36,826 bases of DNA, taken from positions 1 to 36,826 of the IMG/VR virus record IMGVR_UViG_3300030107_001410. One strand, 5' to 3'. The stretch comes from a virus. Shown here in pieces: positions 1 through 36,826 of this stretch (positions are counted from its first letter, which is position 1; every line of letters begins with the position of its first letter). Position numbers and translations under genes: made by a program. The notes under the pieces were generated by a model. The model searched no databases. It saw only the letters and a program-made list of their open reading frames with translations, and had not been told where the DNA came from.

Positions 1-73
1 TGATTTGCAAAGAATAACTAGTGACGCTCCGTTTATAGGAACGCCAGATATTAATGAAGAAGCGATACCATAA
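1..73 (+). CDS. 3' end of internal virion protein gene (partial copy)
   Basis: These bases encode the C-terminal 23 residues of the 940-residue protein encoded at 33978-36800, ending in ...DINEEAIP and a TAA stop at 71-73. The fragment is not a separate gene; it is the overlap of a circular contig. The stop codon overlaps the ATG of the next gene (TAATG), as happens at many junctions in this genome. Confidence 0.9.
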   Translation, partial: DLQRITSDAPFIGTPDINEEAIP

Positions 74-99
74 TGCCGTTTGTAAATGACCCAATAAGC
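1..99. repeat. 99-bp terminal direct repeat, left copy
   Basis: This stretch is identical to the last 99 bases of the window (36728-36826). It contains the last 23 codons and stop of the large internal virion gene that starts at 33978, followed by the start of the gene at 73. Genes read through the junction without a break, so the contig closes into a circle of about 36,727 bp. A repeat of exactly 99 bp fits an assembler k-mer overlap better than a biological terminal repeat, but a circularly permuted packaged genome would look the same. Confidence 0.95.
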
Positions 100-3000
100 A
101 CTAGAACTTTTGTAGGCAATGTTGACGCAAGGTTAGAAACATCTGTTAGCCAAAGAGAATTTTTCCAAGAAATATTGCCAGATGCTTTTAGAATGGAAAA
201 CTCTATTAGTTCCCTAGTAAATGCAGAGGGGCATATTGGTGAGTTTGATTCTAACTATGATTTTATGGATGATATGCCAGAAGAACACGCAGATTTTGTA
301 GAGTCTTATGCTAAAGCCTATAACAGGGAAGATTTAAATCGAATACGAAAAAATATAGAAAAAGAAATAGCAACCCGACAACGATTAAACGAAGACGGTG
401 GATGGGGTGTAGTAGGTATGCTAACTGCTGGCATATTTGATCCTATTAATTTTGTTCCCTTTGGTGGGGCGATGGCAAAGACTTACAAAGCGGGCAAAAT
501 ATTAAACATGTCAGGAGCAGGAATGACCGCTGGATTTGGCGGTTCTTTGATGGCAGAAACCGCGCTTCAATCTACTCAATTAACAAGAACGCTAGAAGAA
601 TCAGCAATTAACATTGGTGCTGCAACATTTCTTGGAGGTGTTATTGGTGGCAGTATTGGAACAGGCAAGTATCTTTTAACTAGAAAAGGCAACTCAGTAG
701 AAGACATTTTGCGTGGTGTTGAAAACGATATGGACATTGGTCTAACAAGTCCTATGGGAGGTGGCGCTGCTGCGGCAGATAGCCTTCCTACAAAAGTGTT
801 AGATGATATAGAACGTGCTTTAGACGCAGATATTAAAGAAGGCAAAGTAGCAGAGGCATCTAAGTCTGAAGAGTTTATTCAACGTGTTTACGAAGAAAAC
901 ATGAAACGAAAAGGTATTAAAACTAATTTAGCAGTAGACGGCACTTTAAAAATTGTTGGAAGTCAAGACCCTACATTAAGGCTGATACAAAGCAAATCAT
1001 TGGAATCACGAAGAGTTGTAGCTAACTTAGCCGAAGTTGCAGTGCAACGTGCAGGAGATGAATTAGGAGCAGAAGTAACAGTACCAGTGTCAAGGCAAAT
1101 TCTTGGGTGGCAACAAAATGTTTACAACTCTTTAAAAGAAACTGACCGACTTTATTACAAATATGTCACTGGAAAAAATAAACATTTTGGAGGAATTACA
1201 AAAATTTCGCTACAAAGAATAGTAGGAAAACACAATGACAAAATGTCTTATAAACAGTTTAAAGAGGCTGTTGGAAAGGCAATGCGGAGAAATGATGAAA
1301 ACGCTATACCTGAAGTAGCAGAACTAGCACAATATTGGCGCAAAACAGTTTTTGAGCCTCTTAAAGACGCAGCAATAAAAAATGGGTTATTAGCAGAAGA
1401 TGTCTCTGTTGACACTGCAATGTCGTATCTTAACCGTGTATACAAAAAAGAACTTATTGAAGGAAATCGTGCGGGGTTTATAGACGTAACTGCAAACTGG
1501 CTAACAGGTCGGCAAGCGGAGGCGCAAGCGAGGTTAGGCACGTTTGAAGAAGATATAGCAAAATTAAGGCAAGAAGCAAGATCAGTGCGGCAGGAAATTA
1601 AAGATATAGAAACTGCTGTCGGCGAGGGCGTGACAAGAGCTTCAAAAGAAGAAACAGAAAAAGCAATAGATGCTGCATTAGCTCGTATGGAAGAAGGCGA
1701 AATGCCAGCAGTGGTGGGAAGAACTCCAGAGGAAAAAGCAACAGCAGCAGCAACTAAGGCTGGGCGAAGAAAATTTGTTAAAGAGCTAACTGATGAAATT
1801 GATGATGAGGTTAGAACAGCGATTAACGAAATAGCGGACGACGCTGTAGAATCAGCAGTAGCAAAGGCAGCAGATGACGATGCTTTTGCTGTTACTGCTT
1901 TGAGGGAAGACATAGCAGAGCCATTACCCAAAGAAGGTGGTGAGGCTGGCGTTAGGGCGGTAGATCAAAAATCTTTAGGAAGAGCAGCAGATGAGGCAGC
2001 AATAGCTGCACAAAAAGCATTTGAAAAGTCATTAAAAGCACAAGAAAAAAGTTTGTTAAAGTTAGCAGACGAAGTAGGAGATGAAGGCGGGTCAGCAGCA
2101 AGAACGGCTGCAATGGCGACAGTTAGAGCAGAAGTTAGAAAAGCGGCCCAAAAAGCCTCAAGGCAAGCTACTAAAGTTTTGCGTGAAGAGTTAGACAAAA
2201 AAGTAAAAGCTATAGCAGAACGTAGACGACTATCTGCAAGAGATGAGTTTGAAGTCAGAATGGACGCGGAAGATATGCGGGATTTGGCTGGAGAAATAGC
2301 AGACAGAATTACGGGCGTTGCTGGAATGAGATTGCCTTATGACGTTAATATAGCAGATGCAGTCAATAAATCAAAGGCGAAAGGATCGGCGTTAGCAGGG
2401 CCATTTAAAACTAGAAGTTTTACTATTCCTGATGAAATGATTGAAGAGTTCCTTGAAAGCGATGTTGAGGTTCTTGGTAGAATGATAACTCGTTCAATGG
2501 CTCCAGATATTGAAATAGCTGCAAAATTTGGCGACATAAACATGACAGCAGAACTAAAAAAAGTAAGTGACGAATGGGCTGCTATTGGTGAGCGACGCAA
2601 TTTAAAAATGGGAAAAGACGGGAAGCCTGTAGACCCAAATAGCAAAGCAGCAAAAAAATGGGCTAGAGAACGTGATAGAGATATTAACGACATTGAGGGT
2701 ATTCGTGATAGGTTGCGTGGGGTTTACGGCGTACCAGACAACCCTATGCAATGGCGATACAGAGTTGGTGCAGCACTACGTCAAATAAACTATTTGCGGT
2801 TGCTAGGAGGTATGACTTTATCAGCTATTCCTGATATAGGAAGGCCAGTAATGGTACATGGATTCAAACAAGTATTTGGTGATGCCTTAATTCCAATGAT
2901 TAAAGATTTTAATCAATACGCCAAGCTGACAGCAGATTTGCGGCAAATGGGATTAGCCACAGATATGTTGATGAATAGTCGTTCTCAAACATTAGCTGAC

Positions 3001-3963
3001 GTAGGAGAAGAGTTGTCAAGGCACACGGTAGTAGAACGAGGGTTACAGGCTGCGTCTGATACCTTTGGGTCAGTGTCCCTAATGTCACCTTGGAATACTG
3101 CTTTTAAACAACTTGCGGGGTCAATATCTCACGGTAGATTAATCAGAGCTATGAGAGCAGAGTTAGCTGGCAACATCTCAAAAAAAGAATTGGGGTATTT
3201 AAGAGAAAACTATATTAATTTCCGTGACAGTAAAGCAATTATAAAACAGATTGATAAACATGGACACAAGGATGGAAAATTTGAGTTTTCTCATGCGGAT
3301 AAATGGGATGATGCAAATGCGTATAATGTCTTTAAAGCTGCTTTGGGACGTGACATTGACAGAACAATTGTTACGCCGGGGCAAGACCAACCTTTGTTAG
3401 CAAGTCAACCCGGATATAGACATCTATTCCAATTTAAATCTTTTGCAATAGCTGCAACACAACGCATATTATTAGCTGGTCTGCAACAAAAAGATGCAGC
3501 AGTATTAAATGGGCTAGCTTTATCAGTTGGGCTAGGAATGTTAAGTTATTATGTTAAGCAATCAGATGCAGGAAGGCCGTTAAGCAACAATCCAAGCCAA
3601 TGGGTTATGGAAGGCATTGACAGGTCAGGCGTTATGGGGTGGATGTTTGAAGCTCACAACGTAGTTGAAAAAGTTACAAGAGGCCACATCGGATTAGGCC
3701 AATTTACAGGAAGAGAGCAAATGAGCCGTTATGCTAGTCGTAACGCAGTAAGCGCTTTGCTTGGCCCAACTTACGGTACAGCAGCAACAGCTATAGGCGT
3801 TATAGGTTCAGCAGCAGACGCAACACTTGGAGATGGAAATTGGACGCAGAAAGATACTCATGCGTTAAGAAGGCTATTGCCATATCAAAATTTAATGGGG
3901 TTGCGTCAAATGTTTGATAAAGTTGAAGAAGGCACACATAATTTTTTGGGTGGCAGTAGGTAG
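73..3963 (+). CDS. Very large internal virion (ejection) protein, T7 gp16-like by position
   Basis: This 1296-residue protein is the last and largest of three genes that lie between tail tubular protein B and the tail fibre, the place where T7-like phages encode inner-core/ejection proteins (gp14, gp15, gp16). The protein has a Gly/Ala-rich hydrophobic patch at about residues 110-200, a long Ala/Glu/Lys/Arg-rich stretch with predicted coiled-coil character at about 480-740, and a C-terminal part rich in Gly and hydrophobic segments. Such proteins are carried inside the capsid and form a channel across the cell envelope for DNA entry. I see no clear lytic transglycosylase motif. The ATG at 73 overlaps the previous stop (TAATG). 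The role rests mainly on gene order and composition. Confidence 0.75.
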   Translation: MPFVNDPISTRTFVGNVDARLETSVSQREFFQEILPDAFRMENSISSLVNAEGHIGEFDSNYDFMDDMPEEHADFVESYAKAYNREDLNRIRKNIEKEIATRQRLNEDGGWGVVGMLTAGIFDPINFVPFGGAMAKTYKAGKILNMSGAGMTAGFGGSLMAETALQSTQLTRTLEESAINIGAATFLGGVIGGSIGTGKYLLTRKGNSVEDILRGVENDMDIGLTSPMGGGAAAADSLPTKVLDDIERALDADIKEGKVAEASKSEEFIQRVYEENMKRKGIKTNLAVDGTLKIVGSQDPTLRLIQSKSLESRRVVANLAEVAVQRAGDELGAEVTVPVSRQILGWQQNVYNSLKETDRLYYKYVTGKNKHFGGITKISLQRIVGKHNDKMSYKQFKEAVGKAMRRNDENAIPEVAELAQYWRKTVFEPLKDAAIKNGLLAEDVSVDTAMSYLNRVYKKELIEGNRAGFIDVTANWLTGRQAEAQARLGTFEEDIAKLRQEARSVRQEIKDIETAVGEGVTRASKEETEKAIDAALARMEEGEMPAVVGRTPEEKATAAATKAGRRKFVKELTDEIDDEVRTAINEIADDAVESAVAKAADDDAFAVTALREDIAEPLPKEGGEAGVRAVDQKSLGRAADEAAIAAQKAFEKSLKAQEKSLLKLADEVGDEGGSAARTAAMATVRAEVRKAAQKASRQATKVLREELDKKVKAIAERRRLSARDEFEVRMDAEDMRDLAGEIADRITGVAGMRLPYDVNIADAVNKSKAKGSALAGPFKTRSFTIPDEMIEEFLESDVEVLGRMITRSMAPDIEIAAKFGDINMTAELKKVSDEWAAIGERRNLKMGKDGKPVDPNSKAAKKWARERDRDINDIEGIRDRLRGVYGVPDNPMQWRYRVGAALRQINYLRLLGGMTLSAIPDIGRPVMVHGFKQVFGDALIPMIKDFNQYAKLTADLRQMGLATDMLMNSRSQTLADVGEELSRHTVVERGLQAASDTFGSVSLMSPWNTAFKQLAGSISHGRLIRAMRAELAGNISKKELGYLRENYINFRDSKAIIKQIDKHGHKDGKFEFSHADKWDDANAYNVFKAALGRDIDRTIVTPGQDQPLLASQPGYRHLFQFKSFAIAATQRILLAGLQQKDAAVLNGLALSVGLGMLSYYVKQSDAGRPLSNNPSQWVMEGIDRSGVMGWMFEAHNVVEKVTRGHIGLGQFTGREQMSRYASRNAVSALLGPTYGTAATAIGVIGSAADATLGDGNWTQKDTHALRRLLPYQNLMGLRQMFDKVEEGTHNFLGGSR

Positions 3964-3996
3964 CGATTATGCTATTATGTAAATTGAGGTAATGAC

Positions 3997-6348
3997 ATGA
4001 CTATATCAAGTACAACAACGTCAGTAAGTTATACAGGAAACGGATCAACAACCGCTTTCCCGGTTACGTTTGCTTTTTTTGGAACTGGCACAAGCGCAGA
4101 AATAGAAGTCATAGAAAGAGTTATTGCTACAGGCGCAGAAACTACTAAGACATATTCTACTCATTACACTGTTACTGGAGGCAACGGTTCTACAGGTACG
4201 GTTACAGCGGGTTCTGCTCCAGCAGATACAGTACAATGGCACATTCGCAGGAAAACTACGCAAACACAAAATACTGATTATGTAGAAAACGATGCTTTCC
4301 CTGCTGAATCGCACGAAGAAGCCTTAGACCGTTTAACTATGATCAACCAAGAGCAAGAGGCTGATATAGCTAAATCTATTAGGTATTCAGATACATATAC
4401 AGGAGGAGCTTCGGCAACATTTCCCGACCCAGTAGCGGGAGCTTTTATCGCATTTAACTCTGCTGGCGATGGCATTACTACAAGCACAGACACAGCTTCA
4501 CAGTGGCTAGGTGGTGATGGAACTGTCAGCGCTCCGTACTATAGTTTTTCTAGCGACGTAAATTCGGGATTTTACAGAATAGGCTCAGATAATGTTGGGC
4601 TGACCCTTGGTGGCACAAAAAGAGTAGACTTTGGTGCAGCTACTACAGCCTTTAGTGGAGAGGTAACTGCAACAGGGTTCACTGGTACGTTAGATGGCAT
4701 TTTAGGAAGTGGAACTCCTGCGGCGGCAACGGTGGCGTCTTTAACATCAGGTGGTAATATTGTTTCTGACACAGATAGCACTGATGACTTAGGCACTAAC
4801 TCTGTTCGTTGGGCAAATCTTTACGTCGATGCCGTAACTACTACCGACAATACGACTATCGGTGGCAACCTTACAGTCACAGGAAACTTAACGATCAACG
4901 GCACAACCGTCACGAATGATGCCACTAATACAGAAGTAAAAGACCCTTTAATCGAGCTTAATAGTGGAGCAGGAAGCAATGCTAACGATCTGGGTATTAT
5001 CATGGAGCGAGGCTCTACCGGAGACAATACGTTCATGGGATGGGACGAGAGCGCAGATAAGTTTGCGTTTGGTACGACTACGGCAACGGGTTCGTCTACT
5101 GGTAATATCAGTTATTCGGATGCTCAACTATTAGCTGAAGGAGCAACATTTTCAGGCACGTCCCCCAATCTTGGTACAGTTACTACAATAGATATTAATG
5201 GCGGTTCAATAGACGGTGCAACAGTGGGTGCTGCATCGCAGACAACAGGACAGTTCACCAACTTAACAGGTACAGTGGTAACTGCATCCACATCTCTTGC
5301 ACTAGCAACTGGAGCAACGGTAACGGGTATTCTTGACGAAGATAATATGAGTACCGACAGCGCAACGCAATTAGCTACTCAACAATCCATCAAAGCATAT
5401 GTTGATACTAGCCAGAAAGCGCCCGGTATTTCTATGACTTGGGAAACTGACACAAGTGACAGTGACGCAGGAAATGGAAAAGTCTGGGCTAATCATGCAA
5501 CCCTTTCAAGTGCCACGGTTCTTTATTTTGATGACGTAGAGAACAATGGCGTTAGCATAAATGATTTAATTGACAGCCTTGACGATCCCACAGCTACAAA
5601 TTCAGCAATGATCTATATACAAGAGGCTGGCACGGGTGATGCTGGTGTAGTCTTTGCTGTAAGTGGTGCAGTTACAGACGCTTCTGGTTATTCTAAAGTT
5701 GCGGTGACTCACAAAGCTACGTTTGGCACTTTGGCTGATGGCGATACTATAGGCGTCATCTTTGCGTTTTCTGGAGATAATGGAAGTCTATCTGACCCTA
5801 TGTCTACCAGAGGCGATATTATTGTTCGTGACAGTTCCAATGCAACGGCAAGGCTAGCAGTTGGTTCAGCTAATACTGTATTAAAATCTGACGGAACTGA
5901 TGTCTCTTACGCACAAGTGGCAGGAGCAATGATAGCAAATGACGCTATCGACAGCCAACATTATGCAGATGGAAGCATAGACACGGCTCATATAGCTGCA
6001 TCTCAAGTAACTGGGCCAAAGCTAGGTGGGGGAGTTATCGGTGCTGTTGGATTTAGTGCAACGACATTTGATCTTGGCACTAATGCTTCTGGGACTGAAA
6101 CGCTTGATGAAAGCAATGGCAACTTTCAAAAAGGTGTGAATGGTGGAGCGCATACTTTGGCTCCTCAGTCGAATGACAGCACCATTGTCGTTCAGTACAC
6201 AAACAATTCTAGTGCTGGCACAATAACAGTTAGTGGCTATGACACTGTAACGGGCGATAGCCTCACTACAACCAATGGTCACGATTTCCTACTGTTCTCG
6301 ACTGTAATCGGTAGTTTTCAAAACCTTAATGTGGTGGCTTTGCAATAA
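3997..6348 (+). CDS. Tail fibre protein with T7-fibre N-terminal domain
   Basis: This 783-residue protein begins with the virion-attachment domain typical of T7 gp17-type fibres: residues 1-135 include VSYTGNGSTTAFPVTF, the YxVTGGNGSTGTV segment and NDAFPAESHEEALDRLTM, followed by a short polar helix. After that it is a Gly/Ser/Thr/Asn/Ala-rich beta-structured shaft with imperfect repeats such as GGNLTVTGNLTINGTTVT (about 289-306) and GTVTTIDINGGSIDGATVG. The C-terminal 150 residues differ in composition and are the likely receptor-binding tip. The ATG is preceded by TTGAGGTAATGAC. The stop overlaps the next start (TAATG). No chaperone-peptidase domain is recognisable. Attachment to the tail is family knowledge; the receptor is unknown. 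Confidence 0.88.
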   Translation: MTISSTTTSVSYTGNGSTTAFPVTFAFFGTGTSAEIEVIERVIATGAETTKTYSTHYTVTGGNGSTGTVTAGSAPADTVQWHIRRKTTQTQNTDYVENDAFPAESHEEALDRLTMINQEQEADIAKSIRYSDTYTGGASATFPDPVAGAFIAFNSAGDGITTSTDTASQWLGGDGTVSAPYYSFSSDVNSGFYRIGSDNVGLTLGGTKRVDFGAATTAFSGEVTATGFTGTLDGILGSGTPAAATVASLTSGGNIVSDTDSTDDLGTNSVRWANLYVDAVTTTDNTTIGGNLTVTGNLTINGTTVTNDATNTEVKDPLIELNSGAGSNANDLGIIMERGSTGDNTFMGWDESADKFAFGTTTATGSSTGNISYSDAQLLAEGATFSGTSPNLGTVTTIDINGGSIDGATVGAASQTTGQFTNLTGTVVTASTSLALATGATVTGILDEDNMSTDSATQLATQQSIKAYVDTSQKAPGISMTWETDTSDSDAGNGKVWANHATLSSATVLYFDDVENNGVSINDLIDSLDDPTATNSAMIYIQEAGTGDAGVVFAVSGAVTDASGYSKVAVTHKATFGTLADGDTIGVIFAFSGDNGSLSDPMSTRGDIIVRDSSNATARLAVGSANTVLKSDGTDVSYAQVAGAMIANDAIDSQHYADGSIDTAHIAASQVTGPKLGGGVIGAVGFSATTFDLGTNASGTETLDESNGNFQKGVNGGAHTLAPQSNDSTIVVQYTNNSSAGTITVSGYDTVTGDSLTTTNGHDFLLFSTVIGSFQNLNVVALQ

Positions 6349-7031
6349 TGTTAATGCCAATTTACTCACCATTGAAACTATCGGTTTCAAGTGTCAGCTA
6401 TGCAAGCACTAACGAAGATGAGGTAAATCGCACGAATTACACGTTTTCAAGTCAAGGCATAGGGACGGCAGCAGCAGATCGAAAAGTTGTTGTGGTGATA
6501 AATGCATCAGGGGCCGGGACAAACGACATTACGGGATGCACAATTGGTGGTAGCAGTGCAACGGAAGAACAAAGTAGCGGCTTGCAGGGTGAAGCTCGAA
6601 ATGCAATATACTCACTTAACAGCGTATCATCAGGCACATCAGCAGATATTATTGTCACACAAGGTGGAAATGCTGGTGTTATTATGATTGGTGTGTTTGC
6701 AGTCTACGGAGCTTCATCGACTAAAAATGCGTCAGGCACGCAAAAAGGAAATGCAATAAGTCCGAGTATTAGTTTAGCAGTGCCAGCAAATGGTGTGATT
6801 ATAGCTGGAAGTTGTTCAGCTTTTTCATCTGGGGCAGGATCAAATGCTGTCTCATTTACAAACATCACAGAACGAGCGGAATATAATGGCGACCCTCCGG
6901 GCGGTGGCGGTTTTGTGGGCGGAGTCGCCAGTGACGCATACGAAAATGCGGCAACGATTTCAGTTGATTCTGCTTTCAATGGCTCAAATGCGGCAACAGT
7001 TAGTTGTGCTGTTTCATACGGCCCAGCATAG
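6348..7031 (+). CDS. Putative structural or fibre-associated protein
   Basis: This 227-residue protein is rich in Gly, Ser, Ala, Thr and Val with little charge, a composition typical of beta-sandwich virion surface proteins. No catalytic motif is visible. It lies directly behind the tail fibre with a TAATG stop-start overlap, so it is probably translated with the fibre and may be a second fibre subunit or a tip protein. A PPGGGG segment near residue 182 could be a flexible linker. I do not recognise a named family with certainty. The neighbouring gene at 7041 looks like a tail assembly chaperone, which fits a fibre-module role. Confidence 0.6.
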   Translation: MLMPIYSPLKLSVSSVSYASTNEDEVNRTNYTFSSQGIGTAAADRKVVVVINASGAGTNDITGCTIGGSSATEEQSSGLQGEARNAIYSLNSVSSGTSADIIVTQGGNAGVIMIGVFAVYGASSTKNASGTQKGNAISPSISLAVPANGVIIAGSCSAFSSGAGSNAVSFTNITERAEYNGDPPGGGGFVGGVASDAYENAATISVDSAFNGSNAATVSCAVSYGPA

Positions 7032-7040
7032 GAGAATATT

Positions 7041-7481
7041 ATGGATTATTTACTAAAAAAATCAGATGGGTCTACCACAAGTTTGGGTGGCACAGTCACC
7101 CGACTACAGCTACCAGACAGCACTGACACAATTTTTCCGGGAGATCAACGTCCTGTTGATCTGGGCGACTATGTTCTTGTTAAAGCAACAGAAGTTACAC
7201 AAGAAGTAACTAGTGGAAAGAAGCGTGGCAATACAACAGTTGTTGGTGACAAAGACAAGGAGACAGTCACAGTAACTTATACTGCTGTCGATCAGACTGA
7301 TGAAGAACACTGGGCATCTATTCGTTCTGAAAGAGATTACAAATTAGCAGAAACAGATTTTTATGCCTTGAGTGACGTTACGATGTCTGATGATATGAAG
7401 ACTTATCGTCAAGCATTAAGAGATTTACCAGCGTCAAAGGCAGACCCTGATGAAATTGTTTTTCCCACCAAGCCGGAGTAA
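7041..7481 (+). CDS. Tail assembly chaperone-like protein
   Basis: This 146-residue protein has a beta-rich N-terminal half (about 1-85) and a C-terminal half with the pattern RxxRDYKLAETDFYALSD..(M)..YRQALRDLP (about 98-130). That pattern is characteristic of phage tail assembly chaperone proteins of the XkdJ/Phage_tail_APC type, often encoded beside fibres and thought to help fibre folding or assembly. The ATG is preceded by GGAGAATATT, a good ribosome-binding site. The location two genes behind the fibre supports the call. Family assignment is from motif recognition only. Confidence 0.65.
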   Translation: MDYLLKKSDGSTTSLGGTVTRLQLPDSTDTIFPGDQRPVDLGDYVLVKATEVTQEVTSGKKRGNTTVVGDKDKETVTVTYTAVDQTDEEHWASIRSERDYKLAETDFYALSDVTMSDDMKTYRQALRDLPASKADPDEIVFPTKPE

Positions 7482-7501
7482 ATAAAGAAAGGAGAGAACA
7501 G

Positions 7502-7567
7502 ATGCCAAAAGGTACAGGATATGGTAGTAAGAAAAAACCTATGAAGAAGAAAAAAGGGAAAAAGTAA
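7502..7567 (+). CDS. Lysine-rich 21-residue peptide
   Basis: A tiny ORF encodes MPKGTGYGSK followed by a nearly pure lysine tail ending KKGKK. It has a strong ribosome-binding site (AAAGGAGAGAACAG before the ATG), and its stop overlaps the next ATG as TAATG, which argues that it is really translated. Similar 20-30 residue Gly/Tyr/Lys peptides are commonly annotated in environmental phages, without known function. The high positive charge suggests nucleic-acid binding or virion DNA contact, which is inference. Confidence 0.6.
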   Translation: MPKGTGYGSKKKPMKKKKGKK

Positions 7568-7734
7568 TGAAAGGTGTTAAGCATTATTTTAGAACTGGCA
7601 AAGAACACAAAGGCTCTACGCACAAAATGCCAAATGGTAAACTGCATAGTAACAAAACCCACACTAAAACAAGCAAACCACTTTTTCATTTTAACGAATT
7701 GTCAAAAACAGCAAAGAAAGTAGCAAGGAGTTAG
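7567..7734 (+). CDS. Small basic protein, unknown function
   Basis: The 55-residue product begins MKGVKHYFRTGKEHKGSTHK and ends LSKTAKKVARS. It is rich in His, Lys, Thr and Ser and contains a THKMPNGKLHSNKTHTK segment with a repeated THK/THT-K pattern. The ATG overlaps the stop of the upstream lysine-rich peptide (TAATG), indicating translational coupling. It is one of four consecutive very basic proteins between the fibre module and the lysis module. Proteins with this KHY...THKMP...THTK..K.LFHF.ELSK pattern recur in environmental podoviruses; no biochemical function is known to me. Confidence 0.7.
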   Translation: MKGVKHYFRTGKEHKGSTHKMPNGKLHSNKTHTKTSKPLFHFNELSKTAKKVARS

Positions 7735-7736
7735 CA

Positions 7737-7880
7737 ATGGCAAAACGAGGTCTATACGCAAACATAAATGCAAGGCGCAAAGCGGGTACGTCACGTCCTA
7801 AAAGCAAAAGCACTATTTCACCAAAAGCATATGCTAACATGAAGGCTGGCTTTCCTAAAAAGAAAAAGAAAAAACGCTAG
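7737..7880 (+). CDS. Small basic protein, MAKRGLYANI type
   Basis: The 47-residue product starts MAKRGLYANINARRKAG and ends with an eight-residue Lys/Arg block. The start follows GCAAGGAGTTAGCA, a good ribosome-binding site two bases behind the upstream stop. The MAKRGLYANI(H/N)A(K/R)RK opening is a recurrent small-phage-protein signature in my memory, without known function. Its stop TAG shares a G with the GTG start of the next gene, so it belongs to the same tightly packed series of basic proteins. A nucleic-acid-binding or minor virion role is speculation. Confidence 0.7.
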   Translation: MAKRGLYANINARRKAGTSRPKSKSTISPKAYANMKAGFPKKKKKKR

Positions 7881-8173
7881 TGGCAAAAGAAAAAGCAATA
7901 CGCAAGACCACGAAAGGCAAAGGTGCTAACTACCGCCCTACTGAAAAAGGTGCGGGGATGACACGGAAAGGTGTAGCAGCGTATCGCAGAGCAAACCCCG
8001 GATCAAAGTTAAAAACTGCGGTAACGGGTAAAGTTAAAAAAGGTAGCAAGGCAGCAAAACGCCGTAAAAGTTATTGTGCTAGGTCATTAGGTCAATTAAA
8101 AAGAAGTTCTGCTAAAACTAGAAACGATCCTAACTCAAGAATAAGACAGGCCCGTAGACGCTGGAAGTGTTAA
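7880..8173 (+). CDS. Basic protein, DUF6321-like
   Basis: This 97-residue protein is about one third Lys/Arg. It contains LTEKG-type and SFCAR-type signatures: PTEKGAGMTRKGVAAYRR (about 18-35), KRRKSYCARSLGQLKR (about 60-75) and a C-terminal DPNSRIRQARRRWKC. This pattern matches my recollection of DUF6321 proteins of marine podoviruses, sometimes found in virions. Two cysteines are present, C67 and the terminal C97. The start is a GTG overlapping the upstream TAG. It is the last of the basic-protein series. The function is unknown; a DNA-contacting or structural role is inference from charge and position. Confidence 0.65.
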   Translation: MAKEKAIRKTTKGKGANYRPTEKGAGMTRKGVAAYRRANPGSKLKTAVTGKVKKGSKAAKRRKSYCARSLGQLKRSSAKTRNDPNSRIRQARRRWKC

Positions 8174-8174
8174 C

Positions 8175-8735
8175 ATGGTGGTCGCAGAATCTCTTGCAAT
8201 ATTTGCAGTAGCTAAAAAAACGGTAGAGTTAGTTTCATCAGCAGTAGACACGGCTGAAAATGCAACCAGTCTTTATCAGGGTCTGGACAAACTTTTTCAT
8301 GTCAGAGATCAAGTTGACAAAGTAGTAGCTAAACAAAAGCCCAAAAAACCTGTTTCAAAACTTCGTGCTTTTTTTAGTGCGACAACAGGCGAAGACGTAG
8401 AAGACGAATTGTCTGTGGGCAACGTAGCGGCAATGGTGGTAGAAAAGAAAAGACTTGATCGAAAGATTTTAAATTTATCTATAAAAATTGACAACAAGCT
8501 GGGTGCTGGAACATGGGACGAGATTTTAGAAACAAGAGAGCGATTAATTGAAGAACGGAAGAAACAGAAGAAACTAGCAAAAAAACAAGCCAGACAAAGA
8601 GAGATAGAAGAAAAAGAGTTTTGGGATAAAGTAGGTCATTATTTGTTGGAGTTTTGCAAGTTAGTTTTAGTTTTAGTCGCAGCTTGTGCAATTGGCTGGA
8701 TAATTTACATAAATAGGTATTCAGCAAATGTCTGA
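8175..8735 (+). CDS. Coiled-coil protein with C-terminal membrane anchor
   Basis: This 186-residue protein has an amphipathic N-terminal helix region (1-55), a charged central part, a long Lys/Glu/Arg/Gln-rich coiled-coil segment (about 120-155, ETRERLIEERKKQKKLAKKQ), and one hydrophobic segment near the C-terminus (about 157-178, LLEFCKLVLVLVAACAIGWIIY) consistent with a tail-anchored membrane protein. The ATG at 8175 lies one base after the upstream stop. It begins a run of small membrane-associated genes leading to holin and lysozyme, so an envelope role in lysis or entry is possible. I do not recognise a named family. Confidence 0.55.
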   Translation: MVVAESLAIFAVAKKTVELVSSAVDTAENATSLYQGLDKLFHVRDQVDKVVAKQKPKKPVSKLRAFFSATTGEDVEDELSVGNVAAMVVEKKRLDRKILNLSIKIDNKLGAGTWDEILETRERLIEERKKQKKLAKKQARQREIEEKEFWDKVGHYLLEFCKLVLVLVAACAIGWIIYINRYSANV

Positions 8736-8955
8736 CTATGAGATAGGTGTGTACAACAAAAAGGTTCGTGCAGCTATCCGTAATGGTGACGAGTGGGACG
8801 AGGAAACAGGCATTAGTGCAGATTATGAAAATACTTTATACTTTCCTATACGAAACGCTGCCTCTATTGAGGAGGTCGAGAAACGTGCAGCTAGGTCTTT
8901 CCCACCAGAAAAGGGCTACGTTGTTGAGTGCATTATGTTAGTGAGAGGTTATTGA
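8728..8955 (+). CDS. Small acidic protein, unknown
   Basis: This 75-residue protein (MSDYEIGVYNKKVR...) is soluble by composition, with no membrane segment or recognisable motif. It overlaps the upstream gene by eight bases and the downstream ATG shares bases with its TGA stop, so it is translationally coupled on both sides. It lies inside the membrane-protein run before the holin. Function unknown. Confidence 0.6.
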   Translation: MSDYEIGVYNKKVRAAIRNGDEWDEETGISADYENTLYFPIRNAASIEEVEKRAARSFPPEKGYVVECIMLVRGY

Positions 8956-9302
8956 TGGACGGCTCTGTTGACATTAAATTATTAGTTACGTTAGGTGGCA
9001 TTATTGTTTCTATGGCTGGTGCTGCTGCTGTCGCCAAGAACCAAATCCAGCGACTTACAGAAATGCTGAAAGACATGGAAGGTCGTATGCGTAAATTTGA
9101 TGGTCGTGCTGATAAGCTCGAAAACACGCAAAGCACTACACACCAAAGGTTAGATGTGATTGCCAAGATGATGGCACCAGAAGTAATGGAGCGTCGAGCA
9201 AGAGAAGCAGCTACGGTTTTAGCAAGGCTTGAGGTTCTTGAGAGAACGCAACATAAAATTGAAAATAGAGTTGGGTTAAATGGAGATAAAAAAAGTGTTT
9301 AA
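8955..9302 (+). CDS. Membrane-anchored coiled-coil protein (possible spanin-like)
   Basis: This 115-residue protein has an N-terminal hydrophobic segment (about 8-27, KLLVTLGGIIVSMAGAAAVA) followed by a long charged heptad-rich region (about 28-110). That topology, a short N-terminus, one membrane span and a periplasmic-length coiled coil, is shared by inner-membrane spanins, but no sequence signature proves it. I chose the ATG at 8955, whose bases overlap the upstream TGA (ATGA-type coupling); an upstream in-frame start would overlap the previous gene further. It lies four genes before the holin. Confidence 0.55.
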   Translation: MDGSVDIKLLVTLGGIIVSMAGAAAVAKNQIQRLTEMLKDMEGRMRKFDGRADKLENTQSTTHQRLDVIAKMMAPEVMERRAREAATVLARLEVLERTQHKIENRVGLNGDKKSV

Positions 9303-9396
9303 AAAGTTTTTACAGAAGTCTGTTATAGTTAAAGGATTTCATCGCTATGTCGGCAAATTTGACAACTGGCTGTGGACAAAAATATGGGGTAGGTAA
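9280..9396 (+). CDS. 38-residue basic aromatic protein
   Basis: A short ORF encodes MEIKKVFKKFLQKSVIVKG and then a Trp/Tyr/Phe-rich tail (HRYVGKFDNWLWTKIWGR). It overlaps the end of the preceding gene by 23 bases and stops directly before the ATG at 9397, leaving no gap. The amphipathic, cationic, Trp-rich composition suggests membrane interaction. The compact fit between two genes and the conserved-looking tail support coding. Function unknown; it could contribute to lysis. Confidence 0.5.
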   Translation: MEIKKVFKKFLQKSVIVKGFHRYVGKFDNWLWTKIWGR

Positions 9397-9753
9397 ATGG
9401 AGGTAAGTTCCGAAACAGCCGTTGCCATGCCTATAAAAAACATGGTGGGCATAATCGCTGCTGTTGCTATGGGTATTTTTGCCTATACAGAAATAACCGC
9501 ACGACTGACAAGTTTGGAAACTAGCCGTGAACTTATGAACGCTGACCTTTTAAAAGCAAGTGAACAAACAACAGTAGATAAAGAGCAGTTTCTTTTGTTG
9601 GAAGATTTGTACGAGACAGTAGAAAAGCATCAGGAACTCTTAGATAAGAACATTCACAATCAAGTGATGCTGACGCACATAGAAAAACAATTAGAAAAAG
9701 CTTTAAAAGATATTGAAAAGTTAAAAGATAAAGTTCGAGAGAACGGAAACTGA
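9397..9753 (+). CDS. Membrane-anchored coiled-coil protein
   Basis: This 118-residue protein has an N-terminal hydrophobic span (about 11-31, PIKNMVGIIAAVAMGIFAYTE) and then a helical, Leu/Glu/Lys-rich region to the end (about 35-115). The topology resembles the protein at 8955, so the locus encodes two similar single-span coiled coils in series. One of them could be the inner-membrane spanin. The ATG follows the preceding stop TAA with no gap. Within the coding region, AAATGGAGG precedes a downstream stretch but no better start is seen. Confidence 0.55.
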   Translation: MEVSSETAVAMPIKNMVGIIAAVAMGIFAYTEITARLTSLETSRELMNADLLKASEQTTVDKEQFLLLEDLYETVEKHQELLDKNIHNQVMLTHIEKQLEKALKDIEKLKDKVRENGN

Positions 9754-9755
9754 AG

Positions 9756-9971
9756 ATGATTGAAACAGTCATAGCTTTATTGATGATGGTAAACAACGAA
9801 ATTAAAGAGCATCGTATACAGCCGTCTATGTCCGTTTGCTTAAAGGGTAAGCGAATTGCTATGAGACAGATAAAATCAAGTAGTAATACACGCTTTGAGT
9901 GTTTAAAATCTAAAGCAGAATTAGAATTATATATGGGTAAAAAACATATTGTTAAGCTCATCTTAAAATAG
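9756..9971 (+). CDS. Small protein, possibly exported
   Basis: The 71-residue product begins with a short hydrophobic stretch (MIETVIALLMMVNN) and continues EIKEHRIQPSMSVCLKGKRIAMR, with two cysteines (C28 and C49). The N-terminus could act as a signal or membrane segment, but a clean signal-peptidase site is not obvious and there is no lipobox, so an outer-membrane spanin lipoprotein is not supported. Similar short proteins with HRIQPSMSVCLKGKRIA are, to my recollection, common just upstream of holin genes in environmental podoviruses. Function unknown. Confidence 0.6.
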   Translation: MIETVIALLMMVNNEIKEHRIQPSMSVCLKGKRIAMRQIKSSSNTRFECLKSKAELELYMGKKHIVKLILK

Positions 9972-9979
9972 GAGTTGTT

Positions 9980-10426
9980 ATGCTTAGTTTACTAGGATCA
10001 CTAATGGGGTTTGGTACTAGCTTTCTACCTAAAGTTATGGACTACTTTCAAGACAAACAAGACAAGGCACATGAACTGCGCCTGATGGACAAGCAACTAG
10101 AGAACCAGAAGGTGCTAGGAGCGCAGAAGTTACAAATGACGCACGTTGAGGCAGATATTAGGGAGAGCGAGGCGTTATTAAAACACGATGCAAAGCTACA
10201 AAATAAAGCAAGCCCTTGGGTTGTTAACTTAGCAGCCTCAGTTCGTCCAGTAGTAACATACCTACTGTTCCTTGAAATATTTGTTTTAACTTTTGCTGTG
10301 CAATTTGGGTTTATTGATAAAGAGCAATATCAACTTATATGGAGTAGCGAAATGAGTGCTGTATGGGCTGGCATCGTTTCATTCTGGTTTGGCAGTAGGA
10401 CTATGGCTAGGAAACAGCAAACGTGA
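9980..10426 (+). CDS. Holin (3TM / gene-transfer-agent type)
   Basis: This 148-residue protein has a weakly hydrophobic N-terminus (1-20), a long charged helix with DKQDKAHELRLMDKQLE (about 24-80), and two strong hydrophobic segments near 86-111 (SVRPVVTYLLFLEIFVLTFAV) and 121-139 (MSAVWAGIVSFWFG). The ASVRPVVTYLL and AVWAGIVSFWFGSR signatures match the holin family described as three-TM holins of gene transfer agents and phages. Holins form the inner-membrane lesion that releases the lysozyme. The ATG follows GGAGTTGTT. The lysozyme starts at a GTG overlapping this stop (GTGA), which couples the two lysis genes. Confidence 0.8.
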   Translation: MLSLLGSLMGFGTSFLPKVMDYFQDKQDKAHELRLMDKQLENQKVLGAQKLQMTHVEADIRESEALLKHDAKLQNKASPWVVNLAASVRPVVTYLLFLEIFVLTFAVQFGFIDKEQYQLIWSSEMSAVWAGIVSFWFGSRTMARKQQT

Positions 10427-10872
10427 ACATCAACAGGGCTGGCTTGGAAATAATCAAGTCTTTTGAAGGTTGGTCCTCTGAACCTTACCTTTGTCCTGCA
10501 AATCGTTGGACGATTGCATATGGTTCTACATGGGATATTAACGGACATCCTATTACCGCTGACCACCCTAATATTACAAAAGAGCAAGGCGAGGCGTTAT
10601 TGCGAAAAGAAGTGCATCATATTGAAAATGCAGTTAGACGCCTTATCAAAACGCCATTGACTGTCAATCAGTTCTCAGCAATTTGTAGCTGGGGTTTTAA
10701 TGTCGGTAGCGGTAACGTGCAAAATTCTACGTTAAGAATGAAGTTAAATCGTGGTGACGTAGAGGGTGCAGCAGATGAGTTTCCTAAATGGCGTAAGGCT
10801 GGTGGACGAGTGTTAGCTGGGCTGGTCAGAAGAAGGGTCGCTGAGAGGGCTTTGTTCCTCACGCCTGATTAA
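10423..10872 (+). CDS. Endolysin, GH24 (T4-type) lysozyme
   Basis: This 149-residue enzyme is a compact phage lysozyme that cleaves the glycan of peptidoglycan. The catalytic triad follows the family spacing E-8aa-(D/C)-5aa-T: E15 in SFEGW, C24 in PYLCPANRW, T30 in WTIAYGST. A cysteine therefore replaces the usual aspartate, a known variant of the family. The C-terminal part contains SAICSWGFNVGSG (about 85-97) and the GLVRRRVAERALF motif (about 133-145) seen in GH24 endolysins. No signal-arrest-release helix is present, so release through the upstream holin is expected. Start is GTG at 10423, overlapping the holin stop. Its last 60 bases overlap a minus-strand micro-gene. Confidence 0.92.
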   Translation: MNINRAGLEIIKSFEGWSSEPYLCPANRWTIAYGSTWDINGHPITADHPNITKEQGEALLRKEVHHIENAVRRLIKTPLTVNQFSAICSWGFNVGSGNVQNSTLRMKLNRGDVEGAADEFPKWRKAGGRVLAGLVRRRVAERALFLTPD

Positions 10873-10980
10873 CTTATGTAGCCACTTTGGTACTGTAAAG
10901 ACAGTTATGCGATCAATATTACTTTCGTATTCACGACTGCCATCGTCATAAAGATACCACACGCCTACCAATTTTTTCAT
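10813..10980 (-). CDS. 55-residue protein antisense to lysozyme 3' end
   Basis: The minus-strand ORF encodes MKKLVGVWYLYDDGSREYE... ending ...SDPSSDQPS. Residues 1-40 look like a genuine small domain (VGVWYLYDDGS, ITVFTVPKWLHKLIRR); the last 19 residues are low-complexity and lie across the lysozyme end. The ATG sits immediately after the stop of the upstream minus-strand gene (TAA then ATG). It is the last gene of the minus block, and no terminator is visible before it runs into the lysozyme, so the two transcripts must overlap. Function unknown. Confidence 0.55.
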   Translation of the reverse strand: MKKLVGVWYLYDDGSREYESNIDRITVFTVPKWLHKLIRREEQSPLSDPSSDQPS

Positions 10981-11142
10981 TTAATCAACACCAAGGTTTT
11001 GCAATAGCCCTACCTCAATACATACTGCACCATGCCCCAATGCTATCGCTGCCTTAGTGCAAATTTCCAAAGATGGATAAGTCTGGAATAGTTCAACGTA
11101 ACCATCAAAAAACATAACCAAGCTATAATGTAAGTTACTCAT
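10981..11142 (-). CDS. 53-residue small protein, unknown
   Basis: The ORF encodes MSNLHYSLVMFFDGYVELF... ending ...LLQNLGVD. The start overlaps the end of the gene at 11135-11317 by eight bases (ATGAGTAA arrangement) and its stop abuts the next ATG, so it is embedded in a coupled micro-gene series. No motif or clear membrane segment is visible. The tight packing is the main evidence that it is translated. Confidence 0.5.
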   Translation of the reverse strand: MSNLHYSLVMFFDGYVELFQTYPSLEICTKAAIALGHGAVCIEVGLLQNLGVD

Positions 11143-11317
11143 TCGTGTGCTTTACCTTCTGTACTAGGCTCCAAGGGATTAAGTTTTTGTTACTTTTCAA
11201 GACAACATCAGTAAATCGTTTGTAAGCCATTTTTTCTGCAAATAATTTGTGTTGGTCTTTTATGTTTTTTGGGTGTTCGGGCCATCCGCTGTTGTCTTCT
11301 TTTGTTCGTTTTGGCAT
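11135..11317 (-). CDS. 60-residue charged protein, unknown
   Basis: The product begins MPKRTKEDNSGWPEHPKNIK and is rich in Lys, Asn and Glu, with a helical-looking FAEKMAYKRFTDVVLK segment in the middle. The ATG follows AGAGGTAAGTTAG, which is also the end of the upstream zinc-ribbon gene. No known domain is recognised. It is part of the overlapping minus-strand series that ends at the lysozyme. Confidence 0.6.
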   Translation of the reverse strand: MPKRTKEDNSGWPEHPKNIKDQHKLFAEKMAYKRFTDVVLKSNKNLIPWSLVQKVKHTNE

Positions 11318-11473
11318 CTAACTTACCTCTTTGTTTTTAGGGTAATAAACCTCAACAATGCAATGACAATTGGGACAGCTTAGATTAGTAACCATTAAAT
11401 AATGTTCGTTTTCTTCATCAATGTCATGGTCGCCGCCCCAGATTAATTCTGTATTACAATGCCAGCAATTCAT
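11318..11473 (-). CDS. Small zinc-ribbon protein
   Basis: The 51-residue product starts MNCWHCNTELIWGGD and contains a second knuckle LSCPNCHC near residues 31-38, giving two CxxC pairs (C3/C6 and C33/C36) expected to bind one zinc ion. It ends VEVYYPKNKEVS. Short MNCWHC..ELIWGGDHD...NLSCP.C proteins are, to my recollection, frequent in phages of proteobacteria; the role is unknown, with nucleic-acid binding the usual guess. The ATG overlaps the upstream TGA (TGATG) and the stop lies in the ribosome-binding region of the next gene. Confidence 0.72.
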   Translation of the reverse strand: MNCWHCNTELIWGGDHDIDEENEHYLMVTNLSCPNCHCIVEVYYPKNKEVS

Positions 11474-11616
11474 CAATTGTTCCTAACTATTTCAATTTGG
11501 CAATAAGGGTCGTTTTTCTTTAATCGTTTACGCTTTGCATAAGCTGCAAACTCGTGGCTGAAACTTCCAAAACAAGTTGCTGTGCCGTCACCATTTACCA
11601 TCATAACATAATACAT
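11473..11616 (-). CDS. 47-residue protein, unknown
   Basis: The ORF encodes MYYVMMVNGDGTATCFGSF... ending IEIVRNN. The start is preceded by ACAGGAGTGGTATTA, a strong ribosome-binding site, and the stop overlaps the next start as TGATG. The N-terminal strand-like MYYVMMVNGDG and the basic middle AAYAKRKRLKK suggest a small alpha/beta fold. No family recognised. Confidence 0.58.
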   Translation of the reverse strand: MYYVMMVNGDGTATCFGSFSHEFAAYAKRKRLKKNDPYCQIEIVRNN

Positions 11617-11687
11617 TAATACCACTCCTGTCTGTGTCTAATCCAAATTCTAAATCTGCGAGTTAGGTTGTGTATAATTTTCATCAT
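11616..11687 (-). CDS. Micro-peptide of 23 residues, tentative
   Basis: A short ORF encodes MMKIIHNLTRRFRIWIRHRQ plus EWY and is strongly basic and aromatic. Its ATG overlaps the TGA of the upstream gene (TGATG), and its TAA shares the A of the next ATG (TAATG), so both junctions have the geometry of coupled genes. The ORF could also start three bases further upstream or downstream. The alternative is that the space is just a leader holding the GGAGTGG ribosome-binding site of the next gene, which lies inside this ORF. Confidence 0.4.
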   Translation of the reverse strand: MMKIIHNLTRRFRIWIRHRQEWY

Positions 11688-11932
11688 CATGCGTAACTGT
11701 CATCATCAGGATAATAACCGTTTTTCTCGTACCACTCCTCCATAAACTCTATCGTCCTATCGTATGTCGTGGTTGTAATGTCATGTCCTGCATACAACCG
11801 CCTTACAAAATTAGGGCTTCGTGCGACGCTCATGCCGAAATATGTAACAGACACTCTATTTTTTGTTCCGGGGCTACCCGCAAGTCTTAAAAATTCCTGT
11901 ACCTGTTGTACTAATAATTGCCGTGTACTCAT
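11687..11932 (-). CDS. Small protein, possible helix-turn-helix regulator
   Basis: This 81-residue protein (MSTRQLLVQQVQEFLRLAG...) has a helical N-terminus, a central FGMSVARSPNFVRRLYAGHDITTTTYDRTIEFMEEW segment that resembles the recognition part of small phage HTH proteins (short helix, turn, R-L-Y-x-G, then a helix), and an acidic tail. The resemblance is weak and I cannot name a family. The ATG overlaps the SSB stop (TAATG). If it binds DNA, a target could be the operator-like repeats at 14200. Confidence 0.5.
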   Translation of the reverse strand: MSTRQLLVQQVQEFLRLAGSPGTKNRVSVTYFGMSVARSPNFVRRLYAGHDITTTTYDRTIEFMEEWYEKNGYYPDDDSYA

Positions 11933-12402
11933 TAGAACGGTATCTCATCATCAACGTCAGGTTGCTGGGGTGATTGAGGGACGTCAGACTCCTCTTGCTT
12001 TACCCATGCTAACCATGAATCTGCATCTGCTTGTGTCTGATTAGACTCTATGCAACTCTTGGCTATAGCCAACCTAGTAATTATCTCATCTTTAGATAGC
12101 CCTTGAGAGGCGCTAGGAGCTTGCTGTGGGGCTGGTTGGGGCGCTGGCGCAGCTTGGCCCCCTTCGAGAACAATTACAGGTGTTATCTTGCCGCCTCTAC
12201 CCGGCGATTTAATGGTATAGTATGTTACGCCTTTGAAGTCTCTTGCTTCACACTCAGCCGTGTACTTGATCCCTTCTTGAAACAAATGTTTATCAGAAGG
12301 CCAATAGCCAAGCCATTTGCCAGTATCAGTTTTAATTAACCCTGTTGGTTTGTTACCCTTAGGATCATAAATATTAGCAATTGTAAATGTTAATGTAGCC
12401 AT
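11932..12402 (-). CDS. ssb: Single-stranded-DNA-binding protein (SSB-like)
   Basis: This 156-residue protein has a beta-rich N-terminal domain of about 85 residues (MATLTFTIANIYDPKG ... DFKGVTYYTIKSPGRGGK), consistent with an OB fold, a Pro/Ala/Gln-rich linker (about 88-105), a helical segment and the acidic C-terminal tail DVDDEIPF. An acidic tail ending in I-P-F is the hallmark of bacterial and phage SSBs and contacts host replication and repair enzymes. I chose the ATG at 12402 because AAAAGGAGTTAAC precedes it. The frame stays open upstream to a TTG at 12486, adding 28 protein-like residues. The gene lies directly downstream of a Cas4-like nuclease, a typical recombination pairing. Confidence 0.75.
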   Translation of the reverse strand: MATLTFTIANIYDPKGNKPTGLIKTDTGKWLGYWPSDKHLFQEGIKYTAECEARDFKGVTYYTIKSPGRGGKITPVIVLEGGQAAPAPQPAPQQAPSASQGLSKDEIITRLAIAKSCIESNQTQADADSWLAWVKQEESDVPQSPQQPDVDDEIPF

Positions 12403-12475
12403 GTTAACTCCTTTTATTGTCCATGATTCTATTTCAAAATATTGACTGATTTCTGCAACTGCTTCTTCTGCTGTT

Positions 12476-13360
12476 TTAAAACTCAATCACTTCTTCCTGT
12501 GACTCCTTGTACTGGCTGCAAAACGGTGCAACTGCACAATAGTTCTCGCAACGAACTCTCTCGCCGCGCCGCATCTCTATATAATAATTTGATTTTAATT
12601 GATTGTCGTTACTGACAAGACCTTTAGCCACGCAATACTCTTGGGCTTCCTGTCTACTGTCTAACAAGCGAAAAGCAGATTTTCTACCTACTTTCATAAC
12701 TGCCCATTTAGTTGGGCGTTCCCACATCTCTGTAGGTGTGCAGATAGGCAACCACTCACGAGCTTCCTGATGCTCACGAATCCTTGCTTCAATAAAGTCT
12801 TTCTGCTCGTCCTCATCCCATAGGTCTGCTTTTAAAATGCCGATCTGATGTTGCGGATAATCACGCTCAAACTTAGCCTTAGACTTTGAGTAGTCCCGGT
12901 ACAAAGCAACGATTTGCACTTCATCAACCGGGATGTCGTTCTGCTCACATAGCCATGCCAGTACGTTTAACTGCTGTACCTTCTCTTCTTTAAGACCGTT
13001 CATGGTTTCCCAGACGGATGTAAACTTATAGTCAGACAGGACGTTATCTTCCCACAAATCTATCTGACCACTAAGTGTCCAGCCGCCGACATCTGCATAC
13101 AAACGACGTTCTATAATACGCTTGCCATCCACATCACCTCCACGTTCTAAGACATGGTGCATGGCTTGACCCATTAAAGAAAACAATCTGTCTGAACAAT
13201 CTTCAACGATCTGATCTCCATAGTCTCGCATCAAGCTAACTTGTCTAGGTGGAGAAATAAGCCGTGTGACTGATATATCAGAATTGCCACTGTTGTAGGT
13301 ATCGTTCTGAATTGCATCAACAATAGGCTGCGGTAGTCCTAGTTCATTAGTAATTTTCAT
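12476..13360 (-). CDS. PD-(D/E)XK nuclease, Cas4/RecB-like, probable Fe-S protein
   Basis: This 294-residue protein carries the RecB-nuclease motif series: GQAMHHVLE (about 64-72, motif with His), SGQIDLWEDN (D101), VLSDYKFTS (D110 and K112, the D-x-K core) and the trailing QQLNVLAWLC (Q130). Three C-terminal cysteines in RCENYCAVAPFC (C271, C275, C281) plus an N-terminal C55 reproduce the Cas4/AddB arrangement that holds a 4Fe-4S cluster. Such enzymes are ssDNA or dsDNA exonucleases acting in recombination or end processing. The stop is 73 bases upstream of the chosen SSB start. The start overlaps the upstream gene's end (ATGA). No CRISPR array is present, so a link with spacer acquisition is not indicated. 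Confidence 0.82.
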   Translation of the reverse strand: MKITNELGLPQPIVDAIQNDTYNSGNSDISVTRLISPPRQVSLMRDYGDQIVEDCSDRLFSLMGQAMHHVLERGGDVDGKRIIERRLYADVGGWTLSGQIDLWEDNVLSDYKFTSVWETMNGLKEEKVQQLNVLAWLCEQNDIPVDEVQIVALYRDYSKSKAKFERDYPQHQIGILKADLWDEDEQKDFIEARIREHQEAREWLPICTPTEMWERPTKWAVMKVGRKSAFRLLDSRQEAQEYCVAKGLVSNDNQLKSNYYIEMRRGERVRCENYCAVAPFCSQYKESQEEVIEF

Positions 13361-13545
13361 TGTACTTTCCCCAGTTGATTTAATAATGCGACTAATGCTT
13401 TTGTTATGTCTTCAGCCCACGGCTCAATCAAATCAGCGTCGTGCTTGTGCAATTCGGTGAGCAATGTTGCATCGTTAATAAGCGCATGGCAGTGGAAATC
13501 TATCGTAACTCTTCCAGAGTGCAAAATTTTTACTTCATCAGTCAT
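13357..13545 (-). CDS. 62-residue protein, unknown
   Basis: The product MTDEVKILHSGRVTIDFHCHA... has an N-terminal strand-like part with HCHA and a helical C-terminal half (about 35-60). Both ends overlap neighbours: its start lies within the previous gene's 3' end and its stop overlaps the nuclease ATG. No motif recognised. Coupling suggests a role alongside the nuclease, but that is only inference. Confidence 0.55.
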   Translation of the reverse strand: MTDEVKILHSGRVTIDFHCHALINDATLLTELHKHDADLIEPWAEDITKALVALLNQLGKVQ

Positions 13546-13762
13546 GTACTTTACCTAACACTAGATTAATAATGTGGTCCTCTACTGAAATTGGTTTTAA
13601 ACTGGCAAATGGGTAAACAGCGATTCTAGAAATGTCAGTGTGTTCGCCGTTGTGCAGAACCTCTAGCTCGTCTACAACGTAATCATTTCCTCTCGGCAAA
13701 ACAGTTGCCGCGATGTCAAGATTGATATGATCTGCTAACGTATAACTTGTGTGAATTTTCAT
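13538..13762 (-). CDS. 74-residue protein, unknown
   Basis: The product starts MKIHTSYTLADHINLDIAAT and alternates short hydrophobic and acidic segments, consistent with a small beta-rich fold. I chose the ATG at 13762 because AAGGGTGATATT precedes it. An in-frame ATG at 13786 would add eight residues and overlap the upstream gene. The C-terminus overlaps the next gene by eight bases. No family recognised. Confidence 0.55.
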   Translation of the reverse strand: MKIHTSYTLADHINLDIAATVLPRGNDYVVDELEVLHNGEHTDISRIAVYPFASLKPISVEDHIINLVLGKVHD

Positions 13763-13772
13763 AATATCACCC

Positions 13773-14159
13773 TTACCATTCAACATTTTCGATTGTTGAG
13801 TTACTTGATGTAACTTCTACACCGTTGCCATCATCGTCTAAACAGGGAACATCCTCTTGCAGTAGTGCGCAATCAATATAATTTTTAAGAATTTTTGTAG
13901 CTTCTAACTCTTCTGTTTGCTCATGGTACTCGCTCCCATCGCTAACAAGTCTTACCTTCCCATCATCAAAAAATTTTTCTAGCCCCTGTTCACGTAAGTA
14001 GTCCTCAACAAAGTCGTACCACGCTGAAGTGTCACCATCCACACTGTTGGCGCATAGCCCTGCATCGACTACAGCCTTTTTGCCAACGACAACTTCATAT
14101 TCACGTTCAAGCGTTAGCTCAAATCTATATGTCTTTTTTGCTGTTACATTAAATTCCAT
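13773..14159 (-). CDS. 128-residue acidic protein, first gene of minus operon
   Basis: The product begins MEFNVTAKKTYRFELTLERE and is acidic overall, with a strand-rich N-terminus and a central DTSAWYDFVEDYLREQGLEKFF helix pair. I chose the ATG at 14159 because it follows AAAAGGAGTCAAAAT, the extended ribosome-binding leader shared by many minus-strand genes of this phage. It is the promoter-proximal gene of the block 14159-10813. No domain is recognised; small acidic early proteins of this sort are sometimes host-takeover factors, which is speculation. Confidence 0.6.
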   Translation of the reverse strand: MEFNVTAKKTYRFELTLEREYEVVVGKKAVVDAGLCANSVDGDTSAWYDFVEDYLREQGLEKFFDDGKVRLVSDGSEYHEQTEELEATKILKNYIDCALLQEDVPCLDDDGNGVEVTSSNSTIENVEW

Positions 14160-14263
14160 ATTTTGACTCCTTTTCTGATGTACGCACCATGACACATTGC
14201 TAGCATATATGCAAATAAAAAATGCTATTGCAATTACAATTATCTTTGTGATAGGCTATTTAC
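14160..14263. promoter_or_regulatory. Divergent early promoter region with operator-like inverted repeat
   Basis: This gap separates the minus operon (ATG 14159) and the plus operon (ATG 14264). Reading left, TTGCAA, an 18-base spacer and TATATG make a plausible promoter. Reading right, TTGCAA at 14228-14233 and the AT-rich TAGGCT/TATTTA stretch end only two bases before the HNH ATG. An inverted repeat, TAGCAT (14201-14206) and ATGCTA (14222-14227), has arms 21 bp apart, about two helical turns, and extends into ATTGC arms; GCATATATGC (14203-14212) is itself palindromic. This is a likely repressor or activator site controlling both operons. The promoter assignment is by eye. Confidence 0.5.
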
Positions 14264-14599
14264 ATGGCTTACAAAACTATCATTCGTGATAAAAAACATC
14301 TAAATTTTATTCGACAATTGGAATGTGTCCTTTGTGGCTCACCTTTTGTGGAAGCTGCACATCTGCGTATTGGAACAGACGGCGCAACTTCTATGAAGCC
14401 AAGTGACTGCTATGTTTTACCTTTGTGTAGTCCACATCACAGGTTGCAACATCAAATTGGAGAAAGGACATTTTGGGAGGGTATAAACCCGCATTATTTA
14501 TGTGCGGAATTATATAAGCTGACTGGTTTATATGAAGAGGCTATTGCACTAATTGAAAGGGAAAGAGTCAATGTTGGACGTAAACAAGCTTTATCATAA
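14264..14599 (+). CDS. HNH endonuclease-like protein
   Basis: This 111-residue protein has a zinc-supported HNH core: QLECVLCG (C21, C24), EAAHLRIG (H33, first catalytic-type His), LPLCSPHHRLQH (C55, H58, H59, H63). The arrangement CxxC ... AAHxR ... PLCxxHHxxxH is that of phage single-domain HNH nucleases of the Ref/DUF968 kind, which nick or cut DNA during recombination or packaging. The ATG is 2 bases behind a possible -10 element and has no good ribosome-binding site, hinting at leaderless translation. Starting further downstream would destroy the zinc site. It opens an operon of DNA-processing genes. Confidence 0.78.
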   Translation: MAYKTIIRDKKHLNFIRQLECVLCGSPFVEAAHLRIGTDGATSMKPSDCYVLPLCSPHHRLQHQIGERTFWEGINPHYLCAELYKLTGLYEEAIALIERERVNVGRKQALS

Positions 14600-14900
14600 A
14601 TTATTAGACACAGGGAGGGAACGGGCAGACGCCCATGCAGCGTTTAAAGTGTTAGAAGATACAGAAAAAAGTGTGCTTGCAGAGCATACACAAAAATTTA
14701 TTATTAACGGGGCTAAATCGCAAGCCTCTGCGGAGTCGCAAGCCAGAGCGAGTGCAGAATTTGTAGAGTTTCTAAAAGAAAAGGGACGGTTGCGGCATGA
14801 GTTTGGGATTAAAGACGTCGAGTACGAGTCGATTAAAGTTTACATAGACATGCTACGCGCAAATCAAGCGTTAGAGCGTGCGCAGATAGGAGTCTTATGA
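14571..14900 (+). CDS. Helical protein of DNA-metabolism operon, unknown
   Basis: This 109-residue protein (MLDVNKLYHKLLDTGRERAD...) is almost entirely helical by composition, rich in Ala, Glu, Lys and Arg. It includes a KFIINGAKSQASAESQARASAEF middle part and ends with KDVEYESIKVYIDMLRANQALERA. I chose the ATG at 14571, preceded by GGAAAGAGTCA, over an in-frame TTG at 14553. It overlaps the HNH gene by 29 bases and the next ATG by four (ATGA). Similar helical proteins occur in other phage recombination operons to my recollection, but the function is unknown. A recombinase accessory or DNA-binding role is possible. Confidence 0.6.
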   Translation: MLDVNKLYHKLLDTGRERADAHAAFKVLEDTEKSVLAEHTQKFIINGAKSQASAESQARASAEFVEFLKEKGRLRHEFGIKDVEYESIKVYIDMLRANQALERAQIGVL

Positions 14901-15193
14901 TGCAAGGTAATCTTTTTTACCCGGATGTTCCGGGCTGGCAAAAAACAGATACAAGCAAAACTGCTGCGGAGGAGATTGCACCGACGGCAAAAACAGTTAG
15001 GGCTTTGGTTCTACACCAATTAAAACAGCAAAGTTTAACAACTTATGAGTTGGCTGATAGATTAAATTTGCCATATCATACCGTCCAGCCAAGAACAAGC
15101 GAGTTACGGGCAACAAATCAAATTGTAGATTCAGGTGATCGACGCATGAATCCTACGGGGAAACAAGGAATAGTCTGGATAGCACATGGGTAA
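14897..15193 (+). CDS. Winged-helix DNA-binding protein
   Basis: This 98-residue protein has a charged N-terminal arm and then a winged-helix fold: TVRALVLHQLKQQSLTTYELADRLNLPYHTVQPRTSELRATNQIVDSGDRR (about 35-85) reads as helix, helix-turn-helix (TTYELADRLNLPYHTVQPRTSEL) and wing (IVDSGDRRMNPTGKQGIVWI). This type is common in phage regulatory and replication operons. It could autoregulate the divergent promoter upstream or tether the downstream nuclease. The ATG overlaps the upstream TGA, preceded by AGGAGTCTT. Its last eight bases overlap the next gene. Confidence 0.68.
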   Translation: MMQGNLFYPDVPGWQKTDTSKTAAEEIAPTAKTVRALVLHQLKQQSLTTYELADRLNLPYHTVQPRTSELRATNQIVDSGDRRMNPTGKQGIVWIAHG

Positions 15194-15512
15194 GCTGTCA
15201 CGCGACAAGGGCGCTCGTGTCGAAAGAGAGATTGTAAATAGTCATAAAGCTGCTGGCATACACGCCGAAAGGTTTGATGCTCGGCGAGGGCAGTTTGGTG
15301 CAGCAAAATCGTATGACATAGACGTATATTGGCAAGGTAAGGAAGAAGCGCCATTGTGCGGAGAAATTAAAGCAAGAAAGTTCTTTCCGATTTGGCTCAC
15401 TGGTTATCTCGCCGACAATGATTTTTTATGCTTGCGAGAGGACAACCGCCAGCCTTTGTATGTCGTGCCTCACCATGTTTGGATCAAGTTGTTAAAAAAT
15501 GGGGAAACGTAG
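15186..15512 (+). CDS. PD-(D/E)XK nuclease, Holliday-junction-resolvase-like
   Basis: The 108-residue protein fits the minimal restriction-like nuclease fold: LSRDKGARVEREIVNSHKAAG (helix with E13), SYDIDVYW (D44 and D46) and CGEIKARKFF (E60-x-K62, the E-x-K catalytic pair). The order E...D...ExK with a G-x-x-x-E N-terminal helix is typical of archaeal-Hjc-like and phage Holliday junction resolvases. Such an enzyme would resolve branched DNA before packaging. Start overlaps the upstream gene by eight bases and the methyltransferase starts 14 bases before its stop. Substrate cannot be decided from sequence. Confidence 0.72.
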   Translation: MGKLSRDKGARVEREIVNSHKAAGIHAERFDARRGQFGAAKSYDIDVYWQGKEEAPLCGEIKARKFFPIWLTGYLADNDFLCLREDNRQPLYVVPHHVWIKLLKNGET

Positions 15513-16014
15513 CGACTTTGAAAGGAAGGAAAGAGACTTTTACCCAACTCCAGCGAGTGCGGTAAAACCTTTGCTACCTTTCTTAGATATACACAAATAC
15601 TACTGCGAACCTTGTGCGGGTGACGGTGCGTTAATAGACCATTTATATTCTGCTGGGCATGATTGCAGTGCAGCGTATGACATTGAACCACAAAAAGGCT
15701 GGATAAAACAAAAAGATGTTTTTGACCTTGAGTTTTGTGAGGGTGATTTATTTATTACAAACCCGCCTTGGGACAGGAAAATACTTCACCCGTTGATTAC
15801 ACGTTTGTCTAACCTTGCGCCGACGTGGTTGTTGTTTGATGCTGATTGGATGCACACTAAGCAAGCTAAGGCATATTTGCATCGGTGTGAGATGATTGTT
15901 TCAATTGGCAGGGTGAAATGGATACCAAATTCCTCTAGCGTTGGTAAGGATAATTGCTGTTGGTATTATTTTGATAAAAACCACACGGGCGAAATTAAAT
16001 TTTATGGGAGATAA
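15499..16014 (+). CDS. Orphan DNA adenine N6-methyltransferase-like protein
   Basis: This 171-residue protein contains the class I methyltransferase signatures: RDFYPTPASAVKPLL (12-26, the DFYPTP entry motif), CEPCAGDGAL (36-45, SAM-binding motif I), YDIEP (60-64, motif II acidic residue) and ITNPPW (86-91, catalytic NPPW motif IV). This set belongs to adenine-N6 or amino-group methyltransferases. It is short, with no obvious target-recognition domain after motif IV, and no cognate restriction enzyme adjoins it, so it is an orphan enzyme, perhaps protecting phage DNA or acting on a fixed short site. It overlaps the resolvase-like gene. Protein or RNA substrates are not excluded. Confidence 0.75.
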   Translation: MGKRSDFERKERDFYPTPASAVKPLLPFLDIHKYYCEPCAGDGALIDHLYSAGHDCSAAYDIEPQKGWIKQKDVFDLEFCEGDLFITNPPWDRKILHPLITRLSNLAPTWLLFDADWMHTKQAKAYLHRCEMIVSIGRVKWIPNSSSVGKDNCCWYYFDKNHTGEIKFYGR

Positions 16015-16017
16015 AAA

Positions 16018-16269
16018 ATGAATGTGCTTGAAGAGGCACTGCAAACTGTTGAAGAGCGCGGAAAATCATACGGCAATGCGAAACCATTGTTCCGACAGAT
16101 TGCACAATTGTGGACAGTCTGGCTTGGCATAGGAGTATCGGCTAGTGACGTTGCCCACATGATGATCTTGATGAAACAAGCTAGGGACAAAATGGGCAAT
16201 TCGCAACGGGACAATAAAGTTGATATTGCTGGTTACGCCGCTGTGCTTGAAATGTTAGAAAAGAAATGA
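16018..16269 (+). CDS. DUF6378-like small protein
   Basis: This 83-residue helical protein (MNVLEEALQTVEERGKSYGN...) shows the pattern ERGKSYGNAKPLFRQIAQLWTVWLGIGVSASDVAHMMILMKQAR......DNKVDIAGYAAVLEML. The pattern corresponds to my recollection of the phage family DUF6378, whose fold is thought to be related to all-alpha NTP pyrophosphatases (MazG-like). A nucleotide-pool role would fit a replication module, but catalytic acidic residues are not clearly placed, so activity is unproven. A good start lies behind GGGAGATAAAA. It is the last secure gene before the terminators at 16309 and 16415. Confidence 0.65.
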   Translation: MNVLEEALQTVEERGKSYGNAKPLFRQIAQLWTVWLGIGVSASDVAHMMILMKQARDKMGNSQRDNKVDIAGYAAVLEMLEKK

Positions 16270-16370
16270 TACAAGAAATTGCTGGCCTCCCCATGAAGCC
16301 AGTGATAGCTGGGGTCTGGCGCGGGTCTTTGACTCCCCGCTGCCGCCCCAGTTTTTTATTGAAACTGTAA
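16266..16370 (+). CDS. Tentative 34-codon ORF running through terminator hairpin
   Basis: An ATG overlapping the preceding TGA (ATGA) opens an ORF encoding MIQEIAGLPMKPVIAGVW and then an Arg/Pro/Cys stretch, stopping at TAA 16368-16370. The ATGA overlap is the same geometry as true gene junctions in this operon. Against it, the ORF spans the 69% GC hairpin region and its uridine run, which looks like a transcription terminator, and the peptide has no recognisable motif. I list it because translation through the hairpin would alter termination. Confidence 0.25.
   Translation: MIQEIAGLPMKPVIAGVWRGSLTPRCRPSFLLKL
16282..16357 (+). terminator. Tandem hairpins ending in a uridine run
   Basis: The first hairpin is CTGGC (16282-16286) with GCCAG (16298-16302). 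The second uses CTGGGG (16309-16314) and CCCCAG (16346-16351), with an inner GCGGG/CCCGC stem, and is followed by TTTTTT at 16352-16357, a classical intrinsic terminator for the operon 14264-16269. The region 16281-16351 is about 69% G+C (49 of 71 by count), far above its surroundings. CCCC in the first loop could also pair with the GGGG of the second stem, giving an alternative structure. Confidence 0.75.
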
Positions 16371-16414
16371 ACAAAACCGTGTTACCGTAGTTTGTTAATG
16401 TTTTTTTACTCTGG

Positions 16415-16450
16415 AACGTCCTAAGTTACTGCTTGGGGCGTTTCTTTTTT
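16415..16450 (+). terminator. Second intrinsic terminator
   Basis: AACGTCC (16415-16421) pairs with GGGGCGTT (16435-16442), with one G-U pair, and is followed by a TTTCTTTTTTT run. It lies behind the first hairpin terminator and before the convergent minus-strand gene ending at 16455, so it probably backs up termination of plus-strand transcription. Confidence 0.65.
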
Positions 16451-16454
16451 TATT

Positions 16455-16736
16455 TTATTTGTCGATAAAAATGACGGCGTTTTTGCCTGTTTTCTGCCCA
16501 AGCCTCCAGACATTATCCTCATAAAAATATGAGTAAATGTTGTGATCAACTAGAACCCGAAATTTTCCAGTTGCAAACGAACATTCTAATTTTGCTTGAA
16601 CTGAAATTTGGGGATCAAAGTTAGTGCGTAATTGAGTTCTATCCGCAACCCAACTAACGCAAACTATTTCGCCAATAAGATTTTTAAGAGCAGACTTAAT
16701 GTTCTCTTGGTCTTTAACAACGTATGGTGTTTCCAT
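16455..16736 (-). CDS. 93-residue protein, unknown
   Basis: The product METPYVVKDQENIKSALKNLIG... appears beta-rich after residue 25 (EIVCVSWVADRTQLRT, ISVQAKLECSF, GKFRVLVDHNIYSYFYEDNVWRL), suggesting a small barrel or sandwich. The ATG follows GAAAGGATAAAATT. It is an isolated minus-strand gene between two plus-strand operons, transcribed away from the candidate origin. A TACAAT box lies about 85 bases upstream on the minus strand. No family recognised. Confidence 0.6.
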   Translation of the reverse strand: METPYVVKDQENIKSALKNLIGEIVCVSWVADRTQLRTNFDPQISVQAKLECSFATGKFRVLVDHNIYSYFYEDNVWRLGQKTGKNAVIFIDK

Positions 16737-17100
16737 AATTTTATCCTTTCAGATTAGACCACGGCAACACGGCTTTATTTACAATTTCAAAGAGCAGCCC
16801 TTTTCGGGTTCTTGCATACATTGTAGCACATCGTGTTTTTGAAAATTGCGATTTTACCTTGTTTTTGAGGGGTTTGCAAAATTAACTTATTGAAATTGTT
16901 TAAGAAAAAAAAATAAAAAAAACGCTTGTTGGGGTTTTTGCCTGTGGATAACTTTTCTGCTTGTTTTGTAAAATCAGCTATATTATTCTTGGAATCGGAC
17001 GGCACTCCGACATTTGGTTGCTCTCTTGTTGTTGTGTCCCCCTGTTAGCACTAGCAGTGCCGTCCATTTTTTTAATAACAGGATGATAACAGGAGCTAAC
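16737..17100. other. Candidate replication origin and divergent regulatory region
   Basis: This 364-bp gap has no convincing gene. It holds an A/T tract (about 16870-16922, including a long A-rich run), a perfect DnaA-box sequence TGTGGATAA (16943-16951, complement TTATCCACA), a TATTAT -10-like element at 16981-16986 without a good -35, and an attenuator-like leader (16997-17074). It lies directly upstream of the replication protein and primase-helicase genes. On the minus strand, a TACAAT box precedes the gene at 16736. An AT-rich unwinding region beside a DnaA box and replication genes is the usual layout of a DnaA-dependent origin; only one perfect box is seen here. Confidence 0.5.
16997..17074 (+). 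promoter_or_regulatory. Attenuator-like leader of replication operon
   Basis: GGACGGCAC (16997-17005) is an exact inverted match to GTGCCGTCC (17057-17065), which is followed at once by ATTTTTTT, forming a long-range terminator. A competing small hairpin, GCAC (17048-17051) with GTGC (17057-17060), uses the same 3' arm. Two exclusive structures sharing one arm before a uridine run are typical of attenuation. The loop also holds a Leu-codon-rich stretch in frame with the downstream gene, but with no ribosome-binding site. The sensed signal is unknown. Confidence 0.45.
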
Positions 17101-17862
17101 ATGATTTATAAATCTGCTGAAACAGAAAAGTTTGTTGTGATTCCTAATGATCTAGCAACAGATAATTCAATTTCGTTTGAGGCAAGGGGTATGCTTGTCT
17201 ACATCCTTTCACGTCCTGTCGATTGGAAGATTCGTATGTTGGATTTGCAAAAGTTTGGTGATTGTGGAGAGAAAAAAATCTACAGGATCATAAACGAATT
17301 GCTTGATTTTGGTTATCTTGTCCGACGACGTGCAAGAAATGAACAAGGTACGTTTACATCGGTGGAATATGACGCATACTCTAGTGTTCAACCACACGGT
17401 ACAAAACGGCACGTGGGTAAACGGCGCGTGGAAAAGGGAGGTGCATACAAAGAAAAGAAAGAACAAAAGAAAGAAAGTACAAAAGATACTAGCAGGATAA
17501 TTGATTACGAAGAAAACGGGATGTCGGAAGGATTTAACGAACTAGACGAAGATGACTTTAGCATATGGTGGTATGCTTATCCAAGACAATACAAACGTGC
17601 CAGCGCAAAGATGGCCTACTTCGCCGCACGTCGTAAGACGGATGCGGTAACTTTATTAAAAGCAGCAGAAATCTACGCTCAAGAAAACTACGGTGTCGAA
17701 AAGAAGTTTATAAAAGCGCCGGAGAACTGGTTGCGAGAGATGTTATGGGAAGACAACGCACCGCCCCCAATGAATTTGTATGAAGTGAATGGTCAAGAGA
17801 TACGAATGACGGCGGAAGAAGCTGATGGTCAGGTCAACGCAAAATTAATTCGTGGGGAATAA
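17101..17862 (+). CDS. Winged-helix replication protein
   Basis: This 253-residue protein begins MIYKSAETEKFVVIPNDLATD; residues 10-90 form a winged-helix domain (SFEARGMLVYILSRPVDWKIRMLDLQKFGDCGEKKIYRIINELLDFGYLVRRRAR). A charged linker (about 115-155) leads to a C-terminal domain with FSIWWYAYPRQYKRASAKMAYFAARR and APENWLREMLWED, a pattern found in phage replication proteins near helicase genes (O/DnaT/DnaD-like organisation). It probably binds origin DNA and helps load the helicase encoded next. The ATG at 17101 follows ACAGGAGCTAAC; the frame is open upstream to 17014, but that part is the leader. The stop TAA is one base before the helicase ATG. Confidence 0.72.
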   Translation: MIYKSAETEKFVVIPNDLATDNSISFEARGMLVYILSRPVDWKIRMLDLQKFGDCGEKKIYRIINELLDFGYLVRRRARNEQGTFTSVEYDAYSSVQPHGTKRHVGKRRVEKGGAYKEKKEQKKESTKDTSRIIDYEENGMSEGFNELDEDDFSIWWYAYPRQYKRASAKMAYFAARRKTDAVTLLKAAEIYAQENYGVEKKFIKAPENWLREMLWEDNAPPPMNLYEVNGQEIRMTAEEADGQVNAKLIRGE

Positions 17863-17863
17863 G

Positions 17864-19681
17864 ATGGAAATTAAAGAGTTAAAGTTACGCCTACATGATC
17901 GTTCAGAGAGTGTAATTAAACATCTGTTACCACATGGCAAGAAATCTAGTGGAGAGTGGAAGGTTGGCTCAACTGCGGGTGATGCTGGGCAATCTTTGTC
18001 TGTGAGATTAACAGGCAATAAAGCTGGCGTCTGGTCTGACTTTGCCACAGGACAAAGCGGCGACTTAATAGACCTCTGGCGAGAAGTTAAAGGCTTGAGC
18101 TTAGTGTCTGCCCTCGACGAAATTAGAAGTTACCTTGGCGTCGAGCCACATAAATTTGATAAACCACTGCGAGAGTCGTTCACGAAACCAAACCGCCCTC
18201 AGTGTTCTGCGCCTACAGGCAAAATGTTAGAATACCTTACGCATGACAGATGCTTGACGTTAGAGACTATTAACACGTTTAAGGTAGGCACAACTGACAC
18301 GGCTATTTTCTTTCCGTTTATTAAGGATGATGAGCTAACGCTTGTAAAGTATCGCCCTATTAATGGCAAGCCACGCCCAACTGAAGCAAACTGCAAGCCA
18401 ATTCTTTTCGGCTGGCAAGCTGTAGCTGATGACGCTAGGGAGATTGTTATTTGCGAGGGTGAGATTGACGCTATGACCATGCACCAATATGGATACTCTG
18501 CTGTAAGTGTGCCGTTTGGTGCTGGGTCAGGTGGAAAGCATAACTGGTTAGCTTATGAGTATAACGACCTTGAAAGATTTGAGACTATCTACCTCTGCAT
18601 GGATACTGATGCGGCAGGACTTGAAGCTGCTGATGACTTGTCGGAAAGACTTGGGAAACATCGCTGTAAGATAGTTGAACTGCCATACAAAGACGTTAAT
18701 GAATGTTTGCAAAAAGGGATAACAGAAAATGAAATTAAACAAGCCATTGACAACGCCAAGCAAATCGACCCAGAGGAACTCCGACGAGCAGGGGACTTCT
18801 ACGAGCAAATTCATAAGACGTTCCACCCTACGACGCCCTCCGAATCGGGCTACGCAGTACCTTGGGAGGGTTTCAAAGAATTAAGGTTTCGACCTCATGA
18901 GATTACCCTATGGACGGGGGCTAGTGGTGCAGGAAAATCACAATTACTAAGTCATGCGTCGGTAGGGTTTATAGCTCAGGGAGCTAAAATCTGTTTGGCA
19001 AGTCTGGAAATGACACCTGCCCAATCCCTTAAAAGAATGGTCAAGCAAGCTGGTAACGTTGACGTGCCAACTGATGACCACCTACACGCCACCTTGGATT
19101 GGCTTGACGATAACCTCTGGCTTTATAATCACGTTGGAAGAACTACCGTAGAAAAGTTGCTTGATGGTTTTGAATACGCTCGAAAGCGGTACGGCGTAGA
19201 CACCTTCATTATTGACAGTTTTATGAGACTAGCCAATATTTCAGTAGACGATTACAGCGCCCAATCTGATGCTATGTTTGCGTTGACAGATTGGGCGGTA
19301 AATAGACCAGTTCATTTGCATCTTGTGGCTCATGCAAGGAAGGGTCAAGACCCAAAAGATGTTCCAGATATTGAATCAGTAAAGGGAACATCCGAAATTG
19401 GCGCAAACGCTTTTTTGATTATAGGGGTGTGGCGTAATCGAAAATTAGAAGATGAATTAATACAGGCAGAATTGTCGAATGACATTGACGAAGTACGCCG
19501 CCTAAAAAGTATGGCAGGGGTAAAGATTAATATTGCCAAAGATCGAAACGGCGAATCAGAAGGGAAAAGACCATTGTCATTTGATAAAAGAACCTTTCGC
19601 TATTACTCAGGACAATTCGACAACACCGAATATTTTAAAAGCCACCTAAGCGACGTTGATCTTGTTCAGGTAGGTAGGTAG
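17864..19681 (+). CDS. Toprim primase-helicase (T7 gp4 / Twinkle-like)
   Basis: This 605-residue protein combines an N-terminal domain, a Toprim domain with CEGEIDAM (197-204) and YLCMDTDAAG (243-252), and a RecA-fold hexameric helicase: Walker A TGASGAGKS (351-359), Walker B DTFIIDS (446-452), HLHLVAHARK (484-493) and KGTSEIGANA (507-516). It unwinds the fork, and the Toprim half may make primers. Unlike T7 gp4 there are no paired cysteines for a primase zinc finger; the N-terminal VWSDFATGQSGDLIDLW keeps the fold signature only. It may thus act mainly as a helicase. The start ATG lies one base after the upstream stop, behind GGGGAATAAG. No DNA polymerase gene accompanies it. Confidence 0.9.
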   Translation: MEIKELKLRLHDRSESVIKHLLPHGKKSSGEWKVGSTAGDAGQSLSVRLTGNKAGVWSDFATGQSGDLIDLWREVKGLSLVSALDEIRSYLGVEPHKFDKPLRESFTKPNRPQCSAPTGKMLEYLTHDRCLTLETINTFKVGTTDTAIFFPFIKDDELTLVKYRPINGKPRPTEANCKPILFGWQAVADDAREIVICEGEIDAMTMHQYGYSAVSVPFGAGSGGKHNWLAYEYNDLERFETIYLCMDTDAAGLEAADDLSERLGKHRCKIVELPYKDVNECLQKGITENEIKQAIDNAKQIDPEELRRAGDFYEQIHKTFHPTTPSESGYAVPWEGFKELRFRPHEITLWTGASGAGKSQLLSHASVGFIAQGAKICLASLEMTPAQSLKRMVKQAGNVDVPTDDHLHATLDWLDDNLWLYNHVGRTTVEKLLDGFEYARKRYGVDTFIIDSFMRLANISVDDYSAQSDAMFALTDWAVNRPVHLHLVAHARKGQDPKDVPDIESVKGTSEIGANAFLIIGVWRNRKLEDELIQAELSNDIDEVRRLKSMAGVKINIAKDRNGESEGKRPLSFDKRTFRYYSGQFDNTEYFKSHLSDVDLVQVGR

Positions 19682-19691
19682 CCAAGGGGTA

Positions 19692-19767
19692 GCTCAAAGC
19701 CTCTGTACGGGCTTATGAGCGCACAAAAAAGGCAGGGAAATATAAAAAATCCCTGCCCGCTGCCTTT
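19692..19767. terminator. Tandem hairpins; bidirectional terminator between convergent operons
   Basis: The first hairpin is GCTCAAAGCC (19692-19701) with GGCTT-A-TGAGC (19710-19720). The second is GGCAGGGA (19731-19738) with TCCCTGCC (19750-19757). The A-run at 19725-19730 becomes a uridine run for transcripts of the minus strand, a strong terminator for the block 22289-19770. For plus-strand transcripts the hairpin is followed only by CGCTGCCTTTAATT. AAAGGCA (19728-19734) can alternatively pair with TGCCTTT (19761-19767). Almost the whole gap is base-paired. Confidence 0.75.
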
Positions 19768-19769
19768 AA

Positions 19770-20048
19770 TTAAAATAATTCTGGTAAAATCATGGCTGCT
19801 GCAAAAATAAACAGCAATGCCAGAAACTCGCAAATTGTTTTTATTGATTTATAAAACATTTGATATTCGTCTAAAAGACTTTCTACGTCACTTTCTAAAC
19901 TAGCAACGTCACTTGCATTTATCACAACGCCCATCAAATCATCTCCACCTGTTTCTGAATCATAACCATCCATCACATCTTCGTAACTCTCACCCGCAGT
20001 GCTACAAAATTTTTCTGCGAACTTTCGCGCTTTTTGCTTACTCGTCAT
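19770..20048 (-). CDS. Small acidic protein with C-terminal membrane span
   Basis: This 92-residue protein has a basic N-terminus (MTSKQKARKFAEKFCS), an acidic middle (YEDVMDGYDSETGGDD, SLESDVESLLDEY) and a strong C-terminal hydrophobic segment (about 71-92, CEFLALLFIFAAAMILPELF), so it is probably tail-anchored in the inner membrane. It is the last gene before the bidirectional terminator. The ATG follows AAAAAAGGAGTCAAGCA, a variant of the shared leader, and overlaps the upstream gene's 3' end by 11 bases. Early small membrane proteins of phages often block superinfection or host functions, but that is speculation here. Confidence 0.6.
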   Translation of the reverse strand: MTSKQKARKFAEKFCSTAGESYEDVMDGYDSETGGDDLMGVVINASDVASLESDVESLLDEYQMFYKSIKTICEFLALLFIFAAAMILPELF

Positions 20049-20211
20049 TGCTTGACTCCTTTTTTGTTAAAATATCTCCCCTGACTCTAAGTCTAAGATA
20101 AAACCCGTCCTCCTCTTTATCCCAAACGACAGACCAGTTTTCGCCGTAATATTGAGTTAATACTTGATATAAATCATGCTCAAAATTTTCGTTTAATTCA
20201 TCATTTTCCAT
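20038..20211 (-). CDS. 57-residue acidic protein, unknown
   Basis: The ORF encodes MENDELNENFEHDLYQVLTQ ... WDKEEDGFYLRLRVRG ... SSNDE. A helical N-terminus and a strand pair (YGENWSVVWDKEEDGFYLRLRV) suggest a small alpha/beta domain. The ATG shares its A with the upstream TAA and follows CAGGAGTCAAAATA, the shared leader. The 3' end overlaps the next gene. No family recognised. Confidence 0.62.
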   Translation of the reverse strand: MENDELNENFEHDLYQVLTQYYGENWSVVWDKEEDGFYLRLRVRGDILTKKESSNDE

Positions 20212-20456
20212 TATTTTGACTCCTGTTTTGCGCGTGAATATTTCTCAAGCTTAAGAACACCGCTTGCCCCATAATATCGCTTATGGCCGTTTTTGTGGAC
20301 GTGAATTTGACGAGAACCATGACTAGGCTTAGCTCTAAGATCAACAGTTCCGTCTTTTTTTCTTGGCACAAACAAATTGACTATTGCCGTCCAGTTATTG
20401 CGAAGGGCAATAAGTTTTTTACCCGTGCAGATTCTTGTAGAATGTATGTGTTGCAT
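20211..20456 (-). CDS. 81-residue basic protein, unknown
   Basis: The product MQHIHSTRICTGKKLIALRN... is rich in Lys, Arg and His (HKNGHKRYYGASGVLKLEKYSRAKQESK at the end). The ATG at 20456 follows AAAGGAGTCAAAATA. An upstream in-frame ATG at 20522 would cross the hairpin and palindrome of the intergenic cassette, so I reject it. The basic composition suggests nucleic-acid binding. Its stop overlaps the next ATG (TAATG). Expression is probably governed by the hairpin and palindrome just upstream. Confidence 0.6.
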   Translation of the reverse strand: MQHIHSTRICTGKKLIALRNNWTAIVNLFVPRKKDGTVDLRAKPSHGSRQIHVHKNGHKRYYGASGVLKLEKYSRAKQESK

Positions 20457-20534
20457 TATTTTGACTCCTTTTTTATTGATACAAAATTGTATCCCAAAGC
20501 CTCTGAAATTAATCAGAGGCAAGGGGATAGAATC
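20457..20534 (-). promoter_or_regulatory. Intergenic cassette: hairpin, palindrome, shared leader
   Basis: Read on the minus strand, this gap has three parts. An 8-bp-stem hairpin, GCCTCTGA/TCAGAGGC (20499-20520), comes first. A 16-bp perfect palindrome, GATACAATTTTGTATC (20478-20493), follows. The leader AAAGGAGTCAAAATA then stands before the ATG at 20456. The same order occurs at 20880-20956 and 21839-21915. It could be a terminator followed by an operator or secondary promoter, or an RNA control element. Confidence 0.65.
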
Positions 20535-20879
20535 CTAATCATTAACTGCTTTTGTAAATTTGAGGCGCAAGGATAACCAGTCAAAAACCACCTGTTCGCC
20601 GACTATGTAGGTATACATATTCACCACCTTTTCAGGGTTAGATAAATCAGTAGTTACTTGTCCGAAATTATCCTGCTCATATTCCTTGATTATATTGATG
20701 CAATCAAAGACATGATCGCCAAGCCATTGTGTAGCCTTGTAAGTGCCTATAATATAATAGTCCGTATTAAAGGCGTGGTGGTGCAGTTCTTCGTAGTTGT
20801 CATGAATCCAGTCGTCACTTTGCTCTGATATAAAATCTAAAAAGCGGTCTTTTATTTCATCATACTTATAATAAGACAT
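20535..20879 (-). CDS. 114-residue conserved-looking phage protein, unknown
   Basis: The product starts MSYYKYDEIKDRFLDFISEQ and contains EELHHHAFNTDYYIIGTYKATQWLGDHVFDCINIIKEYEQDNFG (about 30-75), a His/Tyr/Trp-rich helical pattern that I recall as recurrent in marine and environmental phage genomes with no known function. The ATG follows AAAGGAGTCAAAATA. It is flanked by two copies of the intergenic cassette, so it may be expressed independently of its neighbours. No catalytic site is obvious. Confidence 0.65.
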   Translation of the reverse strand: MSYYKYDEIKDRFLDFISEQSDDWIHDNYEELHHHAFNTDYYIIGTYKATQWLGDHVFDCINIIKEYEQDNFGQVTTDLSNPEKVVNMYTYIVGEQVVFDWLSLRLKFTKAVND

Positions 20880-20956
20880 TATTTTGACTCCTTTAATTTA
20901 GTATCCAAAACGATACCAGCGAGCAACCCTATTAAAGGTTGCTCTGTGGTATAGTT
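20880..20956 (-). promoter_or_regulatory. Intergenic cassette, second copy
   Basis: A hairpin with an 8-bp stem, GAGCAACC/GGTTGCTC (20921-20944), is followed on the minus strand by the dyad GTATCGTTTTGGATAC (20901-20916) and the leader AAAGGAGTCAAAATA before the ATG at 20879. The dyad keeps the five-base arms (GTATC/GATAC) and the TTTTG core of the other copies but swaps the arm order, so the symmetry and not the exact sequence is preserved. Confidence 0.6.
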
Positions 20957-21838
20957 CTAGGCGGTTAGTGCCTCGTCTTGCTCTTCTGCTATGGTTAGAA
21001 AGTCCGTTGCCTTTTGTGCGGCGGCGGCTGCTGTGAAAATAGCGTTCTTGTCTTCCTTGAGAACTTCAAGCCAGCTTTGTAAATACTTTACATGATCTAA
21101 CCTGACTGACTGACTAATGCCTGTTATGGCGCATAACATGGCGCTCGTTAGCTCTGCGATTAGTTCTTCCCCTGCATAAGGCTTTGAACCGAACCTATTA
21201 CCTAGCTTGCGATTTAAACGGGCAGGATGTCCAGTTGCGTGTCCTAACTCGTGAAATGCAGTTGAGTAATAACATTCTAAGGCCGTACTGGTTTTTGTCG
21301 CTGTAAAGTTTTCTTTGTTGGGTAAGTGTATAAAATCTTCTGTAGATGTATAAAACGCCCGGGCGCTGTTTGAATGTTTGATTGTTATACCGCTATCGAG
21401 CATAAGAGATTCGGCCACGGGGAAATCAGAAAAAGAGACCTTGGCCTCTGGCTCTAAAAACTTGCCTTTCTCAATTCCTTCAATTTGCTCAAGGTTAAAA
21501 ACGCTGTAACCTCGCAACACGAAGAACTTGTCCGTTACATCCCCGTTGGCGTCTTCTTTAACGATAGGCTTAAAAAAAACAATGTGAGTGGCTTTCTGGC
21601 CTTTTATGACTTTACCGCCTATCTCTCCCCATTGTTTATAAGTACCCCAATATGAGGAATTATATCCTGCCATTCCAAGCAATAACGTATTAATGCCTTT
21701 GTAAGGCTGATTCGACTTAATATTACGATCAGCACCTAAACAAAAAAAAGGTTTTTCCCATTCGCCGTGATCGTGATTGCTCTCAAGATGTGCGATAATC
21801 TTGTCTGTCACTTGTTGTTTAATATCTATTTTAGGCAT
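20957..21838 (-). CDS. ardC: ArdC-like antirestriction protein with zincin domain
   Basis: This 293-residue protein has the ArdC layout: an N-terminal ssDNA-binding domain (about 1-125, with GINTLLLGMAGYNSSYWGTYKQWGEIGGKVIKGQKATHIVFFKP and YSVFNLEQIEG) and a C-terminal metallopeptidase-like domain with FHELGHATGH (zinc-binding HELGH at 196-200) and the downstream EELIAELTSAMLC acidic ligand region. Plasmid ArdC protects incoming ssDNA from restriction. In a phage it would defend entering or replicating DNA. The ATG follows ACAGGAGTCAAAACTA. It is flanked by hairpin-palindrome cassettes on both sides. The family is assigned from motifs; phage function is inferred. Confidence 0.88.
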   Translation of the reverse strand: MPKIDIKQQVTDKIIAHLESNHDHGEWEKPFFCLGADRNIKSNQPYKGINTLLLGMAGYNSSYWGTYKQWGEIGGKVIKGQKATHIVFFKPIVKEDANGDVTDKFFVLRGYSVFNLEQIEGIEKGKFLEPEAKVSFSDFPVAESLMLDSGITIKHSNSARAFYTSTEDFIHLPNKENFTATKTSTALECYYSTAFHELGHATGHPARLNRKLGNRFGSKPYAGEELIAELTSAMLCAITGISQSVRLDHVKYLQSWLEVLKEDKNAIFTAAAAAQKATDFLTIAEEQDEALTA

Positions 21839-21915
21839 TAGTTTTGACTCCTGTTATTGATACAAAATTGTATCGTCATGCAGGGGAAATAAATCCCCTG
21901 CATTGCGATAGAATC
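21839..21915 (-). promoter_or_regulatory. Intergenic cassette, third copy
   Basis: A 10-bp-stem hairpin, ATGCAGGGGA/TCCCCTGCAT (21878-21903), can be extended by TATCG/CGATA. On the minus strand it precedes the palindrome GATACAATTTTGTATC (21859-21874) and the leader ACAGGAGTCAAAACTA before the ArdC ATG. The 16-bp palindrome is identical to the copy at 20478-20493. The extended stem borrows bases from one palindrome arm, so the hairpin and the palindrome can compete. Confidence 0.65.
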
Positions 21916-22086
21916 TTATTCGCTAATAGAATCAAGCATTGCTTGAATTGTCGTTACTGTTTTGCGAACTTCATCGGATTGGCGGTTTACAAGGTAACGA
22001 TGAAGGCTAAATAACTGCTTTGAAATATCTTCAACTGTTTGAATATCCTTTTCTCTTTTCCTGCTCAAATATCTTAAATTACGCAT
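21916..22086 (-). CDS. 56-residue helical protein, unknown
   Basis: The ORF encodes MRNLRYLSRKREKDIQTVED ... ISKQLFSLHRYLV ... TIQAMLDSISE. It is basic at the N-terminus and helical throughout. The ATG follows CTAGGAGTCAAAATA, the shared leader. Its stop is followed by the third cassette before ArdC. No family recognised; the leader and reading-frame composition make coding likely. Confidence 0.62.
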   Translation of the reverse strand: MRNLRYLSRKREKDIQTVEDISKQLFSLHRYLVNRQSDEVRKTVTTIQAMLDSISE

Positions 22087-22097
22087 TATTTTGACTC

Positions 22098-22289
22098 CTA
22101 GTATGTAAAACCAATAAAGACTGTAGTGCCTTTTTTAAGGCCGATAGAACGGCTTATGTCCTGATCATTCATAAGGATGTATCGCTTATCAAAGCGGCAA
22201 TATTCGTCTTTTATGAATGTTGTTTTGGCGTCTAATTTGCGTCTAACAAATTCGCCTTTTTTAACGTTTTCTATTTTAACTTGTTGCAT
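22098..22289 (-). CDS. 63-residue basic protein, first gene of minus block
   Basis: The product MQQVKIENVKKGEFVRRKLD... ends KKGTTVFIGFTY. The pattern V..GEF.RRK.DAK....K.EY.R..K.Y......I.R...LKKGT.VF.GFTY is one I recall from short phage proteins of unknown function, probably a small beta-barrel. The ATG follows AATGGAGTCAAAGTA. It lies about 25 bases behind the transcription start predicted from the promoter at 22323-22351, so it is likely among the first proteins made after infection. Confidence 0.66.
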   Translation of the reverse strand: MQQVKIENVKKGEFVRRKLDAKTTFIKDEYCRFDKRYILMNDQDISRSIGLKKGTTVFIGFTY

Positions 22290-22315
22290 TACTTTGACTC
22301 CATTTAATTAAAAGA

Positions 22316-22351
22316 TAGTCCTTAAATATAACCTACTGAAATTGTTGTCAA
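22316..22351 (-). promoter_or_regulatory. Strong early promoter for the minus block 22289-19770
   Basis: On the minus strand a consensus -35 box TTGACA (22351-22346) is followed by TATATT (22330-22325, 15-base spacer) or TATTTA (22328-22323, 17-base spacer). The start would lie near 22316, leaving a leader of about 25 nt with the GGAGTC ribosome-binding site. A TAGCATAT motif just upstream (about 22365-22371) resembles the operator-like sequence at 14201. The perfect -35 suggests sigma-70 host RNA polymerase use. Confidence 0.65.
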
Positions 22352-22753
22352 GTTATATTCTAAATATGCTATTTTTTTGAGCGCGGAATAAAAGAAAAGA
22401 AGGCCTGATTATGCCCGTTCTATATAGAGGATAGAGATAGATATAGTAGATGATAGTATAGGGGAATTTGTGGGGAGCGCGTATCGTGTAGAAAAAACAT
22501 TCTGCTTTGTAATGTTGCGACGCGGAATATTAGCCATGTCATGTTAGCGACTAAGATAATGAATAATTGTGTCAGGGTTAGTGAATAGCGTGTAGAAAAA
22601 CAAAGACTAAGAAAACAATTTTTTCGCAAAGGGGTACCCCCAAGCAGCCTAGCGCGTACATATACTCCCTTCCCACACAAGAGATTTTTTTAAAATGTAC
22701 TTTTGGGGTTGTTTGTTATATATTTTTTTAAATTTACGAGCATAGGGGTTGTT
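22352..22753. other. Noncoding repeat-rich region upstream of terminase; candidate packaging site
   Basis: I find no convincing gene in these 402 bases. Visible structure includes a GATAG-rich purine stretch (22425-22460: GGATAGAGATAGATATAG and following), two copies of CGTGTAGAAAAA (22485-22496 and 22589-22600, 104 bp apart), two copies of CGCGGAATA (22382 and 22531), several GCGCG clusters in AT-rich surroundings, and the 10-bp palindrome GGGGTACCCC (22631-22640). The region ends at the terminase small-subunit gene. Terminases often bind repeats next to their own genes, so this may be pac or cos. A plus-strand late promoter should also lie here, but I cannot pick one convincingly. Confidence 0.5.
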
Positions 22754-23110
22754 ATGGGTAGTCCTCCGAACAAGAAGAAGGGAGCTAAGAACAAGGTTCC
22801 TTATGAATTAAAGAAGGTAATGCGTGATGATTTAAGTCCGAAGGCTGTTGATCGTTTGAAGCGTATCATAGAAGACCCGGATAGTGGTGGCACTGTATTG
22901 ACTAAGGCTTTGGAGTTAGTATTGGCTTATGGGCATGGTAAACCGCAGAGTCAGCAGTTGGTAGGCATAGAGGCAGGGCCACAATTGAGTAAATTGATGG
23001 TCAGGTTTATGTCTCCTAATGAGAGTATTAAGGACGTGAAGGCTGCTAATGCGGAGGTAATACAGCATTTAGACCCTGATAATCCTAAACGTAAGACTGC
23101 TTTGAACTAG
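22754..23110 (+). CDS. terS: Putative terminase small subunit
   Basis: This 118-residue protein starts MGSPPNKKKGAKNKVPYELK. Basic residues lead into a helical segment (MRDDLSPKAVDRLKRIIEDPDSGGTVLTKALELVLAYGHGKP, about 28-70) that could be a DNA-binding helical bundle, followed by a more acidic tail. Position directly upstream of the large subunit and downstream of the repeat-rich region fits a small terminase that recognises the packaging site. I chose the ATG at 22754, preceded by ATAGGGGTTGTT; the frame is open upstream to 22703. The stop shares a base with the GTG start of the next gene. Sequence similarity to named families is not certain. Confidence 0.6.
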   Translation: MGSPPNKKKGAKNKVPYELKKVMRDDLSPKAVDRLKRIIEDPDSGGTVLTKALELVLAYGHGKPQSQQLVGIEAGPQLSKLMVRFMSPNESIKDVKAANAEVIQHLDPDNPKRKTALN

Positions 23111-23532
23111 TGCGGGAGTATATTGAGGGTGTTATTACCCCTGAAGAGGCAAGTAATTTATCTAATACTATCGGCTATCTTGATTTTACAGATACTAGGT
23201 TGGGTGGTATATTGGATATTATCAGGGGTTTTGCTGATGTTCGTCTCTGGAAGCCTTCATATGTACGAGTGGAGGAGAACAGGTTAGGCCATCCTTGGCA
23301 TATAGATCAGGGCAATACGGGACATATGACTTGGTGCGATTACAGTGCCAGCGTTTTATTAAGCCATCCTAGTAAGTTTGACGGCGGGGGTTTTTATTTT
23401 TTTGGTGACGAAGAGCCGACTTATCATTATTGTGATTTGTTATTATATGATAGTCACCCTAGTAACAAACACTGTGTTAAACGCAATTCAGGAGGGAGAA
23501 AGGTCTTGTTGATGTTCTTTAACTCGTTATGA
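23110..23532 (+). CDS. 2-oxoglutarate/Fe(II)-dependent oxygenase-like protein
   Basis: This 140-residue protein has the double-stranded beta-helix metal site of the 2OG-Fe(II) oxygenase superfamily: HPWHIDQG (H64-x-D66), a distal histidine in SNKHCVKR (H121), and R130 nine residues later in SGGRKVLLMFF, placed to bind 2-oxoglutarate. The FDGGGFYFFGD segment (90-100) is the typical strand-turn before the distal motif. It resembles prolyl-4-hydroxylase-like phage proteins but is short. The substrate is unknown: protein, nucleic acid and small molecule are all possible. It lies between the terminase subunits, with one-base overlap upstream (TAGTG) and ATGA overlap downstream, so it is made together with the packaging motor. 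Confidence 0.75.
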   Translation: MREYIEGVITPEEASNLSNTIGYLDFTDTRLGGILDIIRGFADVRLWKPSYVRVEENRLGHPWHIDQGNTGHMTWCDYSASVLLSHPSKFDGGGFYFFGDEEPTYHYCDLLLYDSHPSNKHCVKRNSGGRKVLLMFFNSL

Positions 23533-24872
23533 AAGATATAGCACAGCTAACAATACCATACGCACCCCGTCCTTTGCAACAGGCTCTGCACTTAGACCCT
23601 ACTAGATTTAAAGTGCTTGTTTGTCACAGGCGATTTGGAAAAACTGTCTGGGCTATTAACCAAGCTATCAGCCGGGCTATCTATTGTTACGGCAATGAGA
23701 TGAAAAGCCCTCGTGTTGCTTATATAGCTCCTTTGCTTAAACAGGCACGAACAGTTGCTTGGGACTACGCAAAAGAGTTTCTATCAGCAATGCCGGGATA
23801 TAAACCCAATGAAGGCAACTTGCACATAGACTTTCTTGATAACTGCCGTCTTAACCTGTACGGATCAGATAATCCAGATGCCGCCCGTGGAATTTACCTA
23901 GATGATGTTGTGCTGGACGAATACGCTCAGATGTCGCCCAAGATGTGGTCAGAAATTATACGCCCTGCTTTGTCAGACAGAAGGGGTACTGCTAGTTTTA
24001 TAGGTACTCCAAAAGGTAAAAATAATTTTTTTGAAATATACGAAAGGGCTATCAAAGATGAGTCAGGGCAGTGGGCTGGGTATTTGTATAAGGCTTCTGA
24101 TACACAGTATGTTGATCAAGGTGAGTTAGACTTTGCATCCGGTGATATGTCTGAAGAAGAATACGCACAAGAGTATGAGTGTTCTTGGGAAGCTGCAATT
24201 CGTGGCTCTTACTACGGCAAAACAATGGAAGCGATAACAAAGAAAGGACAGATTACTTCTGTTCCTTATGAGAGTTCTGTTCCTGTTATTACGGCGTGGG
24301 ACTTAGGCATAGACGATATGACCGCAATCTGGTTCTGTCAGAGAGTTGGCAAAGAAATTAGACTAATTGATTACTATGAGAGTTCTGGTGTTGGGCTAAA
24401 CCATTACGTTCAAGTTCTTAGAGAACGTGACTACACATACGGAGATCATTATCTGCCGCATGATGTTCGCGTTAAAGAGATGTCTTCAGGCAAGTCAAGA
24501 TTAGATGTGTTGCGTTCTTTAGGGTTAACACAAACGCGAGTTGTTCCTAAAATATCTTTAGAAGATGGTATCAATGCAGTAAGAACAATTCTATCGAAAT
24601 GCTGGTTTGATGAAAAGAACTGCAACCGTGGCATAGAAGCGTTGCGTCAGTACCGAACTGATTATGATGACAGAACGCAAACCTATCGTAACAGACCTTT
24701 GCATGATTGGACTTCTCACCCTTGTGACGCTTTTAGATACTTAGCTGTATCCCTGCATGACCCTATTGACCCTGCTACTGTACCCAGACTTGCCCAGCAG
24801 GATTATAATATTTTTGATCCTATGGGACACGATAACCATATAGCAAGTAGCAACGATTGGGTTCCGTGGTGA
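23529..24872 (+). CDS. terL: Terminase large subunit
   Basis: This 447-residue protein is the packaging motor and nuclease. The ATPase domain has Walker A CHRRFGKT (32-39, the Arg-rich form usual in terminases), Walker B VVLDE (127-131, with catalytic E131) and the coupling motif FIGTPKG (about 158-164). The RNase-H-like nuclease domain contains VITAWDLGIDD (about 252-262), PHDVRVKEMSSGKSRLD (about 317-333), and a late acidic site in WTSHPCDAFRYLA (about 397-409). Length and motifs are normal for the family. The start overlaps the oxygenase stop (ATGA), and the next gene starts inside its 3' end. It cuts and threads concatemeric DNA into proheads through the portal encoded at 25699. Confidence 0.95.
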   Translation: MKDIAQLTIPYAPRPLQQALHLDPTRFKVLVCHRRFGKTVWAINQAISRAIYCYGNEMKSPRVAYIAPLLKQARTVAWDYAKEFLSAMPGYKPNEGNLHIDFLDNCRLNLYGSDNPDAARGIYLDDVVLDEYAQMSPKMWSEIIRPALSDRRGTASFIGTPKGKNNFFEIYERAIKDESGQWAGYLYKASDTQYVDQGELDFASGDMSEEEYAQEYECSWEAAIRGSYYGKTMEAITKKGQITSVPYESSVPVITAWDLGIDDMTAIWFCQRVGKEIRLIDYYESSGVGLNHYVQVLRERDYTYGDHYLPHDVRVKEMSSGKSRLDVLRSLGLTQTRVVPKISLEDGINAVRTILSKCWFDEKNCNRGIEALRQYRTDYDDRTQTYRNRPLHDWTSHPCDAFRYLAVSLHDPIDPATVPRLAQQDYNIFDPMGHDNHIASSNDWVPW

Positions 24873-25315
24873 TACGGGGCATGGAAGAAGATGATCTGCC
24901 ACATCTTATAAAAATGGGCGAAAGATTCTACAATGAAACACCAGAATATAAATTATACAGGTTTGAAGAAACTAAACTACAGGCATTAGGGTGGCAATGT
25001 TTGACAGAACCTAATAGCATTTGTTTAGTATACGACAAAAATGGCATAAAAGGAATGTTAGCAGGAGGCGTGTATGAACAATTTTTTTCTTTTGACCTAA
25101 CAGCAAGTGAATTATTTTTATTTGTAGAAAGAAATGCTAGAGGTTCTTTGATAGGAAAACGGCTAATAAAAGCATTTGAGTTCTGGGCAAATAGCATGGG
25201 TGCTAGGGAAACACGGGTTGGAGTATCTTCTGCTATTAAAAGTGATAGAACTATTGGCTTTTATAAAACTTTAGGGTATTGTGACACTGCAAACATTTTA
25301 AGAAAGGAATTATGA
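24869..25315 (+). CDS. GNAT-family N-acetyltransferase
   Basis: The 148-residue protein has a GNAT fold: N-terminal strand IRGMEEDDLPHLIKMGERFY, central beta strands (ICLVYDKNGIKGMLAGGVY), the acetyl-CoA-binding motif A LFLFVERNARGSLIGKRLIKAFEFWA (about 88-113, with the R-G-x-x-I-G phosphate loop) and the final GARETRVGVSS...RTIGFYKTLGY motif B. It would transfer an acetyl group to an amine, possibly a protein or tRNA or small molecule. The start is chosen as the GTG at 24869 overlapping the terminase TGA; an in-frame ATG at 24881 is possible. GNAT genes beside terminase recur in some environmental podoviruses to my recollection; the substrate is unknown. Confidence 0.85.
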   Translation: MIRGMEEDDLPHLIKMGERFYNETPEYKLYRFEETKLQALGWQCLTEPNSICLVYDKNGIKGMLAGGVYEQFFSFDLTASELFLFVERNARGSLIGKRLIKAFEFWANSMGARETRVGVSSAIKSDRTIGFYKTLGYCDTANILRKEL

Positions 25316-25545
25316 TGGGCGGTATACTTAGTCCAATGAAACCACCAGCACCACCCCCCCCACCAGCTCCAATGCCAGCGCCCGTAGTTCCTACAAGGAG
25401 CGACGCGGATATTCGTGCGGCAAGAGAAAACGAAAGGAAGCGGCGATTAGCCGCTGCTGGAAGGCAATCAACAATTTTAACTTCTGGTCAGGGAGTGACG
25501 GAAGAAGCAACTGCAACAAAGTCTACTTTGCTAGGTGGGTACTAA
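25312..25545 (+). CDS. Small proline-rich protein upstream of portal
   Basis: The 77-residue product begins MMGGILSP and has a run of prolines (about 9-25, PMKPPAPPPPPAP) followed by an Arg/Ala/Glu-rich helix (RSDADIRAARENERKRRLAAAGRQST) and ends with the LLGGY tail. This is an extended arm plus a helix, a layout seen in small head or virion proteins encoded just before portals. The ATG follows GAAAGGAATT and overlaps the GNAT stop. A second ATG lies three bases downstream. Virion location is inferred. Confidence 0.6.
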   Translation: MMGGILSPMKPPAPPPPPAPMPAPVVPTRSDADIRAARENERKRRLAAAGRQSTILTSGQGVTEEATATKSTLLGGY

Positions 25546-25702
25546 TTTAATCAATGGCAGTACACGAAAGGTTATTCGTGCGAATGTTACTACTTTAATT
25601 AAAAAAGCAAATATGCGCCGCAAACAAGCTATTGCTATTGCTAACCGAAAAGCTGGCAAAACAAAAAAACGCAAACGTGCTTCTATGGACAGAAAAACAT
25701 GA
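25535..25702 (+). CDS. 55-residue very basic protein overlapping both neighbours
   Basis: A GTG start at 25535 opens an ORF encoding MGTNLINGSTRKVIRANVTT ... MRRKQAIAIANRKAGKTKK ... MDRKT, about one third Lys/Arg. It overlaps the preceding gene by 11 bases and its TGA shares bases with the portal ATG (ATGA). The RKQAIAIA..KAGK motif is one I recall from short phage proteins that precede portal genes. The alternative ATG-initiated frame here gives only 14 codons. A DNA-associated function fits the charge but is not shown. Confidence 0.65.
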   Translation: MGTNLINGSTRKVIRANVTTLIKKANMRRKQAIAIANRKAGKTKKRKRASMDRKT

Positions 25703-27285
25703 AACCTGAACAATATATAGCTAGACTAGAAAAACTTGAAGGTGACAGGCGTAATTGGGATGACCACTGGCAAGAAGTAGCTGAAGTTGTTTTTCCACAC
25801 CGTTCTGATTTTACAAAAGAAGTAACAAGAGGTGAGCGTAAAAACGTCAAGATTGTAGATTCTACAGCAGTAAATGCCAATGAATTATTAGGGGCGGGAC
25901 TGCATGGGATGTTAACAAATCCTGCCTCAAAATGGTTTAAACTACGTTTGACTGACAACATGTTGAACGAAGACCCTAATATAAAAATTTGGTTAGAAGA
26001 AGTAGAGCGCAGGATGTATATTGCGCTGAACTCACCAAAAGCAAAATTTTCCTCACACATACACGAACTGTACCTAGACATGACGGCGTTTGGCACAGGA
26101 ACTATGTTTATAGGAGAAGACCCCGGAACAGGTGAACTAACTTTTTCTACAAAACATTTAAAAGAATGTTACCTCGCAGAAGATTCACAAGGGTTTATTG
26201 ATACTGTTTACAGAAAGTTTGAGTACACAGCGCGGCAAGTTGTTCAAAAATGGGGTATAGAAAATTGTTCAAAGGGCGTTCAAGAGGCCTTTAACAAGGA
26301 TGACATGGATAAAAAGTTTGTAATTATTCATGCAGTGCAACCTAGGGCAGATTTTATTTACGGGTCGTTAGCCAGAAAAGATATGCCCGTAGCTTCTATA
26401 TATATCTTGCGGGAAGAAAAACATATTTTAGAAGAAGGCGGCTTTGAAGAAATGCCTTACGTTGCGCCGCGCTGGTCTAAGGTAAGTGGGGAGACTTACG
26501 GTAGAGGGCCGGGGATTAGCAATCTGCCTGATGTAAAAATGTTGCAAGAAATGTATAAAACAGTCTTAAAAGCAGCGCAGAAAATAGTTGACCCGCCGCT
26601 GCAAGTGCCAGATGACGGGGCTTTAAATCCTGTAAAAACAGTGCCGGGTGGTCTTAATTTTCGTAGGGCTGGCAGCGATCCGATTACACCTTTGCAAACC
26701 GGCGGTAACATTCCTATAGGTGCGTCGCTTTTAGATGAAGTGCGGCAACGAATACGATCTGGTTTTTATATAGATCAACTACAGTTGCAACAAGGGCCAC
26801 AAATGACAGCGACAGAAGTGTTGCAGCGGCAAGAAGAAAAGCTAAGATTAATGGGGCCAGTTTTAGGAAGGCTGCAATCAGAGTTGCTTGGCCCAATGGT
26901 AGAAAGAGTGTTTAATATCATGCTTCGTAGGGGAAAGTTGCCTCCTGCACCTGAAGTATTAGCAGATGCAGAGTACGATATTGAGTATGTTTCTCCCTTA
27001 GCAAGAGCGCAAAAACAAACAGAAGCAAATAGTTTATTAAGAGTTTTTGAAATAGGTTCTGCAATAATACAGATGCAGCCTGAATCTGCCCAAGTTTTTA
27101 ACGGCGAGGACACGATCCGCTGGTTAGCAACAGACATATTTGGAGTACCAAATAGTTTAGTTAAATCAGCAGGAGAAATGGAGCAGATAAAGCAACAGCA
27201 ACTAGAAATGCAACAGTTGCAGCAAGGGCTTGCGACAGCGCAACAAGGCGCTGATGTCCTCGAAACAGTCAACAAAATGGGATAA
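25699..27285 (+). CDS. Portal protein (head-to-tail connector)
   Basis: This 528-residue protein matches the podovirus head-tail connector family (T7 gp8-like): RLEKLEGDRRNWDDHWQEVAEVVFPHR (9-35), GLHGMLTNPASKWFKLRL (about 68-85), DMTAFGTGTMFIGED (about 127-141), the YGRGPGISNLPDVKMLQEMYKTVLKAAQK segment (about 267-295) and MTATEVLQRQEEKLRLMGPVLGRLQSELLGPMVERVF (about 370-405). The C-terminal 60 residues are Gln-rich and coiled-coil-like. Twelve copies would form the ring through which DNA is packaged and ejected and to which the tail attaches. The ATG overlaps the stop of the small basic protein; the stop overlaps the next ATG (TAATG). Confidence 0.95.
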   Translation: MKPEQYIARLEKLEGDRRNWDDHWQEVAEVVFPHRSDFTKEVTRGERKNVKIVDSTAVNANELLGAGLHGMLTNPASKWFKLRLTDNMLNEDPNIKIWLEEVERRMYIALNSPKAKFSSHIHELYLDMTAFGTGTMFIGEDPGTGELTFSTKHLKECYLAEDSQGFIDTVYRKFEYTARQVVQKWGIENCSKGVQEAFNKDDMDKKFVIIHAVQPRADFIYGSLARKDMPVASIYILREEKHILEEGGFEEMPYVAPRWSKVSGETYGRGPGISNLPDVKMLQEMYKTVLKAAQKIVDPPLQVPDDGALNPVKTVPGGLNFRRAGSDPITPLQTGGNIPIGASLLDEVRQRIRSGFYIDQLQLQQGPQMTATEVLQRQEEKLRLMGPVLGRLQSELLGPMVERVFNIMLRRGKLPPAPEVLADAEYDIEYVSPLARAQKQTEANSLLRVFEIGSAIIQMQPESAQVFNGEDTIRWLATDIFGVPNSLVKSAGEMEQIKQQQLEMQQLQQGLATAQQGADVLETVNKMG

Positions 27286-27536
27286 TGAACAAATCAAAAC
27301 TTGAACAACGGCGTACAGAGTACGAAATTGTTTTTGGAACAGATGAAGGACAGCGAGTTTTGCGAGACATCGTTGCCAATTCGTTTGTCTTAGACACAAC
27401 TTTTGATCCTGACCCACACGCCACTGTATTTAATGAAGGGATGAGAAATACTGCATTGCGGATATTATCTATTCTTCATTACAAACCTGTAGACTTTTTA
27501 AATCTTCCACAAGGAGTAGAATCAAATGAATACTAA
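27285..27536 (+). CDS. Bbp19-like small protein
   Basis: This 83-residue protein contains FGTDEGQRVLRDIVANSFVLDTTFDPDPHATVFNEGMRNTALRILSIL (about 17-64), which matches the pattern FGT.eGqrVL.dL.........tFdpDp..t.fneG.RnvalrIlsil of the Bbp19 family named after a Bordetella podovirus protein. It is generally encoded between portal and scaffold or capsid genes, so a head-related role is likely but undefined. The ATG shares bases with the portal stop. The end overlaps the scaffold gene by 11 bases. Confidence 0.78.
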   Translation: MNKSKLEQRRTEYEIVFGTDEGQRVLRDIVANSFVLDTTFDPDPHATVFNEGMRNTALRILSILHYKPVDFLNLPQGVESNEY

Positions 27537-28383
27537 TGTTACTGATGAAGTTGTAACTGAAGTCCCAGCAGAGGGCCTACCTAAAGCTGCACCCGCAACA
27601 GAGACAGAAACAACGGAAACCGATTGGCGTAGTTCGTTGCCTGAAGAACTGCGTGATAACGCAACATTGCAAAAATATTCTTCTGTAGAGTCTCTTGCCA
27701 AAGGTTACATAAATGCGTCTTCTATGCTTGGCAAAGACAAATTGTTAAAACCAAATAGTGATGATGAATGGAACGCTTTTTATAATGAAATGGGGCGGCC
27801 AGAAGAGCCAACAGGATATGAGTTTAAAACCCCAGAAACAGATAGCGGGTACGAGGTAGACGGCGAAATGGTAGACAAGTTTCGCTCTGTCGCACACAGT
27901 GCAGGACTTTCAAGCAAACAAGCACAACAGCTATACGAATGGTATACTACTAATTCCGCAGAACAATTTGATTTAGTTGTCTCTAGTGCAGAAACTAAAA
28001 TGGCAGAATCAGAAGCGGCTATGCGAAAAGAATGGGGCAGAGCTTACGATCAGAAAATGGAACAAGCCTTAAGAGCAGTTAGACAGTTTGGCGGTGAACC
28101 ACTAGTAGAAGAACTAAACGAAACGGGTTTTGGCAATAACCCTAACTTAATTAAAGCTTTTGCTATGGCTGGAGAGAAAATTATGGGGGATCAGCAGCTA
28201 GAAGGCGAGGGAACTAATATAATGACCCCCGAACAAATCAAAGAACAAATCGCTGCAATACAGAATGACCCGAGTTTCTACGATGCCGACAACCTAGAAC
28301 GTCCTGCAATGGTTAGAAAAATGCAAACTTTGATGGAAGAACTGCACGGAACAGAACCGGTAGGAGGATACTCAGTTGGATAA
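27526..28383 (+). CDS. Scaffolding protein
   Basis: This 285-residue acidic protein lies between portal and capsid. It starts with a Thr/Glu/Pro-rich disordered arm (1-32), then TDWRSSLPEELRDNATLQKYSSVESLAKGYINASSMLGKDKLLKP (about 32-76), a segment common in podovirus scaffolds, and a helical charged body (about 105-250). The C-terminal part, about 215-275, is helical with MTPEQIKEQIAAIQNDPSFYD. Scaffolds guide prohead assembly around the portal and leave before packaging. The start is preceded by CACAAGGAGTAGAATCA. Position, acidity and motif together give a confident call. Confidence 0.85.
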   Translation: MNTNVTDEVVTEVPAEGLPKAAPATETETTETDWRSSLPEELRDNATLQKYSSVESLAKGYINASSMLGKDKLLKPNSDDEWNAFYNEMGRPEEPTGYEFKTPETDSGYEVDGEMVDKFRSVAHSAGLSSKQAQQLYEWYTTNSAEQFDLVVSSAETKMAESEAAMRKEWGRAYDQKMEQALRAVRQFGGEPLVEELNETGFGNNPNLIKAFAMAGEKIMGDQQLEGEGTNIMTPEQIKEQIAAIQNDPSFYDADNLERPAMVRKMQTLMEELHGTEPVGGYSVG

Positions 28384-28579
28384 AGTAGAAATTAGGTTGA
28401 GAGTTCTGGAAGCAGTAGCGCATCATTGTTCTGCACGAGAATGGAACGATGTTGACATATTAGCAGAGAAGGTTAGAATATTATCTGATTTTGTTTTAGA
28501 TCAACGTAGCATTTCTCCTTTAAAAAAACCTGAAATGCGGAAGCCTGATTTAAAATTAAAGTCCAAGATACCAGCGTAA
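28376..28579 (+). CDS. Small 67-residue protein, unknown
   Basis: The start is a TTG at 28376, preceded by GGAGGATACTCAG, overlapping the scaffold stop by eight bases. The product MDKVEIRLRVLEAVAHHCSA... has one predicted helix pair followed by a basic tail (KKPEMRKPDLKLKSKIPA). Similar short IRLEVLK.VAHH proteins occur near capsid genes in environmental phages to my recollection. Its last bases are part of a hairpin (28563-28589) that encloses the stop codon. Confidence 0.6.
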   Translation: MDKVEIRLRVLEAVAHHCSAREWNDVDILAEKVRILSDFVLDQRSISPLKKPEMRKPDLKLKSKIPA

Positions 28580-28589
28580 GCTGCCTTGG
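28563..28589 (+). promoter_or_regulatory. RNA hairpin with GTAA tetraloop before the capsid gene
   Basis: CCAAG (28563-28567) pairs with CTTGG (28585-28589), and CAGC (28572-28575) pairs with GCTG (28580-28583) around a GTAA loop of the GNRA class. The loop contains the stop codon of the preceding gene. No uridine run follows, so it is not a plain terminator. It may stabilise or mark a processing point for the abundant capsid mRNA. The remaining 90 bases to the capsid start hold no gene. Confidence 0.5.
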
Positions 28590-28678
28590 CATTTCGTCCC
28601 AATTAAGATAGGCCGGGAAACCGATACCCTAGAATAGTGGGTTTAACTCTTGGTGTAACTTTAAATGGAGGGACGGCT

Positions 28679-29563
28679 ATGTCCACTCAGATTACTACTG
28701 CTTTTGTGGAACAGTATTCTGCAAATGTAATGCACCTTTCACAACAGAAGGGTTCACGTCTGCGTAGTTGCGTAGACAGCGAAACTGTCACTGGCAAAAA
28801 TGCTTTTTTTGAGCAAATTGGAACTGTCAGTGCCAGAGAGCGTACCACACGTCATCAGGATACTCCTCAAATGGACACCCCACACGCAAGGCGTCGGGTT
28901 TCTCTTGTGGATTATGATTTCGCTGATCTAATCGACAACGAAGATAGAATTAGGATGCTAATTGATCCTACTTCTCCATATGTCGCTGCGGCTGCAAACG
29001 CAATGGGACGTGCTATTGACTCAGCTATTATAGCTGCTGCTGATGGCACTGCTTTTACTGGCGTTTCAGGTAGCACTTCTACTTCTTATCTTGCAAGTAT
29101 GACCGTTGATGTTCAAGTAGGAGTTTCTCCTGCTGCTGACACGGGCTTAAATGTTGGCAAGCTAAGAGCAGCTAAAGAAAATCTTGATGCAAATGAAGTT
29201 GATCCAGATGCAAAAAGATATGTTGTTCTTAATGCTAAACAACTAAGCAATTTGCTTGCAGAAACAGAAGTTACTAGTTCCGATTTTAATACTGTAAAAG
29301 CTCTGGTTCAGGGCGAGGTAAATGAATTTCTTGGATTTTCATTTGTTCGTACAGAATTGATTGGTGTTGATGGAAACTCAGACCACAAGGTTTTGTATTT
29401 TTCACAACCCGGAATGAAACTTGCTATCGGCTCTAATCCAGTAGCCCGTATTTCTGAACGTGCAGACAAGAATCACGCCACACAGGTTTTTTATTCTATG
29501 AGCATTGGGGCAACCCGCATGGAAGAAAAGCAAGTTGGTTATATTGAATGTGATCCTTCTTGA
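28679..29563 (+). CDS. Major capsid protein
   Basis: The 294-residue protein starts MSTQITTAFVEQYSANVMHL and has the composition of HK97-fold podovirus coats: an N-terminal arm, PHARRRVSLVDYDFADLIDNEDRIRMLIDPTSPYVAAAANAMGRAIDSAIIAAADG (about 72-127, spine helix), and a C-terminal EEKQVGYIECDPS. It follows portal, Bbp19-like and scaffold genes as expected. I chose the ATG at 28679 because GGAGGGACGGCT precedes it; the frame is open to 28637 but that adds only leader. A hairpin lies upstream and a ribosome-binding-site hairpin lies between it and the next gene. It assembles the icosahedral shell. Confidence 0.9.
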   Translation: MSTQITTAFVEQYSANVMHLSQQKGSRLRSCVDSETVTGKNAFFEQIGTVSARERTTRHQDTPQMDTPHARRRVSLVDYDFADLIDNEDRIRMLIDPTSPYVAAAANAMGRAIDSAIIAAADGTAFTGVSGSTSTSYLASMTVDVQVGVSPAADTGLNVGKLRAAKENLDANEVDPDAKRYVVLNAKQLSNLLAETEVTSSDFNTVKALVQGEVNEFLGFSFVRTELIGVDGNSDHKVLYFSQPGMKLAIGSNPVARISERADKNHATQVFYSMSIGATRMEEKQVGYIECDPS

Positions 29564-29567
29564 TCTC

Positions 29568-29585
29568 TAGTCTGAAAGGAGACTA
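29568..29585 (+). promoter_or_regulatory. Hairpin around ribosome-binding site of the capsid-associated gene
   Basis: TAGTCT (29568-29573) pairs with AGACTA (29580-29585), leaving GAAAGG in the loop and putting part of the AAGGAG ribosome-binding sequence in the stem. The ATG follows at 29590. Such a structure can tune translation of the decoration-type protein relative to the capsid protein. The structure is inferred from complementarity by eye. Confidence 0.45.
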
Positions 29586-29589
29586 AATT

Positions 29590-30048
29590 ATGGGTACTGT
29601 ATATTCAGTCCAAAAAACTAAATGGGATCAAAACGTCCCAAAGGACATGATCAAGCCTAACGAATTAGGTGGACGTGTTCGCGTAGCTTACGGCTTATAC
29701 GAAGCCGCAACGGAACAGTCAGACATACATATGTTTAACCTTCCAAACGGCGCTCGTATTCTTTCAGGTGAGCTTGTTCACGATGCTTTAGGTTCTAGCA
29801 CTACTTTGTCAGTAGGTCATGCGGCATACACAGACAGTAGTGGTAGCACAGTGGCGCTTGATGTGGACGAGTACAAAGCTGCTGCTGCATCTACTTCTAT
29901 AACGACAGTAGCTTGTGCAGCAACATCTGCACTTGGGAAAAACAGTGTTGTTGACGCCAACGAAGATGGTATTCCTATAACTGTGTCCCTTGCTGGTGCT
30001 AATGGTGCTGGCACAATCGAGCTTACAATGTTGTATGTTCTCGACTGA
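29590..30048 (+). CDS. Capsid-associated (decoration/cement-like) protein
   Basis: This 152-residue protein (MGTVYSVQKTKWDQNVPKDM...) is beta-rich and Ala/Ser/Thr/Gly-rich, with LGGRVRVAYGLYEAATEQSDIHMFNLPNGARILSGELVHDALGSSTTLSVGHA (about 26-78). The pattern matches my recollection of structural proteins encoded directly behind podovirus capsid genes. The last 60 residues end with GTIELTMLYVLD. It is followed by a strong terminator, so the capsid and this protein share the high-expression transcript. A cement or capsid-surface role is inferred from position. Confidence 0.68.
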   Translation: MGTVYSVQKTKWDQNVPKDMIKPNELGGRVRVAYGLYEAATEQSDIHMFNLPNGARILSGELVHDALGSSTTLSVGHAAYTDSSGSTVALDVDEYKAAAASTSITTVACAATSALGKNSVVDANEDGIPITVSLAGANGAGTIELTMLYVLD

Positions 30049-30058
30049 TTAAAAAGCT

Positions 30059-30089
30059 GGGAGGGGCAAGTGCCTCTCCCTTCTTTTCT
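30059..30089 (+). terminator. Intrinsic terminator after the capsid genes
   Basis: GGGAGGGGC (30059-30067) pairs with GCCTCTCCC (30072-30080) through nine pairs with one G-U, an AAGT loop, and a TTCTTTTCT run (30081-30089). The next gene's ribosome-binding site, TAGGAGAAAGCA, starts right behind it. Partial termination here would lower expression of tail genes relative to the capsid proteins, the arrangement known from T7 around gene 10. Confidence 0.85.
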
Positions 30090-30102
30090 ATAGGAGAAAG
30101 CA

Positions 30103-30684
30103 ATGGCTTCTGAAGTGCAGATATGCAATTTAGCATTAGCTAAAATAGGCGATCAGCAAATAATTTCCTTAACAGAAAACAGTAAAGCAGGGCGTTTATG
30201 CAACCTTGTTTATGAGCCTATGAGAGATGCGGTGTTAAGGTCGCACCCTTGGAACTTTGCAGTAAAGAGAGAAACGCTTGCATTAGATACTACTGCCCCC
30301 GCATACGAATATACCTCAAGGTTTGCATTACCAGTTGATTTTCTGCGTCTTCTTAAAACTAACATGGTAGACACAGCCGCTTTTGTTTTAGAAGGACAAT
30401 ACATTCTGTGTGATGCAGATACTTTAATTATTAAATACATACGGCAAGAAACTGACCCAGAAACATTTGACCAGTTATTTATAGAAACTTTAGCGGCAAG
30501 AATAGCGGCGGAACTAGCTATATCATTAGCAGACAGCCGCACTATGTCGGTAGATTTGTTTAATTTGTATGGAACAAAGCTGTCTGAAGCTAGGACGGTT
30601 GATGCAACAGAAGGAACACCAGACGATATAACCGCAGACACTTGGTTAAACTCCCGTATTAGTTTTGTAGGCACGGGGGCTTAA
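30103..30684 (+). CDS. Tail tubular protein A-like (T7 gp11-like)
   Basis: The 193-residue protein starts MASEVQICNLALAKIGDQQI and contains NLVYEPMRDAVLRSHPWNFAVKR (about 35-57) and FALPVDFLRLLK (about 75-86), the conserved elements of tail tubular protein A/adaptor proteins. It forms the ring that joins the portal to the tail nozzle. The ATG follows TAGGAGAAAGCA, right behind the capsid terminator. The stop is one base before the GTG start of the nozzle protein. Length is as expected. Confidence 0.85.
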   Translation: MASEVQICNLALAKIGDQQIISLTENSKAGRLCNLVYEPMRDAVLRSHPWNFAVKRETLALDTTAPAYEYTSRFALPVDFLRLLKTNMVDTAAFVLEGQYILCDADTLIIKYIRQETDPETFDQLFIETLAARIAAELAISLADSRTMSVDLFNLYGTKLSEARTVDATEGTPDDITADTWLNSRISFVGTGA

Positions 30685-30685
30685 T

Positions 30686-33337
30686 GTGGCGACCGCTGCT
30701 TACCCTATTACAAATTTTACTGCGGGAGAACTCTCGCCTTTATTAGAAGCAAGAGTAGATTTAGCACAATACGGAAACGGCTGTAAAACTTTAGAGAATT
30801 TTCTCGTACACCCTCAAGGTGGAATATACCGCCGTGGTGGCACAAAATACATAGCTTCTGTAAAAACAGCAGCAAAGAAAACTCGTCTAGTACCTTTTGA
30901 GTTTTCAACAACACAAGCGTACATGCTAGAGTTTGGCGAGAACTACATACGAGTTTACAAAGATGGCGGTCAGATTGAAACGGGTTCGCCGTCTGCTCCG
31001 GTTGAAATAACTACTACTTATGCTGAAGCTGAATTGTTTGAATTGCAGTTCGCGCAATCTGCTGACGTCCTTTACATCACTCATTACAACCACGACCCTG
31101 CACAACTTTCAAGAACGTCACACACGGCGTGGACTCTTGCTGCTTCAGTGTTTGAAGATGGGCCGTATTTAGACGAAAATATAACTGCTACTACATTAAC
31201 TCCTTCTGGCACAACAGGAAACATAAACATTACGGCATCGGCTGTAACAGGTATTAACGGAGGCACAGGGTTTGTTGCAGCAGATGTTGGAAGGCTCATA
31301 CGGATAGGACATATTGCGACAGCATGGGCGGCGTCTACGTCTTACACAGTCGGCGCAGTAGCTAGAAATAACGACAGAGTTTACGAATGTTTGAGAGCAG
31401 GAACGTCTGCTGGTTCTGGTGGCCCGTCTTCTACAGGAGACTCTATTGCGGATAACACAGTAACATGGAAATTTATTTCAGAGGGAGGCATACAATATGG
31501 GTATGCTACCGTTTCTTCGATAACTTCTACCACAATAGTAGCCTGTGCTGTGCAAAAAGCGTTTGGTGGGACATCAGGCGAAACATCGTGGAGACTAGGC
31601 GCTTGGTATGAAGGAAACTACCCACGGGCAGTAGCATTTTACGAGCAAAGGTTAATGTATGCAGGGTCTTTGTATCAGCCGCAAACTATATGGGGCAGTA
31701 AGAGTGGAGACTATTATACACATACGCCCGGAAGTTTAGACGATGATGCACTGGTATATACTATTGCTACAGATCAGGTAAACGCTATTTACTGGTTATC
31801 ACCGGGGAAAGTGTTAGCGGTTGGAACAGCAGGAGGCGAGTTTAAAGTAAGCGCCTCGACAAATCAAGAAGCCCTAACACCAACAAATGTCAGAGTAGTA
31901 CGAGAAACAAATTACGGTTCTTCTTACCAAATGCCATTGCGTATTGCCCACGTTGCTTTGTTTGTGCAAAGAGCAGCGAGAAAGTTGCGAGAGTTTGTGT
32001 ATCAATTTGAAACAGATGCGTATGTCAGCCCTGATCTTACTTTACTAGCAGAACACATAACTGAAACAGGCATTACGCAAATGGCTTACCAGCAAGAACC
32101 TGATTCAATAGTTTGGTGTGTTTTAACCGACGGCACTTTAATAGGGTTTACATATCAAAGAGATCAAAAAGTTTTAGCGTGGCACAAGCACATTGTCGGA
32201 GGAGTGTCTGACGCTGCTGGGACACAAGCTAAAGTAGAATCTGTTGCAAGCATCCCCGGTTCTAACAGAGATGAAGTTTATGTAGTTGTAGAGCGACTAG
32301 TAAACGGTGCAACAAAGAGGTATGTCGAGTTGTTATCGCCCGGTTTGCTGGACACAGAAACACAAGAAAATTGTTTTTATGTAGATAGTGGGCTGACACT
32401 TGATTTGCCGCAGACAATAACAAATATAACAAAAGCTGACCCTGTAGTTGTAACATCGGCAAGTCATACAATAGATGACGGTGATTTAGTTGATTTTCGT
32501 GGTATAGCAGGAACTACAGAATTGAACGGAGAAAGACACAGAGCATACGAAAAAACAACGAATACTTTTGAAATAGCTCATGTAGCGGGTAAGAACATTA
32601 CAGCGGTAACAGAAGCTAATCCCGGTTCTGTGACTTGTCCATCGCATGGATTTACAACTGGAGATGAAATAGCATTTTTTGATGTCGGTGGAATGACACA
32701 ATTAGAAGCAAATGGCTTTACAATAACAGTTGTAGATGCTGACACGTTTACTATAGGTGTGGATAGTTCTTCCTACACTACGTTTACATCTGGCGGAACT
32801 GCACACTTAGCAGTAGATGGCTCTGGGTTTACTACATATATTTCGGGTGGCACTGCACGAACAGCAGAAACCGCTATATCTGGTCTTACACACCTTGAGG
32901 GACAAGCTGTTAATGTTTTAGGAAACGGCGCAGTACAGGCGTCTAAAACAGTTTCTAGTGGTGCTATAACTTTAGACACAGCGGCGTCTATTGTCCATGC
33001 AGGGTTAGGGTATACTTCGCAGATGGAAACACAGCGCATTGAAGCTGGCTCACAAGATGGCACAGCGCAAGGCAAAATAAAAAGAATACATGAAGTGATA
33101 CTTAGGCTATATAAATCTTTGGGAGTTGAAGTTGGGAGAACGGACGGAAACATAGACCTTCTTCCGTTTAGGGATAGTTCTGATGAAATGGATAGCGCAC
33201 CAGAATTATTTACAGGTGATAAACGAATTGATTTTGCAGAAGGTTACAATCGTGAGGGAACAGTGTATATTAGACAACAGCAACCACTACCGCTAAGTGT
33301 TCGTGGTATTTTTGCACATTTGAAAACAAACGGGTGA
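30686..33337 (+). CDS. Tail tubular protein B-like nozzle protein
   Basis: This 883-residue protein starts VATAAYPITNFTAGELSP, the typical N-terminus of podovirus tail tubular protein B, followed by LEARVDLAQYGNGCKTLENFLVHPQGGIYRRGGTKYI (about 18-54). The central propeller-like part contains GAWYEGNYPRAVAFYEQRLMYAGS (about 302-325). At about 570-735 there are two repeats of a small beta domain (TSASHTIDDGDLVDFRGIAG... and TCPSHGFTTGDEIAFFDVGG...), each followed by an F-E/T-I strand, and then two copies of a FTSGGTAHLA/YISGGTARTA tail. The domain resembles the FCCH-type insertion annotated in such proteins. Start is GTG, overlapping the previous stop region. It forms the tail tip through which DNA leaves. 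Confidence 0.85.
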   Translation: MATAAYPITNFTAGELSPLLEARVDLAQYGNGCKTLENFLVHPQGGIYRRGGTKYIASVKTAAKKTRLVPFEFSTTQAYMLEFGENYIRVYKDGGQIETGSPSAPVEITTTYAEAELFELQFAQSADVLYITHYNHDPAQLSRTSHTAWTLAASVFEDGPYLDENITATTLTPSGTTGNINITASAVTGINGGTGFVAADVGRLIRIGHIATAWAASTSYTVGAVARNNDRVYECLRAGTSAGSGGPSSTGDSIADNTVTWKFISEGGIQYGYATVSSITSTTIVACAVQKAFGGTSGETSWRLGAWYEGNYPRAVAFYEQRLMYAGSLYQPQTIWGSKSGDYYTHTPGSLDDDALVYTIATDQVNAIYWLSPGKVLAVGTAGGEFKVSASTNQEALTPTNVRVVRETNYGSSYQMPLRIAHVALFVQRAARKLREFVYQFETDAYVSPDLTLLAEHITETGITQMAYQQEPDSIVWCVLTDGTLIGFTYQRDQKVLAWHKHIVGGVSDAAGTQAKVESVASIPGSNRDEVYVVVERLVNGATKRYVELLSPGLLDTETQENCFYVDSGLTLDLPQTITNITKADPVVVTSASHTIDDGDLVDFRGIAGTTELNGERHRAYEKTTNTFEIAHVAGKNITAVTEANPGSVTCPSHGFTTGDEIAFFDVGGMTQLEANGFTITVVDADTFTIGVDSSSYTTFTSGGTAHLAVDGSGFTTYISGGTARTAETAISGLTHLEGQAVNVLGNGAVQASKTVSSGAITLDTAASIVHAGLGYTSQMETQRIEAGSQDGTAQGKIKRIHEVILRLYKSLGVEVGRTDGNIDLLPFRDSSDEMDSAPELFTGDKRIDFAEGYNREGTVYIRQQQPLPLSVRGIFAHLKTNG

Positions 33338-33341
33338 TAAA

Positions 33342-33968
33342 ATGAGTGGACAAACTCTAGCGTTAATGTTGATTTCTAAAGCCGCAGAATCAGTGATGTC
33401 GGGGATGGCGGCTAATGCTGCTGGCAAAGCTAATCAGATAGTAGCTCAACAAAATGCTGCTGTTATGCGACGACAGGCAGAAAACGCTAGAGCTAAAGCT
33501 GCGTTTGACGCAAATATACAACGGAAACAGAGCAGACAGGCTTTAGCACGGGGAAAAGTTGGGTTCTTGAAAGGAGGGGTAGCCCTTACAGGAAGCCCGG
33601 TAGAGGTGTTAGGTGAAGCGGCAGCAGATTTTGAGTTTCAAGCAACGACCACACAATATGGTGGTGAACTGGACGCTAGAACTTTTGAAGACCAAGCAAG
33701 GATGACAGAATATGGAGGCAGGGTAGCTGCATGGAGAGGCAAAAGCCAACAAAGGCAATCTTACGTCAGTGCAGGAGTGTCTTTGTTAGGTGCAGCAGGA
33801 GCATCAGGATATATAAAAAATCCGTTTGCGTCTTCGCCTGTGTTGCCGTCGCGAGCAGTTAGCCCTAATTCGTACTATCCAAGCCTTGCAAAAGGAATAT
33901 CTCAATATCCTCCTAGCATGACAACATTTGCAACAGGTTACGCAACCCCGCTGCAATATATACCGTAG
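33342..33968 (+). CDS. Internal virion protein, T7 gp14-like
   Basis: This 208-residue protein begins MSGQTLALMLISKAAESVMSG and continues with a long Ala/Gln/Arg-rich helix (about 20-105) containing RRQAENARAKAAFDANIQRKQSRQALARGKVGFLKGGVALTGSPVEVLGEAAADFEFQ, a pattern common in the smallest of the three ejection proteins. The C-terminal half has a hydrophobic Gly/Ala/Ser segment (about 143-156) that could enter the outer membrane. The start follows the nozzle stop by four bases, with a weak ribosome-binding site. It would leave the capsid first to form a channel with the next two proteins. Confidence 0.72.
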   Translation: MSGQTLALMLISKAAESVMSGMAANAAGKANQIVAQQNAAVMRRQAENARAKAAFDANIQRKQSRQALARGKVGFLKGGVALTGSPVEVLGEAAADFEFQATTTQYGGELDARTFEDQARMTEYGGRVAAWRGKSQQRQSYVSAGVSLLGAAGASGYIKNPFASSPVLPSRAVSPNSYYPSLAKGISQYPPSMTTFATGYATPLQYIP

Positions 33969-33977
33969 GTAGATAAT

Positions 33978-36800
33978 ATGCCCAGAATAACATTTCCAGA
34001 CACCACTCCTTCTTTTAGAGGGCCAGCGCAACGAAGCACTGTTCTAAACCGTACACAGTTTGGAAGAGCAGATTTTGGGTCAGGAGCTATAGGAAGTGCC
34101 ATAAAAGATGTTGCTAATGTTTACCAAACTGTTCAAAAGCAACAAAAAATAGCAGAGGATACTAAAAATACAATCTGGGCAAACAAAACACAAGCTCAAT
34201 TTAAAAATGATTTGATAACAGAAACGAAGGACTTAGAAGCTACTGCAAGCGAAGGTGCAGAAGGCCATGTAGAAAATTACAGAGCAATGGTAAATAAAAA
34301 AATGGAAGATATTTTGGCTGTTGCGCCTACAGCAGATGTAAGAAATGCGTTAGAAGCTAAATTAATGAGTGCAAGCGCACCATTTTTAGGACGTGCAGTA
34401 TCGTTTCAAGCGGTGGAAACAGGGAACAAAATTGCAAAAGATGTAGATGAGACGTCAGATTTACACGCAAATTCGGCTTTGTCGATAGGCACTTATGAGC
34501 AATGGGACAGGAGTCTAGATGCAGTGCAAGGCGACGTTTCAGCAATCAACAACCCTAATTTTAGCTCGAAACAGAGAGAAGCATTGTTAGAAGAACAAAG
34601 TGAAAAAGTAAGTTTTTTTGCAGCAAAAGGCATTATATCAAACGCAACAAGTCCAGAAGAAGCACAAGAAATTATAGACGAAATAAACAAAAAAGGAAGC
34701 GTTTATGCAACTCGCTTAAATAGTAAAGATTTTCTTACTGTACGAACAGCGGCAGAAGCAAGGAAATCACAATTGGAAACAAAAGAGGAAGCAGAATATT
34801 CTAAAAATAGAGCAGAACAATCTGTGGAATTAACAATACAAACCCTAGATGCGTTAGATAAATACGATAGAGGAGATTTGAGCGAAGAAGAATTAGATAA
34901 TATGTATAAAGATATAAGAGATCAGGAAGACCCGTTGCCGGGTACAGCAGGATTGTTACGGTCAATATCTACCCGAAGAAAAGCTGCTTACAAGATCGAA
35001 CAAAAACTTATTACAGACGCTAACAATTCAGAGTATGCGTGGGACATGAGCAAGATTAAATTGTCTGCATCGGTAGGGGGAACAAGTCTTGAAAAGCTGG
35101 CTCAGTTAAAGGCAGATGGTAGATTTAAAAAACCAGAAGATTACGAAAACGCAGTAAAAGCAGCGCAAGCGTACAATAAAAAACAAGATGCTCTACGAAG
35201 AGGCGATTTAAAAACGTCAGAACAAGCGCAACTTGAAATTGAAGAAATTGCAGCAGAAGCAGAAAAGCTAGAACGAGATTATAGAGAATTACAAGCAATA
35301 AGGGAGGCTGGATTTGGCCTTATGACGGAGGCAGAAATACGAGCTTTTGGGTTCAACCCATCTAGGCTAGACAAAGCTCTGAAAGCAAAAGCGCGATTTG
35401 ATAGAAGTTCAAAAAAGGAACAAGAGAAGGCACAGAAATTAATAAATGCATGGCAGTTTCAAGATTTAAAAAAAGCAACAAGCGAAGCAACACAGCCAGA
35501 AGAATTTGCAAAAATTCGGACAATATTAGATGAAATGAGAAAGGACGGGAGAATCACTCCTGATAATTATGGTACAATAGACAATCTTTTGTCTAAACAG
35601 ACATTGGAACAAAAAGAAAAGGCAGGATATTTCCAGTCTTTTGTGAAAACCTATACGAGTGACGCAGTACTCGATCCACAAATAAGTGGGAAAGAACTAA
35701 AATATTTTGACGAATGGTACAAAGAAGTAGCATCTGGGATTTTTACACTTGCAAGTGAAGAAGCGCAAAGCAATCCACAAATGGCAGATCAAATTATGCG
35801 GGATGCTCTTAATAAAACAGTAAATATAATTAAAAGAACAGGGATTGTGCCTAGTTCTGTACAGGCTGAAATACGGAAAGGATTGCGTTCTTTTGATCCA
35901 GACACAGTTTTGCAATCAGCAGAACACATGGTCAGGATACATTCAGCGTCACCAGCGTTAGCAAATGTATTTGACGAAGAAGAATTTTCAATAGGAAATG
36001 AAATAATACGTCATGTCGAAAACAATGTGCCGCCAGAAGAGGCACTTAGAAGGACTATGGACGGACGAAGCCCCGAAAATGCAGAACAAAGAAAATCACG
36101 CAGGAAGGCGTTTAACAACGAATACAAGGAAGATAAGATTGTATCTAAATTAAAAGAGTTTATTGATGATGACCCGGTATGGGATGTTAATACAATGACT
36201 TATGCGGAAATGCCGCAAGATTTTATTGATACATATACCAGACTTGCAAGGGAGGAGTATGCACGAACAGGGAATATGCAAATAGCACACGACAGCGCAT
36301 ACCGAATTATGAAAGGAGGTTGGGGAGTCACATACATTGGGGGCGAGCCAAGATTTGAAAAACAACCTCCTGAATTAATGTACGCAGTTGGCAATTTGTC
36401 AGCAGAAGAAAACAGTGAATGGATTAAAGAACAATTGCTTAGAGAATTAACTACTAATGCAATGTATAACAAAAACCTTGGTGATCGCATAATATTAAAA
36501 CCTCATCCTTCAATTATGAACGGCAAAAAACCAGCTTATGTGGTTAGCATTATCGGCAAAGACGGCAAACTAGAAGTTGTTGAAGGTGCTTTTATTCCAA
36601 ACTATTCAACTTCTCCTTACAAGAAAAGGTTGGATTTAGAAGTAGAGAAAAAAGGATTAATCGCACGAAGGCGCATGGGCCTAGGGATAGTTAGAGAAGC
36701 ATTATTGCCTTATGCTAAAGCTGCGGTTGATTTGCAAAGAATAACTAGTGACGCTCCGTTTATAGGAACGCCAGATATTAATGAAGAAGCGATACCATAA
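33978..36800 (+). CDS. Large internal virion protein, T7 gp15-like by position
   Basis: This 940-residue protein is overwhelmingly helical and charged (Lys, Glu, Ala, Gln, Asp). It starts with a disordered arm (MPRITFPDTTPSFRGPAQRS), then a helical region with QTVQKQQKIAEDTKNTIWANKTQAQFKND (about 48-78), long coiled-coil-like stretches (about 255-300 and 395-440) and a more globular C-terminus (about 760-930). It lies between the gp14-like and gp16-like proteins, so it is likely the middle component of the ejection complex. No enzymatic motif was found. Its end overlaps the gene at window position 73 across the circular junction (TAATG). Confidence 0.72.
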   Translation: MPRITFPDTTPSFRGPAQRSTVLNRTQFGRADFGSGAIGSAIKDVANVYQTVQKQQKIAEDTKNTIWANKTQAQFKNDLITETKDLEATASEGAEGHVENYRAMVNKKMEDILAVAPTADVRNALEAKLMSASAPFLGRAVSFQAVETGNKIAKDVDETSDLHANSALSIGTYEQWDRSLDAVQGDVSAINNPNFSSKQREALLEEQSEKVSFFAAKGIISNATSPEEAQEIIDEINKKGSVYATRLNSKDFLTVRTAAEARKSQLETKEEAEYSKNRAEQSVELTIQTLDALDKYDRGDLSEEELDNMYKDIRDQEDPLPGTAGLLRSISTRRKAAYKIEQKLITDANNSEYAWDMSKIKLSASVGGTSLEKLAQLKADGRFKKPEDYENAVKAAQAYNKKQDALRRGDLKTSEQAQLEIEEIAAEAEKLERDYRELQAIREAGFGLMTEAEIRAFGFNPSRLDKALKAKARFDRSSKKEQEKAQKLINAWQFQDLKKATSEATQPEEFAKIRTILDEMRKDGRITPDNYGTIDNLLSKQTLEQKEKAGYFQSFVKTYTSDAVLDPQISGKELKYFDEWYKEVASGIFTLASEEAQSNPQMADQIMRDALNKTVNIIKRTGIVPSSVQAEIRKGLRSFDPDTVLQSAEHMVRIHSASPALANVFDEEEFSIGNEIIRHVENNVPPEEALRRTMDGRSPENAEQRKSRRKAFNNEYKEDKIVSKLKEFIDDDPVWDVNTMTYAEMPQDFIDTYTRLAREEYARTGNMQIAHDSAYRIMKGGWGVTYIGGEPRFEKQPPELMYAVGNLSAEENSEWIKEQLLRELTTNAMYNKNLGDRIILKPHPSIMNGKKPAYVVSIIGKDGKLEVVEGAFIPNYSTSPYKKRLDLEVEKKGLIARRRMGLGIVREALLPYAKAAVDLQRITSDAPFIGTPDINEEAIP

Positions 36801-36826
36801 TGCCGTTTGTAAATGACCCAATAAGC
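36728..36826. repeat. 99-bp terminal direct repeat, right copy
   Basis: These bases are identical to 1-99. They contain the end of the gene at 33978-36800 and the first 27 bases of the following gene's start (ATG at 36800-36802). The contig therefore closes on itself. Confidence 0.95.

Follow-up and report, generated by a model that had tools for sequence, protein, structure and literature searches.

Structured or conserved sequences at gene borders have been described in several phage and mobile-element systems. In the early RNase III sites of phage T7 (R0.3, R0.5, R1, R1.1 and R1.3), irregular hairpins with an internal loop, similar in size to the elements analysed below, lie between polycistronic early genes, several per operon. 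RNase III cleaves R1.1, a 60-nt RNA whose internal loop measures 4/5 nt (PMC6121014), and cuts by E. coli RNase III have been proposed to leave stabilising 3' and 5' hairpins (PMC5371410). The PeSLs of T4-type phages, as summarised in PMC4503421 (Arbiol 2010; Comeau 2014), are intergenic stem-loops tied to gene shuffling that combine an early promoter with a terminator-type stem-loop. Lambdoid boundary sequences are short conserved sequences at gene borders that provide homology for exchange. In integron attC cassettes, a gene is joined to a structured element with a variable tip, all on the same strand, and the element stays with the preceding gene.

The locus analysed here resembles each of these systems in part. 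The window, i.e., the whole 36.8-kb virus record under study, encodes a terminase with 45-49% identity to those of HTVC010P-type pelagiphages. On its minus strand, seven small genes form an operon (22289 to 19770) with an element in each of three gaps (A, B and C). As in T7, an irregular hairpin of ~20 bp with an internal loop is predicted between genes of a polycistronic phage mRNA, and T7 R sites put through the same folding have an equal size and layout (an upper stem of 9-12 bp, then an internal loop and a lower stem). Unlike the elements here, none of the T7 sites had the second dyad described below (M-R) according to our structural descriptor, and cleavage, proven for T7, is here a prediction from sequence and folding. 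At the coordinates that we take to be those of the T7 R sites, most show CTCAAGG..CCTTTATGATT, which bears no likeness to the elements. To judge by the title of Chelladurai 1991, a reference in PMC6121014, accurate cutting does not depend on the CTCAAGG-type sequence. The elements are associated with gene shuffling, as PeSLs are, but in contrast to PeSLs as summarised in that source, no promoter was found in them (none of the nine promoter-like sites in the window spans a conserved part of the dyads) and their U-run is not conserved. They differ from integron cassettes in that no integrase was found among the window proteins scanned and no attC core in types A and C. The repeated leader of the operon could serve as exchange homology like a lambdoid boundary sequence, although the border here is predicted to be partly a structured, two-state RNA element.

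The operon and its intercistronic elements

The features of the operon are listed in Table 1. Its likely sigma70-type promoter is kept in two relatives (L007 and L008), and its TTGACA site was not among the results of a consensus promoter scan of the window. In L006 and L007 as well, the 3' end of the 114-aa gene is marked by an A-type element. This gene has relatives far outside the marine environment, in phages of Lactococcus and Enterococcus; for the one in PMBT69, identity is 53% across 66% of the protein. Elsewhere in the window, a small 2OG-Fe(II) oxygenase-like gene (23110-23532, plus strand; weak match, E 7e-5) lies directly upstream of the terminase large subunit, with a close copy at the same place in L006.

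An initial annotation had described, at these three minus-strand sites, a GC-rich hairpin, a 16-bp dyad and the leader GGAGTCAAAA in this order. The sites and their order were confirmed, as were the lack of common sequence among the hairpin stems (8-10 bp tips) and the swapped arms of one dyad (B) with its symmetry kept. The hairpin and the dyad, however, do not appear to be separate parts: the left arm of the dyad also serves as the 3' strand in a longer hairpin, which extends from the stop codon of the preceding gene. Each gap is predicted to form one irregular hairpin of ~22 bp with a left arm (L), a variable tip (H) and a right arm (M). The RNA folds begin with an outer helix that includes or abuts the upstream stop codon, followed by a 1x1 pyrimidine mismatch, a helix of 5-6 bp, a 2x2 or 3x3 internal loop and a tip of 8-10 bp with unrelated sequences among the elements. 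No shuffle was as stable as the native fold in any of the three cases (z-scores against shuffles in Table 1). The exact 16-bp dyad had four strand-matches at <=3 mismatches against 0.53 expected, a number reached by 0 of 100 shuffles.

Table 1. Positions of the elements, leaders and genes of the operon, with predicted helices and folds
Feature	Position	Strand	Details	Fold (kcal/mol; z)
Early promoter, likely sigma70-type	22323..22351	-	TTGACA 22351-22346, TATATT/TATTTA 15-17 nt on; by eye	
Element C, predicted long irregular hairpin	21859..21921	-	From stop codon TAA 21918-21916 of 56-aa gene; tip stem 21903-21894/21887-21878; M-R dyad GATACAATTTTGTATC 21874-21859	-31.6; -7.07
Ribosome-binding leader after C	21836..21852	-	AGGAGTCAAAACTAATG	
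ArdC-like antirestriction gene (293 aa), between C and B	20957..21838	-	Pfam ArdcN + MPTase-PolyVal; PHROGs phrog_7245	
Element B, predicted long irregular hairpin	20901..20960	-	From stop codon TAG 20959-20957 of ArdC; outer helix 20960-20954/20911-20905; middle 20952-20947/20918-20913; tip 20944-20935/20930-20921; U20953-C20912 mismatch; M-R dyad GTATCGTTTTGGATAC 20916-20901	-31.4; -5.85
Ribosome-binding leader after B	20877..20892	-		
114-aa gene of unknown function, between B and A	20535..20879	-	phrog_10208	
Element A, predicted long irregular hairpin	20478..20540	-	Over stop codon TAG 20537-20535 of 114-aa gene; tip 20520-20513/20506-20499; M-R dyad GATACAATTTTGTATC 20493-20478	-29.8; -4.82
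Ribosome-binding leader after A	20454..20469	-	AGGAGTCAAAATAATG	
Intrinsic terminator, ordinary, closing the operon	19725..19757	-	GGCAGGGA..TCCCTGCC TTTTTT (six Us)	

A descriptor of the L-H-M hairpin and the M-R dyad, holding no sequence information, recovered all three elements and one ordinary terminator-like site in the window, compared with 0.21 sites per shuffled genome (100 shuffles). This descriptor had been tightened after a first, looser version was seen to give 5.4 sites per shuffle and was thus too noisy; the sites in L009 and L012 described below were not used in this tuning. An Rfam search of the window found no family above the gathering cut-off.

The leader, proposed earlier as the third part of a cassette, is found in the form GGAGTCAA upstream of all seven operon genes, including four without a hairpin. 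Because it stands before every gene, hairpin or none, AGGAGTCAAAATAATG is best regarded from its distribution as the ribosome-binding leader of the whole operon and not as part of a cassette.

Conservation, alternative pairing and gene exchange

Relatives were found by pattern scans of viral contigs and by a search for ArdC relatives, and are mostly short metagenomic contigs. A-type elements occur in L006 and L007, and B-type elements in L007 and L008. Homologous elements also occur in an AT-rich, integrase-bearing phage group (L085, L101, L103, L106 and L107; 31-32% GC; one or two copies per contig), in which we read a tyrosine-recombinase-like gene in L101, L103 and L107, and probably in a Zobellviridae-like contig, L111, whose terminase is about 70% identical to those of Zobellviridae such as CW02. 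L111 scored weakly (22.5 bits) against our covariance model R1, with the stop codon, fold and dyad all in place. In L085 (plus strand), two near-identical elements (4373-4388 and 4862-4877) lie 489 bp apart with one gene between them, and the gene with its element could therefore be a duplicated or exchangeable unit.

The covariance-model search that had been suggested for related phages returned 14 elements at E < 1e-11, 12 of which were the model's own input; the new finds were L106 (identical to the second copy of L085) and the second L101 copy. Element C scored 75.7 bits, although it also belongs to the input. Across the 14 elements (13 distinct), 93% of cells pair, and both sides have changed in 13 of 18 pairs, which bears out the earlier suggestion that structure rather than sequence is under selection. 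The covariation score was 0.543, against 0.200 +/- 0.028 in shuffles and <=0.146 in slid controls; this result leans favourably because the structure was derived from 12 of the 14 tested sequences, while the gap to the slid controls is large. Several elements are related by descent (A, C and the A-type elements of L006 and L007 have L/M/R letters in common), and the L/M/R letters (GATACAATTnnGTATC) are conserved beyond structural need.

Arm M (GGGATAC, CGATAC or TGGTATC) doubles as the left half of the 16-bp dyad. By modelling, M can therefore pair either with L, forming one long hairpin, or with the downstream arm R, forming two small hairpins, and compensatory changes preserve both the L-M and M-R pairings. 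Folding favoured the long hairpin by about 7-10 kcal/mol in the window elements; in L107, the two-hairpin form was the minimum-energy fold. When the first 17 nt were masked, the tip and M-R folded in all 11 elements tested, and a piece starting at M, folded alone, formed a hairpin of about 5 to 8 kcal/mol. The ribosome-binding site was free in both states. In the A-type dyad of L007 (GATGCAATCTTGCATC), one pair is changed on both sides (GATAC/GTATC to GATGC/GCATC), with P about 0.02 for six random transitions touching the dyad yet leaving it intact. Moreover, the arms are inverted in the B-type dyad (GTATC..GATAC), and one C retained in M finds a partner in the dyad but is mismatched in the long hairpin. 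The dyad thus seems to be kept for its own sake. MAFFT misaligned the A and B types as bare 16-mers because of the inverted arms, and the M-R pairing is therefore argued case by case.

A fourth group with the same architecture and unrelated sequence was found by the descriptor in L009 and L012, distant contigs with a terminase 32-35% identical over part of the protein. Their element comprises a 24-bp hairpin and a 7-bp dyad, again at the stop codon, and M has a bulged A that finds its partner in the dyad alone. A 90-bp element and leader are 94% identical between the two contigs, with unrelated genes on both sides. A second intergenic hairpin follows ArdC in L009 (6861-6935) and at the same place in L010 and L012, with stem changes compensated between L009 and L010/L012; downstream of it, ATCCTA could pair with the right arm of the stem or with the ribosome-binding site.

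Beyond these groups, most loose dyad-pattern matches in viral contigs (L082-L084, L086-L098) lay in coding sequence or lacked the fold, and a scan of bacterial and archaeal species genomes for L, M and R gave nine matches, none with the architecture, which were treated as chance. The descriptor found no sites in HTVC010P, Venkman, HTVC106P, P26218 or T7, and two in CW02, neither of which fits. The DNA of the L085 and L009 elements was unmatched among isolated phages, to which the operon showed weak matches only (the best within the 114-aa gene, common to a Lactococcus phage), and none of the closest isolates carries the element. A plasmid search gave three marginal short matches (E 0.7).

All copies examined have a single orientation and lie at the 3' end of the preceding gene. 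Nearly all elements have the stop codon at the 5' edge of their hairpin; the end of the codon lies 2-6 nt before the L arm in the descriptor-found elements except L107, and it is 3 nt further off in one L101 copy. In blastn comparisons of the operon with L006, L007 and L008, homology blocks began at a leader and ended at the next leader or ATG (leader + ArdC + B; leader + 114-aa gene + A; leader + 57-aa gene; promoter + leader), and leaders without hairpins bounded blocks equally well. The element stayed with the preceding gene, whereas each relative has another gene in place of the following one. ArdC is the promoter-proximal gene of the operon in L007 and L008 and lacks an upstream element there, which speaks against control of the gene that follows, as had been supposed. 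These sequence comparisons support the view that leader, gene and element behave as a shuffling module. Similar elements recur in phages that are not related to one another, between genes that are not related either, and so resemble reusable punctuation marks.

Possible modes of action

The best model that we can offer, tentative and somewhat short of an even chance, is T7-style punctuation by RNase III, in which the cut frees M to form a protective 5' hairpin. Each element would act as RNA punctuation within the polycistronic early mRNA, marking the 3' end of a gene. Host RNase III would cut the long hairpin close to its internal loop, as it does at the early R sites of T7, leaving structured RNA at the 3' end of the mRNA of the preceding gene. 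With L then on a separate molecule, M would pair with R, and the next mRNA would acquire a 5'-terminal hairpin that may slow 5'-end-dependent decay. During termination at the stop codon, a ribosome would sit on L and thereby keep the RNA in the two-hairpin state, so that translation could delay cutting. We favour this model because the U-run is not conserved, a terminator scan misses the sites and the operon has its own terminator, and because the T7 sites are alike and a hairpin proposal exists for E. coli (PMC5371410). Among the options of the initial annotation, processing sites giving each gene its own mRNA thus fare best, whereas the three-part cassette does not hold and the terminator and operator are disfavoured for the reasons given below. 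Against RNase III, its recognition is not predictable from a fold, the two-hairpin minimum of L107 would make a poorer substrate, and the L/M/R letters are conserved beyond structural demand.

It is rather unlikely that RNase III has no part and that the element is itself a translation-gated switch that sets how the next gene is translated or transcribed (coupling or polarity control). A terminating ribosome would cover L, so that translated mRNA would carry H and M-R, and untranslated mRNA the long hairpin. The near-constant stop codon at the 5' edge and the flip of the fold upon masking of the ribosome-covered part are consistent with such a switch, yet with a ribosome-binding site free in both states, an effect on the next gene is not obvious. 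In the compact gaps of phages, a hairpin could also come to lie at the stop codon for other reasons, and the stop codon of one L101 copy is displaced.

Intrinsic termination or attenuation, in which the long hairpin and AATTTTG would end some transcripts after each gene and so grade operon expression, is quite unlikely. Although the window elements have a GC-rich tip followed by TTTT and lie directly after genes, AATTTT is replaced by AATTAA in the AT-rich group, AATTCC in L111 and GTATTT in L009, and the Us in the window elements are paired within the hairpin itself. The terminator scan listed none of the three elements, the operon closes with a proper six-U terminator, and M-R pairing would be left unexplained. 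Elsewhere in the window (30049-30105, plus strand), a hairpin (GGGAGGGGC..GCCTCTCCC, AAAAG/CTTTT flanks) directly after a gene, kept in L067, has a T-rich tail that can also pair with the next ribosome-binding site AGGAGAA; it looks like a terminator that may also mask this site.

Could the hairpin and leader serve solely as homology or structured, attC-like single-stranded DNA for cassette exchange, with no role as RNA? The leader-to-leader homology blocks, the sharing of only the 90-bp element and leader between L009 and L012, and the likeness of same-strand gene-element units to integron cassettes argue for this. However, no site-specific recombinase was found among the window proteins scanned, no RYYYAAC/GTTRRRY core was seen by eye in types A and C, hairpin-less leaders delimit blocks equally well, and both the constant position relative to the stop codon and the two alternative states point to a function as RNA; we consider this explanation improbable. 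A DNA operator for a phage or host repressor is highly improbable: the dyad comes close to a perfect DNA palindrome and unrelated phages also carry GATACAATTnnGTATC, but the half-sites are inverted in B, the L007 change (GATGC..GCATC) is compensated, promoter-like sites number 9 in the window against 8.9 in shuffles (consensus scan), and the L-M covariation, with the whole hairpin covarying as RNA, would be unexplained.

More broadly, there is a possibility, appreciable if well below even, that these loci represent a new class of stop-codon-anchored, two-state intercistronic RNA elements in unrelated marine phages, with the state set by translation termination and/or RNase III, which would also act as cassette-exchange borders. 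If so, phages would possess a modular system of a gene plus a switchable 3' mark. How one early promoter gives small counter-defence genes individual expression and mRNA lifetime is poorly known outside T7 and T4, as is how genes are swapped without loss of expression control. A conserved two-state mark at the stop codon would yield base-pair predictions, and the covariance model and descriptor can find such borders in uncultured phages.
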